Assembly: GCA_944381535.1 (NCBI GenBank)
Contig: CALWLN010000025.1
Coordinates: 24,085 to 88,084, forward strand
Direction of reading: 5' to 3'
Origin: an uncultured Lachnospiraceae bacterium
GTDB lineage: Bacteria > Bacillota > Clostridia > Lachnospirales > Lachnospiraceae
DNA length: 64,000 bases
The notes under the pieces were generated by a model. The model saw only the letters and a list, made by a program, of their open reading frames with translations, did no database searches and had not been told where the DNA came from. Shown piece by piece: positions 1 to 64,000 of the stretch. Both the position numbers and the translations under genes were made by a program. Numbering within the stretch: the stretch's first letter is position 1; every line of letters starts with the position of its first letter.

Positions 1-596
1 GCCGACTGGCTGAGAAAAAGGTCTTTGGCGCTGAGTATCCGCACATCCGCCGGTATCATATCACCGGCCGACAAAACCACAAGATCCCCCGTCACAATCT
101 CATCCATGGGGATTTCCGATTGTATGCCCTCCCGCAGGACACAGGCTGTGGTGTGGATCATGCCCATCAACTTATCCGCCACATTACCGCTGCGCGTCTC
201 CTGCACAAAGCGAAGAACGCCGGAGATCACCACCATGGCGGTGATGATGCTCACCGTAGCATAATTTTCATCCCCCGCCTCAGTCAGGATAATGTCCGTA
301 AAAACGGATATGACGGCCAACGCCAGCAACACCACCGTAAAGGGATTGATGAAAGCGGAGAAAATCCGTTTGATGACAGGATTTTTCCTGCCGTAAGTGA
401 GGATATTCTCTCCATATTCGTCCCTTGCATTCTCCACAGCTTTCGGGTCAAGCCCCCTCTGGGTGGTTCCATATTTTTTGAATAATTCTTCTTCCGTATG
501 GGAAGAAGCCCAGTACAGTCTTTCCTGCACCTCATAGTTCTTGAACATGCCTGTACCCATCACAGGCGTATTGTATTTTCTGTTTGTTTTCTTCAT
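1..596 (-). CDS. mgtA: Magnesium-translocating P-type ATPase (MgtA), N-terminal part, runs off the window
   Basis: The first 198 codons of a P3B-type ATPase that imports Mg2+ across the cytoplasmic membrane. Visible in order: a soluble cation-transporter N-terminal domain (about residues 20-75), a first membrane segment (84-104), a second (113-131), and the start of the actuator domain with VTGDLVVLSAGDMIPADVRI (168-187). The phosphorylation and nucleotide-binding domains lie beyond position 1. The ATG at 594-596 has a good ribosome site (GGAGGT) eight bases upstream. An M-box riboswitch and terminator lie about 360 bases upstream on the same strand, which supports Mg2+ as the substrate over Ca2+. 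The gene is incomplete only because the window ends. Confidence 0.9.
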   Translation of the reverse strand, partial: MKKTNRKYNTPVMGTGMFKNYEVQERLYWASSHTEEELFKKYGTTQRGLDPKAVENARDEYGENILTYGRKNPVIKRIFSAFINPFTVVLLALAVISVFTDIILTEAGDENYATVSIITAMVVISGVLRFVQETRSGNVADKLMGMIHTTACVLREGIQSEIPMDEIVTGDLVVLSAGDMIPADVRILSAKDLFLSQS

Positions 597-919
597 GATT
601 CTGTACCTCCAAACGATAAAATAATTTACTGCTGCTTGGAAAGGATACAGTGCATGAAAGATTACGGCATTCCTCTGCCTGGCTATGGGCCATGGAAGGC
701 CGCCGGACGCAAAGGAGCCGCACTCCTTAAAGAATCCTATGGTATTGCGGGAGAAGAAGGACACGGCAAGGCCATGGTTTCTTCTCTATTGTGGTCCATA
801 TGATTCTACTTCGCTCCAAAGAGCCTGCACTGCCACTACTTCCCGTGTCCATTCTTTTCACCTCACTTAACTTCAAAATTTTTATATTTATGTCATCGCC
901 CCAAAGGCGTTATTTTCAT
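597..919 (-). other. Long leader between riboswitch terminator and mgtA; nothing else recognised
   Basis: About 320 bases separate the attenuator hairpins from mgtA. Short open frames exist on both strands, but none has a convincing ribosome site together with a family resemblance. I see no tRNA or known RNA. It is probably transcribed leader of mgtA. Confidence 0.4.
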
Positions 920-988
920 CTATGGGGAAGTCCGGAGAACTTTCCCATAGAACAAAAATATCCCGTATGTCCGGTGAGAACATACGGG
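920..988 (-). terminator. Riboswitch-controlled terminator plus a second hairpin
   Basis: On the minus strand a nine-pair stem (962-970 with 980-988, CCCGTATGT/ACATACGGG) is followed by TATTTTTG, a typical Rho-independent terminator directly downstream of the M-box. A second hairpin (920-931 with 939-950, CTATGGG arms) follows at once but lacks a T-run. The position fits transcription attenuation, where Mg2+-bound aptamer favours termination. Confidence 0.75.
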
Positions 989-1007
989 AGTTAATCGCAA
1001 CTTCTGT

Positions 1008-1160
1008 GTATTCGTCTGAGCTTTAGCTTTGTAGGGCGATGAAACTGTGTTATGGTACACCTTGCGTTCGATGTACCCTGTTCAAACCAGCTCATGGTGT
1101 CTCCACCATTTTGCGGCAACAGCCCGTATCCCTGCAGGAGCCTTACCTACCGAACAACAT
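1008..1160 (-). ncRNA. M-box (ykoK leader) magnesium riboswitch
   Basis: Read on the minus strand, the region begins GGTAGGTAAGGCTCCTGCAG, continues with GGGATACGGGCTGTTGCCGC, and ends GCTAAAGCTC. These are the conserved blocks of the M-box aptamer (the G-rich start, GAGGCTCCT-like block, GATACGG..GCTGCTGCC block and GCTAAAGCTC tail). A terminator and an MgtA gene lie downstream on the same strand. The aptamer senses Mg2+ directly and turns the transporter off when Mg2+ is plentiful. Exact ends are approximate. Confidence 0.85.
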
Positions 1161-1179
1161 TAAACTAGCACATTTCCGT

Positions 1180-1833
1180 TTATTTGTCAATCCCGGAAAA
1201 GGTTTTCTTTAACATGCCACTATCCATTTCACATACCGTATCGCATAATTCCGAAATATCCAACGGATTGTGGGAACACAATATAATGGTTGTTCCCCGT
1301 TGTTTTAAAGCAAGAAACAGGCTGCGCATATCTTCCACCCCTTTATTGTCTAGTCCATTCATCGGCTCATCCAAAACCAGAAGTTTGGGATCCTCCATGA
1401 TCGCCTGGGCAATACCAAGCCGTTGTCTCATTCCCAATGAGTATTTGCCAACGGGTTTTTTTGATTTACCGTCCAGACCCACCATATCCATACAGAAGAG
1501 AACATCCGCTTTTTTCCTGTGCTTTAAATTTAAAAGCCATTTCAAATTATTGCTGCCGCTCTCTGTTGGAATGAATCCAGGCGCTTCAATCAGCATGCCT
1601 GTATCCGGGGCAAAATCCACGTCCTTTCCAATGGTTTTTCCAAACACCCGGACACTCCCCGCACTCGGTTTTAAAAATCCCAGGATACATTTCATCATAA
1701 CTGTCTTTCCGGAACCGTTTCGCCCCACAATGCCATGAATTTTTCCTGTTTCAAATGAAATGCTTATATTTTTCAATACGGTTTCTTTTCCAAAAGATTT
1801 TGATAGTCCCATCACTTCTACTGCATTAGTCAT
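1180..1833 (-). CDS. ABC transporter ATP-binding protein
   Basis: A 217-residue single nucleotide-binding domain. Walker A is GRNGSGKT (37-44), the signature is YSLGMRQR (131-138), Walker B is LLVLDEP (151-157), and the switch histidine is in CSHN (about 188). It would energise the two membrane proteins encoded just upstream. It overlaps the preceding gene by eight bases, so translation is probably coupled. It is the last gene of a six-gene minus-strand operon that begins with a two-component system, a layout common for antimicrobial-peptide or cell-envelope stress exporters. The substrate cannot be read from the sequence. Confidence 0.9.
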   Translation of the reverse strand: MTNAVEVMGLSKSFGKETVLKNISISFETGKIHGIVGRNGSGKTVMMKCILGFLKPSAGSVRVFGKTIGKDVDFAPDTGMLIEAPGFIPTESGSNNLKWLLNLKHRKKADVLFCMDMVGLDGKSKKPVGKYSLGMRQRLGIAQAIMEDPKLLVLDEPMNGLDNKGVEDMRSLFLALKQRGTTIILCSHNPLDISELCDTVCEMDSGMLKKTFSGIDK

Positions 1834-2725
1834 GACTTCCTCCCGAAAACATAAATTCAGATTTTTTTACAATCCGATACGAACAGGCTAACAGAACAAT
1901 ATTCAGAATCAGGAAAACCAAATGCGATTGCATAATACTTGGAAAATTACCATAACCAAAATTATGCATGGCGTAAGCGGCATGATTGAGTGGTGAAATC
2001 CAGGCAGCAATGATATTTGCCATATATTTTATTTCCTGGGGTATATTAAGCGCGCTCATCAGCTTGTCCGGATTCAGGAGATATGCGTATAAGCTGACCA
2101 CAATAACCGCTGTAATCCCTGCCTTCTTCCCGTGCCTTAAGGAAAAAATAAGGTTGAGGAATGTTAAAAATAAAATATATTGCGCGACTAAGAAAAAAAT
2201 TGCCCCAGCGCAATGATAGGGCGTTGTCAATTTTACCGTTTTCCGTACGACCGTAAGCGCTACTTCAAATTGTTCCGGCGCAAAACTGAGCACTGTCGCC
2301 GTATCGCTCCACTGATTATTCAGGAAGGAACGGTGCAAAGTAAGAATCATTGCGGAACCTAACAGAAGCAGCGTATAAGTAAAACTGATTATGACGGCTG
2401 TCAAAATTTGTCCCAAAAGCCAGTTTATACGGCCTTTCCGAAACACAAGATAATAGGCGGGAGCGTCCAACTGCGGCATCTGTGAAAGCGGAAGCAGAAT
2501 CGCCAGCGAGGCAAACAAGATACTTTCCGCATCCGCAAAACACCAGATAAAGGGTTCAAATATCTGAATATCCGTGTGAAATATACCGGCAAGCTCAATA
2601 ATCCGCTGTGTAAGAAAAAAACACAGACAAAATCCTAATACAAATCCACAGATCGTCCGCGGATTTTTACGCATACTGCGCAGATTCCACAGGGTACAGC
2701 TTAGAACATGACTTTTGTTAAGCAT
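1826..2725 (-). CDS. ABC transporter permease-like integral membrane protein
   Basis: A strongly hydrophobic protein of 299 residues with about six membrane segments and no recognisable catalytic motif. It resembles ABC-2 type permeases by length, topology and position between another membrane protein and an ATPase. The ATG at 2725 is preferred over 2740 because GAGG lies eight bases upstream of it, inside the end of the previous gene. It overlaps the stop of the upstream membrane protein by eight bases. The family assignment comes from context rather than a diagnostic motif. Confidence 0.7.
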   Translation of the reverse strand: MLNKSHVLSCTLWNLRSMRKNPRTICGFVLGFCLCFFLTQRIIELAGIFHTDIQIFEPFIWCFADAESILFASLAILLPLSQMPQLDAPAYYLVFRKGRINWLLGQILTAVIISFTYTLLLLGSAMILTLHRSFLNNQWSDTATVLSFAPEQFEVALTVVRKTVKLTTPYHCAGAIFFLVAQYILFLTFLNLIFSLRHGKKAGITAVIVVSLYAYLLNPDKLMSALNIPQEIKYMANIIAAWISPLNHAAYAMHNFGYGNFPSIMQSHLVFLILNIVLLACSYRIVKKSEFMFSGGSHD

Positions 2726-3410
2726 ATCTTCGCACCTCATACGTTGTCAATATCAAAGTCAGCAGTATCATCAGCAAAAACATTGCCAGCAGCAGCGGCA
2801 GTGCAAATGCTGCCTCAGACAGCCAGACAACAGGGTTCAGATATTCGGCACCAAAAAAGAATCTGGATTGAAACATGGACAGTGCAAAAACAAACATAAC
2901 GGGAATGATATAGGCTGACACAATATCTTTTGCAATAAGCGCCCCCATGTTCCCCAGCATGGCAAAGATCGAAGCGGCAATCAGGCGCTGTACCACCAGA
3001 TGAACCGGAAGAAGGACCAAGGAACCTGCCATAAATGAGATTGCGACACTAAATATCATAAGTCCCATACATTGTGATAATACAGCTGATAATAAAATTG
3101 CTGTGATTTTACTGAACAGGTAAACCCGATAGCCGCAGCGGAAAATGGCATATCGTGCCGCTCCTGTGTTCATTTCCTGAAATATGCTTGCGGAATAGGG
3201 CAAAGCGGCCAGTAACGGGAGTGACAAAAGATTTCCCTTTCCGCTCAGCATCTCCGATAGCAGACCGGCCACATCCTGGGTGGTCCCATACATTAGGAGG
3301 TCTTTCTCCGTCCAAATATCAAACCAAAATATGACTGCGGTAAAAACAGCCGCAAGATAAAACCACTTATTTCTATGAAATCGACAAATTTCAGAACGTA
3401 ACGCACTCAT
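2718..3410 (-). CDS. Second ABC permease-like membrane protein of the operon
   Basis: About 230 residues, mostly hydrophobic, with roughly six membrane segments and a short charged N-terminus (ALRSEICRFHRNKW). It probably pairs with the next gene to form the membrane part of an exporter powered by the ATPase at 1180-1833. A TTG at 3416 overlaps the stop codon of the lipoprotein gene. The ATG two codons later is listed, but either could be used through coupling. I do not recognise a named family. Confidence 0.65.
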   Translation of the reverse strand: MSALRSEICRFHRNKWFYLAAVFTAVIFWFDIWTEKDLLMYGTTQDVAGLLSEMLSGKGNLLSLPLLAALPYSASIFQEMNTGAARYAIFRCGYRVYLFSKITAILLSAVLSQCMGLMIFSVAISFMAGSLVLLPVHLVVQRLIAASIFAMLGNMGALIAKDIVSAYIIPVMFVFALSMFQSRFFFGAEYLNPVVWLSEAAFALPLLLAMFLLMILLTLILTTYEVRRYA

Positions 3411-3412
3411 TT

Positions 3413-4639
3413 TCAATACCCATGGTTTCGATCAATGACGGTTCCATCTATGGCATTAATGGTAAACTCCGGAGCATCGTAAGCTTCAGGATAGTACTGG
3501 TTGTTCTCGTATACAGGATAATGTAACCCGTAAAAGTCCCATACGGGAATGTAATAATAACCGCCAACGCTTTCCGACTGCTTTACTGCCATATAACCAA
3601 ACCGAATCTCTCTGATATCCATTACATTTTCAACTAAATTGTCATAAAGTTCCAGGTGTTGAATGCTCAGTATAGATACCTTTTCAAAAATATCAATGAT
3701 ATCCTCGAATGGGAGCAGCGTTACATTTTTTTCTACAACCTCGCCCGTCTTGAGGGGATTTTGATAATAAACGTAGCAAACCCCGTCATCATTTACGGTA
3801 ATGCAAATATTTTCATTTCCAATCGTATAGTCCGAACCATCACCACCACCTCCGCCGTAAGGCTCCACATTGACCGGTATGCCGTTAATATTCCGCGTGT
3901 ATCGAAAACCGTAGTAATTTGGCACCTGTGGATTTCCACTTTCTCCAAGCTGCCCATACTGACTCAAAAAGAAGTCGGAAAAAAAGAATTTTACCTCCTC
4001 ATCTCCGAAGGCAACCGCCTGCTCTAAGCTAATCGTGCAGTCATCTGCCATATTGTTCTCGTTTAAAGGTAAAATTGCAAACATTCTCGGATCAACCGGA
4101 TCATCTCCACCTTGAAACTTCGTATAAGACAACTCAGGTTGATATGCCAGTTCTCCTGTTTTTTCATTTATCCAAAAATGAGCCGAAATTTCCTGTATAG
4201 TATCATCCCCCTGCTGCCCGCCTTCGTTATAGAGCCACAGACTGTAATCCTGGATTCCCAAAAAAACATCGTCTAAATCTTCCTTGCTCAGACCTTCTCC
4301 CGCATAGGGTTGGTCTGTCAACGCATGTTTCCACTGAAAATCCCCGCTGTGCCGTTCTACAAACGCCCGGACTTCTTCGTCCGTAAACACGGCCGGAATC
4401 GCTTCCAGCACGTCCACTCCGTAAACTTCCGGCACCAGAACATCTGCGTCAACAAGGACTTTACTTATCCCGGATTCTGATTCATTTTGAAAGGTATAAT
4501 GCTCCGGTACCCCCATGGTTTCTGCGATCAGCTTATCCCCATATTCGTTTTTTTCTGTCGGCTCCTTCTGAATCTCTTTGCTGCACCCGCCAAAAACCAT
4601 CGACAAAAGGATTATGCATCCGAATATCGCCTTTTTCAC
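3413..4639 (-). CDS. Putative lipoprotein of unknown function in a TCS-ABC operon
   Basis: A 408-residue protein with a lipoprotein signal peptide: a hydrophobic stretch after MKKAIFGC and a lipobox ending VFGGC, with Cys19 as the expected lipidation site. The mature part is acidic and rich in aromatic residues, consistent with an exported, membrane-tethered protein. I do not recognise a named domain. It starts with GTG and has GAGGTG just upstream. It lies between the sensor kinase and the two membrane proteins, so it may help sense or bind whatever the exporter handles; that role is inference. Two hairpins lie in the 160-base gap before it. Confidence 0.7.
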   Translation of the reverse strand: MKKAIFGCIILLSMVFGGCSKEIQKEPTEKNEYGDKLIAETMGVPEHYTFQNESESGISKVLVDADVLVPEVYGVDVLEAIPAVFTDEEVRAFVERHSGDFQWKHALTDQPYAGEGLSKEDLDDVFLGIQDYSLWLYNEGGQQGDDTIQEISAHFWINEKTGELAYQPELSYTKFQGGDDPVDPRMFAILPLNENNMADDCTISLEQAVAFGDEEVKFFFSDFFLSQYGQLGESGNPQVPNYYGFRYTRNINGIPVNVEPYGGGGGDGSDYTIGNENICITVNDDGVCYVYYQNPLKTGEVVEKNVTLLPFEDIIDIFEKVSILSIQHLELYDNLVENVMDIREIRFGYMAVKQSESVGGYYYIPVWDFYGLHYPVYENNQYYPEAYDAPEFTINAIDGTVIDRNHGY

Positions 4640-4658
4640 GTTCCATCACCTCGTATTT

Positions 4659-4694
4659 TATAGGAAACGGCAAATTTATTTGTCGTTTCCTATA
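4659..4694. repeat. 36-bp palindrome, TATAGGAAACG type
   Basis: Near-perfect inverted repeat TATAGGAAACGGCAAATT / tail TCGTTTCCTATA. It is closely related to palindromes at 62796-62832 and 62900-62937, so it is a small dispersed element rather than a one-off hairpin. It sits just upstream of the lipoprotein gene and may act as a partial terminator or RNA stabiliser. Confidence 0.6.
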
Positions 4695-4700
4695 GCATAA

Positions 4701-4732
4701 CAACTTGAGGGGATAAAGTCCTCCTCAAGTTG
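4701..4732 (-). other. Hairpin between kinase and lipoprotein genes
   Basis: Ten-pair stem CAACTTGAGG/CCTCAAGTTG with a 12-base loop. There is no T-run. It could reduce read-through or process the transcript between the regulator pair and the transporter genes. Confidence 0.4.
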
Positions 4733-4799
4733 TCTCTAAAATGTCATCAAGTTGTAATCTTGTGCCCATCCCCCGTAAGGGGCCGCTATAACGGCGAAT

Positions 4800-6212
4800 T
4801 TATCTGGCAGCTACGACAGCGGTCACTGTGGTTCCTTCCCCAACTTTGCTCTCAATCGAAAGTGTCCCGCCGTGACATTCGCAGATTCTCTTGCATATCG
4901 CAAGGCCTAGACCTGCGCCGCCGTGTTTTCTGGAACGGGCTTTGTCCACCCGGTAAAAGGGTTCTGTGATGAGTGGAATCTGATTTTCCGGGATACCGCA
5001 GCCTTTGTCTGAAACATTGATCTGCGTAAATTCATCCTTTTTCGTGATCCGTACACTGACCTGAGGGATATCACCGGACGCGCGCATTGCGTTTTCTACC
5101 AGGTTTGATATCATACTGAGCAGCAGCGTTTTATCTCCAAATATCCCGTCAACCTCACACTGAAGCTGAACCTGTTTCGGAAGCAATTCTCTCAAATCTT
5201 CCAGAAATGACGTGCTGTCAATCGTTTCTTTTCTGATCTGTTCCGTGTCCGACATTCCAACCAGCTCCATCATTTTCTGTGTGAGGCTTTCCATGAGATT
5301 TCCCGCATGATAAATCTTTCTTGCGCATTCATTCTTCTGTGCTTCATTGAGCGGCATACGCAAAAGGCTGTCGGCATATCCGATCAGTGCTGTCATGGGG
5401 GTTTTCATTTCATGTGATAATGCGCCAAGCAAAAGCTGTTGTTTTTGCAGTTCGCTGTCTAAAGATGTGATTTTTTCCTCAATGGAGTCTGCCATCTTGT
5501 CGAAGGCAAGAGACAGGGTTCCGATTTCGTCCTTACTCGTATAATTGGTTCTCAGATGATATTGTCCATTGGAAATGGAAACGGCGTTTTTTGTAAGCTT
5601 ACCGATTGGCGACAGCGTACGGCGTATCAGAAATGCAATGATAAATCCCACAGATATACAGGAAATCACCAACAATACGGTACTAAGAATCCGCAAATTC
5701 GCAATTTGCTGTTCTGTTTCACTGATATTTACGCTGATATATGCTTCGAATGGCTGGTCGGAAACGGTAAACGAAATCCCCCCTACCAGTACGGTATCTT
5801 TCCCGTTCCGAACCCGTTTTAGCTGAACTGAGGATTCGCCGGGCATTGCAACCATTTCCTCGTTCTGCACGGATGGAAGAACCGCATATGGGTCATAAGG
5901 AGAACGGTCAAATAAATATGCTCCGTCAGAGACGAGAGAATAGAATACCTGATCTGTCTGTACAAGGGGCGCATACTCCGCAAAATAGTATTGCACCACA
6001 CTTTTCAGTGTACTCTGGCGTAAATCGATTCCGTAAGTGCTGCTGGCCGTTATGATGTTGGTACAATACATGACAAGAGATTTTCTCGTACTATCTTCTT
6101 CTGCCCGACGCAGCGTATTTTCCTGCAACCGTAAAATCACAAAAAAGGAACTGCTCATGATAAAGAACAAAACCGCTGTACAGATTGCAGTAATTTTTAC
6201 CCATAAGCGCAT
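4800..6212 (-). CDS. Sensor histidine kinase
   Basis: 470 residues. A first membrane segment (about 8-28) and a second (175-196) flank an extracytoplasmic sensor region of about 145 residues. HAMP follows (197-250), then a dimerisation/phosphoacceptor domain with GALSHEMKTPMTALIGY (His267 is the expected phosphorylation site), then the ATPase domain with NLVENAMRAS (N box), DKGCGIP (G1) and GGAGLGLAICK (G2). It starts one base after the stop of the response regulator gene, so the pair is co-translated. The first product of a six-gene operon is its partner regulator, so it probably senses an envelope signal and controls the downstream lipoprotein and ABC genes. Confidence 0.92.
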   Translation of the reverse strand: MRLWVKITAICTAVLFFIMSSSFFVILRLQENTLRRAEEDSTRKSLVMYCTNIITASSTYGIDLRQSTLKSVVQYYFAEYAPLVQTDQVFYSLVSDGAYLFDRSPYDPYAVLPSVQNEEMVAMPGESSVQLKRVRNGKDTVLVGGISFTVSDQPFEAYISVNISETEQQIANLRILSTVLLVISCISVGFIIAFLIRRTLSPIGKLTKNAVSISNGQYHLRTNYTSKDEIGTLSLAFDKMADSIEEKITSLDSELQKQQLLLGALSHEMKTPMTALIGYADSLLRMPLNEAQKNECARKIYHAGNLMESLTQKMMELVGMSDTEQIRKETIDSTSFLEDLRELLPKQVQLQCEVDGIFGDKTLLLSMISNLVENAMRASGDIPQVSVRITKKDEFTQINVSDKGCGIPENQIPLITEPFYRVDKARSRKHGGAGLGLAICKRICECHGGTLSIESKVGEGTTVTAVVAAR

Positions 6213-6881
6213 TTACCTCACCTCTGCCAATTTATACCCAACACGGTACACCGTCACGATTTTTTCGCTCCAATTTAATTTTTTGCGCAATATCGCAATA
6301 TGATTGTCAACCGTGCGGGTCTCGCCAAAATAATCGTCCCCCCACACTTCATGAAGCAGCTGTTCTCTTGAAAATACAATGTTTGGATGCTTAACCAGCA
6401 TAAGCAGCAAGGCATATTCCATTGGTTTTAATTCTACCGGACGACCGGCTAATAAAACCATATGCTCGTTTTCATTGACAGTCACATCGCCTATCCGGTA
6501 GATGTCTTTTTTCTGTCCGCTGCGGCTTAACACCTTTTCCACACGTACGATCAATTCCAGCACATCAAATGGCTTCGTCATATAGTCCTCGGCGCCTATT
6601 TTCAAGCCTTTGATCTTGCTTTGTGTATCCGCCTTCGCGGAGAGATAGATGACCGGGATCTGTTTTGCGCTCATATATTCATATAATTCAAACCCATCCA
6701 TCTCAGGAAGCATAATGTCGAGAATCGCCAGGTCATAGGATGTTGTATTTACCAGTTCTACCGCCTGTTTCCCATCATATGCCGTATCACAAAGATAACC
6801 TACAACAGAAAGATTCATACACAATAAATCGGATATCGTGTTGTCGTCTTCCACGATTAAAATTCTATTTGGTTTCTCCAT
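6213..6881 (-). CDS. OmpR/PhoB-family response regulator
   Basis: 222 residues. The receiver domain has the acidic pocket (EDD at 11-13), the phosphoacceptor Asp55 in LAILDIMLPEMDG, and the conserved Lys in MTKPFD. The C-terminal winged-helix DNA-binding domain shows LKPMEYALL, SREQLL, and the recognition region TRTVDNHIAILRKKL ending in YRVGYKL. It is the first gene of the operon and probably autoregulates it together with the exporter genes. A purine-rich ribosome site (GGAGGAG-type) lies upstream of the ATG. Confidence 0.93.
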   Translation of the reverse strand: MEKPNRILIVEDDNTISDLLCMNLSVVGYLCDTAYDGKQAVELVNTTSYDLAILDIMLPEMDGFELYEYMSAKQIPVIYLSAKADTQSKIKGLKIGAEDYMTKPFDVLELIVRVEKVLSRSGQKKDIYRIGDVTVNENEHMVLLAGRPVELKPMEYALLLMLVKHPNIVFSREQLLHEVWGDDYFGETRTVDNHIAILRKKLNWSEKIVTVYRVGYKLAEVR

Positions 6882-6980
6882 TATGTCTCCTCCTGCCTGC
6901 CGGTTTTTCCGCTGTTTTCTCCCATGACATATATGAAAAAGCCGAACAGTATCTCCTATAACACTGTTCGACTTTTCATT

Positions 6981-7842
6981 TTATTTGAGCCTTTGCGCAA
7001 GTGAATTTCGGTCACTTTCAGGAATGCTCAACACATCCATGGATTGCTCCGCAGACCATCCCATTTTTTCCATAAGTTTTTTTACGTTATCTAACAGAGT
7101 ATCCATTCTTTTTTGTTCTGCTGCTCTATCAGCGATTGTCTGAATAGCCTGGCACACATCAAGCACCTCCTCATCTTTCTTCATTGTCAAATTAGCGTTT
7201 ACGCAGGCATTGAGTACATCAACTTCATTTCTACCCAAATGCCTGAATTTTTCATCGATACCTATCACTTCCTGCAGTTTATCCGCATTTCCAGAATACT
7301 TGCCCTGCAAACATCTCATGAATAGATAATGGGCCATCCCATTTTTGGGAATCAAAATATATGACCAATGTTACCACTGGCAGCAAATGATCCGCTTTCA
7401 TAAAACCCGACAGGTATTCGTCACTGTCAACGCCTTTGTAATCGCCGGACAATTTGTGGGAAGCTACCGCTTCCTCCACCTGTTTTGCGTATTGAAGGGC
7501 ATCATAAACCATATTTTTTACCGGCATCGCATAATGGATATTGGACTGATTCTCGATTGCCAGGAGCAGATATGCGGTACGTTTATCCATCATAGCAATG
7601 ACCGATTTGATAACATCCCTGGTTTTCTGCACTGGCTGTTTCGCACCTTTTTCCCCACCATAAGGAACATCTATCTCACGGGTATCAAGTTCCTCCAGGC
7701 TTTCCGGAGAGATAACCTGCTCCCCACCATATACGAAATAATTAAAGGCTTCGGCAAAGATTTCATTCTGCCGCATATATTTTGTTGTTACCGTATCTTT
7801 TACTCCCAAGGGATTCAGCACCTTTATTATATGCTGTATCAT
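6981..7842 (-). pseudogene. Broken Rpn-family recombination-promoting nuclease / putative transposase
   Basis: The first part (7842 to about 7290) reads as the N-terminal two thirds of a PD-(D/E)XK nuclease of the Rpn family: KDTVTTKYMRQNEIFAEAFN, LLLAIENQSNIHYAMP, MVYDALQYAKQVE, LLPVVTLVIYF and LSIHEMFA are its familiar blocks. The frame stops soon after LSIHEMFA. The typical C-terminal part (GIDEKFRHLGRNEVDVLNACVNANL, then DVCQAIQ) continues in another frame down to 6981. The region usually found between these blocks is missing, so an internal deletion plus frameshift has inactivated it. Rpn proteins are linked to mobile-element-like spread and DNA cleavage. No ribosome site is evident for the second half. 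Confidence 0.75.
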
Positions 7843-7933
7843 CAGCAGAGTACTCTTCTGCTATTTATAGCATACCATAGCAATCTAACTTTTACAAGCT
7901 ACTCTATTTTATTTCCCCTCCGCCCAACTTATA

Positions 7934-8252
7934 GTTACTGTTCATGGGGTGGGGAAATATACAGCTGCTGAAGCTGCTTACCATAGGAGATTTGAATTTT
8001 TTAGCCTTTGAATGGAACGTCGCCCTGGGTGGCGCATTTGTTATAAGCAGACCATTGAAAGACGCCGGCACTTAGCAAACCGACCGTTTACGGGCGGTGA
8101 GCTTAGTACCGCTGCGTCTTGAACTGAGCGAGAGCGTGTCTGCGATAACAAATGCGCCACCCAGGGCGACCTCCAGATCAAACCTCAAAATTCAAATTTC
8201 CTGTGGTAAACAGCATTACCAGGTGCGCATTCCCCACCCCGTGAACAGTAAC
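7934..8252. repeat. 319-bp long palindrome, family A copy 1
   Basis: The two halves are inverted copies. Outer arms match from GTTACTGTTCATGGGGTGGGG on the left to the inverted GGGGTGGGG..CAGTAAC on the right, then TTTGAATTTT arms. Next come 23 perfect pairs (8021-8043 with 8146-8168, CGCCCTGGGTGGCGCATTTG arms). The core holds smaller stems around GACGCCGGCACTTAGC and GCTTAGTACCGCTGCGTC. The same core occurs at 22117-22334 (inverted) and 22418-22588. It fills the gap between the Rpn remnant and the MFS gene. It encodes no protein that I can support. Confidence 0.8.
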
Positions 8253-8354
8253 AACTTATAGTACAGGTACCATTACATTTTCCAACGGTTCTCTGCATGT
8301 TGGCAATGGCAAACCGTGGAGTAGACGGTCCGGCTTGATTTGAACACGGAACTG

Positions 8355-9629
8355 TCACCTCCCGTCATGCCCGAACCTGGGCTCCCGGATCCGTCCGATA
8401 ATCACCATCGCCGTCACAAAGAGGACGAACATAAACGCAAAGGGCAGCCGGCGGTCCAGACTGGACAGCCACCCTGCAAAATAGCCAAAGGGCGATGAGA
8501 AGGCAATGGTAGAGGCCATGATCAAAGCATTGATTCTGGCCCGTTCCTGGGGATTGATATTCAACTGAACCAACGCGTCCTTGCGCGGCGTCACCAGTGC
8601 GCTGGCCACAGCCGTCACAAACACGTACAGCACCACAAGCGCCAGGTTTCCGACGGGGGCCAGTATCAGCAGAACAACACCCACGGCATAAAGGGCCAGT
8701 CCGCTCCACATGGGGACCCTGAATTTTACGCTGTCCAGCCGATGCTGTATCACTACCATAAAAAACAGCATAACCGCCGCGTTCAGAATGGGAAACAGCG
8801 CCAGGAAATTATCCGAAATCCCCAGCCGCTGGGTGATATACAGGCTAAAAAAATTGGTGCTGACAAGATTGGTGATATACAGTATCACCGATACGGCCAC
8901 CGCTTTCAGAACCCCCTTATTTTTCAGCACTTTGGGGATAAGCTGCCGGTATTCCCCCACCATATGTAAAACAGAAACATGTTTCGTCTCGGCCATACGA
9001 ATCTTTCCCTGCCTGGTCTCCCGGCAATACCGGTATGTAATCAGCGTCTTGATCACCATGGTCACGGAAAAGACAAGATACAAGACCCGAAGGACCGGCA
9101 CAACGGAATAGGAATTGATAAACAGGCCCGAAAGAGGCGCAAAAAATATCGCAACCAGGCCGCCGATATTGACCCAGGTATACAGCCCCACCAGATCCTT
9201 GGGCTCTGCGTCCTCAATCAACAGGCAGAACCACGCCGTCTGATTGATCTGCTCAAAACAGTTGAGAATCGCGGCGGCCAAAAACAGCCATATGTTATTG
9301 GAGACAGACCAGACCAGGCAGGCCAGCGCCCATCCAAAAAAATCCCCCATCATGGTGGTGAATTTCCTCCCCAGCTTGTCGGCCAGTATCCCGCCAAAAA
9401 AGGAAAAGAACACCTGAATGACCATGGTGACGGACAAAATCATTCCAATCTGGACATCCGTGATCCCCTGGGTATACATATACAGTGTGGCAAAGGGCGC
9501 AATCAGGTTATACGGGATTCCCCACAGGGGCTCAATGAGTACCAGGGTTCGGGGGTTGCCCTTGTTGTGCGCCAAAATTGTTACGAGAGGATGATTTTTC
9601 AGGCTTTTTACTTTTGATTGGATATTCAT
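8355..9629 (-). CDS. Major facilitator superfamily transporter
   Basis: 424 residues with about twelve hydrophobic segments in two six-helix halves. The loop between segments 2 and 3 carries the MFS motif A (GGILADKLGRKF), and a large cytoplasmic loop lies near the middle (CRETRQGKIRMAETKH). It probably works as a proton-coupled exporter or importer in the cytoplasmic membrane; the substrate is not visible. It is monocistronic: the 3' end faces the long palindrome, and a SigA-like promoter lies about 110 bases upstream of the ATG. Confidence 0.85.
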   Translation of the reverse strand: MNIQSKVKSLKNHPLVTILAHNKGNPRTLVLIEPLWGIPYNLIAPFATLYMYTQGITDVQIGMILSVTMVIQVFFSFFGGILADKLGRKFTTMMGDFFGWALACLVWSVSNNIWLFLAAAILNCFEQINQTAWFCLLIEDAEPKDLVGLYTWVNIGGLVAIFFAPLSGLFINSYSVVPVLRVLYLVFSVTMVIKTLITYRYCRETRQGKIRMAETKHVSVLHMVGEYRQLIPKVLKNKGVLKAVAVSVILYITNLVSTNFFSLYITQRLGISDNFLALFPILNAAVMLFFMVVIQHRLDSVKFRVPMWSGLALYAVGVVLLILAPVGNLALVVLYVFVTAVASALVTPRKDALVQLNINPQERARINALIMASTIAFSSPFGYFAGWLSSLDRRLPFAFMFVLFVTAMVIIGRIREPRFGHDGR

Positions 9630-9736
9630 CGTTTTTTACTTTTCTCCCCTATTTGTACAGTAAAATGGGGAGCTCCCCGAAGGTTTCTCCCCAGGCTGCA
9701 GGCCCCACAGACATCTGCAACGCAATGATTGAGATA

Positions 9737-9765
9737 ATAATAGCGGATGTGGGGGGAAATGTCAA
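9737..9765 (-). promoter_or_regulatory. SigA-type promoter for the MFS gene
   Basis: On the minus strand TTGACA (9760-9765) is separated by 17 bases from TATTAT (9737-9742). That is a perfect -35 box and a near-consensus -10 box at ideal spacing. The transcript leader of about 100 bases includes short G/C hairpins. Confidence 0.75.
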
Positions 9766-9837
9766 TGGATTTTTTGTGGACAATATTGTGACAAATCCCA
9801 TAAACACTAAGTAATGCTATAGCGAGTTCCTTTCGGA

Positions 9838-10002
9838 ATTTCAACCCACTAGTTCATCGCAGAGCCAGACGCTGGGGATTGACAAGCGGCAACTGGCCGG
9901 GAAATTTCAATCCACTGGCTCATCGCAGAGCCAGACGGTTATGGCGTATGTTGACAGCTGTTACTAATGATTTCAACCCACTGGCTCATCGCAGAGCCAG
10001 AC
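9838..10002 (-). CRISPR. Short orphan CRISPR array, type I-C-like repeats (3 repeats, 2 spacers)
   Basis: Three 33-bp repeats at 9838-9870, 9904-9936 and 9970-10002 are separated by two unrelated 33-bp spacers. On the minus strand a repeat starts GTCTGGCTCTGCGATGAGCC and ends AGTGGGTTGAAAT, which matches type I-C (Cas5d-processed) repeats with a GGCTC/GAGCC stem. The copy at 9838 has two changes that break the stem, as expected for the leader-distal end when read on the minus strand. No cas gene lies in the window. A single further repeat-like sequence lies at 16773-16805, beyond a 6.8-kb block of genes. Confidence 0.85.
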
Positions 10003-10237
10003 TGGTATGGTTTTGTAACTTGCCCACGCTGTCACCCAGAACATATGGGTCGCGGGTAACATCTTCTGTTTTTTCGCTGGTTCTACATTTGGAAATGTGA
10101 AACAGACCCATTTACTTGTGGGAAAGCAAACACACCACTTCGATATGATTATCATTGTCCAAACTCATATTTACACTAGCATCTAAAGAAGCCACTAACT
10201 TTAATTTACCCCTTTTCGATTAGAAAACATTTTTCTA

Positions 10238-11257
10238 TCAACTATCTCCTTTTTTCTTCGCTATGCTTTGAATATTTTTAATGCTTTCTAAATATTCCTC
10301 TTCAACTGGTGACAAATTCTGTGCCTGATATTTCCTATACTCTTTTGTCGCCTTCTCAATTGCCTGCGCATGGCTGATTGTTCCAGCCCCTTGCAATACC
10401 TTTTCACCTGTAGTCTTTAAAACATTATCAAGATGCTCCACATAATCTGCCATATACATAGGATGATGTCGCATAGCCTGAATTTCCGCAAAATCAAAAT
10501 ATCCCGATACGATATTATTCAATATTTTTAATTCTTCATCATTAAGGTAATTCTTTGCAATGCCTATATCCTTTAATGCAGGAAAATCACCAGAAAAGCT
10601 TTTCAATCCCATAAACGGCTGACTGGCATCCGCACGCTCGTATATCACTTCTGCTGCTGTATGTCCATGTGCTGCATAGTGTAATTTATTTTGTACCATT
10701 TTAAAAAATGCAATGGATTCACTACTCTTAGGATTATAATCAACACTTGTTGCATAAAGGTCAAGTACCTGTCGGTACATAACTTTTTCAGATGATCTGA
10801 TATCCCGAATACGGTCTAATAACTCTTTCCAGTAATTACCGCCACCCAGATTTTTCAGCCGTTCATCATCCATCGTAAAGCCTTTTATCATATACTCTTT
10901 CAAGCGTTCAGTAGCCCACCGACGGAAATTTGTAGCAATTTTAGACTTTACTCTATACCCAAGTGAAATAATCATGTCAAGATTATAATGTGTTGTATTA
11001 TAGTTTTTTCCATCAGCCGCAGTTGTTCGGAATTTCCGAACAACTGCATTTTCTTCTAGCTCGCCTTCTTCAAAAATATGCTTAATATGCTCACTGATGT
11101 TAGATTTACTGGTTTGGTAAAGCTCACATAATTGCGCCTGTGTAAGCCAAACACTCTCATCTTCAAACTTAACATCAATTTTTGTATGACCATCCTCCGT
11201 TTGATATATGAGAATTTCACTACCGACAATATTGGGATTGTCTCTGCTATCCTCCAT
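10238..11257 (-). CDS. RhuM-family protein
   Basis: 339 residues. The N-terminal half carries the RhuM signature: EILIYQTEDGHTKIDVKFED, VWLTQAQLCELYQTSKSNIS (helix-turn-helix-like), a YNLDMIISLGYRVKS block and a FRRWATERLKEYM block. The C-terminal half (SSEKVMYRQVLDLYATS, then FFKMVQNKLHYAAHG) is the usual extension. RhuM was named from a Salmonella pathogenicity island. The family occurs in mobile and defence islands, sometimes with Fic-like features, and its biochemistry is unsettled. It starts 14 bases after the giant NTPase gene ends, so the two form one transcription unit. The A/T-rich composition contrasts with flanking genes and suggests transfer. Confidence 0.85.
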   Translation of the reverse strand: MEDSRDNPNIVGSEILIYQTEDGHTKIDVKFEDESVWLTQAQLCELYQTSKSNISEHIKHIFEEGELEENAVVRKFRTTAADGKNYNTTHYNLDMIISLGYRVKSKIATNFRRWATERLKEYMIKGFTMDDERLKNLGGGNYWKELLDRIRDIRSSEKVMYRQVLDLYATSVDYNPKSSESIAFFKMVQNKLHYAAHGHTAAEVIYERADASQPFMGLKSFSGDFPALKDIGIAKNYLNDEELKILNNIVSGYFDFAEIQAMRHHPMYMADYVEHLDNVLKTTGEKVLQGAGTISHAQAIEKATKEYRKYQAQNLSPVEEEYLESIKNIQSIAKKKGDS

Positions 11258-11271
11258 CTTCAGTTCTCCTT

Positions 11272-14200
11272 TTACCGTTCCATTAATTTTCTACTGGCCT
11301 CTCTTACCGACCCCAGTTGTCTTTCAAACATGATATCCCATAAGTCCAAGCATTTATCAGCAATCTGTTTATCTACCATTTTACCAGAGCTAACAGTCTC
11401 ATCATATAAAGATATAATCAACTTTGAAATCTCGTCTTCTATGCCCCATTGCTCTCTTAAGGTTTCTACCTCCATCTGTAATACATTCTCACATAGCTGT
11501 AAAATAATATCTGCATAACCAACAATAGAAATTGCACTTTCCTGCAAATAATTTACAAATGCATATACTATCCTTCTGCTTACCTGTGTTTTCATGAATT
11601 CTTGTAAGAATTCTCTATCACGCTTTGCATCCACATATTTATCGTGGAACATCCTAGATAATGGAAATTCCACATCAGTATCAATGTTTTTATAAGTCAG
11701 GATTATTTGCTTTGCTGTCTCCCGATAATCATCAATTTCTAAATAGATTACCGCCATATTCAATATAGCTTTTACCTGCTCTTCACTTTTAGTTTCGGCA
11801 GACAACATTATTCTTTCAAATTCAGCATGCCTTATATAAAATTCACAGACAGCATACCCTCCTATCTCTACAAGTTGTTTATCCTCAGATTTAAAACATT
11901 TCTCTATAATCTTAATAACCCTTTCCCTATATTTAGGATACAAGAGAAAAAACATATTTTTTGAATCATCAAAGCTTGCCATCCGAATATCAGATTCATA
12001 TAAATTTAATATCTTTTCTTCCGACCATTCTCTGTCAATATTATAAGATGGCCACAAGGCATATAGTGCCGCAAAACGCACCGCTGGATTTTCATCCTTT
12101 ATCACTCCTTCGATAACATCTTTAAATTGTCCAAATAGTTTTTCATCTTCCCAGAGCAAATGTCCTATCGCCCTTGCTGCCCTTCCTCTCACACAATTTA
12201 ACGCATTACTATGTAGCATATCACAACTCTTCATTTCTTTATCTTCTGGATTTGTTACATTGGGTTTATCTAATCTTGGATTACAATGTTGTAAGGCAAT
12301 GTTCTTTAGTTGACCCATTACTTCCAGCGACCAATTTGTATTACTTATTTTTTCAATTATTCCACAAAAATATGAAGCTCTATATGTTTCCATATCACAC
12401 GGAAATATAAGTAACATCTTCTCTATAGTTTTAAAATCAACCCCCTCCAATGTTTCTGACATTTCCACACCTAAAAACATAGAATCTATAAAACCCGAAA
12501 GCACCCGTTTCTTATTCTCTAAAACAAGTTCTATCATTTCTTGTGGATACTGCTTAACTACCAATTGAAAATCACTAGCATATGTTTCATAAGAACTTTC
12601 AACAAATCCACCTTTTACTTCAACCCACTTGGTTCGCTCTCGATTCTTCAATTTGTTGTTAGTTATAATTTGCAGCCACTGTCCTTTACTAATATTTTTC
12701 CCTGAAACAGGTGACTTTACCCAACCTGAATGCCCGTTCTTATTGCAATAACAAGATGGGATATTATGAAAACGCCTTTCAAGTACTCGCAATAGTTCTT
12801 TCGCTTTTTGGCTAATTCTTTCTTCCGGTAAACACTGTAGCAATTCATACTGCAAATCTCCCCAAAAGCTCCAATATACAGTACTATATTCTTTCAGTTT
12901 GTTCTGCTCAATTCTTCGTTTATACCATTCAGATGCATTTGGAGAAATATATCGGCAAATTGAATTTTCTACCATTATTAATTCTTCTTTATCACAGTTG
13001 TTTCCATGAATTTTTATAACCTCTTTTACAAGCCCCAATTCATCCTCTGCTCCACTGGTATAATCAAAAACATTTTTGTCCACATCATTGCTAAGATAAC
13101 GCATTATCCGATTGCTATATAAGGGAGATAGAGCCGCCAATCCGCTTAAAATTATTTCATTAAATACATGATACCCCTGTCCCATATATGGTTCATAATA
13201 TTCCCAGAACCGCTCTGGTGATTTACAACATAATGCTATAGTCGCTTTTTTGACTAACCCCACGCAGGCTCTTTCAATACTTCTTTTATACATATACCTT
13301 CCTGACCAATCGCTATATTTTACTTCCCATCCACTCTCTTTTGGTATATACGGAAGAAGTTCATTGAATACAAATTCCCCATTATCTATAAAAAAAGAAT
13401 TATCTGAATCTAACAATTCTTCTTCATAACGATATACATACCTACCCTGATTTTTTATTTTATTTTGCAACCAAAAAGAAATAAGCCGTATTGTCCTTGT
13501 CTCAAATTGTTTCATCATAGACTTTACATCTATATAAACTTCTCTTGCATACTCAGGATAATGTTCGTAAAACAACATTCTAAGTTCAAACATTTCCTCG
13601 CTTTCCTGTGTAATATCATGGAGAAAACATCTCATGAACTGTTCGTCATCGTTCTTATCATGAAAAGCATGTTTCTTAATAAAAGAAATATCCTCATCAT
13701 CTAAATCAGGAGCGATACTCTGCAATAAATTAAAAACTACAACTTTTTTCTCAGATTCTGAATACCACCGTTCTAAAACACCTTGATTTCTTAATATGCT
13801 AATATATTGCTTTCTAGAAAAAATAGCATTATTCAATAAATAATTTCCATAAATCTCATTTTCACAATTATCTATAATAAATTGAAGAATATTATCATCT
13901 GGTTCTCGAATTTGTCCCAAAATTTCGTAAAAAACATATTTGACATAATATCTTATGTTATCTAAAATTAACATTTTTTCGCCAATCAGGATAAAATCTC
14001 TACTATCATATTCCAGCACATTTTGTAAGAACATCTGCACCTGATATCTTCTTCCAGGTGTTTGCTTACATTTTTCTCCTATAATATTTTCTATGGTTTG
14101 TCCATCAAAATATTTTTCCATCATTCTTTGAGAAATGAAAAAATCTAAGATTGATTGATGCACAAAACCAATTTTATTATTTTGAACCATAATAATTTCT

Positions 14201-15828
14201 GATGATATCAGATAATCCAAGCCCGCTTCTTCAACATTCAATATTTGTTTTGGAATATATAATCGCCCTGTTCTATCCAAAGCATCAACAATGCGTATTT
14301 TGGTTTCATTAACAGTTTTTTGCTGTAATCCCACTGTTACACTTCTTCTGCATATTTGCCCAAACCATTTATCTATCAAATGGCTGGTGGTTAAACAATC
14401 TCCATAGGCTTCTTCTTTATCCAAATGTTGCCAAATATAAAGATTACTTGGTATTCTTAATAACTTTTTTAGTTTAAGTGACAATTGCTCGTATTTTTCA
14501 CCAATAACCTCTTTTACAGCCTCTTCTTTAAAATCGCCTACTTTAACTATTTCCCAAGCATTCTCGGAAGACTCCTGCTTTTTAAATAACGAATTTATAT
14601 TATTATCATTTTCAAGATCATATGTCCTACAAACAAAAATTGTAATTATTTTCTTCTTTCTTTCATAATTCAAGTATTCTACCTGTCTAATTAGTTCCAT
14701 ACAAACCGCAAGGGCTTCACTGGAATTTGCCTGTGTCCACCTTAAAGCATCTAATTGGTCTAAAATAATTATCGCATTTTCATTTCTCGAAACACAATGT
14801 ATAGAATGCACAATTGAACCTGGAAACCCCAACTCTTGTCCCCAAATTTCACAATTCTTATGAGGTATTCTTTGATCAAGCTTTATTGCAATATGTGGAA
14901 GTTTCTTTTCTTCACAATAATTTAAAATTGCTTCTGTACACCCACTTTTTCCATACCCTGCACTTCCGGAAATAATCACTGCTTTTTCATTTACAATAGC
15001 CTCTATGCAATCATCAAATTCTTTTCTATGTATCAAACCGCCTTGTAATGGTCTGAAATTCTGCCTATATTCCTGATTCATCTCGCTAATTCTCGGCGCT
15101 ATCCTATTATCACCGTCTTTCAATCGGAAAGTAATTCCCTGTTTTATAAAATAGTCGAATAATATGGATTGTGTAATTTCTTTTCCTAGTATGTCCTCCA
15201 TAACAACAAATGAGAGTAATGCATTATAAACTATTTTTTGTTCACTACTAAACAAATATTGTATATTTTGATTTATACGTTCCTGTAGTTCATATTCTGA
15301 TATCTGTTTATAAAAAATCCTCTTTAAATAATCTATACTTTTTAAAACATCAACATCCTGATTGCTATTTAGCCCCATTTCAATACAAAAACTTTTATAA
15401 AATTTTTGAAATTCCCTACTACTTTTCATGATTTGTATGGAATAATAATCTTCTGCTCTACCGCTAGTATTACATGCACGATCGTGTAAATCAAATAAGA
15501 AAGAGCATGCCATTGGGCTGACCAACGCCACTATTCTGTTGTGCTCCCTATTCAACTGAATTTTCCATGTAGAAAATATGTTTTTTGCCTTTAAATCGGA
15601 AATATCCCAGCACTCTTTACTTGCATTACGTGCTTTACATTGCTGGTGTTCTTTCTGTCCATCAAAAGTTGTTACTAATATATCTGTACCGATTTCATCT
15701 GTACCAAGTGCTTCAACAATAACGCTATAGTTTATCTCATTTAAAACCTTAAGAATCTCATAGATTATACAATTTATCTCATACCTATTTCCTTGTTTAT
15801 CTGCTCTTCCACCTTTTTCAAATGGCAT
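11272..15828 (-). CDS. Giant STAND-like NTPase with N-terminal restriction-endonuclease-like domain (Avs-type defence candidate)
   Basis: About 1518 residues. The N-terminus shows a PD-(D/E)XK pattern: GTDILVTTFDG (Asp about 49) followed by EHQQCKAR (Gln-Cys-Lys about 63-65), as in Mrr/Cap4-type nucleases. A P-loop NTPase follows, with Walker A GSAGYGKS (288-295), Walker B AIIILDQLDAL (352-362) and an arginine-bearing VCRTYD. The last 900 or so residues are helical and repeat-like (HEAT/TPR style), as in sensor arms of STAND proteins. The ATG at 15828 is favoured by GAGGG eight bases upstream. Gene, domain order and RhuM partner fit antiviral STAND (Avs) systems, where phage-protein recognition triggers nuclease activity. 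This is inference from architecture. It is A/T-rich compared with neighbours. Confidence 0.75.
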   Translation of the reverse strand: MPFEKGGRADKQGNRYEINCIIYEILKVLNEINYSVIVEALGTDEIGTDILVTTFDGQKEHQQCKARNASKECWDISDLKAKNIFSTWKIQLNREHNRIVALVSPMACSFLFDLHDRACNTSGRAEDYYSIQIMKSSREFQKFYKSFCIEMGLNSNQDVDVLKSIDYLKRIFYKQISEYELQERINQNIQYLFSSEQKIVYNALLSFVVMEDILGKEITQSILFDYFIKQGITFRLKDGDNRIAPRISEMNQEYRQNFRPLQGGLIHRKEFDDCIEAIVNEKAVIISGSAGYGKSGCTEAILNYCEEKKLPHIAIKLDQRIPHKNCEIWGQELGFPGSIVHSIHCVSRNENAIIILDQLDALRWTQANSSEALAVCMELIRQVEYLNYERKKKIITIFVCRTYDLENDNNINSLFKKQESSENAWEIVKVGDFKEEAVKEVIGEKYEQLSLKLKKLLRIPSNLYIWQHLDKEEAYGDCLTTSHLIDKWFGQICRRSVTVGLQQKTVNETKIRIVDALDRTGRLYIPKQILNVEEAGLDYLISSEIIMVQNNKIGFVHQSILDFFISQRMMEKYFDGQTIENIIGEKCKQTPGRRYQVQMFLQNVLEYDSRDFILIGEKMLILDNIRYYVKYVFYEILGQIREPDDNILQFIIDNCENEIYGNYLLNNAIFSRKQYISILRNQGVLERWYSESEKKVVVFNLLQSIAPDLDDEDISFIKKHAFHDKNDDEQFMRCFLHDITQESEEMFELRMLFYEHYPEYAREVYIDVKSMMKQFETRTIRLISFWLQNKIKNQGRYVYRYEEELLDSDNSFFIDNGEFVFNELLPYIPKESGWEVKYSDWSGRYMYKRSIERACVGLVKKATIALCCKSPERFWEYYEPYMGQGYHVFNEIILSGLAALSPLYSNRIMRYLSNDVDKNVFDYTSGAEDELGLVKEVIKIHGNNCDKEELIMVENSICRYISPNASEWYKRRIEQNKLKEYSTVYWSFWGDLQYELLQCLPEERISQKAKELLRVLERRFHNIPSCYCNKNGHSGWVKSPVSGKNISKGQWLQIITNNKLKNRERTKWVEVKGGFVESSYETYASDFQLVVKQYPQEMIELVLENKKRVLSGFIDSMFLGVEMSETLEGVDFKTIEKMLLIFPCDMETYRASYFCGIIEKISNTNWSLEVMGQLKNIALQHCNPRLDKPNVTNPEDKEMKSCDMLHSNALNCVRGRAARAIGHLLWEDEKLFGQFKDVIEGVIKDENPAVRFAALYALWPSYNIDREWSEEKILNLYESDIRMASFDDSKNMFFLLYPKYRERVIKIIEKCFKSEDKQLVEIGGYAVCEFYIRHAEFERIMLSAETKSEEQVKAILNMAVIYLEIDDYRETAKQIILTYKNIDTDVEFPLSRMFHDKYVDAKRDREFLQEFMKTQVSRRIVYAFVNYLQESAISIVGYADIILQLCENVLQMEVETLREQWGIEDEISKLIISLYDETVSSGKMVDKQIADKCLDLWDIMFERQLGSVREASRKLMER

Positions 15829-15916
15829 TGTTTCATCCCTCTCACAAATCATAGAAAAATGTTCTAGAATATCTTCTCGTTAAATCTATTGTAGCAGTCT
15901 ACTACTTCATAAAACT

Positions 15917-16216
15917 CTATACCATCCCAAAATATTTCAGAGCCTCCAAAATTGCCTGTTCCTTTTCAATTGGGCACTTCAGGTGTTTGGTCTCCTCAGA
16001 CTTGGGCTTATTATAATTCTGCCTCTCTATAATTCCACATTTCTGTTTCACTTGAGCAATGTACAAACTATTTACCTTCAATCCACTATGCTCTAATACG
16101 TAATCCTTGATTTCTTCATATGTCGCTTTTTTCTCCGCCGCAATCAAATCAATCTCATCCATCTCTAATTCCACATCAATATGTTTATCCGTTTTAAGTT
16201 TGGAAAGCAGCGCCAC
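15917..16216 (-). pseudogene. Fragment resembling a C-terminal tail of RlmD/TrmA-like proteins
   Basis: Encodes about 100 residues beginning GTHAETVALLSKL, followed by HIDVELEMDEIDL, YEEIKDYVLEHSGLKV, LYIAQVKQKCGI and KEQAILEALKYFGM. I recall this tail at the end of many Firmicutes proteins annotated as RlmD-like methyltransferases (HVETVALLSKL tails). A stop codon lies just before GTHAET and no methyltransferase core precedes it, so it is a remnant. It has only a GTG start and no good ribosome site. It lies between the NTPase gene and the DUF1016 fragment, so it is probably debris of older insertions. The family match is from memory and should be tested. Confidence 0.45.
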
Positions 16217-16363
16217 CGTCTCGGCGTGAGTACCAAGTTAGAACATATCCCCACAAAACTACGGAAATATCGGCAATATTTATACAGTACTAATACTGCT
16301 CGTGCATCCCTTTTCCCACAAAATATAAGTTCCACCAATTTTGCACCACCCTGATGCAAAATT

Positions 16364-16723
16364 TCAATTGATCCTTTTTTCAATATCTTCAATCGATGGC
16401 AGCTTGTCCTGTAATTCTTCTGAAATATGATTAGAAAGTTTGTATTCACTTACCCCCATTGGTTTGTTTACGTCTTTCAAGGCATATTCAGCTACCATTT
16501 TATCTTTACCCTTACACAATAACAAACCAATCGTAGGATTATCATCCGGAGATTTCAGTTCTCCATCAACTGCTGATAAATAGAAAGATAATTTTCCTGC
16601 AAACTCTGGCTCAAATTCCACTGTTTTTAATTCAACCACGAAATAGCAATGCAATTTCACATTGTAAAATAATAAATCTTCGTCATTATATTCACCTCCA
16701 CATCCTGTCTCACTGCCTCTCAA
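16364..16723 (-). pseudogene. C-terminal remnant of a YhcG/DUF1016-type PDDEXK nuclease
   Basis: 119 codons matching the C-terminal nuclease half of DUF1016 (YhcG) proteins: DEDLLFYNVKLHCYFVVELK, then FEPEFAGKLSFYLSAVD, DNPTIGLLLCKGKD and KPMGVSEYKL. The catalytic pattern of this family (Asp in DLLFY, then VELK) is still present. The N-terminal half of about 200 residues is absent, and the frame starts abruptly about 50 bases from the isolated CRISPR-like repeat. It is therefore a truncated gene whose break coincides with the edge of the inserted block. DUF1016 genes often sit in restriction-modification loci. Confidence 0.7.
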
Positions 16724-16772
16724 TATTTATCATCCATCACAGAACCTTTCCACTATACGCCAGTAATTGCTT

Positions 16773-16805
16773 ATTTCAACCCACTGGCCCCTCGCAGAGC
16801 CAGGC
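16773..16805 (-). CRISPR. Isolated CRISPR-like repeat matching the 9.8-kb array
   Basis: A single 33-bp copy of the array repeat with a few changes (ATTTCAACCCACTGGCCC then CTCGCAGAGCCAGGC on the plus strand). It abuts the stop codon of the SEC-C gene at 16806-16808. No second repeat lies one spacer away on either side. It marks the far edge of the 6.8-kb block that separates it from the three-repeat array. Confidence 0.7.
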
Positions 16806-17561
16806 CTATTTACGGCCACAGCATTTTTTATATTTCTTCCCACTTCCGCACGGACATGGTTCGTTTGGATATATTTTTCTTCCTGTACCCCCTATATTTT
16901 GCAAAAATCTGGTCACACGCTCCTTATCTTTTTCCCGTTCCAGCTCATATTTTTCTGTCAGATAATCTGCTTTCTCCGATTCTCCAATGGTTTCAAACTC
17001 GTCAGCCAATTCTCTGCATAAATCTGCTTTATCACGGAAACAAACCCCTTTTTCAATCTTCCTATACAATTCCTCTATTACATCAAGAAACATCGGATCA
17101 TCATTGTCATTCAACTGACGATAATATCCGATCCAGCCCCATCCCCATAAGGGGTCTTTCTCAAGGTATTCTCTATAAAGCGCATATGCCTTTTCCACAT
17201 TCCCCATATCTGCATACGCGTCGGCAATGTCCCGCTTTGCATTTTCATGAAACAGATTCGAATCTCCATTGTTCTTCCATTTCATCTGCAATATCTGTTC
17301 ATTTACGGCTATTAACTCTTTATATCGCCCTGCATTATGTAAAAGCATCGTTAAGTCATTTGCCCAGTTTCCGATCTGCCAGTCCAGAACACTGCTCCCC
17401 AGTTGATCTGAAAAATTATTTTCCCTTTCCATCAGTTCCCACAACTGTCCCCATGCTGCCAAAGCTTTCTCAGCGGTTTCACTATTTTGTGGTAAGTCCG
17501 GCAAAAAAGCCCTGACAAATCCATATTCAATTATTATTTCATCTTTTTCTGTAACCGCCAC
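16806..17561 (-). CDS. SEC-C motif protein with TPR-like helical region
   Basis: 251 residues. The C-terminus is a SEC-C zinc-binding motif (NEPCPCGSGKKYKKCCG), as at the end of SecA. The preceding 200 residues are helical with TPR-like texture (AYADMGNVEKAYALYREYLE). SEC-C proteins of this kind are often uncharacterised and may bind ribosomes or proteins through the zinc motif. It starts three bases after the previous gene ends, so the two are co-transcribed. Its stop codon touches a CRISPR-like repeat, so the array may once have begun directly downstream. Confidence 0.8.
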   Translation of the reverse strand: MAVTEKDEIIIEYGFVRAFLPDLPQNSETAEKALAAWGQLWELMERENNFSDQLGSSVLDWQIGNWANDLTMLLHNAGRYKELIAVNEQILQMKWKNNGDSNLFHENAKRDIADAYADMGNVEKAYALYREYLEKDPLWGWGWIGYYRQLNDNDDPMFLDVIEELYRKIEKGVCFRDKADLCRELADEFETIGESEKADYLTEKYELEREKDKERVTRFLQNIGGTGRKIYPNEPCPCGSGKKYKKCCGRK

Positions 17562-17564
17562 CTT

Positions 17565-18119
17565 CTATTCCTCCTCAATCCATGGCAAAGCATGATATTC
17601 CCCAGCTATAAAACCATCCATGCCCCAGCCAAAGCCAGAAAATGCGTGAAATATCGCTGCCAATCGGTCTTTCCATAATTGATACAGTTGTTCGTCACTG
17701 CTTGCTATCACTACCGCGTCGTGATAAGCAACTCCCAGCGCATCATAAAATTCTCCATCTATGTCGCCATAACTCATGGTAAAATCCGTTGCGCATTCCG
17801 CAAAATATAAAGCCAGATCACCGTACCATCTGCCGCTGTCGCCTGCGCACGCGTCGGCAAAATCAGATAATACCTTCTGTGCGCTCTCTAACGAAAAGTC
17901 TGCTTTTGCTGGGTTGATAGGATTGAATATCTTATACAATCGCTTTTTATATTTCTCCAGCAGCGCACTTCCATACTCCTCACCCAAAATCATGAAACTT
18001 AATCCTTCTTCCACGGCTCTGTTCGTTCTGTAAAAATTGACAATGATTTTTGTTAATTCTTCCCGGCTCATTCCATTTAATTTATTCACGAGTGTTTTCT
18101 CTGTCAGTTTCTTAGCCAT
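17565..18119 (-). CDS. Uncharacterised protein, partner of the SEC-C gene
   Basis: About 184 residues, helical and acidic, with no signal peptide or membrane segment. The N-terminus (LVNKLNGMSREELTKIIVNFYRTN) looks like a family of small helical Firmicutes proteins, possibly DUF6155-like, but I cannot confirm this. The ATG at 18119 is preferred over a GTG nine bases upstream because AAAGG is better spaced. It lies three bases before the SEC-C gene, so the two are probably one operon. Function unknown. Confidence 0.6.
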   Translation of the reverse strand: MAKKLTEKTLVNKLNGMSREELTKIIVNFYRTNRAVEEGLSFMILGEEYGSALLEKYKKRLYKIFNPINPAKADFSLESAQKVLSDFADACAGDSGRWYGDLALYFAECATDFTMSYGDIDGEFYDALGVAYHDAVVIASSDEQLYQLWKDRLAAIFHAFSGFGWGMDGFIAGEYHALPWIEEE

Positions 18120-18185
18120 AATTATCACTACCTTTCCAAAAGAAAATTTACCCTTTCTTTCAACCCCAAAATCTATCTCGATATG

Positions 18186-19628
18186 TTATTCAACATGAGA
18201 TTTAGACAAAAGGCATACCACCTCAATCCCCACCGTCTGGGGAAACATATCCACCGCCTGCGCCTTCACAAGCTCATATCCGTTTCCACAAAGATACTTC
18301 AAATCCCGGGCCAGCGTAGCGGAATCACAGCTCACATAAACCACCCGCCCAGGCCCCATCTTCACTATGGTCTCAAGGCACCGCTCGTCGCATCCCTTCC
18401 GGGGCGGATCCACCACAATCACATCCGGGTGCAGCATCTCCCCGTTTCGTCCCCCACGAGCGTAGAACTCCGGCAACACCTCCTCGGCTTTCCCCACGAA
18501 AAACTCCGCATTGGAGAGCCCATTGATTTTAGCGTTATCCCGGGCATTCTCAACAGCCTTCTCCACAACCTCCACCCCATAGACCCTCCTGGCCTTCCGG
18601 GCCAGAAACAGAGAAATGGTCCCGATTCCGCAGTACAGATCCCACACCGTCTCCGTTCCCGACAGCCCTGCGTATTCCAGAGCCGTCTCATACAGCTTCT
18701 TGGTCTGAACCGGATTCACCTGATAGAAGGAAAGGGGCGAGATCCGATACCGGATATCCCCGATGGTATCCGTGATATACTCCTTTCCCCACAGCAAAAT
18801 CAGTTCTTCCCCCAAGATCACGTTGGTATTTTTCTCATTCACATTCAGCATAATGCTGGTCATACCATCTAGTTTACATAATTCGTCCACCAGCAGCTCC
18901 GCCACCGGCAGTCTGCGTCCGTTTATCACCAGACAAACCATAACCTCCCCGGTGGCAAAGCCCTTGCGCACCAGCACATGCCGCACCAGTCCGGTTCCGC
19001 TTTGCTCCTCATAGGGCTCAATCCCCTGGCGCTCCATAAAGCCAATTACAATCTCCAGCACCCGCTCATTGACGCTGTCCCCCAGATGGCACCGCCGGGT
19101 CGGAATGATACTGTGGGTCCGGCTGGCATAAAATCCGGCCACAATCCGCCCTTCCTTATTTCTTCCCACCGGAAACTGCGCCTTATTCCGATAATAAAAA
19201 GGCTCCTCCATGCCGAGAATCGGCTCCATCAGGGCCTCCACATTATCAAAACCGCCAATGCGGGAGAGGTTATTTCTCACCTTTCGCTCTTTAAATTCCA
19301 GTTGCTTCTCGTATGACAGGGCCTGCAGCTGGCAGCCGCCGCACTGCCGGTGGCATTCGCACCTGGGTTTCACCCGATAGGGGGACGGCTCCACAATCTC
19401 CGTCAGCCGGGCGTAGCCATAATTTTTCTTCATCTTCATGACCTTCACCCGCACCCTGTCCCCGATGACGGCGTCCTTGACAAAGAAGGTCACTCCGTCG
19501 GCCTTGCCGATTCCCTCCCCGTCAATGCCCATATCTTCTATCGAAAGTTCCAGCATATCGTCCTTCTGAAAATGCCAGGCCCCATCATCTTTTCTACTCG
19601 CCGCCCTTTTTGTATTCTTCTTACCCAT
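18186..19628 (-). CDS. rlmD: 23S rRNA (uracil-C5)-methyltransferase, RlmD/TrmA family
   Basis: About 480 residues. A TRAM domain (about 20-80) is followed by the iron-sulfur cysteines (CECHRQCGGCQ). The Rossmann SAM site is DLYCGIGTISLFLAR, the Motif IV proton-shuttling region is VVDPPRKGC, and the nucleophilic Cys is in YVSCDSATLARDL. The protein methylates a uracil in 23S rRNA, probably U1939 by analogy with RlmD/RumA. An upstream in-frame ATG exists at 19691, but the residues before 19628 look non-native and AAAGGA precedes the chosen ATG at good spacing. It follows yhaM on the same strand. Confidence 0.88.
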   Translation of the reverse strand: MGKKNTKRAASRKDDGAWHFQKDDMLELSIEDMGIDGEGIGKADGVTFFVKDAVIGDRVRVKVMKMKKNYGYARLTEIVEPSPYRVKPRCECHRQCGGCQLQALSYEKQLEFKERKVRNNLSRIGGFDNVEALMEPILGMEEPFYYRNKAQFPVGRNKEGRIVAGFYASRTHSIIPTRRCHLGDSVNERVLEIVIGFMERQGIEPYEEQSGTGLVRHVLVRKGFATGEVMVCLVINGRRLPVAELLVDELCKLDGMTSIMLNVNEKNTNVILGEELILLWGKEYITDTIGDIRYRISPLSFYQVNPVQTKKLYETALEYAGLSGTETVWDLYCGIGTISLFLARKARRVYGVEVVEKAVENARDNAKINGLSNAEFFVGKAEEVLPEFYARGGRNGEMLHPDVIVVDPPRKGCDERCLETIVKMGPGRVVYVSCDSATLARDLKYLCGNGYELVKAQAVDMFPQTVGIEVVCLLSKSHVE

Positions 19629-19717
19629 TCCGAAAAATCCTTTCACTGGCCAACTTCGCATAGGTTGCCGTTCACTCCGCAGACAACACATGCAGCGCCA
19701 ACCTTGCCGCTGCTGTC

Positions 19718-20665
19718 CTAACTGCTGCTTTTCCTGATATTGGACTCAAAGAGCCGGTTATATCCCAGCCACTCGGTAGTTCCCTGGGACGCCGACCCAA
19801 AGGCCTCCTTCATGGTCTCAAGCTTGGCGTCCACATTGTCCGCAAAGCTTAACGCCACCGCCTCCGCCAGCGCCGGCTTCTTGGGCGAACCGTACTCCAA
19901 TTCCCCGTGATGAGCCAAAATACAGTGCTTCAATTCCGAAGCCAGTTTGGGTGGAAATCCCTCAATCTCACGAATGCCCTGGCCCACCATCTCCACACCA
20001 ATCATAATGTGCCCCAAAAGCTGCCCATCATCCGTATAGTCATTCTGCGGAAACGCAGACAACTCCTCCAGTTTTCCCACATCATGAAACATGGCGGCCG
20101 CCAGCAGAAGCTCCCGATTCAATATCTCATAGGCTCCCGCAAGATAATCACACAGCTTCACCACGCTCAAGGTATGCTCCAGCAGACCACCCACAAATCC
20201 ATGGTGTACGTTTTTTGCCGCGCTGTGAAAGCAGAACCGTTTGACAAAGTCCTCGTCCTTTACAAAAAAATTCTCCGCCAGCTGCTTCAGATAGGGATTC
20301 GTCATGCTGTCAATGAATCCCGTCAGTTCCTTCCACATGGCCGGGATATCCTTCCCGCTCACCGGTAGGTAATCGCTGGGGTCGTAATCCCCCTGCTGCA
20401 CCCTGCGCACCCGCTTCACATTTAACTGCAGAGCCCCTTGAAAGCTTGTGACATCCCCCACCACAGCAATGTAATCCAGAGCTTCAAAATCGTCGATCCC
20501 TTGAGAATTAGGATCCCATATCTTGGCATCCAGGGTCCCCGTCTTATCCTGTAAGATCAACGTCTCATAGGGCTTTCCATTCTTGGTCATTGCGGTCTGC
20601 TTGTGCTTACAGAGATAAATCTCTCCCACACGCTCCCCTTCCCGCAAGGTTTCTATATATTTCAT
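19718..20665 (-). CDS. yhaM: 3'-5' exoribonuclease YhaM (OB-fold plus HD domain)
   Basis: 315 residues. The N-terminal OB fold (about 1-110; LILQDKTGTLDAKIWD) is followed by a metal-dependent HD phosphohydrolase domain: HHGFVGGLLEHTLSV, MFHDVGKLEEL (the HD pair) and LAHHGELEYGSP. Both parts and the overall length match YhaM, which trims RNA 3' ends in a Mn2+-dependent manner. It starts downstream of the HtrA-like gene by 27 bases and ends 89 bases before rlmD, so the three may be transcribed together. Confidence 0.9.
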   Translation of the reverse strand: MKYIETLREGERVGEIYLCKHKQTAMTKNGKPYETLILQDKTGTLDAKIWDPNSQGIDDFEALDYIAVVGDVTSFQGALQLNVKRVRRVQQGDYDPSDYLPVSGKDIPAMWKELTGFIDSMTNPYLKQLAENFFVKDEDFVKRFCFHSAAKNVHHGFVGGLLEHTLSVVKLCDYLAGAYEILNRELLLAAAMFHDVGKLEELSAFPQNDYTDDGQLLGHIMIGVEMVGQGIREIEGFPPKLASELKHCILAHHGELEYGSPKKPALAEAVALSFADNVDAKLETMKEAFGSASQGTTEWLGYNRLFESNIRKSSS

Positions 20666-20692
20666 TTCCGTTTTCCTCCAAAATTCTCTCTG

Positions 20693-22000
20693 CTAATTCA
20701 GTACGCCTACTATGGCGCTGCATTCCAGTTCCATATAATCCTCGCCGCTCTGGCGCAGGATTCTGATGGTGATCGTCTGTTCCGGCTGCAATTCCAAAAG
20801 CATCTGGGTATAGGCATCCACCGTCAGGATTTCCTCCCCGTTCATAGCCACGATCACATCTCCCTCCTGGAGACCGGCCATCATAGCAGGCGATGAAAAG
20901 TTGGTTTCTACGCCCTTAATATATACGCCGTTTGGCAAGCCGTACTCCTCGGATATCTCATCGGTGACGGTACTCACCTTCAATCCCAGATACGGGATGG
21001 CTCTGCCATTGGATAAATCCTCAATGATCTCCTTAAGCTCCGAGACGGACAGGGCCGTAATGGTATTTTGGCCGCCGGCATTGCCGTAGTTCTGGTTGAT
21101 CACGCCCACCACTTCACCGCTTAAGTTCAAAAGCACGCCGCTTCCCCTGGCGCTTCCGCCGATATCGGTGGTGAACACCGTATAATTGCTGTCCCAGGTG
21201 GACACCGTGTTATCTGAGGACGTGATCGTCCCCACATGAATCTCATAATTGGTTCCGAAGGGACTTCCGATGGCAATGACCACCGTCCCCTGGTTTACCG
21301 TCAGGGAGTTGCCCAAAACGGCAATTTCAATCTTATCCATGGTCTCCTGGGAAATCTCCTCAAGGGGCACGCTGAGTATGGCGATCCCGGTGTTTGCGTC
21401 GTATTTTTTCAGTGTCGCCGGCACCACATCGTCATTGATAAACGTAATGTTGATTCTCTCCGCATTGGCAATGACGCCCTGATCGGTGAGGATCAAAAGC
21501 TCCTGGCCGTTGTCGGCGATAATAATGCCGGAGGCCTGGTTTTCACTCTCATAGGCCGAATCAAACCAGTCCGTGTTGCTGGTAACTCCCGTTACCGTCA
21601 CCACAGAGCGGTTCGCTTTCTTGCCAATGGCATATAGCTTATTCTGTAACAGCTGATAATCTGAAACCTCCAGCTCCTTTTCCACCACAACCTGTTCCAC
21701 AGGCTCCTGGGTTTCCGACGAGTCCGTATCCGGCTCCTGCGAGTCATCCGGCTCCTGCCCGCTGTTTTCCTCCGGGTGTTCATCCTCCGGAAAATCCACG
21801 GTGGTATCAGGCTGCGGCTCTATCAGCTCTTCAAATTTGGGTTTTGCCACTACAAATGTCAGACACGAAATCAAGCCAAACAAAATCCCACAAAAAATAA
21901 CCCATACAATTTTTTTCAGCAAACGGCGCTTATTGATGGGTTTCTCCTTGATTTTTTCTTTGATAAAAGAGAATTCCTGGTTATTGTCTCGTTCTTCCAT
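20693..22000 (-). CDS. HtrA/DegP-like membrane protein, probably catalytically dead, with PDZ domain
   Basis: 435 residues. A short cytoplasmic N-terminus is followed by one membrane segment (about 24-46), an acidic Pro/Glu/Asp-rich linker, a trypsin-like S1C fold and a C-terminal PDZ domain (AMMAGLQEGDVIVAMNGEEI). Compared with DegP, the histidine position (TNNHVV) reads TDQGVI and the aspartate position reads NTGIAIL, so two of the three catalytic residues are Gly. The serine region reads ARGSGVL in place of GNSGG. It may bind rather than cut misfolded exported proteins. AGGAGG lies seven bases before the ATG at 22000. It is the first gene of the htrA-like/yhaM/rlmD run. Confidence 0.8.
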   Translation of the reverse strand: MEERDNNQEFSFIKEKIKEKPINKRRLLKKIVWVIFCGILFGLISCLTFVVAKPKFEELIEPQPDTTVDFPEDEHPEENSGQEPDDSQEPDTDSSETQEPVEQVVVEKELEVSDYQLLQNKLYAIGKKANRSVVTVTGVTSNTDWFDSAYESENQASGIIIADNGQELLILTDQGVIANAERINITFINDDVVPATLKKYDANTGIAILSVPLEEISQETMDKIEIAVLGNSLTVNQGTVVIAIGSPFGTNYEIHVGTITSSDNTVSTWDSNYTVFTTDIGGSARGSGVLLNLSGEVVGVINQNYGNAGGQNTITALSVSELKEIIEDLSNGRAIPYLGLKVSTVTDEISEEYGLPNGVYIKGVETNFSSPAMMAGLQEGDVIVAMNGEEILTVDAYTQMLLELQPEQTITIRILRQSGEDYMELECSAIVGVLN

Positions 22001-22116
22001 AAGCACCCTCCTAGATGTTATTATACGTTTTTATCTCCCATGTTGCAAGATTTTTATTTTTGGGGTAAAATGTTCGTATAGGGCAGGTTGTTTTTCACGG
22101 GGGGCTTGATTTACAG

Positions 22117-22334
22117 GTTTTGTCTGGAGGTCGCCCTGGATGGCACATTTGTTCACGCAGACACGCTCCCGCTCTACAATAGAAAGCACGCTTTGCGAGC
22201 TTTCTATTGTCATAAATTCAAGACGCAGCGGTACTAGGCTCGCCGCCCGCAAGCGGCCGGTTCGCCAAGTGCCGGCGTCTTGCAATGGTCTGCTTATAAC
22301 AAATGTGCCATCCAGGGCTACGTTCCAGGCAAAC
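22117..22334. repeat. Long structured palindrome, family A copy 2 (inverted orientation)
   Basis: An inverted-repeat element of about 218 bp. The 21 outer pairs (22133-22153 with 22298-22318, GCCCTGGATGGCACATTTG arms) are perfect. The core matches copy 1 when read on the opposite strand, with an extra hairpin insert of about 40 bases (ACAATAGAAAGC/GCTTTCTATTGT). It lies just upstream of the HtrA-like gene's start, in the gap before mutS2. Confidence 0.8.
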
Positions 22335-22417
22335 GCCGGAAGAAGCGCAAATCCACCGTGAGAAATAACGAGGCGGGTGGTTTTCTGCATCGCAGATTTT
22401 TGGCTCCTTGGCGCTCT

Positions 22418-22588
22418 GCAAGAACGGAGCCCTGTCCGGCTCCTTTGCTCTAAGCAGACCCTCGAAAGACGCCGGCACTTAGCAAGCTGGCCCTATACAG
22501 GGGACAGCGCGCTTAGTGTCCGTTGCGTCTTGAGCGGAGCGGAAGCGTGTCTGCGTGAACAAAGGAGCCGGACAGGGCGGCCTCTTGC
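22418..22588. repeat. Long structured palindrome, family A copy 3
   Basis: A 171-bp element in the same orientation as copy 1. The 19 outer pairs (22429-22447 with 22560-22578, GCCCTGTCCGGCTCCTTTG arms) differ from copy 1 at several places, but both arms changed together, so pairing is kept. The core GACGCCGGCACTTAGC / GCGTCTTGAGC is shared. It is 83 bases from copy 2, in inverted orientation, so the pair could itself fold into a larger structure. It lies 40 bases before mutS2. Confidence 0.8.
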
Positions 22589-22629
22589 CACCCCCATGAT
22601 CAAACACCCATTTAACGAGGACACCAACC

Positions 22630-25005
22630 ATGAATGAAAAAGCACTACGCACTTTAGAATACAACAAAATCATCACACTCCTCACCGAGCAGGCCACCAG
22701 CCAGTCCGGCAAGGAGCTCTGCAAAAATTTAAAACCCTCCACCGACCTTACGGCTATCCGGCTGGCCCAGCGGCAGACCGGAGACGCCCTGACCCGTATT
22801 TATCAGAAGGGCTCCCTGTCCTTTGCCGGGAACCATGATATGGGCGCCTCCATCAAGCGGCTGGAAATCGGCGGCACCCTGGGGATCGAGGAATTCCTGC
22901 GGCTCTGCTCCCTCCTGGAGGTGGCAAAGCGGGCAAAGGCATACTCTCGCAAGGACCGGGATGATGAAAACGAGGATTCCTTAGACGGCTTCTTCTCCCA
23001 AATCGAGCCCCTGACGCCTCTCCACGAGGAAATCCGCCGCATCATTTTATCGGAGGATGAGATTGCGGACGACGCAAGTCCCACCTTAAGAAATATCCGC
23101 CGTTCCATCCGGGCCACCAACGACAAGATACGGACCCAGATGAGCTCCATGTTAAACGGCTCCGCCAGAACCTATCTCCAGGACGCCGTCATTACCATGC
23201 GCAACGGCCGCTACTGTCTGCCGGTGAAGGCGGAATCCAAGGGCCAGGTGCCGGGCATGATCCACGACCAGTCCTCCACCGGCTCCACGGTATTCATCGA
23301 GCCCATGGCAGTGGTAAAATTAAATAACGACTTAAAAGAACTGTTTTTAAAGGAGCAGGAGGAAATCGAAATCATCCTGGCGAACCTGAGCGAGCGGGCA
23401 GCACAGGACGCCCCGGCCATCCGGGAGAATCACAGGATTCTGACCCAGCTGGATTTTATTTTCGCAAAGGCTTCTCTGGCCAAAAGCTACAACGGCACGG
23501 CCCCTGCTTTTAATACGGAAGGAAAGATCCGGATCCGCAAGGGACGCCACCCTCTGCTGGACCCCCGCAAGGTGGTGCCCATAGACATTCATCTGGGGGA
23601 GGATTTCACACAGCTGATCGTCACCGGGCCCAACACCGGCGGAAAAACCGTGTCCTTAAAGACGGTGGGGCTCTTTACGCTGATGGGCCAGGCAGGGCTT
23701 CACATTCCCGCCGGGGATCGGTCCCAGCTTGCGGTCTTTGATGATGTGTACGCGGACATCGGGGATGAGCAAAGTATTGAACAGAGCTTAAGCACCTTCT
23801 CCTCCCACATGACCAACATTATCTCCATTTTAGACAAGGTATCCTACAATTCCCTGGTGCTCCTTGACGAACTCTGCGCCGGCACGGATCCCACCGAGGG
23901 CGCGGCTCTGGCCATTTCTATTCTGTCCCGGCTGCGGGAGATGGGAGTGCGCGCCATGGCCACCACCCACTACAGCGAGCTCAAGGTATATGCCTTGTCC
24001 ACCCCCGGAGTGGAGAATGCCTGCTGCGAATTTTCTGTGGAGACCTTAAGCCCCACCTACCGGCTGTTGATCGGTGTTCCCGGGAAAAGCAACGCCTTTG
24101 CCATTTCCGGCAAGCTGGGACTTGGCGCGGACATCATTGCCGACGCCAGAAGCCGTATGGACGCCCAGGACGAGAGCTTCGAGGACTTGATTTCCGATTT
24201 GGAGGCCAACCGGGTGACCATCGAGCAGGAAAAACTGGAAATTGAGCAGTACAAGGCCCAAGTAGAAGAGTTAAAGAAAAAATTAGAGCAGAAGCAGGAA
24301 CGCCTGGACAGCCAGAGGGACAAAATCCTCCGCCAGGCCAACGAGGAGGCCCTGGCCATTCTCCGGGAAGCCAAGGAGGTGGCCGATACCACCATCAAGA
24401 ATTTCCACAAGTTCGGCAAGGCCAACATCTCCGCCAAGGAGATGGAGCAGGAGCGGGACCGTCTCCGGGAGAAGATCGGCAAGGCCGAGAAGGGCGTGTC
24501 ACTGAAACAGAACGCCGCCCCCGAGAACCACAAGGTTCCCAAGAATCTTCGTATCGGAGATTCCGTAAAGGTACTGAGCATGAACCTTAAGGGCACCGTC
24601 CACACGCTTCCCAACGAAAAGGGAGATCTGTACGTGCAGATGGGAATTCTCCGCTCCCTTGTGAACGTGAAGGACCTGGTGCTGTTAGAGGAAGCCCCCG
24701 CAGCCGGAAACAAGGCCAAATCCACCGGCACCGGGAAACTGAAGATGAGCAAGTCCTTAAGTGTCTCCACCGAACTCAATCTCATCGGCAGGACCACCGA
24801 CGAGGCCATCGCCCTGCTGGACAAATACTTAGACGACGCCTACCTGGCCCATATGCCCTCGGTTCGTATTGTCCACGGCAAGGGCACCGGAGCCCTGCGC
24901 AACGCCGTCCACAACCATTTAAAACGGCTGAAATATGTGAAATCCTTCCGCCTGGGAGAATTTGGCGAGGGAGATTCCGGCGTGACCATCGTGGAATTTA
25001 AGTAA
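22630..25005 (+). CDS. mutS2: Endonuclease MutS2
   Basis: 791 residues. The core lever/clamp region is followed by the ABC ATPase with Walker A TGPNTGGKT, DIGDEQSIEQSLSTFSSHM and Walker B LVLLDELCAGTDPTEGAALA. A coiled coil of about 120 residues follows (EQEKLEIEQYKAQVEELKKK), then the C-terminal Smr domain (LNLIGRTTDEA.., HGKGTGALR). MutS2 acts on branched or collided structures and on stalled ribosomes in relatives. GAGGA precedes the ATG. It lies 64 bases before the response regulator gene, so it may be the first gene of that run. Confidence 0.93.
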   Translation: MNEKALRTLEYNKIITLLTEQATSQSGKELCKNLKPSTDLTAIRLAQRQTGDALTRIYQKGSLSFAGNHDMGASIKRLEIGGTLGIEEFLRLCSLLEVAKRAKAYSRKDRDDENEDSLDGFFSQIEPLTPLHEEIRRIILSEDEIADDASPTLRNIRRSIRATNDKIRTQMSSMLNGSARTYLQDAVITMRNGRYCLPVKAESKGQVPGMIHDQSSTGSTVFIEPMAVVKLNNDLKELFLKEQEEIEIILANLSERAAQDAPAIRENHRILTQLDFIFAKASLAKSYNGTAPAFNTEGKIRIRKGRHPLLDPRKVVPIDIHLGEDFTQLIVTGPNTGGKTVSLKTVGLFTLMGQAGLHIPAGDRSQLAVFDDVYADIGDEQSIEQSLSTFSSHMTNIISILDKVSYNSLVLLDELCAGTDPTEGAALAISILSRLREMGVRAMATTHYSELKVYALSTPGVENACCEFSVETLSPTYRLLIGVPGKSNAFAISGKLGLGADIIADARSRMDAQDESFEDLISDLEANRVTIEQEKLEIEQYKAQVEELKKKLEQKQERLDSQRDKILRQANEEALAILREAKEVADTTIKNFHKFGKANISAKEMEQERDRLREKIGKAEKGVSLKQNAAPENHKVPKNLRIGDSVKVLSMNLKGTVHTLPNEKGDLYVQMGILRSLVNVKDLVLLEEAPAAGNKAKSTGTGKLKMSKSLSVSTELNLIGRTTDEAIALLDKYLDDAYLAHMPSVRIVHGKGTGALRNAVHNHLKRLKYVKSFRLGEFGEGDSGVTIVEFK

Positions 25006-25069
25006 TCAAATGCCGGCGCTGCCCGGCAAAAACCAGACAGAATACTACAAGCCCAAAGGAGAAAAAACT

Positions 25070-25768
25070 ATGGTAGCAAAACAAAAAATCCTCATTGTAG
25101 ATGATGATGTAAATATTGCGGAACTGATTTCCCTGTATCTCACCAAGGAGTGCTATGACACCCGGATGGTCCACGACGGCGAGGAGGCCTTAAAGGAATT
25201 TAAGCAGTACCAGCCCAATCTGATTTTGCTGGACCTAATGCTTCCGGGCATCGACGGCTATCAAGTCTGCCGGGAGATCCGCACCAAGTCCAACGTCCCC
25301 ATCATCATGCTCTCCGCCAAAGGCGAGATTTTTGACAAGGTGCTTGGCCTGGAGCTGGGCGCGGACGACTACATTATGAAGCCCTTCGACTCCAAGGAAC
25401 TGGTGGCCCGGGTCAAAGCCGTATTGCGCCGGTATCAGCCGGTAAAGCAGGCGGAAACAAACCCGGATATTAAAATGGTGGAGTACCCGGATCTGATCAT
25501 CAACCAGACCAACTACTCCGTTGTTTACTGCGGCAAGACCATCGACATGCCCCCCAAAGAGCTGGAGCTTTTATATTTTCTGGCCTCCTCCCCCAATCAG
25601 GTCTTTACCAGAGAACAGCTTTTAGACCATATCTGGGGCTATGAATATATCGGGGACACCCGGACCGTGGATGTTCATGTAAAGCGGCTTCGGGAAAAAA
25701 TCAAGGACCATGATTCCTGGAGTCTGGCGACGGTCTGGGGCATTGGTTATAAATTTGAGGTGAAATAA
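25070..25768 (+). CDS. OmpR/PhoB-family response regulator
   Basis: 232 residues. The receiver domain has acidic DDD near residue 12, phosphoacceptor Asp in LILLDLMLPGIDGYQ and the Lys in IMKPFDSKE. The winged-helix effector shows PPKELELLYFL, TREQLLDHIWG, TVDVHVKRLREK and WGIGYKF. The ATG at 25070 is chosen because AAAGGAG lies just upstream; an in-frame ATG at 25010 has none. It is directly followed by its kinase, whose TTG start touches its stop. Confidence 0.93.
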   Translation: MVAKQKILIVDDDVNIAELISLYLTKECYDTRMVHDGEEALKEFKQYQPNLILLDLMLPGIDGYQVCREIRTKSNVPIIMLSAKGEIFDKVLGLELGADDYIMKPFDSKELVARVKAVLRRYQPVKQAETNPDIKMVEYPDLIINQTNYSVVYCGKTIDMPPKELELLYFLASSPNQVFTREQLLDHIWGYEYIGDTRTVDVHVKRLREKIKDHDSWSLATVWGIGYKFEVK

Positions 25769-27181
25769 TTGAAATCAACCCTTTATTTGAAATTTCTGGC
25801 AGGCTACGTGATTTTTGGCATCCTGGGTTTCCTCATTGTCACCACTTACACCTCCCAGCAGACCTATCAGTACACGGAGGAGTCGGCGGCGGATGACCTC
25901 TACCGGGAGGCCAATACCATCGCCACCAGCTATGCCCAAAGCTATTATAAAAATGAACTGACATTGGCGGACATCCAAGAGCACCTTGCAGCCATTGACG
26001 CATACCTCAACGCTTCCATCTGGATTGTGGACCCCCAGGGAGAACTCCTGATCAACTCCCGGGCACAAACTTCAGACAATCCCCCCGTGCGCATTGACGA
26101 TTTTTCCATTACCAGCTTCGGAACCCGTTACTACCAGATTGGAACCTTTTACGGCACCTTAAGCCAGGAGTCCCTGACCGTATACTCCCCCATTATCATT
26201 GACTACAAGGTGCATGGCTACGTGCTGATACATAAGCCCATGTCACAGATTACCCGCTACAGTAATGGATTTATCAACATTTCCTATACGTCCCTGGCCT
26301 TGATCTTTCTGTGCTCCCTGGTGGTCCTTGGGGTATTCACCTTTGTGATATATCTCCCCATCCGCCGGATCACACGCTCGGCCAAAGCCTACTCTGCGGG
26401 AAATTATGACAACAAAATAAAAGTCCATTCCAACGATGAACTGGGCTATATGGCTGCTTCCTTAAATTATATGGCCTCGGAGCTCCATTCCCTGGAGGAC
26501 GACCAGCGGAAATTTATCGCCAATGTATCCCACGATTTCCGCTCCCCCCTAACCTCCATCAAGGGATACATTGAAGCCATCATGGACGGAACCATTCCCC
26601 ATGAAATACAGGATAAATACTTAAACATCATTCTGATGGAAACGGAGCGGCTGAATAAGCTGACGCAGAGTATGCTGGAGCTTAACAAGTACGGAGCCCA
26701 CGGCGCCATGCTGGATGTGAGCCCCTTTGATATCAACAATACGATCAAGATGACCGTTCAGACCTTTGAAGGGACCTGCACCCAGAAAAAAATTTCCTTC
26801 GAGCTGATCCTCACCGGGGAGACGCTGTTTGTGAACGCGGATATGAGCAAGATTCAGCAGGTGCTGTACAACCTTATCGACAACGCCATTAAATTCAGCC
26901 ATGCGGACTCCACCATCACCATCGAGACCACCGAGCGGAACGATAAGGTGTTCATCTCCGTAAAAGACACCGGCATCGGAATTCCCAAGGACAGTCTGAA
27001 AAAAATCTGGGAGCGGTTCTACAAGACGGATGCCTCCCGGGGCAAGGATAAGAGGGGGACCGGTCTTGGCCTGGCCATTGTAAAAGAAATCATCCAGGCC
27101 CACAATGAAAATATCAACGTCATCAGTACCGAAGGGGTGGGGACGGAATTTATCTTTACACTGCCTCTGGGAGAGCAGTAA
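25769..27181 (+). CDS. Sensor histidine kinase (WalK/PhoR-like layout)
   Basis: 470 residues with two membrane segments (about 8-28 and 172-197) flanking an extracytoplasmic domain, then HAMP (LPIRRITRSAKAYSAGNY). The phosphoacceptor block is NVSHDFRSPLTSIKGY. The ATPase domain has NLIDNAIKFS (N box), DTGIGIP (G1) and RGTGLGLAIVKEI (G2). Translation probably starts at TTG, right after the stop of the response regulator, using GAGGTG inside that gene's end. An identifiable signal or target is not visible. Confidence 0.9.
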   Translation: MKSTLYLKFLAGYVIFGILGFLIVTTYTSQQTYQYTEESAADDLYREANTIATSYAQSYYKNELTLADIQEHLAAIDAYLNASIWIVDPQGELLINSRAQTSDNPPVRIDDFSITSFGTRYYQIGTFYGTLSQESLTVYSPIIIDYKVHGYVLIHKPMSQITRYSNGFINISYTSLALIFLCSLVVLGVFTFVIYLPIRRITRSAKAYSAGNYDNKIKVHSNDELGYMAASLNYMASELHSLEDDQRKFIANVSHDFRSPLTSIKGYIEAIMDGTIPHEIQDKYLNIILMETERLNKLTQSMLELNKYGAHGAMLDVSPFDINNTIKMTVQTFEGTCTQKKISFELILTGETLFVNADMSKIQQVLYNLIDNAIKFSHADSTITIETTERNDKVFISVKDTGIGIPKDSLKKIWERFYKTDASRGKDKRGTGLGLAIVKEIIQAHNENINVISTEGVGTEFIFTLPLGEQ

Positions 27182-27191
27182 TACAATCACG

Positions 27192-27245
27192 CAAAATGGC
27201 TGCCGCCGGCGCTGAAATACATGCCGGCCGCAGCCATTTTTTCAA
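27192..27245. terminator. Bidirectional terminator between kinase and ABC exporter genes
   Basis: Stem AAAATGGCTGC / GCAGCCATTTT with a further CGCCGGC/GCCGG core, followed by T-runs on both strands. It sits between two convergent genes and would end both transcripts. Confidence 0.8.
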
Positions 27246-27265
27246 AATTATCGGAACAGGAACCA

Positions 27266-29062
27266 CTAGCTGACCTCGTTCTTCAGAAAATCAAACTGGG
27301 AGATATACAGCTTATAATATTCTCCCCGCAGCTTCAGCAGCTCTTCATGATTTCCCCGCTCCAGAATATCACCTTTATCCACATAGAGAATACAGTCCGC
27401 ATTCTGTATGGTGGACAGCCGGTGGGCAATGACGAAGGAGGTGCGCCCTTCCAGCAGTCGATTCAAGCCCTTTTGCAGCAAAAGTTCCGTCTCCGTGTCG
27501 ATGCTGGAGGTCGCCTCGTCCAGAATGAGAATCTTGGGGTCTGCAAGTAAAGCTCTTGCAAAGGAGATAAGCTGTCTTTGTCCGGCTGATAAGCCGCTGC
27601 CCCGCTCATTGACATAAGTATAATAGCCATTCTCCATATTGCTGATAAAGTCATGGGCGCAGACAATTTTTGCCGCCTCCATCACCTGCTCGTCGGTAGC
27701 TTCCCGGTTGCCATAGCGGATGTTGTCCATAATGGTCCCCGCAAAGATAAAGCTGTCCTGCATCATCACGCCCATCTGGGAGCGCAGGGAATGAATGATC
27801 ACCTTGGAGATATCCACGCCGTCAATGTAAATGGTTCCTGAATCCACATTGTAGAAACGGCTGACCAGATTCACAATGGTAGATTTTCCGGCTCCGGTAG
27901 GGCCGACGATGGCGTAGGTCTCTCCCTGCTTCATCTTAAAATTGATGTTTTTCAGAATCGGATGACCCTCCTCGTAGCTAAAGCAGACGTTCTCAAAGGT
28001 CACGTCTCCATGAATGGGCGGCATCTCTGTAGCCCCGGGCGCGTCCTTTACATTTACCGGCTCATCTATGGTCTCAAAAATACGCTCCAGATAAGAAATG
28101 GCCGTAAGCAGGGAGTTATAGAAGGAGGCCAGGGTATTGATGGGAGCCCAGAACCTGCCGATATAGGAGGTGAACAAAATCAAGGTTCCTACGGTCAGAG
28201 GCAGATTCGGAGCCAGAATCCAGCGTATACCCAGGACATAAATGAAAGCCGTGGTAGCCGAGGAAATGATCTCCACACTGGGGCCCAGGGTAAAGTTGTA
28301 TATCACTGCCCGCATCCAGGAACTGCGGTATCCTCCACTCAAATTATTAAAAATACCCGTGTTTTCCCGCTCACGCACAAAGGACTGGGTGACCCGTATA
28401 CCATTGATGCTCTCCGCAATATAGGCATTGAGGTTGGACTGCTTGTTGGACTGAATCTGCCATGCCCGGCGCTGTTTCCTTTTTATGAAAATGATAACAG
28501 TAGCCAGAACCGGCAGGCCGCACAGGCAAACCAGCGTCAGCTTTACATCGCAGACAAACATAAATATCAGAATAAAAAACAGGTTGCATAAATCGGTAAT
28601 GGTGTTTACAATACCGTTGCTTAAAAGGTCGCTCAAACTGTTCACATAGTTGACCACCCGCACCTGAATTTTTCCATGAGGACGGTCATCGTAATAGGAG
28701 AAGGGCAGCTCCTGCAAATGGCAAAAAATATCGGAGCGGATAGCGTGAATGATATTCTGGCCGATCACGCTCATATTTTTCACCTTCAGACGCAGAGCCA
28801 GGGCCGAGTAACAGGCAATGCACAAGGTCAAACCGCTGACAAGGAAAATTTTATTCATATCCTTATTTGGAATGTAAATGTCCATCATCCGTTGAACGAA
28901 TATCGGAACCACCATGCCAAGAGCACTGGCGGAAAGCATCAAAATAATGACGCCGGCCATCTTCATTTTGTAGGGTGAGATGTAGTGAGCCAACCGCTTC
29001 AACTGGTTGATATCAAAGCTCTCCTCCAAAACCTCATCCATATCGTATCGATTCCGTGCCAT
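27266..29062 (-). CDS. Heterodimeric ABC exporter subunit with canonical ATPase site (BmrC/YheI-like)
   Basis: 598 residues. Six membrane segments form the exporter-type transmembrane domain (about 30-320), followed by the nucleotide-binding domain with Walker A GPTGAGKST, signature LSAGQRQL, Walker B ILILDEATSSID (canonical Glu) and H-loop VIAHRLSTI. Its partner gene ends three bases upstream on the same strand and has a degenerate ATPase site, the pattern of asymmetric multidrug exporters such as BmrCD and LmrCD. It probably extrudes lipophilic compounds or peptides; the substrate is not shown. Confidence 0.88.
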   Translation of the reverse strand: MARNRYDMDEVLEESFDINQLKRLAHYISPYKMKMAGVIILMLSASALGMVVPIFVQRMMDIYIPNKDMNKIFLVSGLTLCIACYSALALRLKVKNMSVIGQNIIHAIRSDIFCHLQELPFSYYDDRPHGKIQVRVVNYVNSLSDLLSNGIVNTITDLCNLFFILIFMFVCDVKLTLVCLCGLPVLATVIIFIKRKQRRAWQIQSNKQSNLNAYIAESINGIRVTQSFVRERENTGIFNNLSGGYRSSWMRAVIYNFTLGPSVEIISSATTAFIYVLGIRWILAPNLPLTVGTLILFTSYIGRFWAPINTLASFYNSLLTAISYLERIFETIDEPVNVKDAPGATEMPPIHGDVTFENVCFSYEEGHPILKNINFKMKQGETYAIVGPTGAGKSTIVNLVSRFYNVDSGTIYIDGVDISKVIIHSLRSQMGVMMQDSFIFAGTIMDNIRYGNREATDEQVMEAAKIVCAHDFISNMENGYYTYVNERGSGLSAGQRQLISFARALLADPKILILDEATSSIDTETELLLQKGLNRLLEGRTSFVIAHRLSTIQNADCILYVDKGDILERGNHEELLKLRGEYYKLYISQFDFLKNEVS

Positions 29063-29064
29063 GG

Positions 29065-30837
29065 TTAATTCCCCCCTTTCTTCCGTACTTCTTCCCGCAG
29101 TAAATCATAGGGAATCTCCCCATACTGATTTCTGAAGGTTGTTGCGTAATAACCGTTCTGCGCCACCAGAGACTCATGAGTGCCCCGCTCAATGATCCTT
29201 CCATGATCAAGGACCAGGATCAGATCCGCATCCTTGATAGATGAGATACGGTAGGCAATGATAAATACCGTACACTCCTTCTCTGCCTGGATATTTTTTA
29301 ACTGCTTCTGTATGTAACTCTCCGTCTCCATATCAACAGCGGAGGTGGTATCGTCCAGTATCAATATGGCGGGGTCCTTTACCAGAGCCCGGGCCAGGGA
29401 GATACGCTGCTTCTGCCCACCTGAGAGACCCACCCCACGCTCCCCGACGATGGTGTCATACCCATCCGGCAGCGCCTGAATAAAGTGATTGGCATCCGCC
29501 ATGATGGCGGCGTGCTTTACTTCTTCAAAACCGCAGTTCGGACGGCCATAAGCGATATTGCCTTCTATGGTGTCGGAGAACAAAAATACGTCCTGCATCG
29601 CCATTCCGATATTATCCCGCAGATGATATAAGTCCCGTTCCCGCACATCCACGCCGTCAATAAGCACCTGCCCGTCGGTAGTGTCATAAAACCGGCACAA
29701 CAGGTTCATCAACGTGGACTTGCCGGAACCGGTGGAACCAATGATTCCAACAGTCTGCCCCGCTTTTACCTTGAAACTTACATCGGTGACAATGTCCTCA
29801 CCGTCCACATGGTAGGACACATTTTTAAATTCCACATTACCTTGGATGGGCTGGCGGCTCCCACCCTCCTGAGGCTGCTGCACTCTGGGCTCCTCGCTGT
29901 AGGTGGCATAAATCTTATCCACAGAAGTGCGGAAGTTCTGTATCTCATTGATACGCCAGCCAATCTGCTGCAGGGGTACACTCAGCATCCACAGATATCC
30001 GTTGACTCTGACAAAGGCACCCAGGGTAATCTCCCCCTGAATCACCATGTATCCTCCATACAGCATCAGAATAATAGTCAATGCGTAGGACAAAATTTCA
30101 AACACCGGAAGATATTTCATCCAAATCTTAGAAGCATTAATCTGAGCGTCCCGGAATTTATCGTTTTCCCTATCAAATTTTTCAATCTCGAAATCCTCTT
30201 TGGCAAAGGCCTTCACCACACGGTTCCCGCTGATATTCTCCTGCACAAAGGTATTTAACGATGAAAAACAGTCCCTGTTTCTCTGGAAGGCCGGCTTTAC
30301 CGCCCTGGACTGCCGCCAGGTGTTCAGCACCGTAAAGGGCAGCACAAGCAGCATAAGAAGGGCCAGCTTTACGTTGACGGTGAAAATCATCAACAGCGCA
30401 AAGATAAACATCAGGGAATGTTGATAAAAGGCATAAATGGTAAATGATACAAAGTGACGGATCGCCTCCATATCACCGGTCTGACGGCTCATCAAATCTC
30501 CCGTCCTCTTCCGGTTGTAAAAGGTGAAATCCTCCCGCAGAAGCTTCCGGTACACTTCGTCCCGCATATCATAAAGAACCCCCTGAGAAGCCTTTTCAAA
30601 TGCCATCTGATACAGGAAATTCAATACTACCTTTAAGACGGTGGCCCCAAGAAGAATGGCCAGCAGCCACGGCAGCAGATCATAATTCTCCGCCAGTATC
30701 ACATCATCCACAATGGCGCCGGAAATGTAGGGATTGACAATGGAGATGGCCGCAAGCATCGTGGTCATCAGCAATCCCGCAAACATCAACAGCCGATACT
30801 TTTTCAGAAATGACAAAAACCATTTCACTGATTTCAT
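29065..30837 (-). CDS. Heterodimeric ABC exporter subunit with degenerate ATPase site (BmrD/YheH-like)
   Basis: 590 residues with the same six-segment plus nucleotide-binding layout. Walker A is GSTGSGKST and the signature is LSGGQKQR, both intact. Walker B reads ILILDDTTSAVD, so the catalytic Glu is Asp, and the H-loop reads FIIAYRISSI, so the switch His is Tyr. This is the usual mark of the non-catalytic half in asymmetric exporters. The start at 30837 is chosen over 30867 because GGAGGAG lies five bases upstream of it. The second subunit follows after two bases. Confidence 0.88.
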   Translation of the reverse strand: MKSVKWFLSFLKKYRLLMFAGLLMTTMLAAISIVNPYISGAIVDDVILAENYDLLPWLLAILLGATVLKVVLNFLYQMAFEKASQGVLYDMRDEVYRKLLREDFTFYNRKRTGDLMSRQTGDMEAIRHFVSFTIYAFYQHSLMFIFALLMIFTVNVKLALLMLLVLPFTVLNTWRQSRAVKPAFQRNRDCFSSLNTFVQENISGNRVVKAFAKEDFEIEKFDRENDKFRDAQINASKIWMKYLPVFEILSYALTIILMLYGGYMVIQGEITLGAFVRVNGYLWMLSVPLQQIGWRINEIQNFRTSVDKIYATYSEEPRVQQPQEGGSRQPIQGNVEFKNVSYHVDGEDIVTDVSFKVKAGQTVGIIGSTGSGKSTLMNLLCRFYDTTDGQVLIDGVDVRERDLYHLRDNIGMAMQDVFLFSDTIEGNIAYGRPNCGFEEVKHAAIMADANHFIQALPDGYDTIVGERGVGLSGGQKQRISLARALVKDPAILILDDTTSAVDMETESYIQKQLKNIQAEKECTVFIIAYRISSIKDADLILVLDHGRIIERGTHESLVAQNGYYATTFRNQYGEIPYDLLREEVRKKGGN

Positions 30838-30968
30838 TACAACTCCTCCACTTTTTCTTTTTTTCAAGTCCTTTTACTTTACCACTATGGGGCCAAAAAG
30901 AAATGGATTATCTTGCAAAATAAATGTATTTTTTTGCCGTTGAAAAACGGAAATTTGAAGTTTTCGTA

Positions 30969-30997
30969 TTTACTTTTCCTTTCAAAAAAAGTAGAAT
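30969..30997 (+). promoter_or_regulatory. Candidate SigA promoter for the AraC regulator
   Basis: TTTACT (30969-30974), 17 bases, TAGAAT (30992-30997). It lies in the A/T-rich gap between the divergent exporter and regulator genes and about 55 bases upstream of the regulator's ATG. Confidence 0.5.
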
Positions 30998-31053
30998 AAA
31001 AATAGAAGTACAGAATATTTTCAGTTTAAGAAGCAGAGTATGGGAGACATCGT

Positions 31054-31911
31054 ATGCGCAACGGAATCAACGGAAGCCTGAATATATTTGAACAAGAATT
31101 AAGCCCCACCTTTCTGTATACATGGAAGGGCGTCCGGCTTCAAAGCGAGGACCATTATCACAGCCACGACTATATTGAAATGGCCTTTGTTCTGTCCGGG
31201 AAAAGCAGAATGCTCATCGACGGCGCTATGCATGAAATTTCCGAAGGAGATTTGATCGTCCTGAATCCCGGCGTAAAGCACGAAGCTATCATCATCGAGG
31301 GCAATCCCAATCCCAGCACGGAATTTTTTGTAGGCTTTTCCGATATTCATCTTCGAAATTATCCGGAGAATTTTCTGCCGCTGCCCACTCCCGACAGCTG
31401 TGTTTTTCACACCACAGGGCAGCTGTATCAGAAGCTGTTTAAACTCTGCGCTTCCATGGAGGCCGAGAACAGTTCCCGCCGCCAGGGCCATTACGAGATG
31501 ATGAAATCCTACCTGGTGCAGATGCTTCTGCTGATCATCCGGGAACAGTATGAACCCTTAAAACACACGGAGGGCTATAACTTTTCCGCCCTCAACAAAA
31601 AGGATATCGTGGAACAGATCCTTAACTATTTTGAGGATCACTACAACGAGAAGATATCCTTAGACCAGATTGCGGAAAATATGTATCTGAGCCCCTTTTA
31701 TATCTCCAAAATATTTAAAAGCGAAACGGGAAACACCCCCATTGGCCACCTGATCAACATCCGGCTTGAAAAAGCCCGGGAGCTTCTTCAAGCCGGCGGC
31801 AGCATTCAGGAGGTGGCTCTGGCCGTGGGTTATGAGGATGCTTACCATTTCAGCAAGCTGTTTAAGAAACGATACGGAATATCGCCGTCGAAGGTTTCAA
31901 AGGAAGAATGA
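31054..31911 (+). CDS. AraC-family regulator with N-terminal cupin
   Basis: 285 residues. The N-terminal cupin sensor (about 20-110) shows HYHSHDYIEMAFVLSGKSRM and GDLIVLNPGVKHE. Two helix-turn-helix motifs lie at the C-terminus: ISLDQIAENMYLSPFYISKIF and IQEVALAVGYEDAYHFSKLF, ending with RYGISPSK. It is typical of sugar-responsive AraC activators. It is divergent from the ABC exporter and convergent with the epimerase-like gene, so either could be its target; the ligand is unknown. Confidence 0.88.
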   Translation: MRNGINGSLNIFEQELSPTFLYTWKGVRLQSEDHYHSHDYIEMAFVLSGKSRMLIDGAMHEISEGDLIVLNPGVKHEAIIIEGNPNPSTEFFVGFSDIHLRNYPENFLPLPTPDSCVFHTTGQLYQKLFKLCASMEAENSSRRQGHYEMMKSYLVQMLLLIIREQYEPLKHTEGYNFSALNKKDIVEQILNYFEDHYNEKISLDQIAENMYLSPFYISKIFKSETGNTPIGHLINIRLEKARELLQAGGSIQEVALAVGYEDAYHFSKLFKKRYGISPSKVSKEE

Positions 31912-31927
31912 TTTCCTGTAAATTTTT

Positions 31928-32803
31928 CTACAGCAATTCTATCTCCCAGACATTGGTATAGGTTCCGTAGGGCTCTAAAGTGATCAAATCCGGCTTTTCC
32001 TCCAGATTCTCAATCACACCCTGCCGGGAGGGCAGAGAACTCCAGGGCTCAATGCAGATGTAGGGAACATCCACCTTCGGCCACTGCCAGATTCCCAGAT
32101 AATTCATCTTAGGATATCTCACAGTCAGAACCGGGCCTTTCGGTCCCCGCAGCCACACCTGTGTCCCCATATTTTTCAGTACAATAGCGTCGTTGTCAAA
32201 CAGATGGTGCCGCAGCGGCAGCAAATTTCCTTCTTTCAGCGCAAAGGGTTCATTCTCACCCTCCAGGAATCCCCGGTTGTTGATTCCCACCCGTTCCGGT
32301 TTCGCTCCTTTTGGAAATTGCAGGGAATACTCCTCAAAGGCTTCCCCCTCTTCCATGGGAACTCGAAAGCCCGGATGACCGCCGATTCCGAAGTACATCT
32401 CTTTTCCTTCTTTGTTCTTCACAATGTAGTAAATGCGGATTGTACTTCCCACCAGTTCATAATGTACCTCGAAGCGGAAGGCAAAGGGATAAATAGCGCG
32501 GGTTTCTTCCATGTCCTCAAGAAAACACAAAAGATAATCCTCCCGCGCCTTCTGGCACACAAAAGCGTGCTCCATGGCAAAGCCATGGATATTCATGGAA
32601 TATTCCTGTCCCTGATACCGATATTTTTTGTCGCGCATTCTCCCCACATAGGGAAACAGCGTTGGCGCCTGGTCCGGCCAGGTGGCCTCATCTCCCTGCC
32701 AGAGATATTCCTTTCCCGACCCATTTTGTATGGAGCACAGCTCCGCGCCCACGTCCCGAATCTCCACCTTCAGTTTCTCATTCTTAATCTGATACCTCAT
32801 CAT
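31928..32803 (-). CDS. Aldose 1-epimerase family protein
   Basis: About 291 residues of the galactose-mutarotase-like beta-sandwich fold. Visible features: an N-terminal ELCSIQNGSGKEYLWQGD region, PTLFPYVGRM, HGFAMEHAF and GIGGHPGFRVPM (the conserved His), and a final GTYTNVWEIELL. Such proteins interconvert anomers of hexoses or hexose phosphates in the cytoplasm (LacX/GalM-like). GAGGT precedes two adjacent ATGs at 32803 and 32800. It is convergent with the AraC gene; the end of the rplQ operon lies just upstream. Confidence 0.85.
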   Translation of the reverse strand: MMRYQIKNEKLKVEIRDVGAELCSIQNGSGKEYLWQGDEATWPDQAPTLFPYVGRMRDKKYRYQGQEYSMNIHGFAMEHAFVCQKAREDYLLCFLEDMEETRAIYPFAFRFEVHYELVGSTIRIYYIVKNKEGKEMYFGIGGHPGFRVPMEEGEAFEEYSLQFPKGAKPERVGINNRGFLEGENEPFALKEGNLLPLRHHLFDNDAIVLKNMGTQVWLRGPKGPVLTVRYPKMNYLGIWQWPKVDVPYICIEPWSSLPSRQGVIENLEEKPDLITLEPYGTYTNVWEIELL

Positions 32804-32827
32804 TTTTACCTCATTTTCCATCCGTAT

Positions 32828-32880
32828 AGAGAAAACCTGCAAATCTCAACATTTCAAATTGAAACTCACAGGTTTTCTCT
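32828..32880 (-). terminator. Hairpin terminator after rplQ
   Basis: Twelve-pair stem AGAGAAAACCTG / CAGGTTTTCTCT around a 29-base loop, 36 bases after the rplQ stop. The T tract (TTTTCTCT) is within the 3' arm, so efficiency is uncertain. It is the probable end of the alpha part of the ribosomal operon. Confidence 0.6.
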
Positions 32881-32916
32881 TAAAAATTCACGTTCTCTTG
32901 TTTTGCGCCAGACCTT

Positions 32917-33453
32917 TTATACTAACTCAAGAAGCACTTCCAGAGCTCCGTCGCCCTTACGCTGACCGATTTTCACGATTCTGGTGTATCCGCCGTTGCG
33001 GTCCGCGTATTTTGGAGCAATCTCGGTAAACAGCTTATCGGCCAGGTCTACCTGCTTGGTGTTCTTCTTCTTTCCTGCTGCCTCAGCGGGAACCTCCTTT
33101 ACGGGATAAAGAACCTTCAGCATCTGACGTCTTGCGTGTAAACGAGAGGGCATATCTTTTTTAATCTTCTTCTCAACTTCATCGTAAACGGTAACCTTCT
33201 TGCCGTCCACTACCTCTTTTACTCTCTTGCCGTCCTTGTCCTTGCGGGCAACCTTGGCGGTAACGGTAACTTCTTCAAAGTTATCTCTTTCCCTTACGGC
33301 CAGAGCGATCAACCCCTCGGCTACCTTGCGGATTTCCTTGGCCTTAGCCTCGGTGGTAACAATTCTGCCATGCCACAAAAGAGCGGTTACCTGGTTACGG
33401 ATCAATGCTTTTCTCTGATCAGATGTTCTGCCTAATTTACGATATTTCGCCAT
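32917..33453 (-). CDS. rplQ: Ribosomal protein bL17
   Basis: 178 residues. The start MAKYRKLGRTSDQRKALIRNQ is standard L17. About 60 residues longer than the E. coli/Bacillus protein, because of an insertion between the middle helix and ALHARRQML-like block (KVARKDKDGKRVKEVVDGKK) and a Lys-rich stretch (AAGKKKNTKQ). This is common in Lachnospiraceae and is not a fusion. GGAGG lies eight bases upstream of the ATG at 33453. Large-subunit protein near the exit tunnel; last gene of the alpha cluster. Confidence 0.95.
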   Translation of the reverse strand: MAKYRKLGRTSDQRKALIRNQVTALLWHGRIVTTEAKAKEIRKVAEGLIALAVRERDNFEEVTVTAKVARKDKDGKRVKEVVDGKKVTVYDEVEKKIKKDMPSRLHARRQMLKVLYPVKEVPAEAAGKKKNTKQVDLADKLFTEIAPKYADRNGGYTRIVKIGQRKGDGALEVLLELV

Positions 33454-33623
33454 TTTATTTTCCTCCATTTGTGGGATATCCGGCCACGCCCTTTGGTCTT
33501 ACTTACCGAATATCATGATTGTTGGCAACAGAGAGGCCTATCCGGCTTCTATTGCCTGGTCCACTCATGAGTCAAGCAGAGCTGCGCTCATCGGTCTTAT
33601 CAGCCCTGTTGTTATGAGTCATT

Positions 33624-33720
33624 ACTTACGGGTACCCTCCCGAACATTAGTAGTTCGGGAGGTATCACCCGATACTTACGGGAAACCTTCCGAACATTAG
33701 CAGTTCGGAAGGTATCACCC
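33624..33720 (-). repeat. Tandem hairpin duplication between rpoA and rplQ
   Basis: Two 47-bp units (33624-33670 and 33674-33720) repeat ACTTACGGG..CCGAACATTAG.AGTTCGG..GGTATCACCC. Each forms a hairpin with AACATTAG in the loop. They differ at five positions, and two of these are a compensating C-G to T-A change in the stem (CCTCCCGAAC vs CCTTCCGAAC). A third hairpin at 33718-33748 overlaps the rpoA stop codon. This is transcribed as the rpoA-rplQ spacer. I know no named RNA here. Confidence 0.7.
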
Positions 33721-33732
33721 AGGAGATGAGTT

Positions 33733-34692
33733 TCACTCATCTCCTGGGTTCAGTTGTAACCCGAGTTCTTTTAGTTTTGCTAATACTTCTTCTAAAGATT
33801 TGCGTCCCAGGTTCCGTACCTTCATCATATCCTCCGGGGTACGGTTGGTCAGCTCTTCTACGGTATTGATGCCGGCTCTCTTTAAGCAGTTATAGGAGCG
33901 AACGGACAATTCAAGCTCGTCGATGTTCATCTCCAGGACTTTCTCCTTGGCATTGTCTTCCTTCTCAATCATAACCTCTGCCGTCTTGGCATTCTCGGAA
34001 AGATCGATGAACAGGTTCAAATGCTCGCTCAATACCTTAGCCGCAAGGCTCACGGCCTCGTCCGGCTCCAGAGTGCCGTTGGTGAATACGTCCAGGGTCA
34101 GCTTGTCGTAATCGGTAATCTGACCGACACGTGTATTCTCAATGGTGAGATTCACACGCTCCACCGGCGTATAGATAGAGTCAACGGCGATAACGCCAAT
34201 GGGAACCTCCTCGCTTTTATTCTTGTCAGCGCTAACGTAACCGCGGCCCTTGGTGATGGTCAGTTCCATGTAAAGCTTGGAATCCACACCGCCGTTTAAG
34301 GTAGCGATTACTAGGTCGGGGTTCAGAATCTGGATATCCGGGTCTACTTGGATATCGGCTGCCGTCACAACGCCCTCGCCCTCAAATTCGATATAGGCAA
34401 CTTTGGGCTCATTGGTAGCGCTGGTATTCCTCAGGGCCAGATTCTTGATGTTCATGATAATTTCTGTAACGTCTTCCTTCACTCCAGGAATAGAACTGAA
34501 CTCATGTAACACGCCGTCGATTTTCACCTGGCTTACGGCTGCTCCCGGCAAAGATGACAACATGATTCTTCTTAAAGAATTGCCAAGAGTGGTGCCATAG
34601 CCTCTTTCCAACGGCTCCACAACAAAGCGGCCGTACTTCTTATCTTCTGAAATTTCAGCAATCTCAATTTTCGGTTTCTCAAAATCGAACAT
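33733..34692 (-). CDS. rpoA: RNA polymerase alpha subunit
   Basis: 319 residues. The N-terminal assembly domain has [20 protein letters not shown], the classic start region. The C-terminal DNA-binding domain ([16 protein letters not shown], then [16 protein letters not shown]) contacts UP elements and activators. The ATG at 34692 is preferred over a TTG six bases upstream because GGAGGG is eight bases away. It lies in the standard position between rpsD and rplQ. A hairpin covers its stop codon. Confidence 0.97.
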
Positions 34693-34737
34693 GCACAAGT
34701 CCCTCCTTTTCGGATAATCAACGCTGTATTTGTCTTA

Positions 34738-35331
34738 TTATTTGGAATACAACTCGACAATCAGCATCTCGTTTACAGGAACATCAATGGCATCTCTGTT
34801 TGGTAATTCTTTTACCATACCCTTCAGGTTTTCGGCGTCAACCTCCAGCCATTCCGGTACTAATCTTCCGCCTGTAACTTCGATGATATCCTTATATCTC
34901 TGGGATCCTTTGCATTTTTCTTTGATTTCGATGGTGTCGCCTGCTTTTACCAGGTAAGAGGGAATATTTACCTGCTTGCCGTTCACCAGCACATGCTTGT
35001 GGTCAACAATCTGTCTCGCTTCTTTTCTGGTTCTGGCAAAGCCCATCCGGAACATAACGTTGTCCAGTCTGCTCTCCAGAAGAATCATCAGATTTTCACC
35101 GGTCATTCCCTTCATGCGGTCAGCCTTCACATAATAGTTATGGAAAGGCTTCTCCAGAATACCGTAAATGAATTTTGCTTTCTGCTTCTCTCTCAACTGA
35201 AGTCCGTACTCAGACACCTTCCGGTTGGCCCTTTTTAACTGACGGTTGGACTTCTTATCTATTCCTAAATAAATCGGATCTAAGCCAAGTGACCTACATC
35301 TCTTAAGAACTGGAACTCTATTTACTGCCAT
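34738..35331 (-). CDS. rpsD: Ribosomal protein uS4
   Basis: 197 residues, with [15 protein letters not shown] at the start and the S4 RNA-binding domain ([19 protein letters not shown], then [15 protein letters not shown]). No CXXC zinc knuckle is present at the N-terminus. Binds 16S rRNA early in 30S assembly, and is a repressor of its own operon in some bacteria. Lies between rpsK and rpoA with 18 bases to rpsK. Confidence 0.96.
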
Positions 35332-35349
35332 CTCTAAACTACCTCCTAA

Positions 35350-35745
35350 TTAGACTCTTCTACGTTTTGGCGGACGACATCCATTATGAGGTACCGGAGT
35401 AACGTCTCTGATGCTTGTTACTTCAAGACCGCAAGCCTGCAACGCGCGGATTGCCGCCTCTCTTCCTGAACCAGGTCCTTTTACCATAACGTCTACTGTT
35501 TTCAAACCATGTACAAGAGCTGCTCTTGTAGCAGTTTCCGCTGCCATCTGCGCAGCATAGGGAGTAGATTTCCTTGAACCTCTAAATCCCAGGCCACCGG
35601 CACTTGCCCATGATAAGGCATTTCCTTCGCCATCTGTAATCGTCACGATGGTGTTGTTAAAGGAGGACTGAATATGTGCCTGGCCGCGTTCAACGTTTTT
35701 CTTTACACGCTTTTTTGTCACTTTTTTTGTAACTTTTTTAGCCAT
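35350..35745 (-). CDS. rpsK: Ribosomal protein uS11
   Basis: 131 residues: Lys/Arg-rich N-terminus, then [51 protein letters not shown] and the C-terminal [13 protein letters not shown], the hallmark of S11. Platform protein of the 30S subunit that contacts 16S rRNA. Lies between rpsM and rpsD in the usual order. Confidence 0.97.
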
Positions 35746-35787
35746 ATTTAAACTAACCTACTTTCTTAATAATGAAATGTTCCATAC

Positions 35788-36156
35788 CTACTTTTTCTTG
35801 TTTGCCACAGTTCTCTTGGGACCTTTTCTTGTTCTCGCGTTGGTCTTGGTTTTCTGACCACGAACGGGCAGTCCTTTTCTGTGACGGATTCCGCGATAGC
35901 ATCCGATTTCCTGTAATCTCTTAATATTCAGCGCTATTTCTCTTCTCAGATCACCCTCTACCATCTGGGTCTCATCAATAACAGCACTGATTCTCTTTAC
36001 TTCTTCATCGGTCAAATCCCGGACACGTGTGTCAGGATTCACCTTTGCCGCTTCCAGAATACGGCCAGCGCTTGCTCTCCCGATACCATAAATATACGTC
36101 AGTCCGATTTCAACACGTTTCTCTCTTGGTAAATCTACGCCTGCGATACGAGCCAT
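35788..36156 (-). CDS. rpsM: Ribosomal protein uS13
   Basis: 122 residues beginning [20 protein letters not shown], with [14 protein letters not shown] (H2TH-like), [19 protein letters not shown] and the basic tail. It sits in the 30S head and touches tRNA and the bridge to the 50S. Normally rpmJ lies just upstream; here a 437-base spacer separates them. Confidence 0.97.
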
Positions 36157-36593
36157 GTGTGTCGTACACCTCCATTAAATTCTAAGCCTCTTGGCTGTTT
36201 CTCTGTCCTTCTGATTCATCTGCAACGGGATCAATCATTTTACTCAAAAAACCTGCGGATACAGCTGCGGTTGCGCGCCCTGAAATGTGTGCATACGCCC
36301 GTTTTTCTCTGATATTCTCATTGGAATCCACCTCTTCGCCATCCCCCTCGGTATAAGAGACGACACAGCTGCGTGGTACTGTCTATTATGAATAGCAAAA
36401 CAACCTGTCCTGGTGTTTCGCTACAGCCGCACATAAAAATTGGTACAGACAGAAACTGGTTATTTATAAGGAAGTTCTGTTCGCTAACCTCAATCTTCGC
36501 CAAAATCAGGCTCGATTTCGCTAATCTCACAGAACGGCCTCACACTAAATTCGCGCTTCGCCTTCCGGCTCGCGTTCATTCAGTGTTACCGGC
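36157..36593 (-). other. 437-base spacer between rpmJ and rpsM with hairpins
   Basis: Unusually long for this position, where the gap is normally tens of bases. Two hairpins lie just after rpmJ: one at 36536-36594 (GGCC..CACT..CGCG / CGCG..AGTG..GGCC) and one at 36474-36535 (GTTCTGT/ACAGAAC closing pairs with direct repeats of TTCGCTAA inside). A 25-codon reading frame with a plausible ribosome site (near 36322-36245) exists, but I cannot support it as a gene. No promoter or known RNA is recognised. Confidence 0.55.
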
Positions 36594-36707
36594 CTACCCC
36601 TGTCTCTGTTTGTGTTTCGGATTGTCACAGATTACTCTGATGCTTCCTTTTCTCTTGATGATCTTGCACTTTTCGCAAATCGGTTTTACGGATGATCTTA
36701 CTTTCAC
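36594..36707 (-). CDS. rpmJ: Ribosomal protein bL36, zinc-ribbon type
   Basis: 37 residues starting at GTG (36705-36707), with GGAGG eight bases upstream. The translation is [20 protein letters not shown] followed by [17 protein letters not shown], with CxxC and C..H zinc ligands. It is small and easily missed. Part of the 50S subunit. It is the first gene of the alpha part and follows its own promoter. Confidence 0.96.
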
Positions 36708-36722
36708 TGTAACTTCCTCCTT

Positions 36723-36800
36723 TCCATCCAGGTATCCCCATAGGGTATTTCCTCTTTTTCTGCCAAATGGCATCCAGGTATACCCGCAGGGTGCTTCCTT
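36723..36800 (-). repeat. Two related hairpins in the rpmJ leader
   Basis: CATCCAGGTAT..CC..AGGGT..TTCCT occurs twice, starting at 36725 and 36771 (46-base period). Read on the minus strand each gives ACCCT-loop-GGGATACC-type hairpins directly before the rpmJ ribosome site. It is transcribed leader and could be a protein-binding site for autoregulation. Confidence 0.5.
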
Positions 36801-36868
36801 ATTATTACATGCTTCCTTTTTCTAAAAATGGGCACAAAAATAGTATCTGTGCGCAAAGGTCGATTCCT

Positions 36869-36897
36869 ATTATAGCACCCCTCTTTTCAAAATGCAA
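36869..36897 (-). promoter_or_regulatory. SigA promoter for rpmJ-rplQ
   Basis: On the minus strand TTGCAT (36892-36897), 17 bases, TATAAT (36869-36874). It gives the alpha part its own start, with a leader of about 155 bases that contains the two repeated hairpins. Confidence 0.85.
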
Positions 36898-36942
36898 GCA
36901 AAAAATACGCATTTTTCCTATATTTCCACCGGATTTTCCGTA

Positions 36943-37968
36943 TCATTCCCGCACGTTGATAATCACCTTCATCGTGGTCTCCCGGTTATCATCGATATAC
37001 TGATATGCCTTTAAGTAATCCTGAAAGGCAAAGGTTTTGGAGATTAGGGATCTTAAATGTACCTTTCCCTCCTGCACCAGGCGGATCGCGTCCAGATAAT
37101 CCTCATGGCGGTACATCATGGTGCTCTTGATATCCAGCTCGTGGTCATTTGCCACCGCAAGGTCCACCGTGGCCATTCCCGCAAAAACCGCCACCAGCAC
37201 GATCGTACTGCCCTTTCTGGCGTACTTGATAGCCTGGCCCATGGTAGTATTGTTTCCCGCGCAGTCGTAGATCACATCCGCCTTATCCGGTCCGAAGGCC
37301 TCCACCAACGCTTCTCCAAAATCCTTGTTTCTCGTATTCACGCATACGTCGATGCCGCACTCCCCGGCCTTATCCAGACGCAAATCGCTGATATCTGTGA
37401 TCATAACTTTAGCGGCTCCCATACCTCTGGCTGTCTGCGCCACCAGATTCCCGATGGGACCGGCGCCAATGACCGCAATATTCATTCCCGTCACATCGCC
37501 AACCTGCTTTACCCCGTGAACGGCCACCGCCAGCGGCTCGATCATTGCCCCTTCCTCAAAGGACATCTCCTCCGGGATGGGCGTTACCTTGGACGCGTCA
37601 ACGGCAAAATATTCCGACGCGGTTCCCGTTGTCTGAAACCCCATCACCTTTAATTTCTCGCAAAGATTGTATTTGCCGTGGCGGCAGGGATGGCACTGCC
37701 CGCAGTAAACCTGGGGCTCAATGGTTACCTTCTGTCCCAAGATAAAGCCCGTCACCCCCTGTCCCACTTTGGCAATCTCCCCAGACACCTCGTGTCCCTG
37801 GGTCACCGGGTAGGAGGTAAAGGGATGCTCCCCGTGATATACATGGATATCGGAGCCGCAGATTCCGATATTCATAATTTTTACCAGCACCTGACCACTT
37901 TCCGGCTCCGGAACCGGTACCTCATGAAATATAATCTCTCCCGGTTTTGTCATAACCTGCTGTAGCAT
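36943..37968 (-). CDS. Zinc-containing alcohol/polyol dehydrogenase
   Basis: 341 residues. Catalytic zinc ligands appear as GICGSDIHVYHG (Cys) and TQGHEVSGEI (His-Glu). The structural zinc is CGQCHPCRHGKYNLC. The NAD(P)-binding motif is VIGAGPIGNLVAQ. It resembles the sorbitol/threonine dehydrogenase branch of the medium-chain family and probably oxidises a polyol or sugar acid. GAGG lies five bases upstream of the ATG at 37968. It is divergent from an AraC regulator, its likely controller, and its 3' end lies 46 bases before the rpmJ promoter. Confidence 0.88.
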   Translation of the reverse strand: MLQQVMTKPGEIIFHEVPVPEPESGQVLVKIMNIGICGSDIHVYHGEHPFTSYPVTQGHEVSGEIAKVGQGVTGFILGQKVTIEPQVYCGQCHPCRHGKYNLCEKLKVMGFQTTGTASEYFAVDASKVTPIPEEMSFEEGAMIEPLAVAVHGVKQVGDVTGMNIAVIGAGPIGNLVAQTARGMGAAKVMITDISDLRLDKAGECGIDVCVNTRNKDFGEALVEAFGPDKADVIYDCAGNNTTMGQAIKYARKGSTIVLVAVFAGMATVDLAVANDHELDIKSTMMYRHEDYLDAIRLVQEGKVHLRSLISKTFAFQDYLKAYQYIDDNRETTMKVIINVRE

Positions 37969-38125
37969 AGAATCCTCACCCTTCCCAATCATTCATGCTC
38001 TCTGATATGTTCTTATATAAAATATAAAACACTTTATCCCGCAATGCAACATTCTTATTAGAATTACTTTCCTCTCAGCATACAATTCCGGTACGCCCTA
38101 ATCAAAAACAACAAGCATACAGCAT

Positions 38126-38154
38126 TTGATTCACAAGCCAATCGGTAGTATAAT
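38126..38154 (+). promoter_or_regulatory. SigA promoter for the second AraC regulator
   Basis: TTGATT (38126-38131), 17 bases, TATAAT (38149-38154). It is about 110 bases upstream of the AraC ATG at 38264, in the divergent gap with the alcohol dehydrogenase. Confidence 0.75.
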
Positions 38155-38263
38155 ATTATCAGAAATTTTACCGGTCCGACTACCGCCCCCCCCAAAACCA
38201 TAAGAGCATTCACCGATTTTCCCCGGCAGGCCGAACCGATAACGTTGGAGAGGAGTTTTTGGC

Positions 38264-39130
38264 ATGGATACACCAATTGCAATGACGGACAGCTACTATT
38301 TTTCAAAGGACAGAATCGTTCTGACACAGGCTCAGCTACGGATTCCGGGCCTTGCCATGTTCGGAAGACATACGATAAAATCCGCCATTTCTCCTCTCTC
38401 AACTCACTATCACCCCCACTGCTTCGAGGTAACCTTCGTTTTAAAAGGAACAGTTACCTTTTCCGTGGACGGTACGGATTACCATTTGAAGGGCGGAGAT
38501 ATTTTCCTCACCTTTCCGGACGAGGTGCACAGCACAAACCTGAATCCGGTCTCCATCAGCAAGCTGATCTGGTTTCAGATAGACAGCTGTGTCACAGACC
38601 ATCTTCTGTTTCTGGACAAAGCCACCGGAACACTGCTACAGAAGCAGCTGTATTCGCTGCCGTCCCGAATCCTCTCCATGTCCTCCGCCATGCCGCAGCT
38701 TGCGGAAGAAGCCTTTGAACATGCCCTTCATCAAACTTCTCCCCGGCTAACGGCCTCCTACCTTGCTCTGATCTTGCAGCTCTTAACCAACAGTGCCGCA
38801 GACACCCACACTCCTCTGACCCTGGATATCCAGCAGTCCCTGGACTATATTTCATGTCATCTTACGGAGCAGATTTCCCTGGACGAACTAGCCGCCCTGT
38901 GCCATTTATCCGTCTCCGCATACAAACAGAAATTTAAGCTCCAGACGGGCATCACTCCCAGAAATTATATCAATATGAAAAAAATCGAGCTGGCCAAGCA
39001 GCTTCTGGATTCCGGCTGCGCCATCACGGATACCGCCATGCGGTTGGGCTTTAACACCAGCAATTACTTCTCCACCGTATTTAAAAAATATGCCTTTCAA
39101 ACGCCCTCTGAATATGTACGCCGTTTATAA
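38264..39130 (+). CDS. AraC-family regulator with N-terminal cupin
   Basis: 288 residues. A cupin sensor lies at about 25-130 (HYHPHCFEVTFVLKGTVTF, then GGDIFLTFPDEVHS). Two helix-turn-helix motifs lie at the C-terminus (ISLDELAALCHLSVSAYKQKF and ITDTAMRLGFNTSNYFSTVF) and the protein ends YAFQTPSEYVRRL. It starts after GAGAGGAG. It is divergent from the zinc dehydrogenase and followed by the UroD-family gene, so it probably controls one or both in response to a small molecule. Confidence 0.88.
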   Translation: MDTPIAMTDSYYFSKDRIVLTQAQLRIPGLAMFGRHTIKSAISPLSTHYHPHCFEVTFVLKGTVTFSVDGTDYHLKGGDIFLTFPDEVHSTNLNPVSISKLIWFQIDSCVTDHLLFLDKATGTLLQKQLYSLPSRILSMSSAMPQLAEEAFEHALHQTSPRLTASYLALILQLLTNSAADTHTPLTLDIQQSLDYISCHLTEQISLDELAALCHLSVSAYKQKFKLQTGITPRNYINMKKIELAKQLLDSGCAITDTAMRLGFNTSNYFSTVFKKYAFQTPSEYVRRL

Positions 39131-39280
39131 ATTTGTACATTCGACGCATGTGAATGTTTTTTCTTTTTTTATTTGCTATAATTTAAGCAGAAAACTTGCA
39201 GGCGCTTTTATTCAAACGGGAACATGGCTTGTCAAATGATGTCTGTCCCACAAAAATTAATAAAAACGGAGGTTGTGCAT

Positions 39281-40336
39281 ATGAGCGCGTTTGAACCAAA
39301 CTATCAACACATCGTAGATGCGGCCAGAAATGTGGAAGCGGCCAGAATTCCCCTATATGAGCATAATGTTGACCCGGGCAAAATAGCCGAGATCATCGGC
39401 AGAGATTTCGTTCCCCTGATGAATGGTTCCGATTCCGATTTGGATGAGTTCTTCCATTACTATTGTAACTTTTTTAAAGATTATGGCTATGACGTCGTAA
39501 CCTTTGAGTGTTGTATCGGAGGGGCCATGCCGGGAGCCGGTGCCCTGGGCGACAGCCGTGTGGACCCGGTCATCAAGGATGCCGCTGATTTTGCCAACTA
39601 TCCCTGGGATGAGATTCCCGATCTGTATTTTCAGAAATTTGGAAAACAATTTGAGGCCTTGCGGCGACAGATGCCCGCCGGCATGAAAGCCATCGGCGGC
39701 GTTGGAAACGGTATTTTTGAATGTGTACAGGATTTGGTTGGTTATCAGAACCTTTGTTACCTGTCCGTGGATGATGAGGAACTGTACGCGCAGCTCTTTC
39801 AGAAGGTGGGACAGACCAATCTGGCCATCTGGAAACGCTTTATGAAGGAGTATGGAGATATCTACTGCGTACTCCGGTTCGGAGACGACCTGGGTTATAA
39901 AATGAATACCCTGCTCTCCCCGGAGGATACACGTACTCACATCATTCCCCAGTACAAGCCCATCATTGATTTGGTACACTCCTACGGCAAACCCTTCCTA
40001 CTTCACTCCTGCGGAAAAATCTTCGACGTTATGGAGGATATCATTGCAGCTGGTATTGACGCAAAGCATTCCAATGAGGACCAGATCGCGCCCTTCTCTG
40101 AATGGGTGGAACGCTACGGCGACAGAATCGGCAATTTCGGCGGTATTGATGTGGACGTGGTGTGTGGCTATTCCAAGGCGGAAATGCGGGAATACATTGC
40201 CGACGTCTTTCAGAAATGCAAAGGCCATGGCGGATTCGCCTTTGGCACCGGCAACTCCATCCCGTCTTACGTTCCGGCAGAAAACTATCTGAATATGATT
40301 GAAATCGCGCGGGAACTGCGAGGGGACAACAAGTAA
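39281..40336 (+). CDS. Uroporphyrinogen decarboxylase-family protein (probable cobalamin-dependent-type methyltransferase)
   Basis: 351 residues with the UroD TIM-barrel fold. A zinc-ligand-like block LLHSCGKIFDVMEDIIAAGI and KHSNEDQIAP resembles the corrinoid-linked methyltransferase members, not haem HemE. VNPLE-type HemE anchors are not seen. It might transfer methyl groups from a methylated compound; the substrate is unknown. The ATG at 39281 follows GGAGG. It is the second gene after the AraC regulator and ends 60 bases before a bidirectional terminator shared with infA. Confidence 0.75.
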   Translation: MSAFEPNYQHIVDAARNVEAARIPLYEHNVDPGKIAEIIGRDFVPLMNGSDSDLDEFFHYYCNFFKDYGYDVVTFECCIGGAMPGAGALGDSRVDPVIKDAADFANYPWDEIPDLYFQKFGKQFEALRRQMPAGMKAIGGVGNGIFECVQDLVGYQNLCYLSVDDEELYAQLFQKVGQTNLAIWKRFMKEYGDIYCVLRFGDDLGYKMNTLLSPEDTRTHIIPQYKPIIDLVHSYGKPFLLHSCGKIFDVMEDIIAAGIDAKHSNEDQIAPFSEWVERYGDRIGNFGGIDVDVVCGYSKAEMREYIADVFQKCKGHGGFAFGTGNSIPSYVPAENYLNMIEIARELRGDNK

Positions 40337-40387
40337 CCTTCCCTGGCGGCGACAGATAACTTTATCCTACAACACGCACAGACATTT

Positions 40388-40440
40388 AAAAACCCCGGGC
40401 AGCCTGCCGTTTTCGGTAGGTCTGCCCGGGGTAATTTTAT
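40388..40440. terminator. Strong bidirectional terminator between UroD-family gene and infA
   Basis: Ten-pair stem CCCCGGGCAG / CTGCCCGGGG (40393-40402 with 40422-40431), with a second small stem inside. On the minus strand it is followed by TTTTTAAAT, and on the plus strand by TAATTTTATTT. It ends both the infA transcript and the UroD-gene transcript. The minus-strand ribosomal operon is therefore split here. Confidence 0.85.
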
Positions 40441-40655
40441 TTATCCCGCCAGATGATTCTCCCCTTCGTCAGATCATAGGGAGACAATTCCAGAGTTACC
40501 TTATCTCCGGGTAAGATACGGATGAAATTCATCCGAAGCTTTCCGCTGATATGGGCCAGCACCTGGTGGCCATTCTCCAGTTCCACCTGGAACATGGCAT
40601 TTGGCAGCTTCTCCACAACCTTTCCTTCTACTTCGATAACGTCCGCTTTTGACAT
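40437..40655 (-). CDS. infA: Translation initiation factor IF-1
   Basis: 72 residues, an S1-like OB fold: [51 protein letters not shown]. It binds the 30S A site during initiation. It is the last gene before the terminator, four bases after the KOW gene. Confidence 0.97.
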
Positions 40656-40658
40656 GCT

Positions 40659-40940
40659 CTAACTAACCTCCTGTTCGCATTGGCTTTCCTTTTGCTTGTA
40701 TAGCTTGATGGCTCTCTTGATTTCTTCATTCCGAAATTCCCTATCCTGCGGCAACATTTCTGTAATTTCTTTCGGAAGCCTGTTGATGATCTGTATATGT
40801 TTTTTATTTTTCTTTTTTGGCTTGTCTGAGGGCTTCAACCGCCCGTCCGCCAAATATACAAAGGCCGCTTCTTCTTTTACAATTACATAAATACTGTCTT
40901 TGTCGTGACCGGACAATGATTTTGCCAGTTTTCCTCTCAT
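40659..40940 (-). CDS. KOW-domain RNA-binding protein (L14e-like)
   Basis: 93 residues: a KOW region (KLAKSLSGHDKDSIYVIVKE, VYLADGRLKPSDKPK) resembling the small L14e/L27e-like protein often found between map and infA in Clostridia, followed by a basic, helical tail (IKLYKQKESQCEQE). The ATG at 40940 is chosen because GAGGAGG precedes it. It probably binds rRNA or a ribosome-associated RNA. It overlaps no neighbour by more than the normal gap. Confidence 0.75.
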   Translation of the reverse strand: MRGKLAKSLSGHDKDSIYVIVKEEAAFVYLADGRLKPSDKPKKKNKKHIQIINRLPKEITEMLPQDREFRNEEIKRAIKLYKQKESQCEQEVS

Positions 40941-40951
40941 CCGCTTCCTCC

Positions 40952-41725
40952 TCAATCTGAATTGAGTTCCGAATCCGTCAGAGTCATGATCTCCGGTTCC
41001 CCGGATGTGATCAAAACGGTATTCTCATAATGAGCGGACAGCGAGCCGTCCTCCGTCACAACGGTCCAGTCGTCATCCAGCCATTCCACATCATAGCGGC
41101 CTGCGTTAATCATAGGTTCAATGGCCAGTGTCATTCCGGCTCGCAGCTTAATGCCGCGGCTTTTCTGGATAAAATTGGGAATCTGCGGATCCTCATGAAG
41201 ATGGTCACCGATTCCATGACCTACAAGATCTCTCACCACACCATAGCCAAAGCTCTCCGCATAGGTTCCGATGGCATTAGAGATGTCATGCAGATGATTG
41301 CCTTCCCTGGCGTATTTTATGCCTTCAAAAAAACTCTGCCGTGTACGCGCAAGCAGCAGGGCCGCCTCCTCTGAAATCTCTTCGATTCCGTGGGTTCTGG
41401 CTGCGTCAGAGTGATATCCCTTGTAGATAACACCGATGTCCAGACTTACAATATCCCCGGGATGGAGCAGATGCTTCTTGGTTGGAATCCCATGTACCAC
41501 CTCGTCATTAACCGAAACGCAGATGGCGGCGGGATAGCCGTTATAATTCTTAAAGGAAGGAATACACCCGTAGCTTCGGATCATCTCTTCCCCCAGCTTA
41601 TCCACCTCCCAGGTGGACATGCCAGCCTTAAGCTCCTTTCCCAGATTCTCATGGACCTTGGCCAGAATTTTCCCGGCTGCGCGCATTAACTCAATTTCCC
41701 TGGCAGATTTTATTGATACTGACAT
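40952..41725 (-). CDS. map: Methionine aminopeptidase, type I
   Basis: 257 residues, with the pita-bread fold. Metal ligands: Asp in VSLDIGV, Asp in HSDAARTHG, His in VGHGIG, Glu in AIEPMI, and Glu in TEDGSLSAHYENT. It removes the initiator Met from nascent proteins. It lies in the standard adk-map-infA arrangement, three bases from adk. Confidence 0.96.
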   Translation of the reverse strand: MSVSIKSAREIELMRAAGKILAKVHENLGKELKAGMSTWEVDKLGEEMIRSYGCIPSFKNYNGYPAAICVSVNDEVVHGIPTKKHLLHPGDIVSLDIGVIYKGYHSDAARTHGIEEISEEAALLLARTRQSFFEGIKYAREGNHLHDISNAIGTYAESFGYGVVRDLVGHGIGDHLHEDPQIPNFIQKSRGIKLRAGMTLAIEPMINAGRYDVEWLDDDWTVVTEDGSLSAHYENTVLITSGEPEIMTLTDSELNSD

Positions 41726-41728
41726 TTC

Positions 41729-42430
<702 letters not shown>

Positions 42431-42497
42431 CTATGTCCATATACAACTTTAGTGCACTATGGGAAGTGCATGTCTGCACTCCCCCACAGTACACATA

Positions 42498-43817
42498 TCA
42501 GTCATTCAAAAATCCCTTATAATAACGCACTCTCATCTGCGATTCAATTTGCTTCAAGGTCTCGATGACAACGCCCACGATAATGATAATGGAGGTTCCG
42601 CCAAAGGAAACACTGGCTCCAAATACACCATTAAAGAAAATAGGCACAATTGCCACGATCACAAGGGCTACCGCTCCGATGAATACGATATAATTTAAAA
42701 TTTTGCTTAAATAGTCACTGGTAGGTTTTCCAGGTCTGATACCCGGAATAAAGCCGCCCTGCTTCTTCATGTTATTGGCAATCTCCAAGGGATTGAAGGT
42801 TATGGAAGTGTAGAAATAGGCAAAGGCAACTACCAAAATAATGTACACCAGCAGACCAATACTGTAAATCGGTTGATCGGGATCACACCAGTACTGCTGG
42901 GACAACCCGTGCAAAATCTGACTGCCGATGCCTGTTCCGTTTCCTTTTCCCAGAATGGTTGCGATAACCACCGGGAACTGCATCAGAGATTGCGCAAAAA
43001 TAATGGGGATAACTCCAGCCGTATTCACCTTCAGCGGAATATGAGTAGACTGTCCGCCCACCTGCTTTCTTCCCTGAATCTTCTTTGAATACTGCACCGG
43101 AATTCTCCGCTGCCCGTCCTGGAGCAACACTACAAATACCACCATGCCCAGGATAATAGCAAGAATCACAACCGCCGCTATCACAGCCCATCCGATGTTT
43201 TTAGCGCCGGCAATAAACTGCTGGTACAGGGACGTCAGATCATTCGGTATGCTCGAAATGATATTGATGGTCAAAACGATAGAAATACCGTTTCCTACAC
43301 CCTTCTCCGTGATTCGCTCACCGATCCACATCAACACGGCGGAACCTGCGGTCAATGTAAATATAACGGTGATTACCGTCAATGCATCAAAACTTTCCAG
43401 ATAACCGCTGCGGCCAAAGCCGATGGTCAGGGCTATGGATTCAATCAGGGCAAGTCCTACCGTCAGATAACGGGTAATCTCCGCGATTTTCTTTCTTCCA
43501 TCCTCTCCGTCCTTCTGCATTTCCTCAAGTTTGGGAATTGCGATGGTCAGAAGCTGCATAATAATGGAGGAAGTAATGTAAGGTGTAATATTCAGCGCAA
43601 ATACCGACATCTGTAAAAAGGAACCGCCGGTAATTGCGTCAAAGAAATTAAACGCATCTGTTCCCTGGCTTGTAAACCAGCTTTCCACCAACTCCCTGTT
43701 AATGCCCGGAATCGGGAGTTGAGACCCGATTCGGATAACAATTAACATAAGGAACGTAAAAATTATTCTGTTTCTGATGTCTTTAATTTTAAATGCGTTA
43801 CGGAGTGTCTCCAGCAT
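42498..43817 (-). CDS. secY: Preprotein translocase subunit SecY
   Basis: 439 residues with ten membrane segments. SecY landmarks: RNRIIFTFLMLIVIRIGSQ, LNITPYITSSIIMQLL, GVGNGISIVL, SYPEF-like QDGQRRIPVQYSKKI and RIPVQYS region, GFIPGIRPGKPTSDYL. Forms the protein-conducting channel with SecE and SecG. Its ATG overlaps the rplO stop (TAATG), so translation is coupled. Confidence 0.97.
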   Translation of the reverse strand: MLETLRNAFKIKDIRNRIIFTFLMLIVIRIGSQLPIPGINRELVESWFTSQGTDAFNFFDAITGGSFLQMSVFALNITPYITSSIIMQLLTIAIPKLEEMQKDGEDGRKKIAEITRYLTVGLALIESIALTIGFGRSGYLESFDALTVITVIFTLTAGSAVLMWIGERITEKGVGNGISIVLTINIISSIPNDLTSLYQQFIAGAKNIGWAVIAAVVILAIILGMVVFVVLLQDGQRRIPVQYSKKIQGRKQVGGQSTHIPLKVNTAGVIPIIFAQSLMQFPVVIATILGKGNGTGIGSQILHGLSQQYWCDPDQPIYSIGLLVYIILVVAFAYFYTSITFNPLEIANNMKKQGGFIPGIRPGKPTSDYLSKILNYIVFIGAVALVIVAIVPIFFNGVFGASVSFGGTSIIIIVGVVIETLKQIESQMRVRYYKGFLND

Positions 43818-44257
43818 TAAATCACCTCTGCTTTTCCACCAAGAGCCTCAATCTTTTCTTTTGCGCCTGCGCTGAAGGCATTTACCTGTACAGTGAGTTT
43901 CTTAGTAAGTTCGCCGTTTCCGAGAATCTTAACGCCATCTTTCGGATTCTTAACGATTCTCTGTTCGATAAGCGTTTCAACAGTCACAACTGCGTCATTT
44001 TCAAACACTTCCAGAGCGGACACATTGATTCCTACGATTGTTTTGGAATTCCGGTTGGTAAATCCTCTCTTGGGTATTCTTCTGTATAATGGCATCTGAC
44101 CGCCTTCAAAACCGATTCTGGGCGCTCCGGAACGAGCCTTCTGGCCTTTATGTCCCTTTCCCGCAGTCTTACCATTTCCTGAACCGTGTCCACGTCCTCT
44201 TCTGAAATTATTGCTGTGCTTTGAACCTTCTGCCGGCTGTAAATTTGATAAGTCCAT
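43817..44257 (-). CDS. rplO: Ribosomal protein uL15
   Basis: 146 residues: [20 protein letters not shown] (Gly/Arg-rich extension typical of L15), then [22 protein letters not shown]-like block, [22 protein letters not shown]. Assembly protein of the 50S. Lies between rpmD and secY, coupled to secY. Confidence 0.97.
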
Positions 44258-44279
44258 CCTGACACCTCCTCACAATTTT

Positions 44280-44462
44280 TTAAATTTCTTCTACTTTCAC
44301 TAAATGTTTCACCTGCTGAACCATACCTCTCACGGCTGCGTTGTCCGGCATCTCAACAGTCTTGTGAAGCTTCCGTAATCCGAGAGCCTCCACTGTCTTT
44401 TTGTGCTTGGGTACCGCGCCGATGGGGGATTTCACAAGTGTAATTTTTAATTTGTCTGCCAT
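44280..44462 (-). CDS. rpmD: Ribosomal protein uL30
   Basis: 60 residues: [35 protein letters not shown] and IRGMV-like end ([16 protein letters not shown]). Bacterial short form. Between rpsE and rplO; gaps of 13 and 22 bases. Confidence 0.97.
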
Positions 44463-44475
44463 TTCTGTTCCCTCC

Positions 44476-44985
44476 TTAACCCAGTATCTCTTCTACAGAT
44501 TTACCGCGAAGCTTCGCAACCTCTTCCGGAGATTTCAACTGACTTAACGCGTCAATGGTCGCAAGTACCACGTTCTGCTTGTTGTTGGAGCCCAGGGACT
44601 TGGTACGGATATTCTTGATACCTGCCAGCTCGCACACACTACGCGCGGGACCACCAGCGATAACGCCGGTACCATCCGGAGCCCATTTCAGTAATACGGA
44701 CGCGCCGGTATGCTTACCAGTAATGTCATGGGTAATACTGTTATTTGCGTCTAATTTTACGGTAATCAGCTTTTTCATAGCGTCTTCTTTGCCTTTACGG
44801 ATCGCCTCCGGGATTTCTGCCGCTTTTCCCAGGCCGGCTCCCACATGGCCGTTGCCGTCGCCAACAACAACAAGAGCTGTGAAACGCATGTTACGGCCAC
44901 CTTTTACAACCTTTGTAACACGCTTAATTGATACCACTTTTTCAGTTAATTCTAATTGACTAGCATCAATAATTGTACGTTTCAT
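44476..44985 (-). CDS. rpsE: Ribosomal protein uS5
   Basis: 169 residues: [40 protein letters not shown], and [17 protein letters not shown]. Decoding-fidelity protein of the 30S. Spectinomycin-contact loop region appears normal. Between rplR and rpmD. Confidence 0.97.
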
Positions 44986-44997
44986 GTATTGTTCCTC

Positions 44998-45366
44998 CTA
45001 GAATTCTAACCCAGCTTCTCTTGCCGCGTCAGCCAAAGCTTTGATTTTTCCCTGATATATGAAGCCGCCTCTATCAAAGACAACAGTGGTGATTCCCTTT
45101 TCTAAAGCCTTCTTCGCAATCACAGTACCAAGATGTGCCGCTGCGTCAACGTTATTAGTCTTTTCCAATTCCGCCTTTACGTCCTTCTGCAGGGTGCAGG
45201 CAGAAACAAGGGTATTTCCAACCGTATCGTCAATAATTTGAGCGTACATATGATTATTGCTTCTAAACACACAAAGGCGTGGTCTTTCAGCAGTTCCGCT
45301 GAGATGATTACGCATTCTTCTATGTTTTTTCAAACGAACTTCTGTTCTTGATTTTTTACTAACCAT
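44998..45366 (-). CDS. rplR: Ribosomal protein uL18
   Basis: 122 residues: [57 protein letters not shown]. Binds 5S rRNA. The ATG at 45366 is preferred over an upstream GTG. Between rplF and rpsE. Confidence 0.97.
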
Positions 45367-45384
45367 TCCTGTCACACCCTTTCA

Positions 45385-45924
45385 TTATTTCTTACCAGTC
45401 TTACCAACTTTACGACGGATAACTTCATCAGCATACTTGATACCCTTTCCTTTGTAAGGCTCAGGTCTTCTCTTATCTCTGATTTCCGCCGCGTACTGGC
45501 CAACTCTTTCTTTATCAATACCGGAAACGATGATCTTGTTTCCATCAACCTTGGATTCCAATCCTTCGGGGTCTTCCATCTCTACCGGGTGAGAATAGCC
45601 CAGGTTTAAGGTCAGCACCTTACCGGCCTTGGAAGCTCTGTAACCCACACCGTTTACCTCAAGCTCCTTGGTATAGCCGGCAGTAACGCCTATTACCATG
45701 TTGTTGATGAGTGTTCTGGTCAATCCGTGCAAGGATTTCATTTTCTTCAGATCGTTGGGTCTGGAAACAATGATCTCCTCGCCCTCCTTCTTAATTTCCA
45801 TTTCTGCGGGTAATACTCTCTCCAGAGTTCCCTTTGGACCTTTTACAGTCACATGATTATTTTCTGCTATTTCAACAGTTACGCCCGCCGGAATAGCGAT
45901 TGGCATTCTTCCTATACGTGACAT
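45385..45924 (-). CDS. rplF: Ribosomal protein uL6
   Basis: 179 residues: [19 protein letters not shown], a second domain with [19 protein letters not shown], and the [16 protein letters not shown] end. Near the sarcin-ricin loop of the 50S. ATG at 45924 follows AGGAGG by six bases, so the extra six codons of the longer frame are not used. Confidence 0.97.
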
Positions 45925-45935
45925 GCCCGTACCTC

Positions 45936-46337
45936 CTACCATACGTAGGCTAACACTTCGCCGCCTACTGCTAATTTTCTTGCTTCCTTGTCAGTTACAA
46001 CACCCTGGTTGGTGGAAAGGATCGCGATACCCAGTCCGCCCAGCACCTTCGGGATTTCTTCCTTGCCAGCGTATACTCTAAGACCGGGTTTGGAAATCCG
46101 CTTCAGGCCTGTGATGATCTTCTCATTTTTGTCCTTGCCGTATTTCAGGGTAATACGGATGGTCTTGAAGCTGCCGTCTTCGATGATTTCATATTTGCTG
46201 ATGTAGCCTTCATTGTAGAGAATCTCTGCGATGGAAATCTTCATCTTGGACGCCGGCACATCTACTGTATCATGCTTCGCAGTATTTGCGTTACGGATTC
46301 TTGTAAGCATATCTGCAATAGGATCAGTTATAGTCAT
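45936..46337 (-). CDS. rpsH: Ribosomal protein uS8
   Basis: 133 residues: [67 protein letters not shown] end. Binds the 16S central domain and represses the spc operon in E. coli. Between rpsN and rplF. Confidence 0.97.
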
Positions 46338-46361
46338 GTTGTTATTTCCTCCTTTTCCGGC

Positions 46362-46547
46362 CTACCAAGAAGCCTTCTTTACGCCAGGAATCTGGCCCTT
46401 GTATGCTAATTCACGGAAGCAGATTCTGCAGATTCCGTATTTTCTCAAATAAGCATGTGGACGGCCACAAATTCTGCAACGGTTGTATTCTCTGGTAGAG
46501 AATTTCTGTTTGCGCTGCTGCTTCACTTTCATAGATGTTTTTGCCAT
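46362..46547 (-). CDS. rpsN: Ribosomal protein uS14, zinc type
   Basis: 61 residues: [20 protein letters not shown] gives the Cys4 zinc site of the short type Z S14. Between rplE and rpsH. GGAGG upstream. 30S head protein. Confidence 0.97.
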
Positions 46548-46562
46548 TGAAATTCCCTCCTT

Positions 46563-47102
46563 TTACTTGGCGAATGGCATATTGAACTGAGTCAATAATT
46601 CACGGGCTTCTTCGTCGGTCTTGGCGGTGGTTACGAAAATAACGTCCATACCGCGCACCTTGTCAACCTTATCGTACTCGATTTCCGGGAAAATCAACTG
46701 TTCCTTGATACCGAGGGCATAGTTGCCTCTTCCGTCAAAGGCGTTGGGATTTACACCGCGAAAGTCACGCACACGGGGAAGGGCCAGGTTAATCAGACGG
46801 TCAACAAACTCATACATCTTCTCGCCTCTTAAGGTAACCTTGCATCCGATGGACATGCCCTCTCTGATCTTGAAGTTCGCAACGGATTTCTTTGCCTTAG
46901 TAACAACGGCTTTCTGTCCGGTGATGGTCTCCATATCTTTCACTGCGGATTCCAGAAGCTTCGCGTTTTCCCTCGCCTCACCGACACCCATGTTGATGAC
47001 TACCTTCTCCAGCTTGGGCACCTGCAGCACATTTTTATATCCAAATTTTTTGATCATAGCGGGTACGATCTCATTTTGATATGTCTCTTTTAATCTACTC
47101 AA
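46563..47102 (-). CDS. rplE: Ribosomal protein uL5
   Basis: 179 residues: [37 protein letters not shown]-type block, [40 protein letters not shown]. Binds 5S rRNA in the central protuberance. Between rplX and rpsN. Confidence 0.97.
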
Positions 47103-47126
47103 CTTGATGGACCTCCTCTCTCACGA

Positions 47127-47438
47127 TTAATCAATTACGTCGCCGGTAGATTTGGCATAACGTACTTTCTTGTCGCCGTCCATCTTGAAGCCCACTCTGG
47201 TAGCGGTTCCCTTGTGAACGTACATTACATTGGAAATATCAATGGGTCCTTCCTGATGAACAATACCGCCCTGCTGATTGGACATGCTGGGCTTTGTGTG
47301 CTTGGTGATCATGTTGATTCCTTCCACAAGCACGGTATTCTTCTTACTGTTTACGGCAATGACCTTGCCCTCTTTATCTTTTTCTTTGCCGGCGATCACC
47401 TTCACCAGGTCGCCTTTTTTAATCTTCATTGTTGCCAT
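47127..47438 (-). CDS. rplX: Ribosomal protein uL24
   Basis: 103 residues with KOW motif: [59 protein letters not shown]. Starts 50S assembly. Between rplN and rplE. Confidence 0.97.
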
Positions 47439-47449
47439 CGCGCTACCTC

Positions 47450-47818
47450 CTATAATACTTCCGGAGCTAAGGAAACAATTTTCATGAACTGTTTTTCACG
47501 AAGCTCTCTAGCAACTGGTCCAAAAATACGGGTTCCTCTGGGTGTCTTGTCATCCTTGATGATAACTGCCGCATTTTCGTCAAATTTGATGTAGGAACCG
47601 TCTTTCCGACGGGCCCCCTTTACGGTACGAACCACTACAGCTTTTACTACATCACCTTTTTTGACAACGCCGCCTGGTGTTGCATCTTTGACCGTAGCAG
47701 TAATAATGTCACCAATGTTTGCATATCTTCTGGTAGATCCGCCCATAACACGAATGCACAGTAATTCCTTTGCCCCGGTGTTATCAGCGACTTTCAGTCT
47801 ACTTTCCTGTTGTATCAT
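47450..47818 (-). CDS. rplN: Ribosomal protein uL14
   Basis: 122 residues: [60 protein letters not shown]. At the subunit interface, near bridges B5/B8. Between rpsQ and rplX. Confidence 0.97.
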
Positions 47819-47832
47819 GCCGGTAGCCTCCT

Positions 47833-48087
47833 TTATTTCGCTCTCTCAACAATTTCAACAAGTCTCCATCTCTTATCCTTGGATAAAGGTCTTGTCTCCA
47901 TAACTCTGACGGTATCACCAATTCTGCACTCGTTGTTCTCGTCATGAGCCTTTAATTTATAAGTTTTCTTAACGATTTTGTTGTACAGTGGATGTCTTAC
48001 GTTGTCCTGCACCGCAACTACAACAGTCTTATCCATCTTATCACTTACAACCTTACCGGTACGTGTTTTTCTAAGATTTCTTTCCAC
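47833..48087 (-). CDS. rpsQ: Ribosomal protein uS17
   Basis: 84 residues: [62 protein letters not shown] fold that binds 16S rRNA early. Between rpmC and rplN. Confidence 0.97.
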
Positions 48088-48112
48088 GATTGTCTGCCCC
48101 TTTCCTTAGGAT

Positions 48113-48322
48113 TTATTCCGCCGCGTTTGCTTTTTCAGTGATAATCGTCTGAATTCTGGCAATATTTCTTCTTACTTCTTTGATTCTTCCTGTATTATCC
48201 AACTGATTGGTTGCGTTCTGGAATCTTAAATTGAAAAGTTCTTTCTTGGCCGCAACCAGAAGCTCGTTCAGTTCTGCCGCGTTTTTGGTCCTTAAATCTT
48301 CTACATATTTACTAGTTTTCAT
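48113..48322 (-). CDS. rpmC: Ribosomal protein uL29
   Basis: 69 residues: [40 protein letters not shown], the long helix hairpin. At the exit tunnel. The ATG at 48322 overlaps the end of rplP, and a GTG three codons upstream is less likely. Confidence 0.95.
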
Positions 48323-48749
48323 TTGATTCACCGCCTTCTAAGTCTGCACGTGAAACTACTTTACATTTACAAGGTAATTTGTGTGTAGCAAGACGCAACG
48401 CTTCACGGGCTATTTCATCTGAAACGCCGGAGATTTCAAACATGACACGTCCGGGTTTCACAACAGCTACCCAATATTCCAGTGTTCCTTTACCGGAACC
48501 CATACGGGTCTCAGCCGGCTTGGTTGTAACGGGCTTATCCGGGAAAATCTTAATCCATACCTTACCGCCACGCTTGATGTAACGGGTCATGGCAATACGG
48601 GCCGCCTCTATCTGATTGGACTTGATCCAGCAGGGCTCCAACGCGACGATACCATAATCACCGTTTGTAATTTTATTTCCTCTCAACGCCTTGCCAGCCA
48701 TGGAACCACGGAACTGTTTACGACGCTTTACTCTCTTTGGCATTAACAT
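48312..48749 (-). CDS. rplP: Ribosomal protein uL16
   Basis: 145 residues: [60 protein letters not shown]. Sits near the A-site/peptidyl-transferase region. Overlaps rpsC and rpmC by a few bases, so translation is coupled. Confidence 0.97.
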
Positions 48750-49405
48750 TATTTATCGCTCCCTTCCTTTGCTGCCTTTGTTGGAAGAATTTCGCCTTTA
48801 TAGATCCACACCTTAACGCCAAGCTTGCCGTAGGTGGTATCTGCTTCAGCAAAACCATAATCGATATCTGCTCTTAATGTCTGAAGGGGGATAGTTCCCT
48901 CAGAGTAGAACTCAGTACGGGCAATGTCCGCTCCGCCAAGACGTCCGGAAACGGCGCTTTTGATACCCAATGCTCCAGACTTCATGCTTCTCTGCATGCA
49001 GGATTTCATCGCTCTACGGAAGGAAACACGGTTCTCCAGCTGCTGGGCAATGTTCTCTGCCACAAGCTGCGCATCCTTATCCGGTCTTTTTACCTCTTTG
49101 ATGTCTACCACCAGCTTCTTTTCAACCATCTTCTGAAGCTCAGCCTTCACCTTCTCGATTTCAGCTCCGCCTTTTCCGATTACCACACCAGGCTTTGCTG
49201 TGTAAAGAATCACCTTTACTCGGTCAGAGGCGCGCTCGATTTCAATTTTGGAAACACCGGCGCTGTACAGTTTCTTCTTCAAAAAATTTCTGATATTATA
49301 GTCTTCTACTAAAAAGTCTGCAAAATCTCCTTCTGCATACCATTTAGAATCCCAATCCTTGATTACACCGACTCTTAAGCCATGAGGATTCACTTTCTGT
49401 CCCAT
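48749..49405 (-). CDS. rpsC: Ribosomal protein uS3
   Basis: 218 residues: [22 protein letters not shown] domain with [38 protein letters not shown]. mRNA entry-site protein of the 30S. Start at 49405 follows GGAGGG. Between rplV and rplP. Confidence 0.97.
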
Positions 49406-49415
49406 GTTTGCCCTC

Positions 49416-49802
49416 CTATCTTTCATTCAGCACAATCGTAATATGGCTCATTCTCTTCTCAATTCTATAAGCCCTTCCCTGTGCTCTCGGTCTGATTCTC
49501 TTCATGGTAGGTCCTTTATTTGCGTAACACTCCTCGATATAAAGGTTCTCTACATTCATTCCGTTGTTGTTCTCCGCATTGGCGATTGCGGATTTTAATA
49601 ATTTTTCTATGACGCTTGAAGCATATCTGGGATTGTATGCCAGGATAGCCTGCGCAGTCTGCACGTCCTTGCCGCGGATTGCGTCCAGCACAAAGCAAGC
49701 CTTCTGAACGGACACTCTAGCGTAGGATAACTTCGCTGAAGGTCTGGTATCTTTTTGCGCGTTTCTTTCTCTCTTGATTTGACTTCTATGTCCCTTAGCC
49801 AT
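49416..49802 (-). CDS. rplV: Ribosomal protein uL22
   Basis: 128 residues: [60 protein letters not shown] (the long beta hairpin that lines the exit tunnel). N-terminal extension [14 protein letters not shown] is slightly longer than usual. Between rpsS and rpsC. Confidence 0.96.
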
Positions 49803-49831
49803 GGATGAAACCTCCTTTCAAATTCTTATGA

Positions 49832-50113
49832 TTAACGAACTTTTGACTTCTTTTCGTCTTTTCCATGTCCCCGGTAGGTTCTGGTTGCCACAAACTCACC
49901 AAGCTTATGTCCAACCATATCCTCAGTAACGTATACGGGTACATGCTTTCTGCCGTCATGAACCGCAAATGTGTGTCCTACAAACTGTGGAAAGATTGTG
50001 GAACGGCGGGACCAGGTCTTAATGACCTGCTTGTCTCCTGCTGCGTTCATGGCATCTACTTTTTTCAGCAGACTGGCGTCCGCGAATGGTCCTTTTTTCA
50101 GTGAACGTGCCAT
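49832..50113 (-). CDS. rpsS: Ribosomal protein uS19
   Basis: 93 residues: [60 protein letters not shown]. 30S head protein that contacts bridge B1 and tRNA. Between rplB and rplV. Confidence 0.97.
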
Positions 50114-50127
50114 AAATGATATCCTCC

Positions 50128-50973
50128 TTATTTGATCGCCTTACCGTCGCGTCTTCTCACGATAAGCTTGTTAGATTGTTTGTTCTTCTTTCTGGTCTTT
50201 AATCCAAGAGCCGGTTTGCCCCAAGGTGTGCTGGGACCGGGACGTCCGATACCGGTCTTACCTTCACCACCGCCGTGGGGATGGTCATTGGGGTTCATAA
50301 CAGAACCGCGAACGGTGGGGCGGATACCCATATGACGCTTACGTCCTGCTTTACCGATATTTACAAGGTTGTGATCCGCATTGCCCACAACGCCGACGGT
50401 GGCTCGGCAGATGATCGGCACCATTCTCATCTCACCGGAGGGAAGTCTCAAGGTGGCGTACTTACCTTCCTTCGCCATCAGCTGCGCGCTGTTGCCCGCG
50501 GAACGAACAAGCTGACCACCCTTACCGGGATATAATTCAATGTTGTGTACCTCGGTACCTACCGGAATATTCTCCAGGGGCAGGCAGTTACCAAGTCTTA
50601 CCTCCGCCTCCGGTCCGCTCATAACCTTCATACCGTCGGTCAGACCGTTGGGCGCCAGGATATAGGACTTCTCGCCGTCCGCGTAGCAGATCAACGCAAT
50701 GTTGGCGGTCCGGTTGGGATCGTACTCGATTCCGATTACGGTAGCCGGAATGCCATCCTTCTTATTTCTCTTAAAGTCAATGATTCTGTATTTTCTTCTG
50801 GAACCGCCTCCGCGATGCCGTACTGTGATCTTACCCTGATTGTTACGGCCGGAATTTTTCTTCAAGGAAACCAGCAGAGATTTCTCCGGAGTGGTTTTCG
50901 TTATTTCAGAAAAATCGGAACCGGTCATATGTCTTCTGGAAGGTGTATATGGGTTGTATGTCTTGATTCCCAT
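50128..50973 (-). CDS. rplB: Ribosomal protein uL2
   Basis: 281 residues: [60 protein letters not shown]-type end ([19 protein letters not shown]). Required for peptidyl-transferase centre assembly. 100 bases follow rplW, longer than the neighbouring gaps; no promoter seen there. Confidence 0.97.
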
Positions 50974-51074
50974 TGTAGTTCTCCTTTCAATTTGTTTTAA
51001 TTATCGTGTCTTTTCTGACACATATTCGTAATTCAGCAGAGTGTTATGGCTGTGCGCACTCTGCGACCCGATGC

Positions 51075-51374
51075 CTACAGACCAGCAAAAATCTCAATAT
51101 CCTTGCTGTCCGCCGTGAGCTGAACGATGGCCTTCTTGGTCTTGGCCGTACGGCCAACCACCATGCCCCGTCTCTTCTTCTTGCCGTCAATGTTCATGGT
51201 ATTTACGCTTTTTACCTTGGTTCCCTCGAACATTTTCTCAACGGCTTCCTTGATCATGGTCTTGTTCGCTTCCGGGTGAACCAGAAATGTGTATTTCTTC
51301 TCGCCCATGGCGTTCATGCTCTTCTCCGTAATCACCGGTTTGAGGATTACATCATAATATTGTACGTTTGCCAT
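51075..51374 (-). CDS. rplW: Ribosomal protein uL23
   Basis: 99 residues: [40 protein letters not shown]. Exit-tunnel protein that docks trigger factor and SRP. Its ATG overlaps the stop of rplD. Confidence 0.97.
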
Positions 51375-51994
51375 TATGCATACACCTCCTCGATGGTTGC
51401 TACAGCAGCCTTGGTAACTACTACTGTGTCATATTTTAAGATGTCATATACGTTGATGGTGTTGGTCAGCGCGGTCTTGACTGCCGGAATATTCCTGGCG
51501 GACATTACCACGTTCTGGTCGTTTTCATTGAGCACTACCAGAGCCTTGTTCACCTTCAGATTATTAAGAACCTCCTGGAATTTCTTTGTCTTGATCTCCT
51601 CAAGCTTCAGCTCATCCACAACGATGAATTTGTTGTCATTTACTCTGGAAGTCAGGGCGGACTTCAATGCCGCTCTCTTTTCCTTCTTGTTCAGCTTAAA
51701 GCTGTAATCTCTCGGGGTGGGAGCAAATACCACTCCGCCTCCGGTCCACTGGGGAGCACGGATAGAACCCTGTCTTGCGTGTCCGGTCCCTTTCTGTCTC
51801 CAGGGTTTTCTTCCGCCGCCGCTCACTTCGGAACGAGTCTTTGCCTTCTGCGTTCCCTGACGGTTGTTGGCAAGCTGCTGAACCACTGCCATGTGTACTA
51901 AATGCTCGTTAACCTGAACGCCGAATACGGCATCATTCAGTTCAAGGCTTCCTACTTCTTTGCCTTCCATATTAAAAACAGCTACGTTAGCCAT
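51374..51994 (-). CDS. rplD: Ribosomal protein uL4
   Basis: 206 residues: [60 protein letters not shown]. Its long loop lines the exit tunnel, and it is the S10-operon autorepressor in E. coli. Between rplC and rplW. Confidence 0.97.
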
Positions 51995-52022
51995 GTTTAG
52001 TTCCTCCTTTCCTACTTAAGCT

Positions 52023-52706
52023 CTATCTTGCGACTTTAACTGCTTCCCTGATTGTCACCAAAGATTTCTTGGGTCCCGGTACAGCGCCCTTCACCAGCAG
52101 CAGATTGTTCTCTGCGTCTACCTTTACAATTTCCAGGTTTTGGATGGTGATTCTCTTGCAGCCCATGTGTCCGGGCATCTTCTTACCCTTGAACACCTTG
52201 CTGGGGCTGGAGCAGGCTCCGTTGGAACCGGCGTGACGATGGAATTTAGAGCCGTGAGCCATAGGTCCTCTGGACTGTCCATGTCTCTTGATAGCGCCCT
52301 GGAATCCTTTTCCCTTGGAAATCGCGGTTGCATCTACTTTATCGCCCTCCGCGAAGATGTCAGCCTTGATTTCGTCAGCCAGGTTATAGTCAGCGGCGTT
52401 CTCAAACTTGAACTCCCGGACAAATCTCTTGCCGGAAACACCCGCCTTGGCGAAATGTCCTTTTTCCGCTTTGTTTACGCCGTGTCTGTTTCTGATTTCT
52501 TTCTTGCCGGCCGCGTCCTTGTTCACAATCTTATCCTTCTTGTCAACAAAGCCAACCTGCACTGCGCTGTATCCGTCATTCTCAACGGTCTTGATCTGTG
52601 TCACGACACAGGGCCCGGCCTGCAATACAGTCACCGGAGTGAGCACTCCGTCCGCATTGAAGATCTGAGTCATTCCGACTTTGGTAGCTAAAATTGCTTT
52701 CTTCAT
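52023..52706 (-). CDS. rplC: Ribosomal protein uL3
   Basis: 227 residues: [60 protein letters not shown]. Starts 50S assembly. ATG at 52706 follows AGGAGGG, so the upstream codons of the longer frame are not used. A nine-pair hairpin (GAACGTTTC arms) lies between rpsJ and rplC. Confidence 0.97.
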
Positions 52707-52832
52707 TTCTTTCCCTCCTGTTTTTTCTACAGCGGAACGTTTCATGCCCTACCCTGGCAGCGGAAACGTTCATCCTAGAACAGTCGCTATGAATCTATCA
52801 TATGAACCCTTCAGGATATTTCTTTTTGCTGC

Positions 52833-53150
52833 TTATTTGCTTTTCATTTTGATATCAATGTACACGCCTGCGGGCATTTCCAGTCTGGATAACGCGTCCA
52901 CCGTCTTCTGGGTGGGTGTGATGATATCGATGAGTCTCTTGTGGGTCCTCTGCTCAAACTGTTCCCGGGAATCCTTATACTTGTGAACAGCTCTTAAGAT
53001 GGTCACTACTTCCTTCTTGGTGGGAAGGGGAACCGGTCCGCTCACCTGTGATCCGTTCTTCTTTACAGTTTCGATGATCTTCTTCGCAGAAGCATCCACC
53101 AGCTGATGGTCATACGCCTTCAGTGTGATTCTCATTACTTGACTTGCCAT
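52833..53150 (-). CDS. rpsJ: Ribosomal protein uS10
   Basis: 105 residues: [59 protein letters not shown]. 30S head protein and NusE antitermination factor. First gene of the ribosomal operon. GGAGG lies 11 bases before the ATG, with a T-run between. Confidence 0.97.
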
Positions 53151-53159
53151 AAAAAAAGT

Positions 53160-53380
53160 CGCCTCCTTTTCGCACTCTAATAGCAGTACGACAAGCGGTG
53201 ACTGTACACTCTCCCGTGTGTATCTTAAAAATGCTCACACGTCGTTTCTACCCTTGGTAGACTTTTTATGAAGTACAGTGACTTGTCGCCAGTTTCCTAA
53301 CTTGACATTCGCTCCACGGAAAAACCTGCCACAGGGGCAGCAACCTCACGCTTCACAGCTATCAATGTCACAGCACGTAT
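53160..53380 (-). promoter_or_regulatory. rpsJ leader with long-range stem
   Basis: About 220 bases of transcribed leader. CGACAAG..TGACTGTAC (53189-53207) pairs with GTACAGTGACTTGTCG (53273-53288). A second GTGTG/CACAC hairpin lies between. The layout resembles autoregulatory leaders of ribosomal operons, but I do not recognise a named class. Confidence 0.55.
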
Positions 53381-53381
53381 T

Positions 53382-53410
53382 AGTATACAGGATGATTTGC
53401 GGGATTGCAA
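53382..53410 (-). promoter_or_regulatory. SigA promoter of the S10 operon
   Basis: On the minus strand TTGCAA (53405-53410), 17 bases, TATACT (53382-53387). It drives the 26-gene run rpsJ to infA. Confidence 0.85.
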
Positions 53411-53442
53411 GTAGTTTTTTAGAAATTTTGTATTTTTTTTGA

Positions 53443-53661
53443 AACAGTTCAGACAGCCAGGCAATGAAAAGACAGACCGTGCAAATTTATTTGCTAAGGG
53501 CGGTCTTTTTATTGCCGTAGATTGGCGGCGCTGTGTGCCGGTGGCACACGTTTAGCGCCGACCGAAGCGGAGCGTAGACCGCCAATCAGCCACAGACAGG
53601 AGCCGCGTAGCAGCGAATAGCCTTCGGAGAAGGCGGTCTGTGGCTTGCTGTCTGAACTGTT
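53443..53661. repeat. Structured intergenic repeat, family B copy 1
   Basis: 219 bp bounded by AACAGTTCAGACAGC and its inverse GCTGTCTGAACTGTT. Inside are three further stems: GGCAAT..GACAGACC with GGTC..ATTGCC, GATTGGCGG/CCGCCAATC (with a long insert), and GCCACAGAC/GTCTGTGGC. Its first stem with TTTTT would terminate transcription. A second copy lies at 62997-63186. Confidence 0.8.
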
Positions 53662-53685
53662 ATAACATTTTTTGAAACAGTGGGC

Positions 53686-53714
53686 TTGTGCTATTTTCTC
53701 ATCCTATGTATAAT
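53686..53714 (+). promoter_or_regulatory. Promoter for the dehydratase-related gene
   Basis: TTGTGC (53686-53691), 17 bases, TATAAT (53709-53714). About 50 bases upstream of the GTG start. Confidence 0.7.
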
Positions 53715-53762
53715 TTTATTAAATAAATTTCGCAGCCTTCAAAAAAAGGAGGGAAACTTAAC

Positions 53763-54779
53763 GTGTACCGGATTGACGAAGTAGGTCAGATGGTGAGCGC
53801 GCTGCGCAGCGGCGCTTATGATCTTGCCCGCACTGTCCTTCTAATGCCCCAGGGCGGAGACGCCTGCCGCGGCTCCAACTACACCGGTGTTCTCAGACGA
53901 GCCGTAAAGGCGGCCGGCTTTCCCCAGATACCGGTGCTGTCTTTGAACGTCAAGGGGTTGGAAAAGGGGCAGCAAGTCCGCCTGGAGGCGGGAATGGTAT
54001 ACCGGGCGCTGTTCGGACTGATGTATGGCGATCTTCTGATGATTTTGCACAATCAAGTCCTGCCCTACGAGAGACATCCCGGCGATACCAAACGCTGTCT
54101 TGATACCTGGCGGCAGGCACTGGCAGCGGACTTAAAAACGGGCCGGCACCTGACTCTCAGACAGATGAAGAAAAATTTCATCCGCATTGCAGAGGACTTT
54201 GCTTCTATCCCCCGCACCGGACAGCAAAAGCAGAAAGTGGGTATCGTGGGGGAGCTTTATGTAAAATACTGCCATCTTGGCAACTGGAATCTGGAAGCTT
54301 TTCTGACAGAAGAAAATTGTGAATACTACATAAACGGCCTTTCCTGGTACGTGCTCTACTACATTGGCACCCATCTGACCACGGAGGGGGCTCTAAAGGG
54401 AAAGCTCTATGCCACAGGTCTTCGCTTTATCCGCAGCTTACAGCGGGTCATGGTAAATGCCATTCGAGGGGCCGGCTTTTTTTGCCTGGACGAATATTCT
54501 GCCTGGAAGCAAAATGCCGCAAACTATGTCTGTTTTCATTGCACCTCCGCCGACGGCTGGCTCATCGGCGCGGAGGCTGTAAATCTAATCAAAAGCGGCT
54601 ACCGCAAAGTGATCGGGATTCAGCCCTTCGACTGTATGCCCAATCACATCTGCGGCAGAGGCCTGTATCCCTCCCTGAACCGAAAACTAAAGGAGGGTCA
54701 CATCGTCAGTGTGGACGTGGATGCCAGCGGTTCTGAACTAAATGTCAGAAACCGGTTCAAAATGCTTTTGGATTTTTAG
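53763..54779 (+). CDS. Stand-alone protein resembling the C-terminal part of 2-hydroxyacyl-CoA dehydratase activase-related (DUF2229) proteins
   Basis: 338 residues. Matches typical blocks of the large activase-related proteins: LLMPQGGDACRGSNYTGVLR, VGIVGELYVKYCHLGNWNLE, and QPFDCMPNHICGRGLYPSLN. Cys residues in DACRGS and CMPNHICG are candidates for metal-cluster ligands. The partners normally fused upstream, about 1000 residues of activase and other domains, are absent. It has its own promoter and ribosome site (GGAGG nine bases before a GTG), so it looks like a real short gene, not a remnant. Role unknown; possibly radical-enzyme activation. It is convergent with the next gene, and their stops overlap by four bases. 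Confidence 0.7.
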   Translation: MYRIDEVGQMVSALRSGAYDLARTVLLMPQGGDACRGSNYTGVLRRAVKAAGFPQIPVLSLNVKGLEKGQQVRLEAGMVYRALFGLMYGDLLMILHNQVLPYERHPGDTKRCLDTWRQALAADLKTGRHLTLRQMKKNFIRIAEDFASIPRTGQQKQKVGIVGELYVKYCHLGNWNLEAFLTEENCEYYINGLSWYVLYYIGTHLTTEGALKGKLYATGLRFIRSLQRVMVNAIRGAGFFCLDEYSAWKQNAANYVCFHCTSADGWLIGAEAVNLIKSGYRKVIGIQPFDCMPNHICGRGLYPSLNRKLKEGHIVSVDVDASGSELNVRNRFKMLLDF

Positions 54780-56617
54780 AGATCGTCCAGATCAATGTAA
54801 TCAATATCGCCGTCTCCCTTTTTACGTCTCCCGGAGCCCTTGCCTTTTACAACAAAAAGCAGGATGTTAATAATGGCAAAGATGGCTACTACCAGAAGGA
54901 AAATCAGCACCGCCATAATGAGGCGGGAGGTGGATTTTTCTTCTCTGTAACGATTCTCCAGGTCTGTGTAAGCCTTGTTGAGGGCGTCTACATTTACCTG
55001 GGAATCCTCCTCTGCGGTGTAGCCGGTCTCATGATAGCGCTGCAGGCTTACGTCCGTTGTATCGTATTGATACCAGCCCGCTACACCGTCTCTGTTAACG
55101 CCGTAGAGTAAATAGAACTCAGCGGGCTCTGTGGCAGTTATGTCCTCATCGGAGTCTGTTTCTCCCAGACTCGCGCTTACAATTGTTCGGGTATTTGCCT
55201 CTTTGCTTGCAGTCCCCACGGTTGTCCCATCCGATTCCGTCGTATCCTCCGGGTCAGCCGTATTCTCCGGGTCTGTGGTATCCTCCGGGTCAGCCGTATC
55301 CTCCGGGTCTGTCATATTCTCCGGGTCGGCCGTATTCTCCATATCCTCTGGGGCGCTGGTATCGCTCTCGTCGGTTGCCGTGTCCTCTCCGCCTGCAAGG
55401 AGCTGATAACCGCTGACGGTAAACTCACGGACAGAGACGGACGTCTCTTGATAACCCGCGGGAATGTCCTCTTCCGCGAAGCTCGCCGGAAGCACCAGCA
55501 CATAGGTGTCACCCACCGCGATATTTATATAGGGAAAGAACTGGTCGTCAGTCTCATTGTAAAAATAGAATTGGCCTCCCTCGATATTCCCTGTTTCTTC
55601 ATCGGCTTCTTCCTCCACGGCAGTGGCCGGAATCAGATAAAACAAGGTTAAATCCTTATATGGGAAGGTATAGGCTTCCACCGTTTTGCCGTCGTAAGTC
55701 GTGGTTCCTCTTACAAATTCCTCCGGGAATTCCTCCTCGGGGAGGGTCTCACTGACTTGATAGGATACGCCGTCAATGAGGATTCCGGTATCTGTTGGCT
55801 CATCGGTGGGTTCCTCCGGTTCTTCCTCTGGTTCCTCCGCCGTACCGCCCCGGGTGACGGTGATGGTGTAGGTGGCGGTGGTGCCGTTCTCCGCTTTTAC
55901 CACAATTCGAATCGTATTCTCTCCCATTTGAAGGTCGGTATTTCCGGTGACGGATTCCACTGTGGCCTTGGAGTTGGAAACCTGGGCGTCCACGGCAATG
56001 CTTGTAACGTCCTCGCTTACGCTGGCCGTGTATTTCGTGGTAGAGCCTTTGAAAGTGGGCGACAATGTCCCTGGGGAAATCGTTAAGGATTTGAGGGAAT
56101 TGTCTGCGGATTTCTGGGGTTCCTGCGTTTCTCCGTCGGAAGTCTCCCCGCCTCCGGTGCTTCCGCCGGAGCTGCCGCCTGTACCGCCGCCGGAGGAGGC
56201 GGCGTTGTTGACGGTGACGGTGGCGCTGGAGCCACCGATACTAATTCCCTCCTGTGTCAGCACGTCATAGGCCTGTGTAACCGTTACAGATATGGTGGCC
56301 GTCCCCGGCGAAACCGCCGTGTATGTCACAGTCATAGAGTCCGTTCCACCGGCTGTCGGTTCCAAAATCAGAATCCCGTTCCCCTGCCCGGTATATTGCA
56401 GCGCTCCTCCATCACAGGATATATTTGCCTGAATCAGCGCATCCACATCCGCAGACGCGGTTACCGTCACCGATATGGTATCTCCAATATTGACACTGGA
56501 AGGCACTCCACTAATCGAAATACTTCCGCTGGCAGCATTTGTCATAATCGGAATTCCGCCAAGACCAAGCACTGCCGCCAGACACAAACTCGTCATATAT
56601 CTTAATAGCTTTTTCAT
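54776..56617 (-). CDS. Membrane-anchored cell-surface protein with cohesin-like and cadherin-like domains
   Basis: 613 residues. Signal peptide (about 1-30); a cohesin-like beta domain (SVNIGDTISVTVTASADVDA); a Gly/Ser linker (SSGGGTGGSSGGSTGGG); a cadherin-like beta sandwich (SLKSLTISPGTLSPTFKG, ending VTRGGT); acidic Pro-rich stretches, including a DPENTADPEDTT repeat; an unknown folded region; a C-terminal membrane segment (LIMAVLIFLLVVAIFAIINI) and a short basic then acidic cytoplasmic tail. The protein is probably exported and stays in the membrane. GGAGG before the ATG at 56617 supports the start. It begins 11 bases inside the end of the glucosaminidase gene, so they are coupled. Confidence 0.75.
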   Translation of the reverse strand: MKKLLRYMTSLCLAAVLGLGGIPIMTNAASGSISISGVPSSVNIGDTISVTVTASADVDALIQANISCDGGALQYTGQGNGILILEPTAGGTDSMTVTYTAVSPGTATISVTVTQAYDVLTQEGISIGGSSATVTVNNAASSGGGTGGSSGGSTGGGETSDGETQEPQKSADNSLKSLTISPGTLSPTFKGSTTKYTASVSEDVTSIAVDAQVSNSKATVESVTGNTDLQMGENTIRIVVKAENGTTATYTITVTRGGTAEEPEEEPEEPTDEPTDTGILIDGVSYQVSETLPEEEFPEEFVRGTTTYDGKTVEAYTFPYKDLTLFYLIPATAVEEEADEETGNIEGGQFYFYNETDDQFFPYINIAVGDTYVLVLPASFAEEDIPAGYQETSVSVREFTVSGYQLLAGGEDTATDESDTSAPEDMENTADPENMTDPEDTADPEDTTDPENTADPEDTTESDGTTVGTASKEANTRTIVSASLGETDSDEDITATEPAEFYLLYGVNRDGVAGWYQYDTTDVSLQRYHETGYTAEEDSQVNVDALNKAYTDLENRYREEKSTSRLIMAVLIFLLVVAIFAIINILLFVVKGKGSGRRKKGDGDIDYIDLDDL

Positions 56618-56627
56618 ACAACCTCCA

Positions 56628-58397
56628 TCAACTAATCGTCTCATATCCCATAATATGGCGCTTCATTTTCAGATAATCCAGCAGCTCCACACTGCCGTTG
56701 CCGTTTATATCCGCATTGGTAAACTGACTGTCCGACAGTTCCTGCAATCCCATAATATAGCGCTTCACAGACAATAAATCCAGCAGATCAATGGTCCCGT
56801 CTCCGTTAATGTCACCCTTTGAACCGCTTCCCTGGCGTACAATATTTATCGTGTAATCTCTGGTGGAACCATTCTGCGCTTTGCAGGTAATTTTTACAGA
56901 ATTGCTCCCATACTGCAGAGAAATGGTGCCGGTTCCCTGTACGCTGGAGGTAGAGGCAACCGCTTCCGCGCTCACTTTGACAGAAGAAACATCCTGCCCT
57001 ACAATCAGAGAATATTCTGTAGTCCCGCCGCTGAAAGACGGGGTCAGGTTATAACCGGACACAGATAGGGATTTCAGCCAGTTATTGGGATTTCCGTCGT
57101 TCGGAAGCGCACAGGCCGTTTCCGGCATATTGTTGTACACCGGAATCCGAAATATATATGCCTGATTCTTATTGGAATAGGCATTCGCCATGGTCGTTCC
57201 CTCACTGATTGCCGCCTGGACATTTGCCATATACTGATGACCGAACAGGCCGCTATACTCATTTACCACATTGAATTTCTGAAAATACAATGTATTCTGT
57301 CCCAAATTTATATACTTATCCGCCAGGTAGGTGGCTCCCCCCGTGATGGATTTGTATACACTGTTCCAACCGTTATCCTTGGCAGTCTGCAATCCTCTTT
57401 GATATAACACGGATTCCGGTGTTCCATATGCTCCGATATTAAAGTAATTGTAATACCCCACATACCCGTCATATTTCCCGCTGATCAAAGGACTTGTTCC
57501 GCTTGTCCCCTGCTCCTGTCTGCACCTGGCTGCCAGATGCGTGGGATTTACGTCTGCTCCCTGTCCCGCTTCCATAAAGACAGAAGCGTAGGTACGATTT
57601 TCGTCATCCCGCAAAGCGCCTGACATAAACGTTCCGGAAAGGACGTTGCTTACATCTGTTTCATTCTGATACGACGCATAATGTAAAGTCTCAAACTGAA
57701 AAATATTTGTCGCGTCCAAAAAGTTCCTTGGATCCATACAATAAGAAATCATAGCCGAAGAAGCCCCTACCCAGCTGCTGCCATCCAGGATCGTCCAGGT
57801 ATTCGTCGCCCAATCATAAGACCCGGAATCTGTTGATTTCTGCGCGTCGTTAGCGCTGGTTGAGACCATATTAATTCCCTTTACACTCTCCTTTGAAATC
57901 ACTGTGTTCCAATCCAACCCGGTAATCACCGGCTCAAATACCCAGTCGGGATACTGCTGATGCAACCGCTCCAACAGCACCGCGTAACTGCGTGGGAACC
58001 CTTTGCTCACCAGCTGGTTGATATAATCCTCATCCACAGGTGTCTGCTCTACGGTATGAACATTCGTAACATATCTTCCGGAAACATAACCGCTGCCGGA
58101 ACTATACTCTATCTGATACCAGGTTGTATTTCCACTGACAGATTCGCCTGTGACTGTGGCAAGAATCGTCACCTGGGAACCGTTGCTCAGCGACCCCAGC
58201 ATGGCAGATGATGTATTCGGTTCCTTACGAACCGTCAGGGTCCCGCCGCTGGTGCTGACAGTCCCCACCGTTACGGTAGCCGCATTACTGACAGTCACCC
58301 CCCGGTAGATTGCTCCGCCAAGAACCAAGCAAAACAAGAATATCCCGGCATATATCTTCAATTTTCGTTTCGTCTCCTGCTTCATGGCGTGTATCAT
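56628..58397 (-). CDS. Secreted glucosaminidase-type autolysin with SH3, cadherin-like and dockerin-like domains
   Basis: 589 residues. N-terminal membrane anchor or signal (about 10-30); SH3b domain (GTLTVRKEPNTSSAMLGSLS); glucosaminidase domain with DPRNFLDATNIFQFETLHY and PTHLAARCRQEQG (catalytic Glu expected there); cadherin-like beta sandwich (LKSLSVSGYNLTPSFSGGT); and two Ca2+-type EF-loop repeats, GDINGDGTIDLLDLLSVKRY and NADINGNGSVELLDYLKMKR, as in dockerins. It would cut peptidoglycan. The ATG at 58397 follows GGAGGG. A TTGACA/18/TATAAT promoter lies at 58442-58471. Confidence 0.85.
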   Translation of the reverse strand: MIHAMKQETKRKLKIYAGIFLFCLVLGGAIYRGVTVSNAATVTVGTVSTSGGTLTVRKEPNTSSAMLGSLSNGSQVTILATVTGESVSGNTTWYQIEYSSGSGYVSGRYVTNVHTVEQTPVDEDYINQLVSKGFPRSYAVLLERLHQQYPDWVFEPVITGLDWNTVISKESVKGINMVSTSANDAQKSTDSGSYDWATNTWTILDGSSWVGASSAMISYCMDPRNFLDATNIFQFETLHYASYQNETDVSNVLSGTFMSGALRDDENRTYASVFMEAGQGADVNPTHLAARCRQEQGTSGTSPLISGKYDGYVGYYNYFNIGAYGTPESVLYQRGLQTAKDNGWNSVYKSITGGATYLADKYINLGQNTLYFQKFNVVNEYSGLFGHQYMANVQAAISEGTTMANAYSNKNQAYIFRIPVYNNMPETACALPNDGNPNNWLKSLSVSGYNLTPSFSGGTTEYSLIVGQDVSSVKVSAEAVASTSSVQGTGTISLQYGSNSVKITCKAQNGSTRDYTINIVRQGSGSKGDINGDGTIDLLDLLSVKRYIMGLQELSDSQFTNADINGNGSVELLDYLKMKRHIMGYETIS

Positions 58398-58441
58398 ATC
58401 TGCCCTCCGCACATTGTTATCCGTTTCGTAAATTTAACCCT

Positions 58442-58471
58442 ATTATAAAATTTTATGTCAACTTTTGTCAA
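58442..58471 (-). promoter_or_regulatory. SigA promoter for glucosaminidase operon
   Basis: On the minus strand TTGACA (58466-58471), 18 bases, TATAAT (58442-58447). Confidence 0.7.
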
Positions 58472-58587
58472 GGGTCCGTTTATATTCCGCAAATATTTGC
58501 GATTAGGTCTGGTAATTTGCGGCTTTTTATGATATTTTTAATTTATATACAAAAATACAATTTATCATTTTACAGGAGGTGTTTTTC

Positions 58588-58749
58588 ATGCAGAAATATG
58601 TTTGTGAACCTTGTGGCTATATTTATGACCCGGCGGAGGGTGATCCCGACAACGGAATCGCTCCCGGCACTGCTTTTGAGGATTTGCCGGAAGATTGGGT
58701 CTGCCCCGTCTGCGGCGTAGGAAAAGATTCCTTTTCACCGGAAGAATAA
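58588..58749 (+). CDS. Rubredoxin
   Basis: 53 residues: [20 protein letters not shown] and [13 protein letters not shown] give the four Cys iron ligands (CxxC..CxxC). Small electron carrier, typical of strict anaerobes. AGGAGG lies seven bases before the ATG. It is monocistronic and ends at a strong terminator. Confidence 0.95.
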
Positions 58750-58755
58750 AGCGAA

Positions 58756-58810
58756 AGAGAGAGTGCTCCCTTTGGTCTGAATCCATGGCCAAAGGAGCCC
58801 TCTCTTTTTT
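58756..58810 (+). terminator. Terminator after rubredoxin
   Basis: Stem GAGAG..GCTCCCTTTGG / CCAAAGGAGCCCTCTC followed by TTTTTT. It also lies just after the stop of the fusion gene on the opposite strand. Confidence 0.85.
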
Positions 58811-58814
58811 CTTA

Positions 58815-61472
58815 TCACTCGGTCTTGCGCACAATCTCCCGCAGAGGCAGGATACTTCCCGGCGGCACCGACAGCTCATCCACACCCATGGCCAGAAATT
58901 CCCGGGTCAGCGCAGGGTCAGCGCCCAGCTCGCCGCAAATGCCGGCCCGGATTCCCGCCCTGTGGGCATTTTCCACCACCATGGATATCATGCGCAGCAC
59001 GGCCGGGTGATGAGGGTCATAAAACTCCTCCAGCCCGGCATTCCGCCGGTCCATGGCCAGTGTGTACTGGGTCAGATCGTTGGTTCCGATACTGAAGAAA
59101 TCCACTTCCCCGGCAAGCACATCACTGATAAGGGCCGCCGCCGGCGTCTCGATCATAATGCCCTGCTTGGGCCGGCCCCAGGGAATCCCCTGCCGGGTCA
59201 GTTCTTCCTCAGTCTGAGACACAAGCTCCCGAATCTGCTTTATCTCCTTTAGACTGCTGATCATCGGATACATAATCTTGATGTTTCCAAAAACACTGGC
59301 GCGAAGGAGAGCGCGAATCTGCGTCCGAAACAGTTCCGGACGGGTCAGACTGATACGGATTCCCCGCAGGCCAAGGGCCGGATTTTCCTCCTGGTCCATC
59401 TTAAGGTAATCACACTGCTTGTCGGCCCCCAGATCCAGGGTACGGATCACGACGGGCTTCCCCGCCATTTTCTCCGCCGCCTGCCTGTAAATCTGAAACT
59501 GCTCCTCCTCGGCAGGATAGCGGTCCCTCTCCATGAAAATAAATTCACTGCGGAAAAGTCCGATACCACCAGCGTCATTCTGTATGGCCGCGTCCAGTTC
59601 CTCCAGGCTTCCAATGTTTGCGTACAGCATGATTTTCCGTCCGTCAAGGGTAACGTTCTCCCTGCCCTTTAAAGACATCAGCCCCTTTTTCTTCTCCAGC
59701 TCCTCCTGCTGCCGGCGGGTAAACTCCGCCAAAGTATTCTCATCCGGCTCCACATACAGCCTGCCGGCACCGCCGTCCACGATTCCGGTTCTGCCCTCCA
59801 GATTGTCATCCAGGGAAAGGGGCGTGCCGGCCAGAGCCGGAATATCCAGAGTTCTGGCGAGAACGGCGGTGTGGGAATTGGCGGAGCCCCCCACCATCAC
59901 AAAGGCCAGCACCCTGTCCTTGTCAAGCTGCACCGTCTCAGACGGGGTCAAATCCCCGGCCACCACAATCGCAGGCTCCACCGCATCCGGACCGTCCGGT
60001 TCTTTCCCACCTAAAATGTCCAGGAGCTGCCGGGAAATATCCTTCACATCCTCCGCCCGCTCCCGCATATAGTCGTCCTCCACAGCGGCAACCTTCCGGG
60101 CAAAATCATCCCCGGCGGCAGCCACCGCATATTCCGCGTTGACCTTGCGGCTTAGGATGATCTGCTCCACGGCTTCGTTGTATTCCTCATCCATCAGAAT
60201 CATCTGATGGCCCTTGAAAATGGCGGCTCCCTCCTCTCCCGCGCTCTCCAGGGCCGTCTCATACAGCTTCTCAAGCTGGCGGATTCCGGCTTCCTTTGCC
60301 TGCCGGTAACGGGTTATCTCCCTTTGGGAATCCTCCGTTTTTAGGGGGTTCACCTGGGGCAGATTCTTTTTATAAACATGAATTTTGCCGATAGCAATGC
60401 CGCCGCATATGCTTTTTCCCTGATAGCAGCGTCCCTTCCGGTGTTCTTCCGCCTCTGTTCCCGCGGTCTTCCTGCATACAGTCTCATTTTCTACGTCCGC
60501 CGTCTTTCCGCAAAAAACTTCCGTCCCTGCTTCCGGCATCTGCCGGTAGACCGTCTCATTTTTTGCCTTCGCCACCTGCCGGTAGACTGTCTCAATCTCT
60601 TCCCCGGTGGCCAGATACTCGGAAAACGCGCTGGCGCTTCCTGCCGCCACTCCCATATGGAAAGCGAAACGATAATCCTGTTTTTTCAGCCAGCCCGCCA
60701 TAAAGCCTGCCACCATGGAATCCCCTGCGCCGACGCCGTTTACCAAGGTTCCCTCCGGCGCCGGGGCTTCGTACACCTTTCCGTCCTCCGCAAGCAGCAC
60801 GGCGCCCTCCCCGGCCATAGAGATCAGCACGTTTCGGGCTCCCTGCTTCTGAAGCCTTTTTCCGTAAGGAACCACGTCCCTTCGGCTTGAAAATTCCACG
60901 CCAAAAATCTCCCCCAGTTCCTGGTGATTGGGCTTTATCAGAAAGGGATGGTACGGGAGCACGTTCATCAAAAGTTCCTTTGCGGCATCCACCACAATCT
61001 GTACCCCTTTCCCCCTTAGGCGCTCCATGATTCTCTGATAAGTGTCGGCAGACATGGAGGCCGGAATGCTTCCCGCCAGAAATAAGACATCGCCGCAAGA
61101 AAGTTCCTCAAGCTGCGCCATCAGCCGCTCCACCTTTTCCTCTCCAATCCGGGGACCCTGGCCGTTAATCTCGGTACCCTCAATGGATTTCAATTTTAGA
61201 TTGATCCGGGTACATCCTTCCGCAAGGGGGATAAATCCGCTTTGAACGCCCATCTGTCCAAGCTGCCGCGCAAGCTCCTCTCCGGTAAAGCCCGCCACAA
61301 ATCCCAGGGCGGTACTCTCCACACCAAGATTCTTAAGGACAATGGACACATTGATTCCCTTCCCCCCCGGAAGCAGCTGCTCCGACTGGGAGCGGTTGGT
61401 CCGCCCCAGCCTGAAATCCTCCACGGATACCACGTAATCCAGGGACGGATTAAAGGTGACTGTATAAATCAT
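58815..61472 (-). CDS. Fusion of 1-phosphofructokinase (FruK-like) and PTS enzyme I
   Basis: 885 residues in one frame. Residues 1-290 are a PfkB sugar kinase of the 1-phosphofructokinase type: TVTFNPSLDYVVSVEDFRLG, LLPGGKGINVSIVLKNLG and GVGAGDSMVAGF (base Asp251). Residues 292-350 form a Lys/Glu-rich linker with ETVYRQ, NETVYRQ and NETVCRK. Residues 355-885 are a complete enzyme I: His534 in GGSANSHTAVLARTLDIPAL, GIGLFRSEFIFM, RTLDLGADKQ, GTNDLTQYTLAMDR and Cys846 in GICGELGAD. EI takes phosphate from PEP and passes it to HPr; FruK makes fructose-1,6-bisphosphate. No HPr or sugar-specific PTS gene is nearby. Both halves keep their key residues. Confidence 0.88.
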   Translation of the reverse strand: MIYTVTFNPSLDYVVSVEDFRLGRTNRSQSEQLLPGGKGINVSIVLKNLGVESTALGFVAGFTGEELARQLGQMGVQSGFIPLAEGCTRINLKLKSIEGTEINGQGPRIGEEKVERLMAQLEELSCGDVLFLAGSIPASMSADTYQRIMERLRGKGVQIVVDAAKELLMNVLPYHPFLIKPNHQELGEIFGVEFSSRRDVVPYGKRLQKQGARNVLISMAGEGAVLLAEDGKVYEAPAPEGTLVNGVGAGDSMVAGFMAGWLKKQDYRFAFHMGVAAGSASAFSEYLATGEEIETVYRQVAKAKNETVYRQMPEAGTEVFCGKTADVENETVCRKTAGTEAEEHRKGRCYQGKSICGGIAIGKIHVYKKNLPQVNPLKTEDSQREITRYRQAKEAGIRQLEKLYETALESAGEEGAAIFKGHQMILMDEEYNEAVEQIILSRKVNAEYAVAAAGDDFARKVAAVEDDYMRERAEDVKDISRQLLDILGGKEPDGPDAVEPAIVVAGDLTPSETVQLDKDRVLAFVMVGGSANSHTAVLARTLDIPALAGTPLSLDDNLEGRTGIVDGGAGRLYVEPDENTLAEFTRRQQEELEKKKGLMSLKGRENVTLDGRKIMLYANIGSLEELDAAIQNDAGGIGLFRSEFIFMERDRYPAEEEQFQIYRQAAEKMAGKPVVIRTLDLGADKQCDYLKMDQEENPALGLRGIRISLTRPELFRTQIRALLRASVFGNIKIMYPMISSLKEIKQIRELVSQTEEELTRQGIPWGRPKQGIMIETPAAALISDVLAGEVDFFSIGTNDLTQYTLAMDRRNAGLEEFYDPHHPAVLRMISMVVENAHRAGIRAGICGELGADPALTREFLAMGVDELSVPPGSILPLREIVRKTE

Positions 61473-61506
61473 AAGTTACCTCCCTCTGCCTTCTCCTCTT
61501 GACTCC

Positions 61507-62700
61507 TCATAGCCTGCTCCTCTGCCTCGCCATTTCGTAAATCGCCAGCATATCCTCCTCATAGAGTACTTTCGCCGAGCCTTTCCGGCCGCCTGCGGAG
61601 GCGGCACATTTTTTCGCCATCAATTCCAGCTCCTCCGCTCCGGGATGGATTCCCAGTTCCTCTAAAGAGGTAGGCATGCGCAGGCTTCGGAAAAATTCCT
61701 CCACGGCTTCGATTCCCTTTAAAGCGGTCTCCTCCCGGCTGCCGGTATCCGAAATGCCCATCACCCGGATTGCAAACCGGTAAAAGCGATGCAGGCAGTC
61801 CCGGTACACATACCTCGCCCAGCTTCCCCAGACCGCCGCCAGGCCCGCGCCGTGGGCCACATCATAAAGCCCTCCCAGCTCATGCTCCAGGCCATGGCAG
61901 GCAAAATCCCCGCCGTCACCGCCGCAGCCGGTCAGATCGTTATGCGAAAGGCTTCCCGCCCACATCATCTCCGCCCGGGCTTCGTAATTTCGCGGGTCCT
62001 CCAGGAGAATCCTGGCGTTGGCGATAACGGTCCTCATCAGCGCCTCGGCAATACTGTCGGTAATCTCCATGGTCTCTGCGGAGGTAAAATACCTCTCCAT
62101 GGTGTGCATGAGAATATCGGTGCAGCCGCAGGCGGTCTGATGGGGCGGCAGAGTCATGGTAAGCTCCGGGTTCATCACCGCAAATCGAGGACGACAAAGG
62201 TCGTCGCGATAGCCTCTTTTTATCCAGCCATCCTCGTTGGTGATGACAGAGGAATTGCTCATCTCACTGCCGGAGGCCGCAATGGTCAGCACCACGCCCA
62301 GAGGCAGACAGGACAGCGGTTTCCTTTTTCTGGCATAGAAATCCCAGACGTCGCCCTCCCCCGCTGCGCCATAGCCGATGGCTTTGGCGGAATCGATGAC
62401 GCTGCCGCCGCCCACGGCAAGGATAAAATCCACCTGTTCCTCCTTTGCCATGGCAATCCCCTGATACACCAGCGACAATCTGGGATTTGGCACCACGCCT
62501 CCCAGTTCCACCCAGTCGATTTCCTGCTCCCTCAGAGACTCCTTCACCCTGTCCAGTAAACCGGAACGGACCACGCTGCCGCCCCCATAATGAAGCAGCA
62601 CCTTCTTTCCTCCCTGCTCCTTGATCAGCGCCCCTGTCTGCGCCTCCGTATTCCTACCGAAAACCACCTTTGTGGGGGTGTAATAGGTAAAATTCTGCAT
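61507..62700 (-). CDS. Iron-containing alcohol dehydrogenase
   Basis: 397 residues. NAD(P) site GGGSVIDSAKAIGYGA; metal ligands in the Asp/His region with DILMHTMERYFT, GLEHELGGLYDVAHGAGLAA (conserved His residues). Resembles BDH/YqhD-type dehydrogenases that reduce aldehydes. ATG at 62700 fits the family start; longer frame at 62754 adds a non-native stretch. Ribosome site is weak. It follows the fusion gene by 34 bases and may be co-transcribed with it. Confidence 0.9.
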   Translation of the reverse strand: MQNFTYYTPTKVVFGRNTEAQTGALIKEQGGKKVLLHYGGGSVVRSGLLDRVKESLREQEIDWVELGGVVPNPRLSLVYQGIAMAKEEQVDFILAVGGGSVIDSAKAIGYGAAGEGDVWDFYARKRKPLSCLPLGVVLTIAASGSEMSNSSVITNEDGWIKRGYRDDLCRPRFAVMNPELTMTLPPHQTACGCTDILMHTMERYFTSAETMEITDSIAEALMRTVIANARILLEDPRNYEARAEMMWAGSLSHNDLTGCGGDGGDFACHGLEHELGGLYDVAHGAGLAAVWGSWARYVYRDCLHRFYRFAIRVMGISDTGSREETALKGIEAVEEFFRSLRMPTSLEELGIHPGAEELELMAKKCAASAGGRKGSAKVLYEEDMLAIYEMARQRSRL

Positions 62701-62795
62701 CTGCCGTATACCTTGACCTTTCCGTGAATATTTCTGAAAATGGTAACAGCCCAAATACTGAACTGCTACGAAAAATGTTCTTTTTACTATTATAT

Positions 62796-62832
62796 AGGAA
62801 ACGTCATAAATGTTTTCTTTATGACGTTTCCT
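62796..62832. repeat. Palindrome of the AGGAAACG type
   Basis: AGGAAACGTCATAAA (62796-62810) is the inverse of TTTATGACGTTTCCT (62818-62832). Resembles the 4659-4694 element. Confidence 0.6.
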
Positions 62833-62899
62833 GCGCCGATTTTTGCTGCGTGTAAACGCAGAATTTTCCTTACAAAAATCGTGCGCATCCCCCGGAGGG

Positions 62900-62937
62900 C
62901 TATAGTAAACGGCAAATTTATTTGCCGTTTACTATAG
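62900..62937. repeat. 38-bp palindrome, TATAGTAAACGG type
   Basis: CTATAGTAAACGGCAAATT / AATTTGCCGTTTACTATAG-type palindrome. It shares its AAACGGCAAATTTATTTG centre with the 4659-4694 element, so the three form a small family. Confidence 0.65.
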
Positions 62938-62996
62938 TATAAGTCGATACACTGGCGAATGCAAGGGATTCGGCTTTATTATTTCCTTTCATTTTT

Positions 62997-63186
62997 GTAA
63001 TATTGTAACAGTTCAGACAGCAAGGCAACAAAAAGACAGACCGTGCAAATTTATTTGCTAAGGTCTGTCTCTTTGTTGCCGTTGATTGGCGGAACGCCAA
63101 TCAGCCACAGACAGGAGCTGCGCAGCAGCGAATAGCCTTCGGAGAAGGCGGTCTGTGGCTTGCTGTCTGAACTGTTACAATATTAC
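62997..63186. repeat. Structured intergenic repeat, family B copy 2
   Basis: 190 bp with perfect 28-bp terminal inverted repeats (62997-63024 and 63159-63186, GTAATATTGTAACAGTTCAG ends). The inner stems match copy 1 at 53443-53661, but the GGCAAC/GTTGCC pair replaces GGCAAT/ATTGCC, so the stem is kept. The copy-1 insert between GATTGGCGG and CCGCCAATC is missing here. Placed just before the methyltransferase promoter. Confidence 0.8.
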
Positions 63187-63213
63187 TTTCCCTTCGGCCG
63201 CTGATTTTTCTGG

Positions 63214-63242
63214 TTTACACCTGGCCGCTTCTCTGCTACAAT
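63214..63242 (+). promoter_or_regulatory. SigA promoter for the methyltransferase gene
   Basis: TTTACA (63214-63219), 17 bases, TACAAT (63237-63242). It overlaps the upstream in-frame ATG at 63241, so that ATG cannot be the start, and supports 63286. Confidence 0.7.
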
Positions 63243-63285
63243 GTTATCCGTACAACATAAAGTATACAGAAAGGCACTGACCTAT

Positions 63286-64000
63286 ATGTGGATTGCAAAT
63301 AACTGGAAAGATTATGAGGTCATAGACTGCTCCAAAGGAGAAAAATTGGAGCGCTGGGGAAATTATATTCTGGTGCGCCCGGACCCTCAGGTCATCTGGG
63401 ACACCCCCAGGCGGGAACGGGGATGGCATAAGCCCAACGGCCACTATCACCGCAGCCAGAAGGGCGGCGGCGAGTGGGAGTTCTTCGATCTGCCCCAGCA
63501 ATGGCAGATTCAATACGGTTCCCTGACCTTCAACCTGAAGCCCTTCTCCTTCAAGCACACGGGCCTTTTCCCGGAACAGGCTGTAAACTGGGACTGGTTC
63601 GGAGAGAAAATCCGCCGGGCCAGCCGTCCGGTAAAGGTACTGAACCTCTTTGCCTACACCGGAGGAGCTACCCTGGCAGCCGCCGCTGCCGGCGCCAGCG
63701 TCACCCACGTGGACGCCTCCAAGGGCATGGTGACCTGGGCCAAAGAAAACGCCCTTTCCTCCGGGCTGGGCGAAGCCCCCATCCGCTGGATCGTGGATGA
63801 CTGCGTGAAGTTTGTGGAGCGGGAAATCCGCCGGAGCAATCATTACGACGCCGTTATCATGGATCCTCCCTCCTACGGCCGGGGACCCAAGGGGGAGATT
63901 TGGAAAATAGAGGAAGCCATTCATCCGCTGGTGCGGCTCTGCGCCCAGCTGCTGACTAAAAAGCCGCTGTTTTTTCTTATCAATTCCTATACCACCGGAC
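63286..64000 (+). CDS. SAM-dependent rRNA-methyltransferase-like protein (RlmI/RlmL-like), runs off the window
   Basis: The first 238 codons of a methyltransferase. An N-terminal region (WKDYEVIDCSKGEKLERWG) precedes the SAM site LNLFAYTGGATLAAAAAG, the acid-block VDASKGMVTW, and the DPPSYGRGPKGEIW motif IV (NPPY-type). The pattern is that of RlmI/RlmK/RlmL-like 23S rRNA methyltransferases. ATG at 63286 is preferred because the promoter overlaps the upstream ATG. The C-terminal part lies beyond position 64000. Confidence 0.8.
   Translation, partial: MWIANNWKDYEVIDCSKGEKLERWGNYILVRPDPQVIWDTPRRERGWHKPNGHYHRSQKGGGEWEFFDLPQQWQIQYGSLTFNLKPFSFKHTGLFPEQAVNWDWFGEKIRRASRPVKVLNLFAYTGGATLAAAAAGASVTHVDASKGMVTWAKENALSSGLGEAPIRWIVDDCVKFVEREIRRSNHYDAVIMDPPSYGRGPKGEIWKIEEAIHPLVRLCAQLLTKKPLFFLINSYTTG

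Follow-up and report, generated by a model that had tools for sequence, protein, structure and literature searches.

Enzyme I (EI) and HPr of the PTS are found either as stand-alone polypeptides or fused, in most cases to an IIA domain, and fruB products that carry IIA-Fru are as a rule linked to fruA and fruK, according to the available part of PMC2405797. The same part describes EI-Ntr, which carries a GAF domain, and EI without PTS transporters. A fusion of 1-phosphofructokinase (FruK) to EI is not named in the available parts of PMC2405797, PMC8100219, or PMC12203962.

We examined such a fusion in the genome of an uncultured Lachnospiraceae bacterium (G000), a 93%-complete draft of 241 contigs, within a 64,000-nucleotide stretch of DNA referred to here as the window. 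The original prediction, made from the letters of the window, knew of no described example, and our search of the literature likewise found no published FruK-EI fusion. Barabote and Saier (2005), cited in PMC8100219, are said to have surveyed fusions among PTS proteins.

Kinase and EI halves of one reading frame

The fusion gene (58815..61472, minus strand, like every feature within it given below) is one reading frame that runs from an ATG at 61472 down to 58815 and encodes 885 amino acids with zero internal stops. Its FruK part, residues 1-300 (60573..61472), matches the NCBIfam family TIGR03828 (1-phosphofructokinase) at full length, over residues 2-300 and profile positions 1-302 of 305, with 323.9 bits against a curated cut-off of 292. 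Both the GGKGxN and the GAGD motifs are present. A motif scan placed them as GGKGIN at residues 36-41 (61350..61367) and as GAGDS, typical of the PfkB family, at residues 248-252 (60717..60731); we assume that both have a functional role in the kinase. By sequence, the closest solved kinases are the fructose-1-phosphate kinases 2jg5 and 2abq.

The EI part, residues 349-885 (58818..60428), matches TIGR01417 (PTS_I_fam) over residues 351-884 and profile positions 2-539 of 565, with 546.7 bits against a curated cut-off of 341.7. Pfam matches on the whole product were PfkB and all three EI domains, PEP-utilisers_N, PEP-utilizers, and PEP-utilizers_C (PF05524, PF00391, PF02896). His534 (59871..59873) aligned to the SHTS-type active-site block of solved EI chains and is presumably the phosphorylated histidine, and Cys846 (58935..58937), aligned within GICGELG of the same chains, is taken to be the active-site cysteine. 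The RTLDLG, IETPAA, and GTNDLTQY blocks of the PEP-binding part also align with solved EI chains, and the catalytic residues are kept. Neither an HPr nor an EIIA domain was among the Pfam matches, which places the chain outside the MTP/FPr proteins, and the 25 NCBIfam matches listed, of 29, included none outside the kinase and EI parts. Judging from sequence, the FruK half is predicted to carry out ATP-dependent phosphorylation of fructose-1-phosphate to fructose-1,6-bisphosphate (FBP), and the EI half PEP-dependent phosphorylation of HPr. The single in-frame chain of an intact FruK-like kinase and an intact EI that had been predicted, with its GAGD motif, His534, and Cys846, was thus borne out by the reading frame, the domain search, and the motif scan.

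Upstream of the fusion by 34 nt lies a gene for an iron-containing alcohol dehydrogenase (61507..62754, minus strand; Pfam Fe-ADH). The second genome with the fusion, G051 (locus L056), has an 84% identical Fe-ADH at the same place, and a search at E 1e-5 through the ORFs of the remaining 113 loci that we examined gave no match. The two genes possibly form an operon. A weak terminator-like site, recognized by consensus only, follows the fusion gene (58754..58773, minus strand); the region has four such sites, below the mean of 6.1 in shuffled sequence and so not above chance in number. Further downstream, the ORFs at 56628-58412 and 54776-56644 encode cadherin-like domains, the first also SH3 and dockerin domains, and a promoter matching the sigma-70 consensus at 12 of 12 positions (58471-58442, minus strand) lies 29 nt before the ORF at 56628-58412.

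Linker, selection, and spread of the architecture

G051 belongs to the same genus as G000 and carries the same fusion in one 904-amino-acid frame with 71% protein identity. In the window protein the linker takes up residues 301-348 (60429..60572). Three ETVYRQ-like repeats had been predicted here and are present, as ETVYRQ at residues 294-299 and 306-311 and ETVCRK at 330-335. At the DNA level, a repeat search found three copies of a 36-nt direct repeat (60456-60491, 60528-60563, and 60564-60599; overall 60456..60599, minus strand). The copies have diverged, at 69% and 78% identity to the reference copy; that at 60564-60599 lies mostly inside the conserved FruK tail, and the two others lie in the linker. 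Tandem Repeats Finder at a minimum score of 30 reported no array in the linker. The G051 linker has different repeat units, spaced at 33 and 39 nt, and the two linkers share 23% identity over 44 aligned codons. Because the spacings in the two linkers (36, 72, 33, and 39 nt) are all multiples of three, both linkers appear to have lengthened through in-frame duplication.

An AlphaFold2 model of the fusion had a mean pLDDT of 73.7 and a pTM of 0.45, with pLDDT below 50 at residues 304-346, and this low-confidence stretch fits a disordered tether. The alignment given to AlphaFold2 had four rows, three of them fruK-EI neighbors read through the stop; other short stretches of the model also fall below a pLDDT of 50, and the placement of the halves is not interpretable. 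In the window, the only in-frame start codons between codons 286 and 365 are GTG300 and ATG312, with none at the EI junction, so EI seems bound to be made as part of the fused chain, barring use of ATG312 or GTG300. G051 has an ATG at codon 349, the start of EI, following GGAGGAAAGCCGCAGG with GGAGG upstream, a possible internal ribosome site; free EI could therefore be made in G051.

Between G000 and G051, dN/dS (Nei-Gojobori) was 0.17 over the 300 codons of FruK, 0.27 over the 537 of EI, and 0.68 over 44 linker codons. These values indicate that both enzyme halves are maintained under purifying selection. We also counted changes at conserved positions, defined for EI as the 200 positions with at least 95% conservation across 47 fruA-linked EIs and for FruK as 103 positions from 51 fruA-linked rows. 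EI is changed at 26 of the 200 positions in the window and at 30 in G051 (fruA-linked EIs, median 1, maximum 40), and FruK at 1 and 4 of 103, respectively (fruA-linked, median 0, maximum 15). EIs that adjoin fruK without fruA range from 0 changed positions (G102) to 81 (L090). The EI/FruK distance ratio was 1.32 in the window and 1.26 in G051, compared with medians of 0.89 across 42 fruA-linked rows (range 0.73-1.35) and 0.98 across 15 neighbor rows (range 0.72-1.26).

To survey the architecture, we searched 397 genomes of the family, where only G000 and G051 matched the whole query among the matches listed; a weaker fusion could be missed among matches beyond those. A scan of named genomes covered at least 80 loci, in which the window's own records may be absent; 57 of 80 had both FruK and EI, and none had the two in one frame. 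Across the 114 loci with frames examined (16 + 80 + 18), some of which share a genome (for example, L051 with L109 and L120 with L187), both proteins were encoded in 83, and a single frame was found only in that of G051. The original prediction had called for a search across Lachnospiraceae, and among the genomes checked the architecture proved not to be widespread but limited to G000 and G051, in one genus.

Several candidates were discarded along the way. Apparent fusions in G150, G152, and G006, suggested by open-frame lengths, were rejected since stop codons separate fruK from EI in their DNA, and we therefore classified loci solely from their own reading frames. An open-frame length of 1484 had suggested another fusion in G201, whose locus shows EI without fruK. 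A structure-based alignment of 59 rows laid EI rows onto FruK and was set aside.

Gene order in relatives and origin of the fusion

In relatives, the operon order is fruK-fruA-HPr-ptsI-fruR, or the same with fruR first. A near-full fruA was present in 54 of the 83 loci with both genes. In 15 of the 83, ptsI comes immediately after fruK, without an intact fruA or HPr gene in between (L044, L054, L061, L062, L069, L071, L075, L078, L081, L090, L096, L099, L102, L107, and L185). Within this group, L044 (G102) keeps a remnant matching fruA residues 1-59 between fruK and EI, and in L185 (G153), L075, and L081 fruK and ptsI share 4 nt (ATGA), read in different frames. The relatives thus keep likely intermediate steps, with the permease present, a permease remnant, genes touching, genes overlapping, and genes fused.

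The genus of G000 comprises six genomes. In addition to the two with fused genes and G153 with overlapping ones, G152 has fruK-HPr-EI, preceded by the end of a mannitol-type EII gene and by a dehydrogenase gene, with EI split over two contigs; G150 has a fruK without its first 38 residues, followed by HPr and EI; and G151 has EI and no close FruK. We built trees of EI (84 rows; quick method, LG+G4) and FruK (79 rows), after dropping ten loci (near copies, fragments, and broken genes), EI matches below 300 bits, and FruK matches below 200 bits; FruK-only loci were left out except L119, L122, L126, and L134. On the EI tree, the two fusions group together with a support of 99, with G153 at 93, and with L075 at 99. 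On the FruK tree, the fused pair has a support of 97, or 83 with G153, and L075 is not placed with the fusions. The EIs of G150, G151, and G152 group with L061 (support 100), apart from the fusions and G153, which indicates that the genus holds two EI lineages.

The neighbor state changes 12 times on the EI tree, where the label takes in L093 (part of fruA kept) and leaves out L081, and at least 9 of these changes are forced by well-supported branches. On the FruK tree it also changes 12 times, at least 8 of them forced. Repeated fruA loss is the simplest reading of these counts, which would look the same for loss and for gain. Taken together with gene order, we consider it likely that the gene encodes a true bifunctional FruK-EI protein made by operon contraction. 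The fruA and HPr genes would have been lost first, and fruK and ptsI would then have overlapped and finally fused, in the simplest case through one event in a common ancestor of G000 and G051. One fusion event from overlapping genes would suffice; two separate fusions from overlapping genes are possible.

Some loci showed other arrangements. The L075 record (JAMPGV010000036.1) is titled Muribaculum sp. (Bacteroidota), and its EI falls among Lachnospiraceae sequences; the contig is probably mislabeled or misbinned. In L185 (7265-9010, plus strand; G153), EI has an inserted glycine-rich repeat (GQTGILGGSFSQAGIPGGSSGQTGILGG), in style like the repeats of the fusion linker. A second operon type has a mannitol-type EII before fruK-HPr-ptsI, or before fruK-ptsI in L081, and occurs in L068, L081, L085, L088, L094, L117, L137, L183, and L193, with the EII checked against protein families in just two of them, L137 and L193. 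A dehydrogenase ORF of similar kind is nearby in all seven of these loci with ORFs listed, and those of L088 and L117 match zinc-type dehydrogenase families below the cut-offs. The FruK of this operon type may serve a sugar other than fructose. In L193 (7702-10314, minus strand; G167:C26), the mannitol-type EII (PRK15083, 683 bits) is in one frame with a FruK that is without about its first 44 residues and scores 257.7 bits against the cut-off of 292. This kinase is probably broken, and its reading frame points to another rearrangement of the fruK gene neighborhood.

The host PTS and the possible role of the fusion

The original prediction had asked whether a separate ptsI exists in the genome, and none was found in the G000 draft. 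The second PEP-utilizers_C match proved to be a pyruvate phosphate dikinase (TIGR01828, 1399 bits), which leaves the fusion as the sole EI detected in G000; a protein search of the G051 genome likewise showed no second EI. Among EII and EIIA classes, we searched for PTS_EIIC, EIIA_2, and EIIA-man, and none of these three families was present in the 93%-complete draft. G000 has five HPr-family matches, of which that on contig C53 has LHLRPAG, the HxRP site. The other four HPr-like genes (G000:C25:9466-9702, C211:16991-17230, C194:6063-6218, and C39:17309-17485) have no HxRP; C25 has a His at the active-site place and no Arg (EHKNPIA), and the other three are without the His. The C211 gene adjoins a WhiA-like gene, like Crh. 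G000 also has three PFK-family genes and another two FruK-like kinases, with identities of 33% and 30%; the cell would thus not have to rely on the fusion to form FBP.

PTS_EIIC was absent from four of the six genomes of the genus (G000, G051, G150, and G151), and G152 and G153 had a single match apiece. Among the 15 genomes in which EI immediately follows fruK, 8 had no PTS_EIIC match (L044, L054, L061, L069, L071, L075, L078, and L090) and 7 had at least one (L062, L081, L096, L099, L102, L107, and L185), although completeness values, which bear on these absences, are missing for most of the 15. If the L075 genome (G404) is misbinned, its PTS_EIIC absence would be meaningless. In addition, L081 has a mannitol-type EII upstream of fruK-ptsI, G370 (fruK-HPr-EI) has one PTS_EIIC match, and G397, with fruK not on the contig, has none. 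All 12 full-operon genomes have PTS_EIIC, but fruA itself matches PF02378, so they are no control for EIIC loss.

The reading we favor is a bifunctional protein with tethered halves, in a PTS that is poor in permeases. The FruK half would convert fructose-1-phosphate and ATP to FBP, and the EI half would transfer phosphate from PEP onto His534 and then to HPr, most likely that at C53. FruK would obtain its substrate by a route other than FruA, and its true substrate could be another sugar phosphate. The reactions of FruK and EI have no common intermediate, so the tether would give a fixed ratio and co-location and not channeling; the halves would act side by side at 1:1 with no intermediate passed. 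As no EII was detected, the EI-HPr relay is most likely regulatory and not for sugar import. The original prediction went further and proposed that the fusion would couple the first PTS phosphotransfer step to formation of FBP, a known glycolytic signal. Coupling of PTS uptake to FBP formation is not supported by a genome in which the three EII and EIIA families were not found, nor by two reactions that share no intermediate.

We weighed three other explanations against this reading. An assembly or sequencing artefact, in which a lost stop or a frameshift joined neighboring genes, could be suspected from a draft of 241 contigs whose next relatives have fruK and EI as near neighbors or overlapping. 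It is very improbable, since G051, the assembly of a separate species, carries the same single frame with a linker of other length and sequence; the join is therefore not an assembly error. The in-frame repeat spacings and the purifying selection on both halves also argue against it, and the region near 60,420-60,600, where a stop or frameshift had been feared, is open in the assembly. We conclude that in G000 and G051, two species of the same genus, two complete enzymes are genuinely joined in one chain. The changes in EI at conserved positions, far more numerous than in FruK, and its high distance ratio suggest that EI may have lost or changed function. With the EII partners not found, FruK could then be the selected function and the attached EI a decaying passenger. 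We regard this as unlikely, because the EI dN/dS remains low, the full catalytic set is kept with no stops, and an HPr with the HxRP site is retained in the genome. Moreover, G151 retains EI with no close FruK match in its genome (best PfkB 27%), and G150 has EI beside a truncated fruK, so EI can persist without FruK, although the EIs of these two genomes sit elsewhere on the EI tree.

The third alternative is functional coupling of the two halves. FBP would be made beside the phosphorelay, and sugar-phosphate flux would tune HPr phosphorylation, for example through the FBP-activated HPr kinase; FBP activates HPr kinase in Firmicutes. The 15 loci with fruK directly before ptsI and no intact fruA between them speak for coupling, and their occurrence in 8 genomes with zero PTS_EIIC suggests that the fruK-ptsI link can outlive the permease. 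The N-terminal GAF domain of EI-Ntr, described in part in PMC2405797, sets a precedent for EI with a domain added at its N-terminus. However, besides the lack of a shared intermediate, the linker is long, diverged, and modeled at low confidence, and simple loss of fruA from the operon leaves the same fruK-ptsI adjacency. The loci were also found with a query holding both proteins, which favors such neighbors, and the 8 genomes include the possibly misbinned G404. We therefore consider coupling doubtful. The stronger form, in which FruK-EI would be an inbuilt metabolic coupler of a PTS that has given up sugar import and its kinase half would tune the transfer of phosphate from EI to HPr, seems equally speculative. 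If it were true, the FruK half would sense or set the level of fructose-phosphate and FBP, in a regulatory relay without permeases, and fruK beside ptsI without fruA would be an unfused version of the same device. Since fruK and ptsI often occur together without a fructose permease, the role of EI and HPr in permease-free Firmicutes becomes a testable question.

Compared with known systems, the tethered FruK-EI protein resembles the MTPs (FruB/FPr), in which EI is one module of a longer chain in a fructose operon, as the available part of PMC2405797 describes. In MTPs, HPr and/or EI are fused with IIA domains or with one another, whereas the fusion joins EI to a sugar-phosphate kinase outside the relay and has no HPr or IIA domain. 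EI-Ntr differs in being proteobacterial and in that its GAF domain, a sensor domain, is not an enzyme, whereas the fusion adds a complete kinase; both carry, at the N-terminus of EI, an additional domain that is not part of the phosphorelay (PMC2405797, in part). Where EI fusions in that part of PMC2405797 join HPr, IIA relay parts, or GAF, the partner here is a metabolic kinase. Each half passes the same family cut-offs (TIGR01417, TIGR03828) and keeps the same motifs as the separate PtsI and FruK of Firmicutes, but they form one chain, which in the window has no start codon at the EI junction. Like G000, group R (PMC2405797, in part) and the incomplete PTS of Brucella (PMC2937029) keep EI and HPr without detected EII permeases; G000, a draft searched for a subset of EII/EIIA classes, differs in having a Firmicutes-type EI fused to FruK. 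FruK-EI is a genuine architecture of two known enzymes, undescribed as far as searched, and not a new kind of system.
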